DNA from: a virus
Direction: 5' to 3' (one strand)
Length of the DNA stretch: 35,281 nt
Virus record (IMG/VR): IMGVR_UViG_3300025674_000162
Coordinates: 1-35,281 of that record
Shown here: positions 1 to 35,281 of the stretch, in pieces
Layout: each line of letters starts with the position of its first letter
Position numbering within the stretch: position 1 is the stretch's first letter
Program-made: the position numbers and the translations under genes
Notes under the pieces: generated by a model
Seen by the model: only the letters and a program-made list of their open reading frames with translations
Databases searched by the model: none
Told to the model about the DNA's origin: nothing

Positions 1-47
1 TCTGGATTGTTATAGAAATCATCAACAACAATTATGTTTTGTCTCAT
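1..47 (-). CDS. Start of a small CDS, possibly a second 2OG-Fe(II) oxygenase (partial)
   Basis: The 5' end of a minus-strand gene that leaves the window. Its ATG (45-47) overlaps the TGA stop of the 2OG oxygenase gene in an ATGA arrangement, so the two are probably translationally coupled. Only about 15 codons are visible: MRQNIIVVDDFYNNP. The start 'IIVVDDFYxxP' is typical of a family of small phage and bacterial proteins annotated as 2OG-Fe(II) oxygenases, in which a buried strand is followed by Asp-Asp-Phe-Tyr and Pro. No catalytic residue lies inside the window, so the family is an inference from this short stretch. The frame is open to the edge and the coupling is clear, so I am fairly sure it is a gene and only moderately sure of the family. 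Confidence 0.55.
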   Translation of the reverse strand, partial: MRQNIIVVDDFYNNP

Positions 48-601
48 CTCCAATCAGGCCCCTCAAACCAACACACAACACTGTTACGAACACCTTTTGT
101 GACAGGAGTTACCCAGTGTTCTATAAAAGACGGAAACCATATAACTGTTCCTTGTTCAAAATAATCTTGTGGTTTTTCATTCTGAACATCAAGAGTAAGT
201 CTACCACCTTCGTATGTCTTTGGATCTGTAAGTTGTAATACCACAGATAACTTGCGATGTTTATCTGTCTCATTTAACCAAAACACATCATGATGTCTTT
301 TATACTCACCACGATCCTTCTCATGATATTCTCCAAGTTGCATGTATTCAAGATCGTCAATATGAAATCCAAAAAAGTCACGATTGACTTGTGTGGTCAA
401 TATCCACATTCTTTCAAATACATCGCGGTATATATCTTGTTTCATCCACTTGACTTTACTCCTGCGGTAAGACAAGTCAGGATTCTCACCATTTAGACCT
501 TGATTGGCCTGAATGGCGGGTAAGTTAATGCTGCGATCTATAATACTTTTACACTCATCTGAAGAAAATGCGTTCCTCCAAATGGCCCATTCGGCATTCA
601 T
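44..601 (-). CDS. 2OG-Fe(II) oxygenase (prolyl-4-hydroxylase / PKHD-type)
   Basis: A 185-residue protein with the double-stranded beta-helix signature of Fe(II)/2-oxoglutarate dioxygenases. The metal triad is visible as H103-x-D105 (in KRHHDVFW) and H162 (in EHWVTPV). R172, ten residues after the distal His, would bind the 2OG carboxylate. The EGG turn at 131-133 and the run 'GTVIWFPSFIEHWVTPV' are characteristic of the PKHD/P4H branch, which hydroxylates protein side chains (Pro, Lys or others) or small substrates. The gene lies just after the terminator hairpin at 610-649 and overlaps the next gene by ATGA. No Shine-Dalgarno sits at normal distance; the only AGGAG is inside the hairpin's 3' arm, 14 nt from the ATG. 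The substrate cannot be read from sequence. The collagen-like fibre encoded upstream is one candidate. Confidence 0.85.
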   Translation of the reverse strand: MNAEWAIWRNAFSSDECKSIIDRSINLPAIQANQGLNGENPDLSYRRSKVKWMKQDIYRDVFERMWILTTQVNRDFFGFHIDDLEYMQLGEYHEKDRGEYKRHHDVFWLNETDKHRKLSVVLQLTDPKTYEGGRLTLDVQNEKPQDYFEQGTVIWFPSFIEHWVTPVTKGVRNSVVCWFEGPDWR

Positions 602-609
602 TTGACATT

Positions 610-649
610 AAAATACTCCTAGAACTATACCACAAAGTTCTAGGAGTAT
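610..649 (-). terminator. Intrinsic terminator closing the fibre block
   Basis: A perfect 14-bp inverted repeat (613-626 with 636-649, 9-nt loop) lies between the tail-fibre chaperone gene and the 2OG oxygenase gene. Read on the minus strand the stem is followed by TTTTAAT, a short U tract, so it should terminate leftward transcription from the fibre genes. On the plus strand no U tract follows. The AGGAG in the 3' arm is also the only candidate ribosome binding site for the next gene, whose ATG is at 601, so the hairpin may also hide that site in read-through transcripts. Confidence 0.75.
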
Positions 650-711
650 CAAGCATTGACAAAAAGTTAATTCACAAGTAGGATCACTCTGTCAGGTTTC
701 GAATGAACTTG

Positions 712-1179
712 TCAGCTATAAGTAACAGCTGGTTTAGAGGGCCAGGTTGGATTTTCTGTTGGATTGGATCTAATAGCTCTCAGTGATGCTCTATATGCAT
801 CCCACTCAGATTGATTTGCAAGACCAACATCAGGTAGTGCAGCAAAGTCACTCTGTCTTAAAAGAAGGGTAGCATACTCTTTCACCGTACCATAGAAACC
901 CTGCATGTCTCCATAGATCGATTCTGGACCATCTAACTTAGCAAATTTTTGACGAACTTCACCCTCACTCACAATTAAGTTATACTTTTCTTGCAGTTGA
1001 GCTACTGTTGGTTTGGGAATATCGTTGGAAGAACCCCAACGTAATCCATTTGTGATGTTTCCAAATTCATCAAACTCAGCATCAGCATCTGTGATGGTCC
1101 CAGCAGCAGACCAATCATAAGCAAGATAATACTTATTGAGAACGTAACCGGCGGCTTCTAAAGAAATTGAGGCAGACAT
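712..1179 (-). CDS. Tail-fibre assembly chaperone-like protein
   Basis: A 155-residue soluble protein with no signal peptide or membrane segment. Its C-terminus, with 'SEWDAYRASLRAIRSNP' followed by 'PTWPSKP', matches the ending common to phage tail-fibre assembly chaperones (the Phage_tail_APC type: W-x-x-Y-R-x-x-L-R, then a proline-rich 'WPxxP' tail). Such proteins help trimeric fibres fold and usually sit directly downstream of the adhesin, as here: it is the last gene of the fibre block, after three tandem adhesin-like paralogues, and is followed by a terminator. Residues 1-90 are not recognised. Two late promoter cores lie upstream (1235-1242 and 1203-1210). The ATG at 1179 is the only reasonable start; no strong Shine-Dalgarno is visible. 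Confidence 0.55.
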   Translation of the reverse strand: MSASISLEAAGYVLNKYYLAYDWSAAGTITDADAEFDEFGNITNGLRWGSSNDIPKPTVAQLQEKYNLIVSEGEVRQKFAKLDGPESIYGDMQGFYGTVKEYATLLLRQSDFAALPDVGLANQSEWDAYRASLRAIRSNPTENPTWPSKPAVTYS

Positions 1180-1202
1180 AATTTTAAAAAAGTGATCGTT
1201 TT

Positions 1203-1210
1203 TATTTATT
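1203..1210 (-). promoter_or_regulatory. T4-type late promoter core AATAAATA
   Basis: GGTAATAAATAAAAACG on the minus strand contains AATAAATA, one mismatch from the T4 late consensus TATAAATA, 23 nt before the ATG of the chaperone-like gene. Spacing suits a late transcript with a leader of about 15-20 nt. Confidence 0.45.
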
Positions 1211-1234
1211 ACCTAAAAATGTTATTTTATTGGG

Positions 1235-1242
1235 TTATTTAG
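1235..1242 (-). promoter_or_regulatory. T4-type late promoter core CTAAATAA over a stop codon
   Basis: CTAAATAAC on the minus strand. Its TAA is the stop codon of the 182-residue paralogue gene. The same CTAAATAAC occurs at 2817-2824, 33281-33288 and 34367-34374 in front of other genes, which supports it as a phage late promoter rather than chance. It is 55 nt from the next ATG and may act with the AATAAATA at 1203-1210. Confidence 0.5.
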
Positions 1243-1787
1243 CTATAACTGAAATCACCCGTTTGAATTGATCCGTGGAGAGCGGGGTCCATTGTAAATT
1301 CTCTCACCCATATAACGGATCCATAAGGTCTAATTCTGCCATCATCTTGACCACCAGAATTATTCCACCTGGCAAATGGGTTGGAGCTGTCGGTGTTAGC
1401 ACAGTTCCAACCCATAGTAATTTGAACATCTCCTTTAGGTGCATAAAATATGTCATTACCATTGATATGGTTGATTGTATTCGCCCATGCACTGTAGGTG
1501 TAATTAAATGCACCACTCTTTTGGCCGTTTACTTCAATATATGTTCCACAATCACCAGAGGCATTATTATTTCCTTGAATTTGAGCAGAGATCAAAAGAT
1601 ATGTTTCATCATAGTCACCTAACTTTTCAGCAGTGAATTTCCACATCTCATAGAAGCTTCTTGCGGAGAGAGCTTGTGAAGTTGCATTTCTATATTGTTT
1701 CCAATTCACAAGGCCGCCGACTGTGGACCTAATGTGTTCTCCGCTGGTATTTTGGATAGACGATCCAGAGATCCTTACGGTGCTCAT
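1239..1787 (-). CDS. Putative virion adhesin paralogue C (182 aa)
   Basis: One of three tandem related proteins of unknown function in the fibre block. Shared features with the gene at 2296-2802: start 'MST-x-R', then 'RxATxxA', 'SGxCGTYxxV', 'FxYTY/YQY', 'GWxxxNxDxxxPFA' and 'DDGRxR' followed by a 'VIWVREF / VIHVWEV' strand. The pattern suggests a compact beta-sandwich rather than an enzyme; no catalytic motif is seen. The ATG at 1787 overlaps the previous stop as ATGA, and GAGGT lies 6 nt upstream. This copy has a C-terminal extension of about 18 residues ending in 'GDFSYS'. Its place between a giant fibre and a fibre chaperone points to a tail-tip or fibre-associated structural role, which is inference. 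Confidence 0.6.
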   Translation of the reverse strand: MSTVRISGSSIQNTSGEHIRSTVGGLVNWKQYRNATSQALSARSFYEMWKFTAEKLGDYDETYLLISAQIQGNNNASGDCGTYIEVNGQKSGAFNYTYSAWANTINHINGNDIFYAPKGDVQITMGWNCANTDSSNPFARWNNSGGQDDGRIRPYGSVIWVREFTMDPALHGSIQTGDFSYS

Positions 1788-2299
1788 ACTAGTACCTCAT
1801 ACATGATGAACGATGTTGCTTGGTTGGCGCCTCTGGCATCATTTTGGCCCCTCATGGCATTGTAAGTAGTTAGTGGATATTGATTTCCAGTTCTAACTCT
1901 ATATCCAAATCTAAATATATGAGACCCTGCTGCTAATGTGGTCCATTCACCTAAAAAATTTACAACATTTGGATAAGTGGAAGTTTGATATGCACCATCA
2001 ATATTATGATATCGTGTAGTTGCTCCACTTGTTTGACATTGTACATACTCACCCTGTATACCAGAAACGGTGTTACGGCCAAGTCTCACTCCATGGCAGA
2101 CAAGCTTACTGCTAGCAGCACTATTTAATTTGTTGAAAGTCCAATAAAATACAAAAGCTTCAACGTCGTTAGTGGCCCTCGTTATTTGACTTTTTACGAT
2201 TACAGGTTGAGTCTTAACAATAGAACCTGCACCACCCGTGAACATGTTACCGCCAGTAGCGGTTTGTATCGTATTTACCTTAAGTGATACACTACTCAC
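1784..2299 (-). CDS. Putative virion adhesin paralogue B (171 aa, GTG start)
   Basis: Middle member of the tandem trio. I place the start at GTG 2297-2299 rather than the TTG at 2314: GTG is preceded by GGGAGGT at a 6-nt spacing, makes a GTGA overlap with the upstream stop, and gives an N-terminus (SSVSLKVNTIQTATGGNMF) that aligns with 'MSTVRISGSSIQNTSGEHI' and 'MSTLRANRIENEKGHLMM' of its neighbours. The body is divergent but keeps an aromatic first half (AFVFYWTF), a central Cys-containing loop (VCHGVRLGR, VQCQTSG), 'WTTLAAGSHIFRFGYRVRTGN' near the place where the neighbours have their Gly-Trp strand, and the terminal strand 'FIMYEVLV' matching 'VIHVWEVLL'. Function unknown; probably a virion component. 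Confidence 0.6.
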   Translation of the reverse strand: MSSVSLKVNTIQTATGGNMFTGGAGSIVKTQPVIVKSQITRATNDVEAFVFYWTFNKLNSAASSKLVCHGVRLGRNTVSGIQGEYVQCQTSGATTRYHNIDGAYQTSTYPNVVNFLGEWTTLAAGSHIFRFGYRVRTGNQYPLTTYNAMRGQNDARGANQATSFIMYEVLV

Positions 2300-2802
2300 A
2301 GTAGCACCTCCCAAACGTGAATTACAGCAGTTTGTTGATATCTGCGGCCGTCATCTCTTCCATCACCACCACAGAAATAAGCGAATGGTCTGCCGGTATC
2401 ACTATTGTTATGGGCCCATCCTGCTGTTATTGCATGATTTCCAGCACCAAGAGTCGTCACTTCCATCAATCCAACAACAGTAATTGTTCCACTAGGATAC
2501 CAATTATTGTATTGATATGTAAAATCATAACCTCTGGCGCCGCCGACATCAACATAAGTACCACAGTTACCAGATTGTCGGTTGCAGCCGTTTAGATTGG
2601 CTTCAACAAATAACGTACTTACAGTTGAACCATAAGTTTTAGTTACGTTACCAGCATTCCAAAACACCGCTGCATTAGAGTTAGATATGGCAGACTCTGT
2701 TGCAGTTCTAAACTGAGTAAATTTAACACATTGTCTGCCATCTGAGGACATCATTAGATGTCCCTTCTCATTTTCAATTCTATTTGCTCTTAGGGTACTC
2801 AT
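2296..2802 (-). CDS. Putative virion adhesin paralogue A (168 aa)
   Basis: First member of the tandem trio. Recognisable blocks are 'FRTATESAISN' (about 31-41), 'SGNCGTYVDVGG' (77-88), 'GAGNHAITAGWAHNNSDTGRPFAYF', and 'GDGRDDGRRYQQTAVIHVWEVLL' at the C-terminus. The Gly- and Asn-rich loops between beta strands resemble small phage adhesin or decoration domains, but I recognise no named family. A late promoter core (CTAAATAA, 2817-2824) lies 14 nt upstream of the ATG, so this gene begins its own late transcript for the trio and the chaperone-like gene. The leader CATAAAAAAAGTTC has no clear Shine-Dalgarno. Confidence 0.6.
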   Translation of the reverse strand: MSTLRANRIENEKGHLMMSSDGRQCVKFTQFRTATESAISNSNAAVFWNAGNVTKTYGSTVSTLFVEANLNGCNRQSGNCGTYVDVGGARGYDFTYQYNNWYPSGTITVVGLMEVTTLGAGNHAITAGWAHNNSDTGRPFAYFCGGDGRDDGRRYQQTAVIHVWEVLL

Positions 2803-2816
2803 GAACTTTTTTTATG

Positions 2817-2824
2817 TTATTTAG
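2817..2824 (-). promoter_or_regulatory. T4-type late promoter core CTAAATAA over a stop codon
   Basis: Minus strand ATCTAAATAACATAAAA. The TAA at 2821-2823 is the stop of the 57-residue gene, so stop and promoter core are superimposed. It lies 14 nt before the ATG of paralogue A. Confidence 0.55.
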
Positions 2825-2994
2825 ATGATGACCCAATAACCGCCGGAACTAACAGTTACGGTTACCCCACTATTTATAGTGATTGGGCCTATACTTAAGG
2901 AGTTATTTCCACTGGAAATTGTTGTGTTGGAAGTAACGGTATTTGAGTTCTGCATTACAGAACCACCACCGCCAGCACCGATGGTTTGTGACAT
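2821..2994 (-). CDS. 57-residue fibre-cap-like mini-protein
   Basis: A short gene easily missed: ATG at 2992-2994, stop TAA at 2821-2823, 57 codons. Its ATG overlaps the preceding TAA by one base (TAATG), and CGGAGGT lies 3-4 nt upstream, at the end of the preceding gene. It starts MSQTIGAGGGGSVMQNSN and ends with a beta-rich segment, SIGPITINSG then VTVTVSSGGYWVII. That ending closely matches the last 25 residues of the 2030-residue fibre at 15911 (SVGPLVIESG, YTITVEDGATWTIV). The protein therefore looks like a free-standing copy of a fibre C-terminal cap or trimerisation segment. It has no predicted enzyme motif. The coupling, the Shine-Dalgarno and the paralogy make it a credible gene; the role is inference. 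Confidence 0.7.
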   Translation of the reverse strand: MSQTIGAGGGGSVMQNSNTVTSNTTISSGNNSLSIGPITINSGVTVTVSSGGYWVII

Positions 2995-3416
2995 TAGACC
3001 TCCGTAGCTCCTGTGTAGTAATCAGTTGACTTGAGATGATTGTATGCCTGAGTCAGAATTGAATCAGAACTGTCAGGATCAATCATAAATTTAATATCAA
3101 ATGATGTACCATCAGTGTACAATCCATTCACGCCAACTTCAGTAGGAGAGTTACCAAAAGCACCAATAGCTTGTTTACCATTCTGTCTGGCTTCTTGTGA
3201 AGCATATACAAGAATGGAAATCCAACCAATGTATCCTGCTCTCCAATAGACTTCAGGACCACGATCACCATCAGTTAGACCATCTTCTCTTGATGAATCT
3301 GGTGGTGGAGCAATGTCCTGAAGTCTTTTTTCAGTTTTGACGTTGGTGATGAGGTGATAGGCATTATCTACCACCACACCAGTGCCAGGAATTTCAAAGT
3401 CTCTCAATAAGGCCAT
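2994..3416 (-). CDS. Hypothetical virion-associated protein (140 aa)
   Basis: Unrecognised 140-residue protein starting MALLRDFEIPGTGVVVDNAYHLITNV. It contains a Pro/Asp-rich stretch (35-50), then 'VYWRAGYIGWISILVYASQEARQNGKQAIGAF' with aromatic beta strands, and a polar C-terminus ending 'ATEV'. No signal peptide or membrane helix. The beginning (a strand, then 'NAYHLI') resembles small phage proteins that accompany tail fibres, but I cannot assign a family. It lies one base after the giant fibre gene, with GGGGAG 5 nt upstream of the ATG, and overlaps the 57-residue gene by one base, so all three are probably made from one transcript. A role in fibre attachment or assembly is inferred only from position. 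Confidence 0.6.
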   Translation of the reverse strand: MALLRDFEIPGTGVVVDNAYHLITNVKTEKRLQDIAPPPDSSREDGLTDGDRGPEVYWRAGYIGWISILVYASQEARQNGKQAIGAFGNSPTEVGVNGLYTDGTSFDIKFMIDPDSSDSILTQAYNHLKSTDYYTGATEV

Positions 3417-3417
3417 C

Positions 3418-6400
3418 TTACTCCCCTAACTTTTTCTTGAGTTCGTCAAGTTCTTTTCTCATAGTATTTATTACTTCATTCTGTTCCTTGACTGCCTCAA
3501 TCAACAGTGCAGTCAGGTTTCCATACTCAACTGAATACTCATCAACATCCTCAGCATAAGTAACAACCTCGGGAACAACTTGCTCAACTTCTTGAGCAAT
3601 CAGACCCATCTTGGTTCCTTCCTTACGGTTCTTAGCCTTTGTAAGATCCCATTCGAAAGTAACACCACGGAGTTTGAGAACCTTATCTAATGGACTTTCA
3701 ATAGTCTCAATGTTCTTCTTGAGTCTGACATCAGATGCAGCAGTGATAGTTCCAGTTGCATAAATGTCACCAGTAACATAAAGTTCATATGTAGATGATG
3801 TAGTAGATCCAGTAATGCCAAGGCAATTGTTACTATGATCATAGAATAATGCCCAGCGACTACCACCTTCCCAATATAATCCACCACGACCATTACCAGC
3901 ATTATCAAAGATCAGGTGTGGATCATTACTTGCTTGGTCAAATGCTAAACCATACCAACCATTTCTAGATCCCTGAACATTCCATGATCCATAAGATGTT
4001 GCAGTGTTGGTTAGGAAATTTGCACCGTTAGTAGCATTGTAAATACCTGGATCAGTTCTCAACCAGTTATATGAATAGGCATAGTTAGATGTGCCATTAA
4101 TTTGGAATCTCAGAGTAGAACGATCATTGTAGTCATTCCAGAATCTATAACCACTGTAACTTGCATTAGCACCAAAACTAATACCAGTATGGTAGTTAAT
4201 TGCAAGGTCTGGGTATGGAGAACTCCATGCACCATCTTCTTGGAAGATATCATAACCATAAGAAGAAACAGCAAGGTTTGAATCACCACCAGCATCTCTA
4301 GATTTCAGAGTTTTATAAAGTAGTCTAGTTCCATCATAAGTGACATTTGCAGCACCAGCAGGTGATCCACCATTATTGTAGATGAATTGTGTATTTGATC
4401 CTGCTACAGGGCCTGGAGGACCTTGTGGACCCTGAGGGCCTTGTGGTCCTTGTGGACCAGTGGCACCCTTTTGACCTTTAGTTCCTTGTGGACCTTGTGG
4501 GCCAGTGGGACCAGCAGCACCTTGAGGACCAGTGGGACCTTGAGGACCTGTTGCACCCTTTTGACCTTTGGTTCCTTGTGGACCTTGAGCACCAGTAGCA
4601 CCCTTTTGTCCTTTGGTTCCTTGAGGGCCCTGTGGACCTGTTGGACCCTGAGCACCTTGAGGACCTTGTGGACCAGTGGCACCCTGGGCACCCTGGGCAC
4701 CTTTCTGTCCCTTCTCACCCTGAGGACCTGTTGCACCTTGAGGACCTGTTGCACCTTGAGGACCCTGAGCACCTAGTTGACCCTTTTGGCCCTTAGTACC
4801 TTGAGCACCTTGAGGACCCTGAGCACCTTGAGGACCTTGAGCACCCTGAACACCCTTTTGTCCCTTCTCACCCTGAGGACCTGTGGGACCTTGTGGACCC
4901 TGAGGACCAGTGGCACCCTGAGGACCTTGAGGGCCGGTAGGACCTGTTGCACCCTTCTGACCCTTAGTTCCCTGAGGGCCCTGAGCACCAGTTGCACCCT
5001 TTTGACCTTTGGTTCCCTGTCCACCAGTAGCGCCTTGAGGACCTTGAGGACCAATCTCACCTTTCTGACCTTTAGTTCCCTGAGGACCTTGAGGACCTTG
5101 AGGACCTTGTGGACCAGTTACACCCTTCTGTCCTTTTTCACCCTTGTTACCTTGAGGACCAGTAGGACCTGTTGGGCCAGTAGGACCAGTTAGACCTTGT
5201 GGACCCTGAGCACCAGTTTGTCCTTTCTGACCCTTCTGACCAGTAGGACCTTGAGCACCAGTTTGTCCCTTTTGTCCTTTGGTTCCTTGTGGACCTTGAG
5301 CACCTTGGGGACCAATCTCACCTTTCTGACCCTTAGTTCCCTGAGGACCCTGAGCACCAGTTTGTCCCTTTTGACCCTTAGTTCCTTGAGGACCTGTAGG
5401 ACCTTGAGGACCCGTTGGGCCGGTAGGACCTTGAGGACCTGTTGCACCCTGAGCACCCTTCTGTCCCTTCTCACCTTGGATACCTTGAACACCCTGAGCA
5501 CCTTGAGGACCAGTGGCACCCTTCTGTCCCTTCTGACCCTGAGGGCCGGTAGGACCCTGAGCACCTTGAGGACCTTGTGGACCAGTGGCACCCTGAGCAC
5601 CCTGAGCACCCTTTTGACCCTTGGTTCCTTGAGGACCCTGAGCACCTTGAGGACCTTGAGGACCAGTGACACCCTTCTGTCCTTTTTCACCCTGAGGGCC
5701 GGTTGGACCCTGAGCACCCTGAGGACCTTGTGGACCAGTAGCGCCCTGAGCACCTTGAGCACCCTTCTGACCTTTAGTTCCCTGAGGGCCCTGAGCACCT
5801 TGTGGACCTTGAGGACCAGTTACACCCTTCTGTCCTTTTTCACCCTGAGGCCCGAGTTCACCCTTTTGACCCTTCGTTCCTTGAGGACCTTGAGCACCCT
5901 GAGCACCTTGAGCACCCTTCTGACCCTTGGTTCCTTGAGGACCTGTAGGACCTTGAGCACCCTGAGGACCCTGGTCACCCTTTTGTCCTTTCTCACCTTG
6001 AGGGCCGAGCGCACCCTTTTGACCCTTATCACCTTGAGCACCCTTCTGACCTTGAGCACCAGTGTCACCCTTCTGACCCTTAGCACCATCAACACCAGCA
6101 GAACCTTGAGCACCAAGTTCACCTTTCTGACCCTTGGTTCCTTGAATACCCTGAGCACCTTTCTGACCTTTATCTCCAGTGACACCGACTTCACCCTTCT
6201 GACCTTTATCACCTTGAGGGCCTTGAAGTGCAGCGGTAGAGATCTTCTCCCACTTAACACCACTTGCATCACCAATCAGAACGGATGTTGCAGCACCAAC
6301 GTTGTTATAGAAGTCTTTAAGGTATGAATCAAGTTCTACAGTGCCACTGAATGTGGACACACCAGAGTTGACGACACCATCAACAGAAGCCGTTCCTGTT

Positions 6401-9400
6401 ACATCAATACCATATGCGGTGGTTGCAAGTTTTTGTGATCCATTGAAGTAAAGTTCAACATCACTCGATTCTGTACCACGAATCAGATATACAGACTCAG
6501 TTGAGTCCATAACACCAAAGTCATTGGTGAGAACTCTAAGATCACCAGTACCAGTAGTATCAGAAATATAAGATCTAGTTCCAGAGTGATAGATCTCTAG
6601 GTCATCACCAGTACCAATCTGAAGTCTGTCATTATCTTCAAGATTTACATTACCCAGGAACGTGGTAACACCAGTAATTCTGAGGTTTGTGGCCTTGAGG
6701 TTAGTGACAGTACCAACACCAGATGCAAATATGTTAGTGAATGATGGGAATGCTCCAAGAGAAACCGTTCCACCACTTATATCAAGTCCAGAACCAATCT
6801 GAACAACACCAGTTTGGCCAGTTGTAGCTTCTCTGACCTGATTGGCAGTTATAATACCTGTAATACGACCATAAGGATCAACACTTATTCTCTGGATGAA
6901 TGAAATATCACCACTTGTGAGATTACTTCTAGTGTTAGAAACAGTAGCGAGGTCAATGTCATTAGGATTGACAACGATTCTTGCAGTGCTAGCAGTTCCA
7001 ACGTCAATCGTGTTGATGGTCTTAGTCAGACCATCTCCAGCCTCTACCTGACCAGGAGCAGTGAACTGTGTGAACTCAAGGGCAGAAGTACCAATCGCAA
7101 CTGGGCCCTTGGTAAGAAGAACGAAACCATTACCAGAGTTGAGTGTACCTTGCAGAACGAAGGAGAACGAACCTGGTTGTACCTCAGCTTCTTCGTCAAA
7201 GTCTGTCGTTCTTTGAAGTTCCCAAGAAGTAGATCCAGAACCAATTCTTGTGATCTCATAGATACCATTCTCAATAGGATCTGTCTGATCCTTGATCATG
7301 ATACGGTCTTGAACCGTAAGGCCTACTGCACCATCAATAACTCCATCAATGTTTCCATTGGAGTTACTGAACAGTTTAGCACCAATACCTGATGCACCGT
7401 TGGTATAACTTGCATTACCAATATTTGCAGTGGTTGCAGCGGATACCGCAGCCTTAATGACGATACCTGCCTGAACACTATCAACGTAAGACTTGGATAC
7501 CAGTTCAGCGGAATCAATTGGTGTCAGAACTCTTGTGAAGAATTGTCTTGCGTAGATGTCTCCATGGGCTTCTACATCACCACCGATGGCCAGTTGTCTG
7601 TTTGGAGAAGAACTATTAACACCAACTCTATTTGTACCATCATCATAGATCAGTGCGGATGCACCACCAAATTCACCACCGTTGTTGTATTGAACCTGAC
7701 CATCAGATCCAGCAACTTGAGAGGAAACAGTGATTGTTGCACCAGCACCACTAGCAGTTGCAGTGATACTACCACCAACAAAGTTGATATTTGTAACAGA
7801 ACCAGCGGAACCAACTGTAGATCCTTCATCCTCAATGGTAACACCATTAACAGATCCTACACCGTCACTAACATTGATCCAGTTGACTCCACCTGCACCA
7901 GTAGATGCAAGAACCTGATTAGCGATACCAATATCACCAGTGCTGTCCTTGATTCCACCATCAAATCTAGCATAACCACTGACAGTTGCAGCGGCAGAAA
8001 TGATAACGTCATCCAGAATGGCCTGACCATCAACATCAATCGTAGAGGAGAATGTTGCAGCACCAGTAACAGTGGATGCACCAGAGACAGTTACATCAGT
8101 CGCAGAAAGTCTTGTGACAGTCTCATCGGTTGCGGTGAGAGTTGTGAAGGTTGCAGCAGTACCAACTGTATCAGTAGGAGTCAGTCTGGTTGCAGTCAGA
8201 TCAGTAAATGTAGCGGCAGTACCGACTGTATCTGTTGGGGTCAGTCTGGTTGCAGTCAAATTGGAGAATGTTGCGGCCGTACCTACAGTGTCTGTTGGTA
8301 AGAGTGTAGCAACAGTTGCAACACCAGTAACATTCAGTTCTTGTGTTTCTGTTGTTCCTGCAATCGTGACACCATAACCAGTGGTCTCAAATTTCCTGAC
8401 GGCATCATAGTAGAGTGATACCTCAGCGTTTTGATTTGCCTCTATTGCCAGTTCATTAGAGTTTGATCTTATATGAACACTACTTCCATCTAAGTATAGT
8501 CTTCCTGCTCCAATATCTCTAACATAACTATGACTTCCATCATGGTAAATCTCCATATCTGGGAGATCACCCAATCTTATCTTATCATTATCACCAAGAT
8601 TTACATTTCCTTGGAATGTAGAGACACCAGTGACTTTTAAATCAGTTACAGAATCAATTCTAGTTGCAGCAAAGTTTGTGGATGTCAGAGTAGTAACAAC
8701 ACCCGCAACTGCACGGAGGTTTGCACTTGCATCAACGGTTACTGCATCAACAGTATTGTATGTGGCCGTTGTACCAGAGATGGTAGTAACGATACCAGTT
8801 GGGGCATAGAGATTAGATCCAGCATCAACTGTATCAGCATCAACTGTCGTTGTGTTGACGTTGGTGATGTTACCCGTTGTGGCATTCAGTGTAGTGAATG
8901 TAGCACCAGTACCAACTGTATCTGTTGGGGATAGTCTAGTGATTGTTGCATCCGTGGATGTCAGATTGGTAACAATACCAGTTACGGCCCTCAGGTTTGT
9001 TCCTGCATCAACTGTCTCTGCATCAATCGTGTCATATGTTGCGGTAGTACCAGAAATTGTAGTAACAATACCAGTTACACCACGGAGATTTACGGCATCA
9101 ACAGTATTAGCATCTACAGTAGTTGAGTTGACGGTTGTAATGTTACCCGTAGTTGATGTCAGTGTGGTGACGACACCTACAACAGCGTAAAGATTTGTTC
9201 CCGCATCAATAGTTTCAGCATCAACAGTGGTGATATTACCAGTTGTGGCCGTTAATGATGTAACTACACCAGCAACAGCATAAAGATTTGATCCAGCATC
9301 AACTGTATCTGCATCCACTGTTGTTGCATTAACAGTAGTAACATTACCCGTTGTGACATTCAGTGTGGTAAATGTAGCACCAGTACCAACTGTATCTGTT

Positions 9401-12400
9401 GGGGCCAATCTGGTGATAGTGGCATCTGTGGATGTCAGGTTGGTAACAATACCAGTTACGGCCCTTAAATTAGTACCAGCGTCAACAGTTTCAGCATCTA
9501 CAGTATTATAAGTTGCAGTCGTACCAGAAATAGTCGTGACGATACCAGTGACACCACGAAGATTTACGGCATCAACAGTTGTACCATCAACTTCATTATA
9601 AGTTGCAGTTGTACCAGAAAGTGTGGTGATAATGCCCGATGTAGAATATACATTCTCAGCATTAACGTTAGTCAGTTGAAGACTTGTCAGACCATCAAGA
9701 GTTCCAACGGTCAACGATGTGACCACACCAGCAACAGCGTAAAGATTCGAACCAGCATCAACAGTGTCAGCATCTACCGTAGTGACATTGAATGTAGTTG
9801 CGTTGAGTGTGGTGAATGTAGCACCAGTACCAACAGTATCTGTTGGGGCCAATCTGGTGATAGTGGCATCTGTGGATGTCAGGTTGGTAACAATACCAGT
9901 TACCGCGAATAAATTAGTACCAGCGTCAACTGTGGTTGCATCAATGGTGGTAATTGTACCAATACCATTATAATTCAGATCTGTACCATCAAGGTGAGTT
10001 ACAAGACCAACTTGTCCTCTAAGAGTTACACCATCAACGATATTACCATCTACAGTAGAATAACTGGCCGTTGTACCAGAGAGTGTGGTAATGATGCCAG
10101 AAGTAGAATATACATTTTCGGTATTTAAATTGGTGATCTGCAAACTAGTCAGACCATCAAGAGTTCCAACTGTTAATGATGTAATAACACCAGCAACTGC
10201 ATAGAGATTTGATGCAGCGTCAACAGTGTCGGCATCTACCGTAGTTCCACTGATAGTAGTTGCATTTAAGTTTGTAAAGGTTGCACCAGTACCAACCGTA
10301 TCTGTTGGGGCCAATCTGGTGATTGTTGCATCCGTAGATGTCAAATTGGTAACAATACCAGTTTGAGCTCTAAGACTTGTGCCATCAATTGTGGTGGCAT
10401 CAACTGTTCCAATCGTGCCAACACCACTATAATTTAAGTCTCTACCTGAAAGTTCGGTTACAACACCAACAGCACCTCTAAGAGTTGCACCATCAACGAT
10501 ATTACCATCTACAGTAGAGTAACTGGCCGTTGTACCAGATAGAGTTGTAATGATTCCAGAAGTAGAATATACATTTTCCGCGTTGACATTGGTCAGTTGT
10601 AGACTTGTCAGACCATTAAGAGTTCCAACTGTTAATGATGTAATAACACCAGCAACTGCATAGAGATTCGAACCAGCATCAACAGTGTCAGCATCTACAG
10701 TGGTAACACCAAATGTTCCAACATCAAGATTGGTAAATGTAGCGGCAGTACCAACTTGATCCGTTGTTGTGAGTGTAGTAACAATACCTGCAACAGCGTA
10801 GAGATTTGATGCAGCATCTACAGTCTCTGCATTAACGGTTGTGATAATACCTGTAGTGGCCGTAACGGTGTTTGAGACAATATCTGTAGATGTCAAAGAT
10901 GTTACAACACCAGCCGCAGCATATAGATTTGCACTTGCATCCAGTGTGTTTGCATTTACATTTGTACCATTCGCATTTGTGAATGTGACGGTTGTAATAA
11001 TACCAGACGTTGCATAAAGATTGGTTCCAGCATCAACAGTATCGGCATCAACTGTTGTGGCCTTTACGGTTCCAATCGTACCAATACCAGTATAATTTAA
11101 ATTAGTACCATCAAGGTTGGTAATGATACCAGAAAGTGCATTAAACTGAGTAACACCAAATGTGTTTAAGTTAATTTCGTTGAAAGTAGAAATTCCACTC
11201 GCAGCATATACGTTACCATTCAGTGTTCCTGTAATGGTAGTACCAATAACATTACCAGTTAAATCTCCTTGGAAGTTGTTGGCAGTAAGAACACCAGCAA
11301 CACTGACATTGGACAAATTAACTCTGGTAAATGTAGCGCCAGTGCCAACTGTATCGGTTACAACCAGGTGAGTGATGTTCAGGTTTGTTGCAACACCACT
11401 GGTTGCATACAGAGTTGATGCATCAACAGTTCCACCATCAAATACATCATAAGTTGCAGTTGATCCACTAAGACTGGTTACAACACCAGCAAGAGCATAA
11501 AGATCATTTGCAGCATCAACGACAACAGCATTAACAGTGGCTACAGTTGCAATGCCCTGAACAACGATATTGTCTGGAAGGCCAATAGTAATTGAGTTAC
11601 CAGCACCAGCAGTTACAATCTCTCCAGGAGTTCCACTGACGGTCAGAGTTTCACTAGAAAGAGTGATTTCAATAGGATTACCAGCATCATCCGCGATCGA
11701 TAAAGTACCACCAGCAGATACTACATTAGACTGTACAAAATCATAGATTCCCAGAGCAGATGCTAGGGTTGTATGATCTGTTGGTACTGGAGAAAATTCA
11801 GTAATTACACCAGTAACAGCAGTCGCACTACCGATTGTCAGATTAGTAATCGTTGAGGCTGTACTTACCAGATCGGTAACAATACCAGCGGTTGCGAATA
11901 AGTTAGTACCAGCATCAATAGTGGCTGCATCAATGTTTGTTGCATTGACCGCAGTATATGTAAGATCTGTACCACTAAGAGTTGTGGCTACACCTACGGC
12001 CACATATGCCGTGTTTGCGTCAATATTAGTTACACGAAGATCATTAACTCCACTCAGATTGGTGGCAGTTAAGTTTGTAATGATACCAGAGACGGCGTAG
12101 AGAGTTCCTCCAGCATCAATTATATTTGCATCAACATTCGAACCACTGGCATTTGTAAATGTCAGTGTGGTTACAATACCTGCAACTGCATAGAGATTGG
12201 TTCCAACATCTACAGAGTTGGCATCGATGTTCAGGTTACCAATACCACCAGAAAGAGTTCCAACTTCAAGAGTTGTGATAGTACCAGAAGTTCCTACAAT
12301 ATTTCCTGCACTAAAGTCAGAAGCTTGAAGGGTAGTAAATGTTGCAGCAGTACCAGTTAAATTGGTAATACCAGTTACAGTAGTAGCATCAAGAGAGTCT

Positions 12401-12888
12401 ACGCTGAGAGTACCAACGGTTGTTATACCAGTGAACTGTGCGTTAGTTCCTCTTAGGGTTGTAACAACACCAACAAAAGCATACAGATTCTGACCTGCAT
12501 CAATATATTGAGCATCAACCGTTTCAATCGTACCAGTTGTTGCAACGATGCTGCCAGTTGTAATGGCTGTACCAACAATATCTGTGGCCGTTAAGGTAGT
12601 AACAATACCAGATTGTGCATACAGAGCGACAGTATCAACGTTCTCTGCGTCAATCGAAGTAACAATGCCTGTGGTGGCTGTGATAATTCCAGTCGCATTA
12701 ACACCAGCAACAGTGGGGGTATCAGTAATTCCCCTCGTTCCATCAGACTGTGTGGTGATAACAGAATTATCAGCAGACGCTAAACCTAGATTAGGTTCCG
12801 CATCAGCAAGATCTAAGAATGTATGTCTGTCCGTCCTAGCAGCACCAGGACCGTTAACAGGTACGCGACCAGAAGTATACTTAGGCAT
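3418..12888 (-). CDS. Giant collagen-like tail fibre with C-terminal S74 chaperone (3156 aa)
   Basis: The largest gene of the window, probably a distal tail fibre or host-recognition adhesin. Architecture by residue: 1-75, a non-repetitive head; about 75-1420, degenerate beta repeats of some 30-50 residues with a recurring '[20 protein letters not shown]' theme; about 1420-1500 and 2080-2170, two copies of a 'DxEIYHxGxxSYI/VxD' module; between them '[10 protein letters not shown]' and further beta-rich domains; 2223-2828, an apparently unbroken Gly-X-Y collagen-like stretch (about 202 triplets, GPQ, GAQ, GQK, GTK); 2829-3051, a compact beta tip ([19 protein letters not shown]); 3052-3156, an intramolecular chaperone of peptidase S74 type. 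S3052 in '[10 protein letters not shown]' is the expected self-cleavage serine with K3057/K3058 close by; '[15 protein letters not shown]' and a final coiled coil are also family features. After trimerisation the last 105 residues should be cut off. GGGGAG precedes the following gene, and no frameshift is seen. Confidence 0.85.
4405..6222 (-). repeat. Collagen-like Gly-X-Y coding repeat
   Basis: Codes for residues 2223-2828 of the giant fibre. Pro occurs in the X position (GPQ, GPT) and Lys in the Y position (GQK, GTK, GDK, GEK); a Y-position Pro is seen only in the last GPP. The DNA is a tandem array of near-identical 9-27 nt units, locally richer in G+C than its surroundings, and opens long spurious frames on both strands. 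It should form a triple-helical rod, and is a likely site of unequal recombination and length variation. Confidence 0.9.
8640..12660 (-). repeat. Degenerate beta-repeat coding array in the giant fibre
   Basis: Tandem repeats encoding units such as '[22 protein letters not shown]' and '[21 protein letters not shown]'. Some copies are nearly identical in DNA. A 68-bp identical segment occurs at 9392-9459 and 9836-9903 (offset 444 bp). A block of about 190 bp at 10020-10208 recurs with scattered changes at 10479-10667 (offset 459 bp = 153 codons). All offsets keep the frame, which points to module duplication by recombination. Confidence 0.8.
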
Positions 12889-12897
12889 TTCTAACTA

Positions 12898-13251
12898 TTA
12901 CTGTTTAGCGGTTTCCAGGATGCTGAGAATTAATTCCATAGTGCCATTTGAAGTTCCAAGTACACGGAACTCGTCATCAGTTTCCATGACCATCTTTCCA
13001 TCAATCAGAGAAAGAGTGTCTTCAGTGGGAACCCTGATACTTGAAGCAATAGCAACAGAGCCATAAGTATCACTACCAACTGCAGCTCTATAATGGAAGG
13101 CCGATACGGTTTGAATACCAGAAGAAACGTTTGCAACCTGAGCACTCAATACAATAGATGCAACGTTTGCAGGAGCAGTATAGATACCAACGTTTGTCGT
13201 GGTAACTGGCCACCTTACCGTTCGGAATACATTTAACGGGGTAATTGCCAT
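12898..13251 (-). CDS. Putative virion structural protein (117 aa)
   Basis: A 117-residue protein without recognised family. The sequence alternates hydrophobic and polar residues as in a beta sandwich: 'VGIYTAPANVASIVLSAQVANVSSGIQTVSAFHYRA' followed by 'VPTEDTLSLIDGKMVMETDDEFRVLGTSNGTMELILSILE'. The layout (APxxVASIVLSAQVAN, a short turn, then VxxEDTLSLxxGKMVMxxxDEFRVxG) is like small phage proteins that decorate tail fibres or capsids and bind another virion protein. It sits 3 bp after the 819-residue fibre gene and 9 bp before the giant fibre gene, with GGAAGGA about 6 nt before its ATG. Likely cotranscribed with both fibres; a fibre connector or decoration role is inference. Confidence 0.6.
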   Translation of the reverse strand: MAITPLNVFRTVRWPVTTTNVGIYTAPANVASIVLSAQVANVSSGIQTVSAFHYRAAVGSDTYGSVAIASSIRVPTEDTLSLIDGKMVMETDDEFRVLGTSNGTMELILSILETAKQ

Positions 13252-13254
13252 TTT

Positions 13255-15714
13255 TTATCCTTCCAGAGCGATGATTAGAGGTGTTACTGTATTTAACAGA
13301 CTTTGGTTGAAGGCTCTACCAGAGATAGTACCTGTAACCTGGTTCACATTAACATCATCACCAATTCTAAAGTTACCAGACTGGTCGGTAGAGGTATAAA
13401 CTACCAATCCACCGTTTCTCTTCACAACTTCTTGAGTTTGAATACCAACTCCACCAAGTCTAGGACGTGATCCAGCAAGATCACCACCAGATCCAATCCA
13501 CTCAAATGAGTGTGAAGATGCAAGACAAAGACTTACCTGATAGAAGTAGACAGTTGCACCAACACTTACTGCATTATTCAGAACCTGGTCAAAGACAACT
13601 GTAGAAATACCAGTGTAGTCTCCTGGTTGTGAGGCCTCTTGAACAGTATAATAAAGTGGTCTGAGTCCAGTTGTTACTGCAGCAGAAACACTTGGGTTAC
13701 CACCAGAGATTGTAATGGTTGGATTTGTAGTGTACTGAGAACCATTGTTGGTAACCTCAATACTCAAAATCTGACCATTCTGAATGGTTGCAGAAGCAGT
13801 GGCTCTAGTTCCATTAGGACCTTGAGGAGCTTCTACAATAACTGTAGGAACAGATTGATAACCACTACCAGGACTTACGACATCAATCTTGTCCAACTGA
13901 TTATACAGTTGGTCAATGAATACCACCTGGCCATCATAAGGACGGTTAGCATAAAGTTTTGTTGTTGCAGCTCTTCTAGCAGTTCCACCACTCACATAAT
14001 TATGAGGAATGGTAGAAATACCAGCATCGATGTTAAAGGTTGTACTGGTAATACCAGTTACCTTAAAGATTGAACCGTATCTAGAACTACCATCGGGGAA
14101 GATTGTAGTTGTTACACCAGCATGTGGTGCTGCACAACTAAACTCAATGTCGGCCAGTTTTACATGATCACCAACCTTCATGAAGTGTGGTTTGCTGACC
14201 GTAACCGTGGAAAGACCAGTTAAATTATCATACACATAGTTTGTGACTGTTCTGATCCCAGCCTGAACAAATGTATGAGAAATTGATGAGATTCCAGAAT
14301 ATACATTAAATGTTGTTGATGAAGCACCAACAACGTCAAAGACAAATCCAGAAGATCCAGGTTGAATATTTGGACTTGGGAAGATGTCAGTGTTAATACC
14401 AGTGCGAACAAGACCAGTTCCAGCGGTATATGTGTGGACGATATTAGATGCACCAACATACGACGTGAATGTAGTTGGGCCAACCAAGGCTTCAACCTTA
14501 AACATATATCCCTGAGTTCCATCAGGGAAAATCGTGGTAGTAATACCAGATCCACCAGGGCATGTAAATGCAAGTCCAGCTAACTTGAAGTTAGCATCAT
14601 CAGCCAATCCATGATTTGTCAGAGTTGTAATCGTGGACAAACCAGTCTGTTCATCATAAATGAATGATGCAATACCATGTGTCTGACCATATCCGACACA
14701 TGTGAATCCAACTCCACTGATCGACGCACCATAACCAACCGCAAGATTGTGAGGCTCACTTGTGGTTACAGTCGAATATCCAGTCTTGGGATCATATTCA
14801 AAATTAACAATCTCAAAGTTCTTCGTACCGTCAAGTTGAACTTCAACACGATCACTACCGATTCCACTGGCAGTTGTTACAATACCAGTGTATTGCAGTT
14901 GACTTACACCATCTGCAACGAGGCCAAATTGACCAAAGGATGAGTTGGAGTTCGTGATATCGCATTGTCCACCAGAACCACAGAAAATAGCAGTTCCAGA
15001 GTTAATAGTAAAGATCGAAACCAACTGGGCGTAGGCCTTATTGGTAATCGAAACACCAATACCATTGAGGTTGTACTGAGTATAAGAGTCAACAACCATT
15101 GAGCCATTGACACCATTGTTACCCATTCTCAAATTGCCATCAATCCTCATTCCAATACTGTTTGGAATGAAGTTAGTGCAGTTACGAATGTATGGAGATT
15201 GAGTTACAACACCAACTCTGGTTGGATCAAACGCAATCACAGCATGAGTGGTGGCAGAGCCAACAAAACTCATGTTTGTGAGGTGAGACCCGTTATTCAC
15301 CAAAAAGAAATCCTGATTTACGTTCTGTGGTGAGATCATTGTTGATCTCAAGTCTTCTCCCTGAATAGCAACAACAGGAGGAACGTAAATCGGATTATCT
15401 TCTACATAGGTGCCTGGTGCGACTTCAATCGTATCACCAGTGGTACAAACACCAAGAGCACCTTTTATGGTTCTTTTTGCACGAAGAGGTGACGATCCAT
15501 CATTGTTTGAATCATCACCGAAAGTAGAAACGTAGATATATCTACCCGCTGTTAGAGCAGCACCGGCCTTAACGTTTAAGATTCGATTTTGTTGATCTTG
15601 CAACCATAGAATACCATCAGTGGTATTCATTGCAATCTCACCGATCGGCAGCTGCGCTGACGATGGGACCTTTCCAGCTACGGAAGATCTCTTAAACCTG
15701 ATATTTGATGCCAT
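13255..15714 (-). CDS. Beta-helix tail-fibre / structural protein (819 aa)
   Basis: Predicted virion fibre. Residues 1-45 hold the tail-attachment-like segment 'RFKRSSVAGKVPSSAQLPIGEIAMNTTDGILWLQD' found at the N-terminus of many phage fibres. Residues about 58-290 form a right-handed beta-helix start ('YIYVSTFGDDSNNDG', 'TIEVAPGTYVEDNP', 'GEDLRSTMISP', then 'VSIFTINSGTAIFCGSGGQCDITNSNSSFGQ'). About 290-620 are repeats of 'LSTITTxxNHGLAxG' type with 'HTYTAGTGLV' turns; about 620-690 have a 'SPGSGYQSVPTVIV' GxGY beta repeat; the C-terminus carries 'HSFEWIGSGGD' and 'GGLVVYTSTDQSGNFRIGDDV'. The same blocks in the same order occur in the larger protein at 15911-22003, so the two are paralogues. 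No polysaccharide lyase catalytic residues are apparent. The ATG at 15714 lies 34 nt after the GATAAATA core at 15749-15756. Confidence 0.75.
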   Translation of the reverse strand: MASNIRFKRSSVAGKVPSSAQLPIGEIAMNTTDGILWLQDQQNRILNVKAGAALTAGRYIYVSTFGDDSNNDGSSPLRAKRTIKGALGVCTTGDTIEVAPGTYVEDNPIYVPPVVAIQGEDLRSTMISPQNVNQDFFLVNNGSHLTNMSFVGSATTHAVIAFDPTRVGVVTQSPYIRNCTNFIPNSIGMRIDGNLRMGNNGVNGSMVVDSYTQYNLNGIGVSITNKAYAQLVSIFTINSGTAIFCGSGGQCDITNSNSSFGQFGLVADGVSQLQYTGIVTTASGIGSDRVEVQLDGTKNFEIVNFEYDPKTGYSTVTTSEPHNLAVGYGASISGVGFTCVGYGQTHGIASFIYDEQTGLSTITTLTNHGLADDANFKLAGLAFTCPGGSGITTTIFPDGTQGYMFKVEALVGPTTFTSYVGASNIVHTYTAGTGLVRTGINTDIFPSPNIQPGSSGFVFDVVGASSTTFNVYSGISSISHTFVQAGIRTVTNYVYDNLTGLSTVTVSKPHFMKVGDHVKLADIEFSCAAPHAGVTTTIFPDGSSRYGSIFKVTGITSTTFNIDAGISTIPHNYVSGGTARRAATTKLYANRPYDGQVVFIDQLYNQLDKIDVVSPGSGYQSVPTVIVEAPQGPNGTRATASATIQNGQILSIEVTNNGSQYTTNPTITISGGNPSVSAAVTTGLRPLYYTVQEASQPGDYTGISTVVFDQVLNNAVSVGATVYFYQVSLCLASSHSFEWIGSGGDLAGSRPRLGGVGIQTQEVVKRNGGLVVYTSTDQSGNFRIGDDVNVNQVTGTISGRAFNQSLLNTVTPLIIALEG

Positions 15715-15737
15715 TTGGCTATAACAGTGGTATCTAC

Positions 15738-15926
15738 CTAATCATCGATATTTATCGATGATGAAATCTTCTGTTCCAAGATGGAAAGAGTTTCCAATCC
15801 ACCTTGGAGTTTTAGAAGATGTTCCCTTTTCTTATTTAGTTGATCCTCAATAGTAAGAATTTCAGATTGAAGGGTTTTGATTTGAATCTCAAAATCTTTT
15901 TGTATTTCAGTTACACAATCGTCCAT
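15738..15926 (-). CDS. Small coiled-coil protein (62 aa)
   Basis: A 62-residue protein, almost wholly a predicted coiled coil from residue 6 to 56 (EIQKDFEIQIKTLQSEILTI, then EDQLNKKREHLLKLQGGLETLSILEQ), with heptad-spaced Leu, Ile and Val. Its ATG lies inside the last codons of the 2030-residue fibre gene (16-nt overlap) and GGAG precedes the ATG by about 5 nt, within that gene. The stop lies by the palindrome at 15742-15761. A short coiled coil between two trimeric fibres could be a trimerisation or assembly factor, but there is no direct evidence. The overlap, Shine-Dalgarno and convincing heptad pattern make it a likely gene. Confidence 0.65.
   Translation of the reverse strand: MDDCVTEIQKDFEIQIKTLQSEILTIEDQLNKKREHLLKLQGGLETLSILEQKISSSINIDD
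15742..15761 (-). promoter_or_regulatory. Perfect palindrome holding a late promoter core
   Basis: TCATCGAT-ATTT-ATCGATGA is an exact 8-bp inverted repeat with a 4-base centre. On the minus strand it reads CGATAAATATCG, so a GATAAATA core (15749-15756), one mismatch from T4 TATAAATA, lies at its heart, 34 nt upstream of the 819-residue fibre ATG. It also covers the last codons of the coiled-coil gene. No U tract follows, so it is not a typical intrinsic terminator. Confidence 0.5.
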
Positions 15927-18900
15927 GTGGCTCCGTCTTCAACAGTAATAGTGTATCCACTTTCAATGACCAGAGGTCCAACCGAGAAGTGATTGAATGC
16001 CTGTCCGCGATGGTTTACAGGAATTGTAACATCTTCTCTAATTGTAGCCCTAGATGTTTTAATTACACCATATGTATCTATCCACTGTTGATCACCGTTA
16101 ATTGCAAAATTGCCCGTCATGTCAAACTGAGCTTTTGGTGTCGCTGTGCCAACACCAACTCTTGTAGTAGAACCAGCACCAACGAAGAAGATAGAGGAAC
16201 CAGCGCCTACTTGGAACGAAGCTCTTCCTGATCCACTACCCAAGAAGTCTGCATCACTAACAGCAACACCAAGTCCAGCATGAGTGTGAAGGCCAACTTT
16301 CTTACCTTCGGTTACTGGTCTAATGTATGATGGGAAAGCGATTTCATTGTTAAATCTCAGTGAGTGACCAGCACCAATGTTAATGTCTCCATTAACATCA
16401 AGAGGATAGTTTGGAGAGGCGTTCTTGACACCAACACGGTTTGTAGAAGCATTGACTACAAAAGTATTGGTATCAACGGTAACGTTGCCAACGACTCCAA
16501 GTGAAGTCAAGTTACCAACACTTGTCAAACTTGAATTAACAACTCCAGATCCGAGAGTAGAGTTAGAGAGAACAGTAGTCCCGTTAATTTGATAGGTATC
16601 TCCCGTTGGGAGATCTAATCCATCACTATCAAGAGTTGCACTACCAACAGTTAAGTTGTCAAGATATGCTCTACTATATCTAAGAGTATTAGTACCAAGG
16701 GTATATGCACTGTCAGTTTGTGGTTGAATTGTTCTAGATGTAGTAACACCAAGAACTCTCAGTCCACTAGCTCTAGCATCAACGAGTGTGGAAATACCTG
16801 TTACACTTAGATTTCTAAGATTGGCCTCATCAAGAGTAATATCACCAGTGACTGTGAGATTTCCACCAACATTAACATTAGTATCAAAAGTAGAAATACC
16901 AGATACCGTCATTCCAGTATTGATGTCTACTCTATCAGTAAAGGTAGCAACACCAACTCTAATTGTTTGGAAAGCAATGTCAGCGAACGTTGTTGTTCCA
17001 GTGAAAGTACAAACACCAGCACAAACAAATGCATCTGCAACAATCGTACCACGAACATCAATACCAGCCTGATCACCAATACGATCAGCACCAGTTGAAC
17101 CCAAACCAACTGTTCTTGCACTGATTTGGAACTCATCGGCTTCAGTAGAAATTAAACCAAATCTCTTCCAACCTTCTTGTGTGTAAATCCAACCAAGATA
17201 TTGGCCGAATGATGGATTGGAATTGAATGTAATATCACCAGTTGTACCAGCAGTTGTTGGTTTTGTTGGTGAGTATGTAATTGTTCTGTTCTCTGACAGT
17301 CCACCGTTGATTTGAATCTGAACGGCCTCAACACCATCGGCACCAGTTGTTGTCAGTTTTTCGGTGATAGTTGTTGGTGCATTGAATTTAACGGTTGTGT
17401 TGTTGTTACCATCAACCGTGATACCCTCACGAACCGTTACACTGTCAAAGATAACGTCAAGTCTAGTTGCAGCACCCGCAGCATCTTCACTTGCACCAGT
17501 TACAGTTGGAATAGGAATGTTGAATGTGGCTTCAGTTCCATCCTGAGAGTTGATGACCTTGTTACCAATATAGAAGTCACCAGCATCATTAACACCAGTA
17601 TAGACCGCAGCACCACCATTGGCAGTTAAAGCCTGACTGAGGAACTGTTCTTCTCTGGAAAGGATTCTATCTTGTTTTTGTGGAAGTGCAGTTGAGTAGT
17701 TACCAGGACCAAAACCAAGATATTCAAACGTATGACCAGATGCACGAAGAATAGAGTGTCTTCTCTTCTCGACGGCCTGAATACGAATCTTCTTGACCAT
17801 CGATCCACCATCATGCGAGGCAGAACGAGATCCAAGTTGTCCTCTCAATACTGTCGCAGCATTTGAAGAGAAGTCAGATGAAACACGGATGATTTCTCCA
17901 TCAATCTGAATATAATCACCTTTCTGGAATCCAGAACTATCGGAAAGAGTTAGAGTTGTTGATGTAGAGTTCAGAGAAGCCGCAGACATTGATGTCTGAA
18001 TGCCCGTTCTGATTGGAACATGTCTTTGACCGATTCTCTCATTACCAGGTTCAGTAATACCACCACGAGCACCATAGTTAATTGGCAGAACAGAACCACC
18101 AGAGGTGTACGCAGCCGCAGCAAATTTAGAAGTAAACTGGAATGTGAATGTATTGACACCGACTCTCTCTTTGACAATACCCTCAGTATTGTAGATTGTC
18201 TGTGCAACACCAACAATCTTGAATGGATTGTTGACATTCAAACCATGAGGTCCAGCAGTCGTTACGGTTACAACACCAACAGAAGGTCCAGAATAAACAA
18301 TACTAGAAATGTCAGGTACAGGACCAGCATACATTACAAAACCAGTCTGCATACCAACCGTGTTCACATCATAGTGACCAGGCCAGTAACCGTTGTTGTA
18401 TGAAATTTCTTTTGGTCTGACTGATGTAATTGTGTGAATACCATTGTATCCACTTCTATAACGTGCAAGAGAAGTACCAACACCAACAATTTGAATCGCA
18501 TCACCAATGTTGTTTGATGTCTTGTTGACGGTTACCCAACCACGAATATGACTTGCAGATGTTTCAACACCAACAACTTCCAATGTATGTCCCACACCAT
18601 ATGCAGAACCACCATCAACAATAGTTACTCCAGTAATTCCACCATTTGCATCGATTGATACATTTGCAGTAGCACCCTTACCAGTTTCAATACCAGCATA
18701 TTGAAGGGTGGCATTATACAAAGTAGTCGAAATACCAGCACCATAATTGATACCACTAGATCCAATACCAACAGAAATAATCTGATTCAGGTTGTGTTCA
18801 CGATCAGTGTAGATTGTGGTGATGCCTTGTGTTGAACCTTGTGCAAAGGTAACAGCAATACCAAGGCCATTAGATACAATGTATCTGTTAGCAAATTCCT

Positions 18901-21900
18901 TAGTAATACTATACTGAAGACTGTTCGTTACAACTTTACCTTGAGGAGTGGCAACAGCGAAACTGGCCGCCTCAGCGGGATCCATCACAAAGTTATCCGC
19001 ATCAAACTGTGGATAAAGGTTCTGAATCTGTTGATTATATTTCTCGTTACTGAATTCATTAACCGTTGGAGAAATACTACTATCAATACAAATCAGGTGA
19101 TAAACGCCATCCTGTTTGTTGTACTCATGAGCTTTGAGAGTCTCCGAACGATATACTGTATATGTGGCCTTTGAGGTTTTTCTGGATACAGTTGGGAGTC
19201 CATCATTTCTTGTTGAAACACTATTGACAAATGTTCCAGGATTATTTGCAAAGGTAACTTCAAATCCTTTAGAACTAGTAATACCAGAAACAACTCTAGT
19301 GATGTTATAACCAGAGTTTCCAACACCAGCAGTATTTCCAGAACTCTTGATGTTTCTCAAAAGAATATCATCACCAACTCTTAAGTTGTGTGGTTTTTCA
19401 GTGACAATTGTGGTAACACCAGTATTAGAATCTCTATCAATACTCTTCAGAATACGAAGATTTCTTTGAATACTACTATTTGGAATGTTGTCAGTAAAAT
19501 CTGTGGCAGTTGTTACTCCAACGGTGCTGGAGTCCTGAATAACATATCCAGCAATAGGTGGTCTAGCGTCAGAAGATTCCTTCGGAAGAACATAACGAAG
19601 TTTATAGATCTTATTATTGATAGATCTAGTATCTTCTTTCCTTTCAATAAATGTCTTATTAGTTCTAGGACCAATAGTATTTTTATTAGCTACAAGAGCA
19701 TTGTAGATTGTATTGACTGTTGGATCTGAAGTTGAATTTACATACCAGTTATTGTTGGTGGTATCGTACTGAATTGGATGTCCAAAGTCTCCAGGAAGTT
19801 TATCAGAAACTCTAGAATTAATTCTCAGTCTACCGCCCTTATTATTGTTAATAGTGATAAAGTTTCCAGATCCACCAAGAATAGCCTCATTCTCAGTTCT
19901 AGCCAGTTTGATCTGGTCACTATTCAGAGTTTCATTTGTTGAGTCATTGGTAACAGCATAGTAAACTTCATTGCTGTCAAGGCCATCAGGCAGAGATCCA
20001 TCATCAGAAATAACACGAACACTCTCACCAGCATAAAGTTTATGTGGAGTTCTAAGTGTAAAGACGCTGTTTGTAATACTATTTGCAGCACCAACAAATC
20101 CAACATCAAACTCTTTCATTCTCGATGGACCCTCAGATCCATCAGAGTTCAACATCTTGATTGGAGCTGAGAATGTTCCAACACCAGCAACAGATACCTT
20201 CAGAAGATCTGGATTGCTGCAAAGTCCATTGATGTTAAAGTCGGACCTGGCACCAATTCTAAATCCTTCAATAACAATAGATGGTGGAACGTCTGGATCT
20301 GTAAAATTATCCAGATAAATTTTAGAAGTTGTTCCGAGACCAACTGGAGCAGTTGTTAGTCCAACATTAATAGGTAACCATTCAACAGATCTGTCGGATT
20401 TTTCTAATCTTTGTGGAGGAACAATGTGAGTAATATATCCTCTATTGTCTCTATTGAATGACTCGTCTTGGAAACCTTCCGAAATCAGAGATTTTGCACC
20501 AAAGTTAGAGTTGGAGTTGGTAATTGAAAGGTCGCCACCAGATTCAGATACAAAGTGTTTTGCATAACCAATAGCAAATACAGAAACAATTTGAATAAAG
20601 GCCTTATTAGATGCCTTTACATGATAGTTTTCATAACTTGGTCTGTAAACTGCGTTTGAATTGATATAGAGTGGTTTTTCACTATCAGGTGCAGTTGCGT
20701 TTGTATCATACCGCCCTGTAGATTCATTATAGAGTAAGAAGGAGTTACTATCCTTTTGAAGACCAACACCAGTATATTGAGCAACAACCATGGACTTAAA
20801 GCCAGTAGCCTTAGATCCATCAGCGTGCATACCACAAAGACCATAAACTGATCTTACAGAACAGTTAAAGATATATGGAGATGCACCAGATACACTATCG
20901 GTATCAGCAACAACAATTTCATCACCATCAAGATCAGGCAGACCATCAAGAGGTGGAGAACTTGTTCTATATGTAAAGATACGGTCAGAAGAAACTCCAG
21001 TTACAGAGAAACTACCGTTATAAATTGAAGGATATGTATTAACACCAGAAACTCTAAATTGACTATCTACAACAAGGCCGTGAGGAGTCGAACAATCAAC
21101 AGTGATTGTAGTAGATGTGTTTGACTTAGATCCAGCACCAGCACGCATACTGGTGATACCAACATTATCACCGAAAACTGGGCCGACAACTTCATACTCA
21201 GGCAGTTTAGGCTGCATGTCTGAGGTTGTTGGGAAATCACCAATAGCACGGCCAGAACTATCACCATAGGCTCTTTGAACCTTATGGTAATACATTGAAA
21301 GGTCGGTAGTGGTGGTTGAAGTACCAATACCAACACCATTTACACCGTCGGCATATTCAAATACCGTAAGTTTATGGTGTGAGAAACCAGGTGTAAATCT
21401 ATTTGTTGTGTAGTTTTTATATACAGATCCGTTTATATCGCCATCATGAATCGTAAATTGCCAGAAGTAACAACCGCCTGTTACACGGAAAATAGCAGAA
21501 CGAAGAATTGCACTGTCTTCTGGATCTGGTACAAACTTTGGTCGAACCATCGTCTTACGAAGATCCAGACCAACAATAGAAACACCGCGAGGTACAATTA
21601 CACCACCCTCTACGGAATTGTACTTGTAAAGATCGTTTGTGGAATCGTCTAAATTATAATTACTTTCGTCTGTTAATTGATCAAGAAGTTGTGAATTTCC
21701 ATTTCTGTCACGATATAATGCAACGCCGCCAGAATTTACTACGTTATAACCAGGCCTGTTGTCAATTTCGTGAGTACCAGGATACAACAGAATGGTGGTT
21801 CTGTTGAACTTATCATTATTTTGGCCAATTTGATATGAAAATCTTGCCGCCTCTAATAGAGCTCTCTGAATAGTTTTGAATGGTCTTGTTAGGGAGTTAC

Positions 21901-22003
21901 CCTGGTTTTCAATACTATCAGTTGCATCAAGATCAGTTGGGTTTACATAAAGAATGTTACCTTCAACGTTCTTAAGGAAATTCTCTAGTCTACTTAAAGG
22001 CAT
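15911..22003 (-). CDS. Very large beta-helix virion protein (2030 aa)
   Basis: Large structural protein, probably a tail fibre or spike; proteins of this type and position in cyanomyoviruses have been named VrlC, a name I give only as a possibility. The frame opens at a TTG at 22051, but I choose ATG 22001-22003: it has AGGA 7 nt upstream, a CTAAATAT late core 36 nt upstream, and the TTG directly abuts the tRNA-Pro 3' end. The first 55 residues hold 'NILYVNPTDLDATDSIENQGNSLTRPFKTIQRALLEA', the usual start of a phage right-handed beta-helix, then 'ILLYPGTHEI' and 'GVSIVGLDLRKTMVRP'. The middle contains many 'LRVGDDILLRN'-type beta repeats. The last 450 residues are fibre-like ('GISTFDTNVNVGGNLTVTGD', 'NRVGVKNASPNYPLDVNGDI'), ending in the cap 'SVGPLVIESG', 'YTITVEDGATWTIV'. 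Paralogous with the 819-residue fibre. Confidence 0.75.
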   Translation of the reverse strand: MPLSRLENFLKNVEGNILYVNPTDLDATDSIENQGNSLTRPFKTIQRALLEAARFSYQIGQNNDKFNRTTILLYPGTHEIDNRPGYNVVNSGGVALYRDRNGNSQLLDQLTDESNYNLDDSTNDLYKYNSVEGGVIVPRGVSIVGLDLRKTMVRPKFVPDPEDSAILRSAIFRVTGGCYFWQFTIHDGDINGSVYKNYTTNRFTPGFSHHKLTVFEYADGVNGVGIGTSTTTTDLSMYYHKVQRAYGDSSGRAIGDFPTTSDMQPKLPEYEVVGPVFGDNVGITSMRAGAGSKSNTSTTITVDCSTPHGLVVDSQFRVSGVNTYPSIYNGSFSVTGVSSDRIFTYRTSSPPLDGLPDLDGDEIVVADTDSVSGASPYIFNCSVRSVYGLCGMHADGSKATGFKSMVVAQYTGVGLQKDSNSFLLYNESTGRYDTNATAPDSEKPLYINSNAVYRPSYENYHVKASNKAFIQIVSVFAIGYAKHFVSESGGDLSITNSNSNFGAKSLISEGFQDESFNRDNRGYITHIVPPQRLEKSDRSVEWLPINVGLTTAPVGLGTTSKIYLDNFTDPDVPPSIVIEGFRIGARSDFNINGLCSNPDLLKVSVAGVGTFSAPIKMLNSDGSEGPSRMKEFDVGFVGAANSITNSVFTLRTPHKLYAGESVRVISDDGSLPDGLDSNEVYYAVTNDSTNETLNSDQIKLARTENEAILGGSGNFITINNNKGGRLRINSRVSDKLPGDFGHPIQYDTTNNNWYVNSTSDPTVNTIYNALVANKNTIGPRTNKTFIERKEDTRSINNKIYKLRYVLPKESSDARPPIAGYVIQDSSTVGVTTATDFTDNIPNSSIQRNLRILKSIDRDSNTGVTTIVTEKPHNLRVGDDILLRNIKSSGNTAGVGNSGYNITRVVSGITSSKGFEVTFANNPGTFVNSVSTRNDGLPTVSRKTSKATYTVYRSETLKAHEYNKQDGVYHLICIDSSISPTVNEFSNEKYNQQIQNLYPQFDADNFVMDPAEAASFAVATPQGKVVTNSLQYSITKEFANRYIVSNGLGIAVTFAQGSTQGITTIYTDREHNLNQIISVGIGSSGINYGAGISTTLYNATLQYAGIETGKGATANVSIDANGGITGVTIVDGGSAYGVGHTLEVVGVETSASHIRGWVTVNKTSNNIGDAIQIVGVGTSLARYRSGYNGIHTITSVRPKEISYNNGYWPGHYDVNTVGMQTGFVMYAGPVPDISSIVYSGPSVGVVTVTTAGPHGLNVNNPFKIVGVAQTIYNTEGIVKERVGVNTFTFQFTSKFAAAAYTSGGSVLPINYGARGGITEPGNERIGQRHVPIRTGIQTSMSAASLNSTSTTLTLSDSSGFQKGDYIQIDGEIIRVSSDFSSNAATVLRGQLGSRSASHDGGSMVKKIRIQAVEKRRHSILRASGHTFEYLGFGPGNYSTALPQKQDRILSREEQFLSQALTANGGAAVYTGVNDAGDFYIGNKVINSQDGTEATFNIPIPTVTGASEDAAGAATRLDVIFDSVTVREGITVDGNNNTTVKFNAPTTITEKLTTTGADGVEAVQIQINGGLSENRTITYSPTKPTTAGTTGDITFNSNPSFGQYLGWIYTQEGWKRFGLISTEADEFQISARTVGLGSTGADRIGDQAGIDVRGTIVADAFVCAGVCTFTGTTTFADIAFQTIRVGVATFTDRVDINTGMTVSGISTFDTNVNVGGNLTVTGDITLDEANLRNLSVTGISTLVDARASGLRVLGVTTSRTIQPQTDSAYTLGTNTLRYSRAYLDNLTVGSATLDSDGLDLPTGDTYQINGTTVLSNSTLGSGVVNSSLTSVGNLTSLGVVGNVTVDTNTFVVNASTNRVGVKNASPNYPLDVNGDINIGAGHSLRFNNEIAFPSYIRPVTEGKKVGLHTHAGLGVAVSDADFLGSGSGRASFQVGAGSSIFFVGAGSTTRVGVGTATPKAQFDMTGNFAINGDQQWIDTYGVIKTSRATIREDVTIPVNHRGQAFNHFSVGPLVIESGYTITVEDGATWTIV

Positions 22004-22039
22004 TTCGCTATCCTGCGGCGTACAAGATTTCTTCTCCTT

Positions 22040-22047
22040 ATATTTAG
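22040..22047 (-). promoter_or_regulatory. T4-type late promoter core CTAAATAT
   Basis: Minus strand GTCTAAATATAAGGAG, 36 nt before the chosen ATG of the 2030-residue protein and 5 nt beyond the tRNA-Pro 3' end. It separates the tRNA transcript from late fibre transcription. Confidence 0.6.
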
Positions 22048-22051
22048 ACAA

Positions 22052-22125
22052 TCGGAATGATAGGATTCGAACCTACGGCCCCTCGCTCCCAAAGCGAGTG
22101 CTCTACCAAACTGAGCTACATTCCG
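22052..22125 (-). tRNA. tRNA-Pro(UGG)
   Basis: Complete cloverleaf: acceptor CGGAATG/CATTCCG (7 bp, with the C1-G72 pair typical of tRNA-Pro), D arm with GGTA, anticodon stem CTCGC/GCGAG with loop TTTGGGA (anticodon TGG, reads CCA), T arm with GTTCGAATC. Discriminator A; CCA not encoded. It follows tRNA-Thr with no spacer. Confidence 0.93.
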
Positions 22126-22202
22126 TGGAGCCACTTGTCGGACTTGAACCGACGACCTACGGTTTACAAAACCGTTGCTCTATCCAGCTGAGCTAAAGTG
22201 GC
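22126..22202 (-). tRNA. tRNA-Thr(UGU)
   Basis: Acceptor GCCACTT/AAGTGGC, anticodon stem ACGGT/ACCGT with loop TTTGTAA (anticodon TGT, reads ACA), T arm CGGTTCAAGTCCG. Discriminator T followed by an encoded CCA (22126-22128), directly joined to the 5' end of tRNA-Pro. Confidence 0.92.
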
Positions 22203-22206
22203 AAGG

Positions 22207-22271
22207 TGTGGATGGCAGGATTTGATACCTGCATACCCTTATAAAGGTGTGTTTCCTTACATCACATCCAC
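22207..22271 (-). ncRNA. Aberrant tRNA-like sequence (possibly degenerate tRNA)
   Basis: A 65-nt tRNA-like fold between tRNA-Thr and the unassigned spacer. The acceptor is a perfect 7 bp (GTGGATG/CATCCAC) with discriminator A and then CCT instead of CCA. The T stem GCAGG/CCTGC is perfect but has an 8-nt loop TATCAAAT. The anticodon region is best folded as CACACC/GGTATG with an 8-nt loop TTTATAAG, which uses bases that a normal D arm would need; GG of a D loop is present (TAAGGAA) but no 4-bp D stem. With a 7-nt loop the anticodon would be TAT, but the stem then has only two or three pairs. It may be a decayed tRNA-Ile-like gene or a D-arm-less variant. Confidence 0.5.
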
Positions 22272-22272
22272 A

Positions 22273-22366
22273 GTTGGGGGGATCCCGACCAGGGCGCGTT
22301 TAAAGTCATCCCGAGACTATTGTATCTAGGCGCACCAGGATAAGTTTTAAGTCTGTCCAAGACTAG
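22273..22366 (-). other. Unassigned spacer in the tRNA cluster with local dyads
   Basis: 94 bp without an ORF or a foldable tRNA. It contains an AGTCT/AGACT 5-bp hairpin next to tRNA-Leu, palindromes GGTGCGCC and GGGATCCC, a doubled TCGGGAT, and an 11-nt match (CAGACTTAAAA) to the anticodon arm of the adjacent tRNA-Leu. It could be the remains of one or two tRNA genes or a stable phage RNA. Confidence 0.35.
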
Positions 22367-22451
22367 TAGGACCTGAGGGACTTGAACCCTCACAAGCGTA
22401 ATGCTCGACAGATTTTAAGTCTGGTGTGTCTACCAATTCCACCAAGGTCCC
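22367..22451 (-). tRNA. tRNA-Leu(UAA)
   Basis: Class II tRNA: acceptor GGGACCT/AGGTCCT (G1-U72 wobble), D loop TTGGTAGAC, anticodon stem CCAGA/TCTGT with loop CTTAAAA (anticodon TAA, reads TTA), long variable arm CGAGCATTACGCTTG, T arm GAGGGTTCAAGTCCCTC. Discriminator A, no encoded CCA. Confidence 0.93.
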
Positions 22452-22452
22452 A

Positions 22453-22527
22453 TGGTAGGACTGTCGGGAATTGAACCCGATTCACACCGTTATAAGCAGT
22501 GGGCCTTAACCAATAGGCGACAGTCCC
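22453..22527 (-). tRNA. tRNA-Ile(UAU)
   Basis: Acceptor GGGACTG/CAGTCCT (G1-U72), D loop TTGGTTAAG, anticodon stem CACTG/CGGTG with loop CTTATAA (anticodon TAT, reads the rare AUA codon), T arm TCGGGTTCAATTCCCGA. Discriminator A followed by an encoded CCA (22453-22455); one base separates it from tRNA-Leu. With UAU itself in the anticodon it needs no lysidine modification, which a CAU-type Ile tRNA would require. Confidence 0.92.
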
Positions 22528-22530
22528 TCA

Positions 22531-22550
22531 AACTCAGAAGAGACTGAGTT
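22531..22550 (-). other. Hairpin between small CDS and tRNA-Ile
   Basis: A 7-bp perfect inverted repeat, AACTCAG/CTGAGTT with a 6-nt loop, covers the stop codon of the 59-residue gene and ends 3 nt before tRNA-Ile. There is no U tract, so it is more likely a stabilising or processing hairpin than a terminator. Confidence 0.4.
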
Positions 22551-22713
22551 GATCTTCGTTGTTTAAGATATATGTGGGTGGATGGAAATTACAATACTCA
22601 TTGAATGTAATCTTCATCTCTTTGAGACTTAAACCACAATGTTTTGCGGCCTTTGGAAGATTCCACTTGGCGGAGAATAACATCTCCATTGATTTACGAG
22701 TTTCAGGTCGCAT
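22534..22713 (-). CDS. Small protein with a helix-turn-helix-like segment (59 aa)
   Basis: ATG at 22711-22713, stop TGA at 22534-22536. It begins MRPETRKSMEMLFSAKWNLP, and the segment 'KWNLPKAAKHCGLSLKEMKI' (16-35) has the spacing of a helix-turn-helix (helix, Ala, Cys-Gly turn, Leu, recognition helix), followed by 'TFNEYCNFHPPTYIL' and an acidic tail. The start overlaps the end of the upstream 70-residue gene by 11 nt, so it is probably coupled to it. It lies directly before the tRNA array. A DNA- or RNA-binding regulator is possible, but the family is not named and the HTH assignment is by eye. Confidence 0.65.
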   Translation of the reverse strand: MRPETRKSMEMLFSAKWNLPKAAKHCGLSLKEMKITFNEYCNFHPPTYILNNEDQLSLF

Positions 22714-22915
22714 TCTTTTCTTCTTTTGATTTTTGGAAGTAAAGTTTGTAGTAACGTTTTTTTATCTCATCAATAGTATTCATATCCTCTTCAAATCCCA
22801 TGTACTTGAGGAGTTGATATGAACCCTCCAACTCACTAATCAGTCTCAGGAGGTTTATTGATGTGACTTTAAATCCACCGAAACGATACGCACGGAAGTC
22901 TTGCGATTCTTTCAT
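22703..22915 (-). CDS. Hypothetical protein (70 aa)
   Basis: A 70-residue basic, helical protein starting MKESQDFRAYRFGGFKVTSI. The first part (FRAYRFGGFKV) looks like a short beta hairpin, followed by helices 'NLLRLISELEGSYQLLKYMGF' and 'DMNTIDEIKKRYYKLYFQ' and a Lys-rich tail. No family recognised. The ATG begins one base after the 3' end of tRNA-Gly, so no separate ribosome binding site exists outside the tRNA; translation may start leaderless after tRNA 3' processing, or the T arm sequence may serve as leader. The next small gene overlaps its stop by 11 nt. Confidence 0.55.
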   Translation of the reverse strand: MKESQDFRAYRFGGFKVTSINLLRLISELEGSYQLLKYMGFEEDMNTIDEIKKRYYKLYFQKSKEEKNAT

Positions 22916-22916
22916 A

Positions 22917-22987
22917 AGCGGGTGGCGGGAATCGAACCCGCGACTGGAGCTTGGAAGGCTCAGATGTTACCCCTACACCACACCCGC
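22917..22987 (-). tRNA. tRNA-Gly(UCC)
   Basis: Acceptor GCGGGTG/CACCCGC, D loop with GGGGTAA, anticodon stem TGAGC/GCTCC with loop CTTCCAA (anticodon TCC, reads GGA), T arm GCGGGTTCGATTCCCGC. Discriminator T, CCA not encoded. The 5' 15 bases are also the last five codons of the 70-residue gene at 22973-23185. Confidence 0.93.
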
Positions 22988-23185
22988 AAGGGTGGTAATG
23001 GGATCACAGTAAATGACTTGTACTTCCTCGTCAAACTCTTTTGCAAGGTTGACCATCTCACGCAGTTCCATGAATTGATCCATGGTTTCACAATCGACAA
23101 TCTGTTTTTCACCATCGGATGAGAACAGATAGAAAGTTCTATAACAAACGTCAATAACGACTTTTGTCAGGTACTCGTCAGTCAT
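22973..23185 (-). CDS. Hypothetical protein (70 aa) overlapping tRNA-Gly
   Basis: The open frame extends up to 23251, but I choose ATG 23183-23185 because GAGAGGT lies 6-7 nt before it and a candidate sigma70-type promoter (23209-23237) lies just upstream inside the longer frame. The 70-residue product starts MTDEYLTKVVIDVCYRTFYL and is acidic with alternating strands and a helix (TMDQFMELREMVNLAKEF) and the strand 'EEVQVIYCDP'; the pattern suggests a small alpha/beta domain. No family recognised. The last five codons overlap the 5' end of tRNA-Gly, so maturation of the tRNA by RNase P would cut the mRNA near its stop codon. Confidence 0.6.
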   Translation of the reverse strand: MTDEYLTKVVIDVCYRTFYLFSSDGEKQIVDCETMDQFMELREMVNLAKEFDEEVQVIYCDPITTLAGVV

Positions 23186-23208
23186 TCGTGACCTCTCATT
23201 ACCTATGT

Positions 23209-23237
23209 ATAATAACACTGTCAGGGGGTTGGGGCAA
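23209..23237 (-). promoter_or_regulatory. Candidate sigma70-type (early/host) promoter
   Basis: TTGCCC (23232-23237), 17-bp spacer, TATTAT (23209-23214) on the minus strand, 24 nt before the start of the 70-residue gene. It is the only good -35/-10 pair I see in front of the small-gene and tRNA cluster and would let this cluster be made by host RNA polymerase before the late genes. Confidence 0.45.
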
Positions 23238-23247
23238 GGCCCAGTGG

Positions 23248-24060
23248 TCACTTCAAAAAGAGGCTCGTGTACGTTGAATCGGTGAAGGCAGTTAGGACAC
23301 CGACCAGTCTGTTCTTCTCAGAACTAGACTCCTGTTGAGCCCTTTTAATTCCCCACCGTTCAAGTTCAGACTTCCACCTTTGTTCTCTGAGAGAATTTAC
23401 AACACCAATGTATTTTCCAAACTCAGTTCTAAGTGCAGTTATCTCATCATCCTTTCGATCAATCTCCGTCTGAACGGCAAGGCAACTGGCCGAAGAACCA
23501 AGACTGACACGAACACCCGCAGAATAAGAACTATTGTTTTGTGTGACAAACAAGAATGTTCCTACACCAACACCAAAAGTATTACTTGCACTACTCAAAA
23601 TAGTAGTAGATAAATTAAACGGATTTATGGAGTTTTCATCAAATCCCCAACTGTTTGCCGTAACAGTATCATAATACTCTGGAGTATATCCAATTAGACA
23701 TGTGGAAATGCCACCATACCAAGGATGAACTGTAGAGCCAATTCCACTGATTGATGTACCGATACCACAACTACTGGTATCAACGATTCCACAATAGCTT
23801 ACAGTGCTAGTTCCTACCGCATTAGTAATCAAAACAATAATTTCATCTTTGATTTGGTTGATTGACTGACCAATCGATACGATCTTTGCATCAATACCTT
23901 TAATGGCTGGATCATAAGACTCAATTAATTCTGTGGTAATATCAAGTCTTCCTTGAAGAGATGATGTGGTATTGAAACCAATTACATCATTTTCTCTTTT
24001 GATACGTTCATTGATGTCAGCAATGACCAATTCAGTTTTTGCATTATTATCTTGTGGCAT
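23248..24060 (-). CDS. Putative virion structural protein with coiled-coil ends (270 aa)
   Basis: A 270-residue protein of unrecognised family. Residues 1-85 are mostly helical with coiled-coil character (ELVIADINERIKREN, LITNAV), 85-195 are Gly/Ser/Thr-rich strands with several cysteines (SYCGIVDTSSCGIGTSIS, STCLIGYTPEYY, ASCLAVQTEID), and 196-270 return to a long helix (IDRKDDEITALRTEFGKYIG, LREQRWKSELERWGIKRAQQ). A helical stalk with a beta insertion suits a baseplate or fibre-connecting protein. The ATG overlaps the previous stop (TGATG), placing it at the end of the hub operon. Structural role inferred from context only. Confidence 0.6.
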   Translation of the reverse strand: MPQDNNAKTELVIADINERIKRENDVIGFNTTSSLQGRLDITTELIESYDPAIKGIDAKIVSIGQSINQIKDEIIVLITNAVGTSTVSYCGIVDTSSCGIGTSISGIGSTVHPWYGGISTCLIGYTPEYYDTVTANSWGFDENSINPFNLSTTILSSASNTFGVGVGTFLFVTQNNSSYSAGVRVSLGSSASCLAVQTEIDRKDDEITALRTEFGKYIGVVNSLREQRWKSELERWGIKRAQQESSSEKNRLVGVLTAFTDSTYTSLFLK

Positions 24061-24995
24061 CAGTCTTTCCTCCCATAATCATGACCAGAGATTGAGTATT
24101 GTGTTGGATCTCCAGGGTAGTCAGCAGGTGTTTCTCCCTCATATTCAACAATCAGTGGTTCACCATCAATCCTGGCGGCCTCAACTTTATAGTAACAGTT
24201 GATTGCAGATCCCTGATTGTTCTTGACAATTACTTTCTTACCCCACTCAATCTTATCAACATACAACTCTTGATAATTTCCGATCGGTGTTAGATGAACT
24301 GTGATTGATTCGATATCAATCAGACCATCCCAATATTCTGGAAGTTCAATAACGTTAGATCCTTTAAGAGTTCCTCTGATATAGATTGCAGCCTCTGGAC
24401 CCTCTACACAAATGTGACGGATACGTCTATTTGGTTTCTTGGGATGTTTAATATCAAAACCTTTCCAGGCCTGAGGATTAATTGTGCCATTGATAGTACC
24501 AGCAACGGTTAAGTTACCAGCAATCGTCATATTGCCGGCACTGGTTCGATTTGGTGCCGCCTCAGTAATTGCTGGTTCAGCCTTTGTTGTTCCTCCAACT
24601 TCTACACCCTTTCCAACCTTGTTAAACATTCCAAGGGTCTGTTTCAATCCAAAGGAAAAATCAGATCCGAATGCCTGTTGGAATCCATATGTGTTATGAA
24701 CTCCATAAAAATTAGCAGCGATCGGAGCAATAACATTCATCCCAATCGTAGGGTGAATGACATGAATACCTGCCAATGACAAAGACCCAGAGGTAGGTGG
24801 AACTGGACCAACATGCAGAGTTCCCAGTGGAACAGGAGACAGTGGCGCCACACCCATCTGAACTGGGCCATTCAACACACTCAGACCACCCAGAAGTGAG
24901 AAGTCATATGGTTTTGTTTGAATCTTACTAATACCAGCAGCTACTTCGGAACCAACAACTAATCTGGTTCCATACATTACGGGGAAATTAGCCAT
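24060..24995 (-). CDS. Putative baseplate/tail-tip structural protein (311 aa)
   Basis: The C-terminal domain (about 178-285) has the recognisable block 'KGFDIKHPKKPNRRIRHIC' followed by 'VEGPEAAIYIRGTLKG' and 'PEYWDGLI', then 'VEAARIDGEPLIVEYEG'. This 'HPTKxxxRLRHxCLEGPEAxVYxRG' domain is common at the C-terminus of phage fibre and tip proteins, often where an S74 chaperone stands in others. The N-terminal half is Pro- and Gly-rich with short beta strands (GPVQMGVAPLSPVPLG) and a 'GNMTIAGNLTVAGTINGTI' fibre-like repeat just before the domain. It is coupled by one-base overlaps to the needle-like gene upstream and the 270-residue gene downstream. Probably part of the hub tip or a short fibre; not a named T4 homologue that I can recognise. 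Confidence 0.6.
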   Translation of the reverse strand: MANFPVMYGTRLVVGSEVAAGISKIQTKPYDFSLLGGLSVLNGPVQMGVAPLSPVPLGTLHVGPVPPTSGSLSLAGIHVIHPTIGMNVIAPIAANFYGVHNTYGFQQAFGSDFSFGLKQTLGMFNKVGKGVEVGGTTKAEPAITEAAPNRTSAGNMTIAGNLTVAGTINGTINPQAWKGFDIKHPKKPNRRIRHICVEGPEAAIYIRGTLKGSNVIELPEYWDGLIDIESITVHLTPIGNYQELYVDKIEWGKKVIVKNNQGSAINCYYKVEAARIDGEPLIVEYEGETPADYPGDPTQYSISGHDYGRKD

Positions 24996-25591
24996 TAGAA
25001 CGCTCCCAAAGATTTAACAATAGAATTTAATTTACCCAACAACGATGATGCACCAAAATCACTAGAAGCAACTGCGTTTATAACACCACCAGCAAACTCA
25101 CCGTACACTTTACCAACCAACGTTGTATCTTTAATACCAATCAATCTTAGATTAGTTCCTGTGATCTTGATATCAGCACCTTGAATATTGACACCCTTAT
25201 TGGCAAACATTTGGATGTCACCATCATCATTCTTGTCATCCCGTACACCATTTGCATACATCAAGATGTTATCACCAATGAGAATTATATCCCCATCCAT
25301 TGCTTCTAAAACAATGTCACCGTGTTTTGCACTAATAAACTTTGCAGGATTAACTGGAGAGGACTCTCCAGCTTTTGAATTTATTACATTTTCACCTAAC
25401 GCCTCAACAGATCGACCAGTGGCAACCATCTGGTGATCTTCAGTCTTACCATTGTAATACCAACCATGGCCAGAACCAAGATTGGTTAAAACACGATAGC
25501 TAACCTTTCCATATGGAGAATTTTGTCCGCCTTCAAAGCGAAAATTTCTCCTATTGTCAACATCAAAATCACCCTTACCTGCGTTTGGCAT
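24995..25591 (-). CDS. Beta-helix needle-like baseplate protein (198 aa)
   Basis: Residues about 85-160 have the strand periodicity of the triple-stranded beta-helix spikes of T4 gp5 C-domain and VgrG tips: 'ISAKHGDIVLEAMDGDIILI', 'GDIQMFANKGVNIQG', 'ADIKITGTNLRLIGIKDTTL'. The first 60 residues ('NFRFEGGQNSPYGKVSYRVL') may be the docking segment and the last 35 a short helix. It follows gp5 immediately (TAATG overlap), and gp5 here has no such helix at its own C-terminus, so the membrane-piercing needle is probably supplied by this separate protein. Length (198) is close to that of isolated gp5-type needles. Assignment is by pattern, not by database search. Confidence 0.6.
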   Translation of the reverse strand: MPNAGKGDFDVDNRRNFRFEGGQNSPYGKVSYRVLTNLGSGHGWYYNGKTEDHQMVATGRSVEALGENVINSKAGESSPVNPAKFISAKHGDIVLEAMDGDIILIGDNILMYANGVRDDKNDDGDIQMFANKGVNIQGADIKITGTNLRLIGIKDTTLVGKVYGEFAGGVINAVASSDFGASSLLGKLNSIVKSLGAF

Positions 25592-27774
25592 TATTTACCT
25601 ACACAATTGACTACGATAACTGTTTCAGCTGGTGGCAGAGATTCCTCTCCAACATCAGTAAACTTAAGAACAGGACTCAAGTTGGCACCAACACCAGTCT
25701 CACTATTTATTGTGATCTCTGGAATCGAAGTAAATCCAGTTCCACCATTATTGACCTCAACACCAAGGATTCTACCACCAATAATAATAGGAGTAAGTTC
25801 TGCGCCATTACCAGCTTCAAGTGTGTCTCCAGAATTATAACCAAATCCAGGATCAAGTATTTCAACAACATCAATTTGGCCTGTCACTGTCTTATTGTCT
25901 GCGTTTGCAGTTTCAGTGTTTGTGTCTCCAGAGATAGTTCCGTAGATTGTTTTAATGTCACCGAAGTTATTGCGATATCCGTAACCACCATAATCAATAA
26001 TGATTCTATCAATTCCACCATCATCACCAATAATAGCACGACCTCTTGCACCTCTTCCATCACCACAAGCATCTCTGAATGTTACATATGGTGGTTTATC
26101 TGCACTATAACCAAATCCCCTTTCGACAACATCAACACCAATGATTTCACCAAGGTTACTTACAACAGCATTTGCAAATCCACCAATACCATCACCACCA
26201 AAGATCTCAACTTTTGGAGGTCCACATCTCAGAACTTTACTATCACAACCACCAACAAGACCCGAAATATATGCAGCAGTTTTCTTTTGTTCGTCGGTTG
26301 GTTCTCCAAAAATACTACCTGCGTTGCCCTGAGCCTCTTTTAAGAATCCACCAACAGTTTGTTTTGGATTTCCATTCTCGTCAAACCCAGTGGGAATATT
26401 CAGAATTGAGATAGCACTAAACATGGCCTGAGCACTATCCCTTTCACCTTGAGTTGGACCATATGAATTATCAAATCTAGAAGGAAGAGGACACTTCAGT
26501 TTGTCACAACCAATGAAACTGAATACCAGTCCAACAATTTCCAAAGCCTTACCGATAATTGAATTGACACTTCCAAGTGCTCCACCAAGAGTGTCACTTA
26601 AACTTTGAAGAATTGGACTAATTGCAGCAGACATATCACTTGCAAGTTTACTCAACAGAGCACCAGCAAACTGTTCTGCAGCACAAAGAGGTGCATTGAT
26701 AAACTTACCAACCAGTGACAATAAAAAGTCAACGATTGTCTTCAGAAGAGACTTGATAAGATTTTCAAAGATGCAATAAATGACATCCATGGCCTCTTTG
26801 ATAGTTTGGCCAAAAATTGGTTTAATCTCTTCAGGAATCAAACTATTGATGAAACTTTGAATTTTTTCGCCAACCAAAATATAAATTTGATCACGAATTG
26901 AATTGAACAATCCAGTGATGATTGAAGAGATTGCTTTTGCAATCAAATCGATTTCACCTTGAAGATTAGAAATTACTCCAAGAACACCATTTACATAAAA
27001 GTTTGCATATCCTTGTACTGTCAGGAGAATCTCTGCAAAATCACCAAGAGCTCCTGTGATCTCAGCAATAACGTTGTCTCTCTTACACGTTGGTCTATTT
27101 GTCTTCCTTTTCAGAAAAACGTGGTGAGAATCGGCAGCACTACTTACACCTTTACCAGTACTAGCTTCATTAGTGATTGGAGTCCTGGTTACAACCTCAG
27201 TTTCAAATCCACCAGTAACAAAGTTATACCCACCAGTTCTCTTTAGATATCTCTGTTCTGGAATTGGATCATTCGTGCCGACATTTGTTCCAGCAGTTGC
27301 ACCAGTTGTCTCTGATGGTGGTGGATTTCTATTTGCATTAGTAGAAGTTGCGGGACTACTGCCGATTGGAGTTCCTTCGTCTTGACCTTTCTTATGTCTA
27401 TAGAATACTCCAAGAATTACAGGTTTCTGTTCATCCTCACCATCTAACCAAAAACCAAACACACTCTCTCCACCTTCAAGATAGTGTGTATGGTCCTTGT
27501 ACCTATATCCAGAGGGCAACATTGGCGTGGCCAAAATGTGTGCCCAAGGCAAATCTACGGGATTTGCAATTTGATCATGATAACCAACGACCTGAACTTT
27601 TACACGGTTGTAGTAAATATCAATCTCAGGTTCGTTTTCTTTTCTACCAACATCTTTGTCGTTTGAAAGAAGAGCAGCATCGGCCCAAGCGGATCTTGGA
27701 GCAACACGTCCAATCCACCACTTGAGGCCGTCAGACCCCATACTACCAGGGCGTCCTAATACTTCTTCGATCAT
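25591..27774 (-). CDS. gp5: Baseplate hub protein gp5 (OB-fold, no evident lysozyme domain)
   Basis: Central spike protein of the baseplate. Residues 19-127 form the gp5/VgrG OB fold: 'WWIGRV', 'RVKVQVVGYHD', 'LPWAHILATPMLPSGY', 'GESVFGFWLDGEDEQKPVILGVF'. About 128-230 is a Ser/Thr/Pro-rich linker. About 240-440 is a series of amphipathic helices (IYILVGEKIQSFINSL, AMDVIYCIFENLIKSLLKTI). About 530-727 are Gly-rich beta repeats with a 'GFGYxxxxPP' theme (VVERGFGYSADKPPYVTF, ILDPGFGYNSGDTLEAG, NNGGTGFTSIPEITI). The T4 gp5 lysozyme domain is not visible. A GATAAATA late core lies 22 nt before the ATG at 27774. Followed without gap by the needle-like gene. Confidence 0.75.
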   Translation of the reverse strand: MIEEVLGRPGSMGSDGLKWWIGRVAPRSAWADAALLSNDKDVGRKENEPEIDIYYNRVKVQVVGYHDQIANPVDLPWAHILATPMLPSGYRYKDHTHYLEGGESVFGFWLDGEDEQKPVILGVFYRHKKGQDEGTPIGSSPATSTNANRNPPPSETTGATAGTNVGTNDPIPEQRYLKRTGGYNFVTGGFETEVVTRTPITNEASTGKGVSSAADSHHVFLKRKTNRPTCKRDNVIAEITGALGDFAEILLTVQGYANFYVNGVLGVISNLQGEIDLIAKAISSIITGLFNSIRDQIYILVGEKIQSFINSLIPEEIKPIFGQTIKEAMDVIYCIFENLIKSLLKTIVDFLLSLVGKFINAPLCAAEQFAGALLSKLASDMSAAISPILQSLSDTLGGALGSVNSIIGKALEIVGLVFSFIGCDKLKCPLPSRFDNSYGPTQGERDSAQAMFSAISILNIPTGFDENGNPKQTVGGFLKEAQGNAGSIFGEPTDEQKKTAAYISGLVGGCDSKVLRCGPPKVEIFGGDGIGGFANAVVSNLGEIIGVDVVERGFGYSADKPPYVTFRDACGDGRGARGRAIIGDDGGIDRIIIDYGGYGYRNNFGDIKTIYGTISGDTNTETANADNKTVTGQIDVVEILDPGFGYNSGDTLEAGNGAELTPIIIGGRILGVEVNNGGTGFTSIPEITINSETGVGANLSPVLKFTDVGEESLPPAETVIVVNCVGK

Positions 27775-27796
27775 TCAAAGAAACACAATTTTGAGT

Positions 27797-27804
27797 TATT
27801 TATC
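27797..27804 (-). promoter_or_regulatory. T4-type late promoter core GATAAATA
   Basis: Minus strand CTGATAAATAACTC, one mismatch from TATAAATA, 22 nt before the gp5 ATG. The CP12 stop TGA partly overlaps it and the in-frame TAA follows directly. Confidence 0.6.
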
Positions 27805-28015
27805 AGTCGTCGTAGACGAGACACTCTGGAGCACTTGGATTTGCGTCACAATAAAGTTCCAGAGAACTTGGATCGTGATGATCATTTGGATGATTCTCTG
27901 CGTATGCCTCTAGTGCGGCAAGTTCTTCTTCGGTGTGTCTACGAGCCTGAGGAGAAGTCTGAGGATCATCAAGAATCTTTTTGTCGGCTGCAATGTGTGC
28001 TTCGATGTTTTCCAT
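27803..28015 (-). CDS. cp12: CP12, Calvin-cycle inhibitor (auxiliary metabolic gene)
   Basis: A 70-residue acidic protein with the CP12 signature at its C-terminus: 'SLELYCDANPSAPECLVYDD', i.e. a Cys pair (C56, C65) eight residues apart followed by Val-Tyr-Asp-Asp. The N-terminus ('IEAHIAADKKILDDPQTSPQ', then a helix 'EEELAALEAYAENHP' and 'DHHDP') is like marine picocyanobacterial CP12, which lacks the N-terminal Cys pair. CP12 binds GAPDH and phosphoribulokinase and shuts down the Calvin cycle; cyanophages carry it to redirect host carbon towards the pentose phosphate pathway and nucleotide synthesis. The usual Arg after the second Cys (CRVYDD) is Leu here (L66). The gene lies among baseplate genes, between a gp27-like gene and gp5, with a weak TTAAATAG late-like motif upstream. 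Confidence 0.85.
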   Translation of the reverse strand: MENIEAHIAADKKILDDPQTSPQARRHTEEELAALEAYAENHPNDHHDPSSLELYCDANPSAPECLVYDD

Positions 28016-28028
28016 TTTTCTCTTTTTT

Positions 28029-29315
28029 CTAGCTATTTAACAAGGTAACGTTCGTATTGATACCGTCGTTTCCATAATTGTCACGGATACAACGCAAGTT
28101 AGTAAAACACTCTACTCCTTTTTCACCAAATTTAATGGTGTGTCGTAAGTCTTTTATAAGATACACCCCACTTTCATGATTGTCAAGTCCATTGTTAGGA
28201 GATATCAAATTTAAGTTAATTGGAACACCTGCTTCCAACTCAAGGTTCATGGGTACGGTTACTCTTAGTGACTGAGAGAGAATCTGTTGATATTTGATAT
28301 TTGATTGACTCATCCATTTGTGAGGATTTCCACTGTCCGATTCTGGGTCAACAGTTCCATCTTGAGTCATAGTTCCACTGATAAATGGTTGGACATCAAC
28401 AACCGTTGGATTGTCCTCAATATTATAGGCCATTCTTACAAAATCTTCTGTTCCAAAACTATCAACCTTTTCAAAAGTTTCAGAGTATCTGTGGATTTCT
28501 TCTGGTTGAAATGTCTGTGGAAGAGTATATGGATTGAAGAACTTTGTATTATCACCATATCCACCCTTTCTCATCTTATAGATGATGTCTTGATTGTACT
28601 CCATGAATGGAGCCAAAACTTTATAGTTGTCAGAGTCATCATTTTCAGACACATACTCTCTCTGTGAGAATGACTGAACTACAGAGTTTTTGGCACCAGC
28701 AGCAATCGTGTCAATACTCTTGAAATTGTACCCAGATTTAGTTTCCCAGAACAAGAATCCTGCACGATCCCCACCACCAGTGGCCATGGATCTTCTGGCT
28801 AGCCAATAGATGGCCTTGAATGGTCTCCAATAGTTACCGAAGAATCCATAAGAATTTGCAGTCTTCTCAATGTCTGTTGGTTTGTCTGTAAAAGTTCTCA
28901 GAATGTTCGTGACATGTGTACTGATAGGAACTTTTGGATCATACCTTTGGAACAATCTGTTTGATTTGAATTCCTGTTTTATGTTCTCGGGTGTTGTCAA
29001 AGACAACTGAACTACACATTGAGTCGATGATGTTGATGGTTCACTCATACCACGAACAACCCAATCAGTAAACTCCACAGATCCACTATCATGGACAACA
29101 GTAATCTCAACTCGTTCAGAACCTCTGATTGGAAGTTCAGAAACAATCTTTTGATCACAAACAAGAACTACAGAGGCCGAAACAGCAGGTTCGAAGATAC
29201 TCTCAAAATAATCAAACTGCATGATACTGACCACGCCATCACCAATAGTGGCCGTCTTTCCGTTCAATCCGACAATTTTAAAGTCTGTGATTTTTACGTT
29301 CTTTATGTAACTCAT
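28029..29315 (-). CDS. Baseplate hub protein, gp27-like (428 aa)
   Basis: A 428-residue protein placed directly upstream of CP12 and gp5. The sequence starts 'MSYIKNVKITDFKIVGLNGK' and continues with beta strands and 'SASVVLVCDQKIVSELPIRGSERVEITV', 'LSLTTPENIKQEFKSNRLFQ', 'YKVLAPFMEYNQDIIYKMRKGGYG', and ends with 'YLIKDLRHTIKFGEKGVECFTNLRCIRD'. This is the pattern of hub proteins of the gp27/gpD type: two tube-like beta barrels with a C-terminal 'YxVxxVxHxI' strand. Length is near T4 gp27 (391). It overlaps the previous gene by ATGA. Identification rests on length, position beside gp5 and overall pattern, so gp27 is a probable rather than certain name. Confidence 0.55.
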   Translation of the reverse strand: MSYIKNVKITDFKIVGLNGKTATIGDGVVSIMQFDYFESIFEPAVSASVVLVCDQKIVSELPIRGSERVEITVVHDSGSVEFTDWVVRGMSEPSTSSTQCVVQLSLTTPENIKQEFKSNRLFQRYDPKVPISTHVTNILRTFTDKPTDIEKTANSYGFFGNYWRPFKAIYWLARRSMATGGGDRAGFLFWETKSGYNFKSIDTIAAGAKNSVVQSFSQREYVSENDDSDNYKVLAPFMEYNQDIIYKMRKGGYGDNTKFFNPYTLPQTFQPEEIHRYSETFEKVDSFGTEDFVRMAYNIEDNPTVVDVQPFISGTMTQDGTVDPESDSGNPHKWMSQSNIKYQQILSQSLRVTVPMNLELEAGVPINLNLISPNNGLDNHESGVYLIKDLRHTIKFGEKGVECFTNLRCIRDNYGNDGINTNVTLLNS

Positions 29316-30880
29316 GCCGTTGGTGGGTCTCTAAAGACAATGATGGGTTGAATAATAGCAGAAGCTTGTGGGCCAGGTACTGGACCCTGAACTGCTCCAG
29401 CATCATTTAAAACATTTTCTTGTATCCTCTTATCTAGGATCCTTTGGTATTCGATTCTTGTACGAGAGTCAGTTGCTTTTCTAATCATCATATAAAGTTG
29501 TTCATTAGAATATTCTTTATAAGCATCACTAAATTGTTTAACTCTTGTGGGTCTTCCACTTGGGTTGAAAATTTGTTCAATAATTCCACGAGTGCGAGTG
29601 GTAGATGACTGAGTAGGGGTCACATCAATCGTCAGTCCCTGTGCAGGTAAAAGTCGTTGAGTTGGTTGTGCTTTAGGAACTGGTTGTGGTCGCCCAAGAG
29701 GACCACCACCAGGAGAAGTTGGAACGATTACGTTCCCTGGTGATGGTAGTGGTACAGCAGGTTCTGGTTTCGGTGGCCTATAGGTTGGATCTGGTGTGGT
29801 AGTTGTTCTTCCTGGTTGAGTTGTTGGTCTTTGTGCGCCAGTAAAAGGACCCATCACAGCAAAAACTGTCTGCACTAGATTCATGATATCTGAGAATTTT
29901 TGTGTGTTTCTTGTGGTTTTTGCCCACTCAATACCATTATAGTATTTGAATTCTGGTCTTCTTCTGTTAACGAGTCCACCCACCACATTCATGGTGAGTA
30001 ATCCACCATCAGGAAGTTGAACAGCACCAGATCTCTGTGTTTTTCGGAAATAGTCACCCAAATATTGATAATATGGAGCCAACCATGCAGGATCAGCACC
30101 TTTTTCTTGTTGTCTTCTAGATCTTAATGCCAATTCAAACTGATACGCAGTCATCCTTGTAGGCACCAACTCCTTCTCTTCCTCTTTCTCTTTCTTTCGT
30201 CTACGACGAGGAATAGGAGGAGTTAGAGGAATTGGAGGTGGAGGAGGAGCAGGAAGAGGAATTGGATCTCTCCCAGGTTCGGCCTCTTTATCTGGTTCTG
30301 GTTCTTTTGGTTTTTCTGGTAATGGAACTGTCTCTGGGGCAGGTTCAACTTCAGGTTTTTCTTCCTCCCTTCTACGTCTTTCTTCCTCTTCCTTCTTTCG
30401 TTGTTCCTCTCGTTTTCTTTCAGCTTCCCTTTTGGCCTCTTCTTGTCTTCTTCTGTTTGCGTCAGGAGATCTCTCATCAGCGGGAACATCAACAACTGTT
30501 GGTTCCTCAACCTCGTCTTCTTTGATAATAGGTGGAGGAGGTGGAGGACCAACTGGTGGGCCCACCGGCCCAGGGGGAGCTCCTGGTCCAGGAGGGCCAG
30601 GAGGACGAGGGGGAATAGGTGGCAATCCAAAACCAGGAAAACCAGGGAGGCCAAAACCCTCCGAAGGATCAGGTAATCCAAAAATATACCCAGCAGTTCC
30701 AAGAACTCCAGGGATAATAGGAATTACTCTTCTAAGTCTCCTATTATTTTCAGAAATTCTTCCATAATCTCTTGCTCTCAATCTAGCATCATTTTTCATG
30801 ATACCAGCGAGTTTCCCTGTTGTCTGGGAGAGAGTATTTAAGGACTGTTTGAATCTATCTGTTTGGAAAACATCTAACAT
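29312..30880 (-). CDS. Proline-rich, highly charged hub-operon protein (522 aa)
   Basis: Unrecognised protein with strong compositional bias. Residues 1-70 are a basic helix and a hydrophobic patch (VIPIIPGVLGTAGYIFGLP); 71-120 are Pro/Gly-rich (PPGPPGPGAPPGPVGPP); 143-175 form a Lys/Arg/Glu helix (REAERKREEQRKKEEEERRR); 176-240 are Pro/Glu-rich, ending in an RRRRKKEKEEEKE cluster. About 241-340 look folded ('MTAYQFELALRSRRQQE', 'GGLLTMNVVGGLVNRRRPEF'), 360-440 are again Pro-rich, and the C-terminus (FSDAYKEYSNEQLYMMIRKA) is helical. It lies between the lysozyme-like and gp27-like genes, where T4 has genes 28/29. A flexible hub or tape-measure-related role is possible; nothing in it proves this. 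Confidence 0.6.
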   Translation of the reverse strand: MLDVFQTDRFKQSLNTLSQTTGKLAGIMKNDARLRARDYGRISENNRRLRRVIPIIPGVLGTAGYIFGLPDPSEGFGLPGFPGFGLPPIPPRPPGPPGPGAPPGPVGPPVGPPPPPPIIKEDEVEEPTVVDVPADERSPDANRRRQEEAKREAERKREEQRKKEEEERRRREEEKPEVEPAPETVPLPEKPKEPEPDKEAEPGRDPIPLPAPPPPPIPLTPPIPRRRRKKEKEEEKELVPTRMTAYQFELALRSRRQQEKGADPAWLAPYYQYLGDYFRKTQRSGAVQLPDGGLLTMNVVGGLVNRRRPEFKYYNGIEWAKTTRNTQKFSDIMNLVQTVFAVMGPFTGAQRPTTQPGRTTTTPDPTYRPPKPEPAVPLPSPGNVIVPTSPGGGPLGRPQPVPKAQPTQRLLPAQGLTIDVTPTQSSTTRTRGIIEQIFNPSGRPTRVKQFSDAYKEYSNEQLYMMIRKATDSRTRIEYQRILDKRIQENVLNDAGAVQGPVPGPQASAIIQPIIVFRDPPTA

Positions 30881-30881
30881 A

Positions 30882-32363
30882 TTATCCTACTCCGATTCCC
30901 AGAAGAGGTTCATACACAGACCTTCCAAGAGAAGGATCCATAACAGCAGAAGCAACATCAAAACCAGGAGACATTCCAGCACCAAGTTCTTTGTTGGCCT
31001 TCTTGGTTGTTTGATCAATGTAAATTGGTGGCAAATATGAGATTACATCACCTATTTTGTATCCACCACCAGCAGGAGCTCCTGGTTTAGATGCATCAGG
31101 CATCACAAAATTAACCTTTTGAGTTTGCATTTTTTTCAATCTCTCATTATACATTCTCAAAGACTCTTCATGAGTTCTAGTTGTTTGTCCATAATACGGA
31201 CCCAAACCAGACCATTCGGGATTTAATTTTCGAATATCTTCAATTGTAAGTGGTTTATTTAAATCAACTCCCCGTTTTTTAGCCGCAATGGCAATCATCA
31301 ACTGAACTTGTTTTGCTTCAGTAAATTTGGTTGTAGCAGGATCCTCTCCAAGATATGTTCTTAATGCATTTTCTGGTTCCATGAACTGACCAACACCAAC
31401 CGCGGCAGATTGGTCCCACTTTCCTTTTTGAGCATTCCAGAATTTACCTTTCCCCTCTTTTAAAAATTGTCTTTGAAGATCAGCAACTTCATTAAAGGTT
31501 TTACCTTCTATGTTACCGTATGGTTGGCCTCCACCAAAGAAGGTACTTGCACCAGCCTTTCCTGTCGTTCCTTCAACATCTCTTATCAAAGAAATTGCAG
31601 CCTTAGCTTCGGGAGTTTCTGCCCCTGGTGATGGAATCAAAGCACCACCAGTATCGGGAGTTGGTTCTGGTTCTCCAAAGAAACTACCTATACCAGGAAT
31701 ATTACGCAAGAACTCCATAATCTGAGATTCCATCTGATCATATTTTTTCTTAAGTTGATCTATGGTTTGAAGTGCAGCAAAACCAAGCAATCCCTTTCCT
31801 AATTCTTTTCCAGCCCTTCTCAATCTTCCACCAGCTCTTTGTACTGGAGCACCAGCAGTTCCTACCAATTTAGAAAAGAAACCACGTCTTCTTGATGCTC
31901 TACGTTGAGATCTTGCAGCACCTCTTTGTGCAAGTCTTTCTCTTTGAGACTGAATTACGGACTGACGATATTCAGCATCTGATCTAACGTTCTGTTCCAT
32001 TGCAAGAGCAATGGCCGCAACGTTTTGATTGATTCTTTCAATCTCTCTTACAATATACTCATTCTCACCAACTACCGATGGTCCAGGTCCAGCAGGAACA
32101 AGTTGTGGAGCAACTGGAGCTTGTGGTGGTAAAGCAGTTTCTGTTTGATCTACTAATGGATCTGGTACAACAATATCAGGAGCATCATCAGATCCTTTTG
32201 CAAACAGTCTTGGGTCTGGTTCATAACCCTCAAGGAAGGCTCTTGCAGCAAGTCTTTTACGATTTTCTCTATCCCCTAAACGATCATCAGCAGCACCCTG
32301 ACGAACCTTGTTTACGGCTTGAAGTTTTAGAAAATTGATAAAACCTTGTACAAGTGCTCCCAT
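30882..32363 (-). CDS. Hub-associated protein with lysozyme-like domain (493 aa)
   Basis: Residues 1-160 are basic helices and a Pro-rich linker; 150-230 include 'RSQRRASRRRGFFSKLVG' and a helix running to 'PGIGSFFGEP'. Residues about 254-366 look like a lysozyme/muramidase domain of the lambda-lysozyme type: 'AAISLIRDVEGTTG' with E264 as the candidate catalytic acid, 'FFGGGQPYGNIEGKTFNEVADL', then 'SAAVGVGQFMEPENALRTYL' (like the SSAAGRYQF block) and 'EAKQVQLMIAIAAKKRG'. It would locally open host peptidoglycan during tail penetration, the task of the gp5 lysozyme domain in T4, which gp5 of this phage lacks. The C-terminus is extended and Gly-rich. The ATG overlaps the gp51-like stop (TAATG). 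The domain call is by motif only. Confidence 0.6.
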   Translation of the reverse strand: MGALVQGFINFLKLQAVNKVRQGAADDRLGDRENRKRLAARAFLEGYEPDPRLFAKGSDDAPDIVVPDPLVDQTETALPPQAPVAPQLVPAGPGPSVVGENEYIVREIERINQNVAAIALAMEQNVRSDAEYRQSVIQSQRERLAQRGAARSQRRASRRRGFFSKLVGTAGAPVQRAGGRLRRAGKELGKGLLGFAALQTIDQLKKKYDQMESQIMEFLRNIPGIGSFFGEPEPTPDTGGALIPSPGAETPEAKAAISLIRDVEGTTGKAGASTFFGGGQPYGNIEGKTFNEVADLQRQFLKEGKGKFWNAQKGKWDQSAAVGVGQFMEPENALRTYLGEDPATTKFTEAKQVQLMIAIAAKKRGVDLNKPLTIEDIRKLNPEWSGLGPYYGQTTRTHEESLRMYNERLKKMQTQKVNFVMPDASKPGAPAGGGYKIGDVISYLPPIYIDQTTKKANKELGAGMSPGFDVASAVMDPSLGRSVYEPLLGIGVG

Positions 32364-32548
32364 TACCCGCCGAGACCGTATTCCTGTTGTTGTTTAAGTT
32401 TCTCTGCTTCAAGATAATTTCTTAAGAGAGCCACATAAATGTCTCTCTCAAAGGGCATCATGTTTTCAATCTCAGTCAAAGAGTATTTATGGTACTGCAT
32501 CAAGGAAAAAGTAAGTTCATAGTATGACTCAGCACTCATGTGAGCCAT
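32363..32548 (-). CDS. gp51-like hub assembly frame, probably the -1 frameshift partner of gp26
   Basis: A short helical frame: 'ESYYELTFSLMQYHKYSLTE', 'IENMMPFERDIYVALLRNYLEA' and a Gln-rich, Gly-ending tail. Its place right after gp26 is that of the hub assembly gene called gp51 in cyanomyoviruses (T4 gp51 is much longer), and the 'MPFERDIYVALL' helix recalls the T part of GT tail assembly chaperones. Independent starts are TTG 32554, ATG 32548 or ATG 32539; none has a Shine-Dalgarno at a usable distance. The frame is open back through the gp26 slippery site, so the product is more likely made as a gp26-gp51 fusion of about 299 residues. The start given is the first ATG. Confidence 0.6.
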   Translation of the reverse strand: MAHMSAESYYELTFSLMQYHKYSLTEIENMMPFERDIYVALLRNYLEAEKLKQQQEYGLGG

Positions 32549-32563
32549 ACTCAAGCGAAAAAA
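32522..32563 (-). promoter_or_regulatory. Predicted programmed -1 ribosomal frameshift signal
   Basis: Slippery heptamer T TTT TTC (32563-32557) in the gp26 frame (AGT TTT TTC GCT TGA), then a 6-nt spacer GCTTGA, then a 10-bp stem GTATGGCTCA/TGAGTCATAC (32541-32550 with 32522-32531, one G-U pair, 9-nt loop). An extra A-U pair (32551 with 32521) would make 11 bp and a 5-nt spacer. A -1 slip continues as FFRLSMAHMSAES into the gp51-like frame. Confidence 0.75.
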
Positions 32564-33261
32564 CTTGAGAGCCCCTCTAGAACAACTTCGTTTTCAACCC
32601 CAGTGTTGGGATTGGTTACCTTGAACGTATGTGAAAGTTTGGGCATGGTGTCAAAGAAGTTTTCAATTTCTCTGAACTGAGCACTATTGAACTGTTCAAG
32701 GAACTTGATCATTTCTTTCTCAGTGAAATCATCATATGCAGTTTCATCATCATAAACCATGTCAACACAAGCGGCCACCATCTTGAAGACATCTTGTTCT
32801 TCATCTTTGAAGTCAAAGTTGTTATTGATGAATTGATCCAGAGAAGGATACTTCATTCTCAACTTATATCGACCATCAATGTCAACGTCGATACTGTGAT
32901 TTTCTTGTTTTACAACTTGAACCTCATTGATGTCAATCTCCACAGGGACTTGTGTCTCCCCGCCATCATCGGGACAGTTGACAAGAACCTTAACAGTCTC
33001 ACCAACAGACCTTGCACGAATGTTCAAAAAGAGATATTCAATATCAAAGGTAGGTAGTTGATCTACCTTGATACCTCTGGTGATAATACAGGCCTTCAAT
33101 ACATCCTTAATAGCTCTGGTGATGTCAGTAGTATCACCAGTCTCTAATGCCAGAATGAGAACCTTTTCCTCCTTAACAAGAAAAGGACGATACTTAATCT
33201 TTTTTCCGTTTGATGGTAAAGTCAGTTCAAACGAAGGAGTCGAAATTGTTGGTAAAGGCAT
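32551..33261 (-). CDS. gp26: Baseplate hub assembly protein gp26 (T4_baseplate family)
   Basis: A 236-residue protein with the layout of T4 gp26-type hub assembly proteins: N-terminal 'FELTLPSNGKKIKYRPFLVK' followed by 'EEKVLILALETGD', then 'DVLKACI', 'LPTFDIEYLFLNIRARSVGE', a beta region, and an acidic helical half 'YPSLDQFINNNFDFKDEEQD', 'FTEKEMIKFLEQFNSAQFRE', 'FFDTMPKLSHTFKV'. The 'xPFxVKEEKxLLxA' block is the family hallmark. It acts in assembling the central hub of the baseplate and is not retained as a large structural part. A CTAAATAA late core lies 19 nt before the ATG. Its last codons contain a slippery heptamer and it ends in TGA within the start region of the gp51-like frame. Confidence 0.7.
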   Translation of the reverse strand: MPLPTISTPSFELTLPSNGKKIKYRPFLVKEEKVLILALETGDTTDITRAIKDVLKACIITRGIKVDQLPTFDIEYLFLNIRARSVGETVKVLVNCPDDGGETQVPVEIDINEVQVVKQENHSIDVDIDGRYKLRMKYPSLDQFINNNFDFKDEEQDVFKMVAACVDMVYDDETAYDDFTEKEMIKFLEQFNSAQFREIENFFDTMPKLSHTFKVTNPNTGVENEVVLEGLSSFFA

Positions 33262-33280
33262 AATGAGTTATTCAGTATTG

Positions 33281-33288
33281 TTATTTAG
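33281..33288 (-). promoter_or_regulatory. T4-type late promoter core CTAAATAA over a stop codon
   Basis: Minus strand TTCTAAATAACAATAC; the TAA is the stop codon of the tail-tube initiator gene and the core is 19 nt from the gp26 ATG. Confidence 0.6.
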
Positions 33289-34334
33289 AAGGAACCTTTA
33301 TAGTTGTATTGGTTTCTTGCTTTATCCAAAAGTTGTTGTCTCTGTGCAGAACCAGGTGGATATTCTTCTCTAGCCTGTTGTAGAATTGCATCCTGACTCT
33401 TAAGATTAGAAGGAGCTCTATTTCTATTATCGATCATCTGTTGGTTTGAAAGAGCCCAAATCGCAAGATCTTCACGAAGTCTATCACCACCAGACTCTGT
33501 TGGAAGTTCTCGTCCCTGGTCAATCGGTGGTTGTGGTCCTGTTTCGGTATCGTTATTTCCAGTGTCTACATCTGGTGTTGTGGGTTTAACTTTACCACTA
33601 AAATCACCACTGACTGCACTATTATTAAACTCAGTGATACCTCTAATTGTATCACCAGCAAGTGGTTTCCTAGGATAAGTTACTTCACTCACAATATAAC
33701 GATCATATCTAAAAGTAACATTGCATCTGAGAATGTTCATTCCCTGATAACTTACAGGAGTTGATGCAAGAGAAAGAGGCCATGCACGGAAGAATCTATA
33801 ACTGATTTGATCTCTATCCGAAGTCAAACCATTCGCAAATCCAATCTCTCTTATAGATCCTTTCAGATCCTTATTGAACTTTGTGATAACCATCTCACAC
33901 TTGTAATCGTCTGGATAGTTAAATTTCATGATTTGATTTTTGGCCACACCTAGTTCAACAGAACTATAAAGAGGATTGATAAATTGAATCCAAGATTCAA
34001 AAAATCTCAAAACTTCATAGTTTCTATCAATATAAAAACTAAAAGTTACATCATCATAGATTCGACTAAAGGCATTTCTTTCCGTAATACCTTGTCTATC
34101 TCCAGCAACTTCAATATCACCAAAAGATGAGCCAGGAAGAACTGCATCCGCAGCATATAGTCCAAGATCTTCAGTTAAAAATCTTCTATCAATTCCAAGT
34201 CTTATAGCTTCGTTACTAACACTATCATTTAGAGAGAAAAATACCTGATATTCATTATCAAGTGCAACGGTTTGAAAACGACTTCGTAGGTCGTCTATCT
34301 TATATCGTCCACCACGAAATCTGTTAACCGCCAT
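33285..34334 (-). CDS. Baseplate tail-tube initiator/cap protein (gp54/gp48 type, 349 aa)
   Basis: Residues about 15-230 show the tail-tube fold shared by T4 gp19, gp48 and gp54: 'NEYQVFFSLN', 'GDIEVAGDRQGITERNAFSR', 'IYDDVTFSFYIDRNYEVLRF', 'FESWIQFINPLY', 'FNYPDDYKCEMVITKFNKDL', 'YRFFRAWPLSLASTPVSYQG' and 'CNVTFRYDRYIV'. In gp48/gp54 this domain caps the hub and starts tail-tube polymerisation. The C-terminal 110 residues are a Pro/Thr/Asp-rich linker and a short helix ('AILQQAREEYPPGSAQRQQLL'). T4 gp54 has 320 and gp48 364 residues, so length does not separate them. It is the first leftward gene of the hub operon and has its own CTAAATAA core 32 nt upstream. I leave the symbol open. Confidence 0.6.
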   Translation of the reverse strand: MAVNRFRGGRYKIDDLRSRFQTVALDNEYQVFFSLNDSVSNEAIRLGIDRRFLTEDLGLYAADAVLPGSSFGDIEVAGDRQGITERNAFSRIYDDVTFSFYIDRNYEVLRFFESWIQFINPLYSSVELGVAKNQIMKFNYPDDYKCEMVITKFNKDLKGSIREIGFANGLTSDRDQISYRFFRAWPLSLASTPVSYQGMNILRCNVTFRYDRYIVSEVTYPRKPLAGDTIRGITEFNNSAVSGDFSGKVKPTTPDVDTGNNDTETGPQPPIDQGRELPTESGGDRLREDLAIWALSNQQMIDNRNRAPSNLKSQDAILQQAREEYPPGSAQRQQLLDKARNQYNYKGSF

Positions 34335-34341
34335 GACAGCT

Positions 34342-34349
34342 CTAAATAT
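34342..34349 (+). promoter_or_regulatory. T4-type late promoter core CTAAATAT for gp4
   Basis: Plus strand CTCTAAATATTAG, 25 nt before the gp4 ATG. Together with the minus-strand core at 34367-34374 it forms a divergent pair in a 40-bp intergenic region. Confidence 0.6.
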
Positions 34350-34366
34350 TAGAAGGCTTGTTATGG

Positions 34367-34374
34367 TTATTTAG
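34367..34374 (-). promoter_or_regulatory. T4-type late promoter core CTAAATAA for the hub operon
   Basis: Minus strand ATCTAAATAACCATAAC, directly next to the gp4 ATG on the other strand and 32 nt before the tail-tube initiator ATG. Same CTAAATAAC form as at 1235, 2817 and 33281. Confidence 0.6.
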
Positions 34375-34815
34375 ATGGCTTATAGTGGACGGTTTAAACC
34401 ATCAAATCCACAAAAGTATAAAGGTGACCCCACAAAGATCGTTTACCGTTCATTGTGGGAGAGAAAATTCATGGTTTACTGCGACAAAAACGATGCAGTA
34501 ACTCAGTGGCAGAGTGAAGAGATTGCAATTCCATACAAATCTCCAGTCGATGGCCGTTGGCATCGATACTTTCCAGACTTTATGATCAAATATAAAGACG
34601 CAACTGGAAAAGTGAGAAAAGTGATGGTTGAAGTGAAACCAGCAAAACAATGTCAACAACCAGATCCCAATCCACCCAAAAGAACTAAGACTTGGTTGAA
34701 TGAGGTCTACACTTGGGGAACCAATCAGGCCAAATGGGAAGCAGCAAGAGAATACTGTAAAGATAGACTCTGGGAATTCAAAATCTTCACCGAAAAAGAG
34801 TTAGGCATTAAATGA
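34375..34815 (+). CDS. gp4: Head completion protein gp4
   Basis: A 146-residue protein that closely resembles T4 gp4 (gp50/65): 'YSGRFKPSNPQKYKGDP', 'IVYRSLWERKFMVYCDKND', 'EEIAIPYKSPVDGRWHRYFP', 'DFMIKYKDATGKVRKVMVEV' and 'KWEAAREYCKDRLWEFKIFT'. The arrangement 'E...PDF...VEVKP' (Glu-Asp-Glu-x-Lys) is the PD-(D/E)XK nuclease core, and the family is treated as endonuclease-like. In T4, gp4 acts at the portal after DNA packaging and is needed before head-tail joining. Length equals that of T4 gp4 (150). It is transcribed rightwards from the divergent late promoter, opposite to the hub operon, and its stop overlaps the gp53 start (ATGA). Confidence 0.85.
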   Translation: MAYSGRFKPSNPQKYKGDPTKIVYRSLWERKFMVYCDKNDAVTQWQSEEIAIPYKSPVDGRWHRYFPDFMIKYKDATGKVRKVMVEVKPAKQCQQPDPNPPKRTKTWLNEVYTWGTNQAKWEAAREYCKDRLWEFKIFTEKELGIK

Positions 34816-35281
34816 GCATCTTCTCGATAGTTGAGTCAAAAGTCGGAAAGAAAGGTACACGGAGACAATATCGTGATGCCTTAGTAGAGACTCTTGCAAA
34901 CTATCAAGGTGATGAATATGATGATCCAGGTTCATTTGGAGAACAGTCTGGACCAGTACAAGTTGGAGAAATGTATTTCTTCAATTATAACGCAACAAAA
35001 CCAGAAAGACTTAAGTATTATGATCAATATCCAATCGCATATGTAATAAGTGTAGATCAAAAGGGATTCATTGGTGCAAACATGCACTACTTATCGCCTA
35101 AATTAAGAGAGGCTACTGCAAAAGGCCTAATAAATAGTGCAGATGGAATAACTGTACCCAAAAGAACCTTACATAGGTATCATTTTGAAGGTGTGCAGGG
35201 TAACATGATGAGAGTTCCAGAATCTGAAATGGCAGACGTATCCATGTTACCAACTGAAGAGTTTATTAAAGTAGAAACGGG
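34812..35281 (+). CDS. gp53: Baseplate wedge subunit gp53 (partial, 3' end outside)
   Basis: ATG at 34812-34814 overlaps the gp4 stop; 156 codons are visible before the window ends. It shows 'GEMYFFNYNATKPERLKYYD', 'QYPIAYVISVDQKGFIGANM' and 'HYLSPKLREATAKGLIN', the most conserved part of T4 gp53 ('YFxYxAKxxxxLxYYDxFP', 'GxNxHYLPPKLR'). gp53 joins neighbouring wedges around the hub. T4 gp53 has 196 residues, so about 40 are missing. The order gp4-gp53 on one transcript is typical of T4-like phages. Confidence 0.85.
   Translation, partial: MSIFSIVESKVGKKGTRRQYRDALVETLANYQGDEYDDPGSFGEQSGPVQVGEMYFFNYNATKPERLKYYDQYPIAYVISVDQKGFIGANMHYLSPKLREATAKGLINSADGITVPKRTLHRYHFEGVQGNMMRVPESEMADVSMLPTEEFIKVET

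Follow-up and report, generated by a model that had tools for sequence, protein, structure and literature searches.

The gp26–gp51 locus

The window (the whole stretch of DNA analysed, 35,281 nucleotides from a marine cyanophage, forming positions 1 to 35,281 of IMG/VR virus record IMGVR_UViG_3300025674_000162) carries on its minus strand a gene for a tail tube protein, then gp26, and then a short reading frame corresponding to gp51 (Table 1). The tail tube gene lies just upstream of gp26, where a tail chaperone locus would have it, and the order tail tube–gp26–gp51 is also found in annotated relatives. Of the two long open reading frames that come after gp51, either could be the tape measure gene; in phage phiM12 a tape-measure-like gene is listed two genes after gp51. 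gp26 itself has no match in NCBIfam. Its third codon (33253-33255, minus strand) is a leucine written as TTA in each of the 81 close loci introduced below, and is thus as invariant as the slippery codons; this is perhaps a signal of the start region.

The 3′ end of gp26 reads ...CTC TCA AGT TTT TTC GCT TGA. Past the heptamer T TTT TTC, the −1 frame continues as the gp51 ORF of 63 codons, so that frame analysis predicts two products, a short form and a long form that has both the N- and C-terminal parts. The predicted junction is SSFFRLSMAH, where the junction tryptic peptide would end ...VVLEGLSSFFR and be followed by LSMAHMSAESYYELTFSLMQYHK, and the predicted fusion ends ...LSSFFRLSMAHMSAESYYELTF...GLGG. 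An earlier note on this DNA had described the essentials of this arrangement, and they are confirmed here: the heptamer at the end of gp26 is in X XXY YYZ phase (32563..32557), it is followed by a spacer (5 nt) and a stem-loop (11 bp), the −1 frame is that of the next 63-codon ORF (32554..32363), and the fusion, put at about 299 residues beside a gp26 of 236, is predicted to have 299 aa, with 236 codons in gp26. The note had also stated that the gp51 ORF has no Shine–Dalgarno (SD) sequence of its own, and we see none at the usual distance from the gp51 start in the window.

Table 1. Features of the gp26–gp51 region, in window coordinates.
Feature	Position	Strand	Evidence and remarks
Tail tube protein, directly upstream of gp26	33285..34334	-	phrog_45 tail tube 1.1e-36; PF23849 Phage_TTP_2 2.1e-10
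gp26, zero-frame product, TAC-N-like	32551..33261	-	236 codons/aa; PF12322 T4_baseplate 1.8e-73; phrog_150 baseplate hub 7.2e-80
SD-like AGAGGGG inside the gp26 frame, likely 5′ stimulator	32572..32578	-	9 nt between AGAGGG and heptamer; motif conservation and Glu codon bias
Slippery heptamer T TTT TTC, X XXY YYZ phase	32563..32557	-	sequence; in-frame T TTT TTN in 229/229 loci
Spacer GCTTG, between heptamer and stem	32556..32552	-	5 nt
gp26 stop TGA	32551..32553	-	one codon past the heptamer
Stem of 11 bp with 9-nt loop, likely 3′ stimulator	32521..32551	-	5 nt past the heptamer; folding and synonymous-codon null
gp51 ORF as listed	32363..32554	-	63 codons; open reading frame list
−1 frame region, C-terminal domain of the predicted fusion	32363..32557	-	64 codons plus stop, entry at CGC 32557; phrog_634 1.3e-25; homologous to T4 gp51 residues 207-245
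Possible stand-alone gp51, 61 aa	32363..32548	-	ATG 32548, two bases past the gp26 stop
Two long ORFs after gp51	29312-30880, 30882-32363	-	no NCBIfam family; no PHROGs family beyond chance

Conservation of the slippery heptamer

How general is this arrangement? A scan with the gp26 of the window gave 80 IMG/VR loci with proteins 56–89% identical to that of the window, making 81 close loci when the window is included. Two further scans, with the gp26 of Methylophilales phage Melnitz-3 and of Sinorhizobium phage phiM12, reached relatives down to ~30% identity, while scans of viral contigs with the gp26 of Vibrio phages D525 and 1.255 gave no further relatives. Together there were 229 loci with enough sequence, 201 of them unique, and an in-frame T TTT TTN is present at the end of gp26 in every one; since loci within one clade do not count as independent, and some few contigs were retrieved a second time with other flanks, these and all the locus counts below are descriptive only. 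The last base of the heptamer is C in 154 of the unique loci, T in 25, A in 21 and G in one, and some loci have TTTTTTT at the site. Elsewhere in gp26, in-frame T6N heptamers occur at 16 of 46,880 codon positions. The gp26 stop comes 0, 1, 2, 3 or 8 codons past the heptamer. All 81 close loci end NNT TTT TTC NNN stop with the −1 frame leading into the gp51 domain, and this frame is open into the domain in all the loci that were read through. The expectation drawn from the earlier note, that heptamer and frame relation should be conserved among T4-like cyanophages, is therefore borne out, for the heptamer in all 229 loci and for the frame in those read through.

The same site is found in annotated phage records, those of P-SSM2, S-PRM1, S-PM2 and S-H34, of Melnitz-3, phiM12, pf16, Stenotrophomonas phage Marzo and Rhizobium phage LG08, and of Aeromonas phage phiAS5, Vibrio phage D525, Acinetobacter phage SH-Ab 15599 and the jumbo phage Atu_ph07. 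In Pseudoalteromonas phage XG4, whose record is unannotated, it takes the form T TTT TTA. The heptamer thus occurs in phages of cyanobacteria, Methylophilales, rhizobia, Pseudomonas, Stenotrophomonas and Aeromonas, and in one phage of the Ackermannviridae.

The point that is independent of locus counts is the pattern at the nucleotide level. Before the T run stands a codon for S, N, D, A, T or H, whose third base is always T; the last codon of the heptamer is Phe or Leu across the loci, with T6 kept. Because the residues around the run vary while the run itself stays, selection acts on the nucleotides and not on the protein. In all 81 close loci the Phe–Phe pair is written TTT TTC, where TTC makes up 27% of Phe codons elsewhere. 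A conserved Phe–Phe alone is ruled out as the cause of the T run, both by this invariance and by the Phe–Leu variants that keep T6.

These observations bear on a different explanation of the junction, in which gp51 is an independent small protein whose translation starts, through coupling or re-initiation, at the ATG lying two bases past the gp26 stop, and the poly-T is no more than a conserved Phe–Phe end of gp26. An ATG is indeed found at codon 4 of the −1 ORF in 67 of the 81 close loci, and is the start used by annotators in P-SSM2 and S-PM2. Moreover, Vibrio phages 1.255.O, K362 and YC (loci L091-L093) have no T6 heptamer, and the gp26 stop and next ATG overlap instead as TAATG; with this overlap, and with the −1 frame near the junction still open, these three may have switched to a coupled start. 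Yet conservation of the protein fails to account for the uniform TTT TTC, or for the Phe–Leu variants. ATG, GTG and TTG are all absent from the first 17 −1 codons in 49 of the 201 unique loci; there, a gp51 with a start of its own would be missing part of its domain. The absence from the window of a visible SD sequence at a workable distance, and a T4 counterpart that is a true fusion of the N- and C-terminal parts (see below), also stand against a separate gp51, and we consider it very unlikely as the explanation of the junction. Some stand-alone gp51 is possible in the window phage, where the position of the ATG at 32548 would permit coupled re-initiation, and, judging by their start codons, in those loci that have an ATG among the first 17 −1 codons (the window and 107 of 201).

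Elements flanking the heptamer

Upstream of the heptamer lies an SD-like element that was absent from the earlier note. The motif is present in 193 of the 201 unique loci, compared with 12.4% of control windows. It lies in the coding sequence of a conserved EGL, of which the Glu codon is GAG in 73 of 81 close loci, while GAG makes up 28% of Glu codons elsewhere in gp26. The choice of GAG yields GGAGGG, AGAGGG or TGAGGG, separated from the heptamer by 9 nt.

Downstream, the stem of the window is formed by AGTATGGCTCA (32551..32541) pairing with TGAGTCATACT (32531..32521), giving 11 bp of which one is G-U. Folded alone it has a free energy of −15.0 kcal/mol (z = −3.6 against dinucleotide shuffles), and the downstream structure of the window has z = −3.7 against a synonymous-codon null. 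Within a 141-nt context the minimum free energy (MFE) structure is a competing fold, and the centroid retains the 11-bp stem. The synonymous recoding test was applied to 154 unique sequences; the first 45 nt downstream of the heptamer have a mean MFE of −9.1 kcal/mol, against −4.5 kcal/mol for the recoded sequences (mean z −1.9), and by the same null the segments farther downstream have mean z values of −0.44, −0.21, +0.22 and −0.6. Of 71 unique close loci, 49 form 8 or more of the window stem's 11 pairs, and the other 22 form fewer than 8. Relatives beyond this stem class form other stems, and some distant loci fold weakly. The downstream stem is supported, then, though not universal. Compensatory change in the stem, suggested as a check in the earlier note, is present: there is a T-A to A-T exchange at one stem pair among close relatives, and the stem of the close loci has 620 paired cells, against 590 ± 5 when the 3′ partners are reassigned. 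The covariation of the stem class rests mainly on one pair, however, and the events may be few.

The −1 frameshift site of E. coli dnaX has an SD-like sequence ~10 nt upstream, the heptamer A AAA AAG, and a stem-loop ~5 nt downstream. The gp26/gp51 cassette has the same three-part layout, in a tail gene and with T TTT TTN where dnaX is a DNA polymerase gene with A AAA AAG. This layout is relevant to the alternative that it is RNA polymerase and not the ribosome that slips on the T run, giving mRNAs with a base more or fewer that are then read in a new frame. In favour of this, the signal is a homopolymer run, extended to TTTTTTT in some loci, but six T is short for polymerase slippage to be efficient, and 154 of 201 loci have TTTTTTC with no longer run. 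A codon-phased heptamer, an SD-like element ~9 nt upstream and a stem 5 nt downstream are typical of sites where the ribosome shifts frame, and we give polymerase slippage hardly any credence.

We consider it highly probable that the gp26/gp51 junction holds a cassette for −1 programmed ribosomal frameshifting, of the tail assembly chaperone (TAC) type, providing short and long chaperones. The conserved feature is real, and its assignment as a frameshift site, which the conservation, the frame relation and the stem tested against the synonymous null all support, is well supported at the level of sequence; it is ordinary in kind. From these features we infer slippage itself, its efficiency and the chaperone role as follows. 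The majority of ribosomes would read gp26 to its stop, giving the TAC-N-like protein of 236 aa. With the SD-like GAGGG pairing upstream with 16S rRNA and the stem-loop lying downstream of T TTT TTC, a fraction of ribosomes would slip back one base on the heptamer, bypass the gp26 stop, and add 64 residues to give a TAC-NC-like gp26–gp51 fusion of 299 aa. The two forms, needed in unequal amounts, would act as chaperones of the tape measure and recruit the tail tube, in the manner of gpG and gpGT of phage lambda.

T4 and other two-form chaperone systems

The two PF12322 genes of T4, those for gp26 (208 aa) and gp51 (249 aa), lie on opposite strands; 17 other phages have one such gene each. T4 gp51 comprises a PF12322 domain (residues 1-201) followed by the domain of cyanophage gp51 (207-245). 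By this domain content T4 gp51 represents the long form, encoded without interruption, and T4 gp26 the short one; they belong to the same protein family as the phage products described here, the predicted cyanophage fusion corresponding to T4 gp51 and its short counterpart to T4 gp26. In contrast to the cyanophage gene, T4 gp26 has no slippery heptamer, its Phe–Phe being coded TTC TTT, and this together with the divergent genes rules out operation of the cassette in T4. The frameshift described in the earlier note is thus not a property of the gp26/gp51 pair of T4 itself. The note's proposal that frameshifting explains the shortness of cyanophage gp51 stands, as the T4 protein is the same N+C form made from one uninterrupted gene; so does its analogy with tail assembly chaperones, given that gene and the neighbouring tail tube. 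An AlphaFold2 model of gp26 (pLDDT 89) gave no significant match with Foldseek, the best match to a TAC being a weak one to HK97 2ob9 (E 1.8, probability 0.25), and a profile search of PDB sequences gave no match.

In lambda the chaperone gene adjoins that of the tail tube, and frameshifting occurs at G GGA AAG. A wider set of tail assembly chaperone frameshifts was reportedly described by Xu, Hendrix and Duda in 2004. Vladimirov, Gautam and Davidson (2022, Virology 566:9-15) are said to have identified the tail assembly chaperone genes of T4-like phages. PMC5009743 describes gpG and gpGT of lambda as the short product and the long N+C product of the tail assembly chaperone. The complementarity of the two T4 forms, together with the tail tube neighbour, fits this scheme. 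The locus in the window is like that of lambda in its short and long N+C forms, here predicted from sequence, and in adjoining the tail tube gene; it differs in having T TTT TTN, an SD-like element and a stem, and a gp26 of 236 aa with a PF12322 domain. Another parallel is provided by the Vandenendeviridae and Andersonviridae, for which a −1 frameshift at an invariant GTTTTT has been proposed, again a poly-T at the TAC-N end with a conserved −1 frame (PMC12846349). These are other phage families, compared here by description, and the section consulted mentions neither an SD-like element nor a stem.

For poly-T −1 slippery sequences in the TAC-N genes of T4-like phages, PMC12846349 refers to Vladimirov et al. 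2022. PRFect (PMC10885494) cites that work for T4-like phages that, in place of frameshifting, have a short TAC gene and a longer fused one. The core of the finding has therefore probably been published, and the statement of the earlier note that no description was known for the T4-type gp26/gp51 pair is probably outdated. Among the papers covered by our literature search, none describes frameshifting in cyanophage gp26/gp51. Systems of this kind are known, and the present case, or close relatives of it, had probably been noted already; what is added here is the breadth of the heptamer, the upstream SD-like element, and the loci that have no start codon.

None of the 16 annotated non-T4 records examined marks the gp26/gp51 junction as a joined gene. 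In Melnitz-3 gp51 is annotated short, at 47 aa (L084:3250-3393), and in S-PRM1 there is no annotated gp51 (L083, after 3211), as expected if gp51 has no start of its own or has been overlooked. Thus gp51 needs re-annotation in many genomes.

A broader proposal can be put forward tentatively, and we think it rather doubtful: that the SD-like GAGGG, T TTT TTN and stem-loop are the ancestral and general route to the long chaperone in T4-related phages outside the Tevenvirinae, that T4-like coliphages replaced it by gene duplication, and that its extent and the upstream element are unreported. With the gp26/gp51 junction read as a frameshift cassette, T4-type marine phages would be added to the phages in which one gene yields two tail chaperones, and the same need for two forms would be answered in two ways, by frameshifting in the cyanophages and their relatives and by gene duplication in T4.
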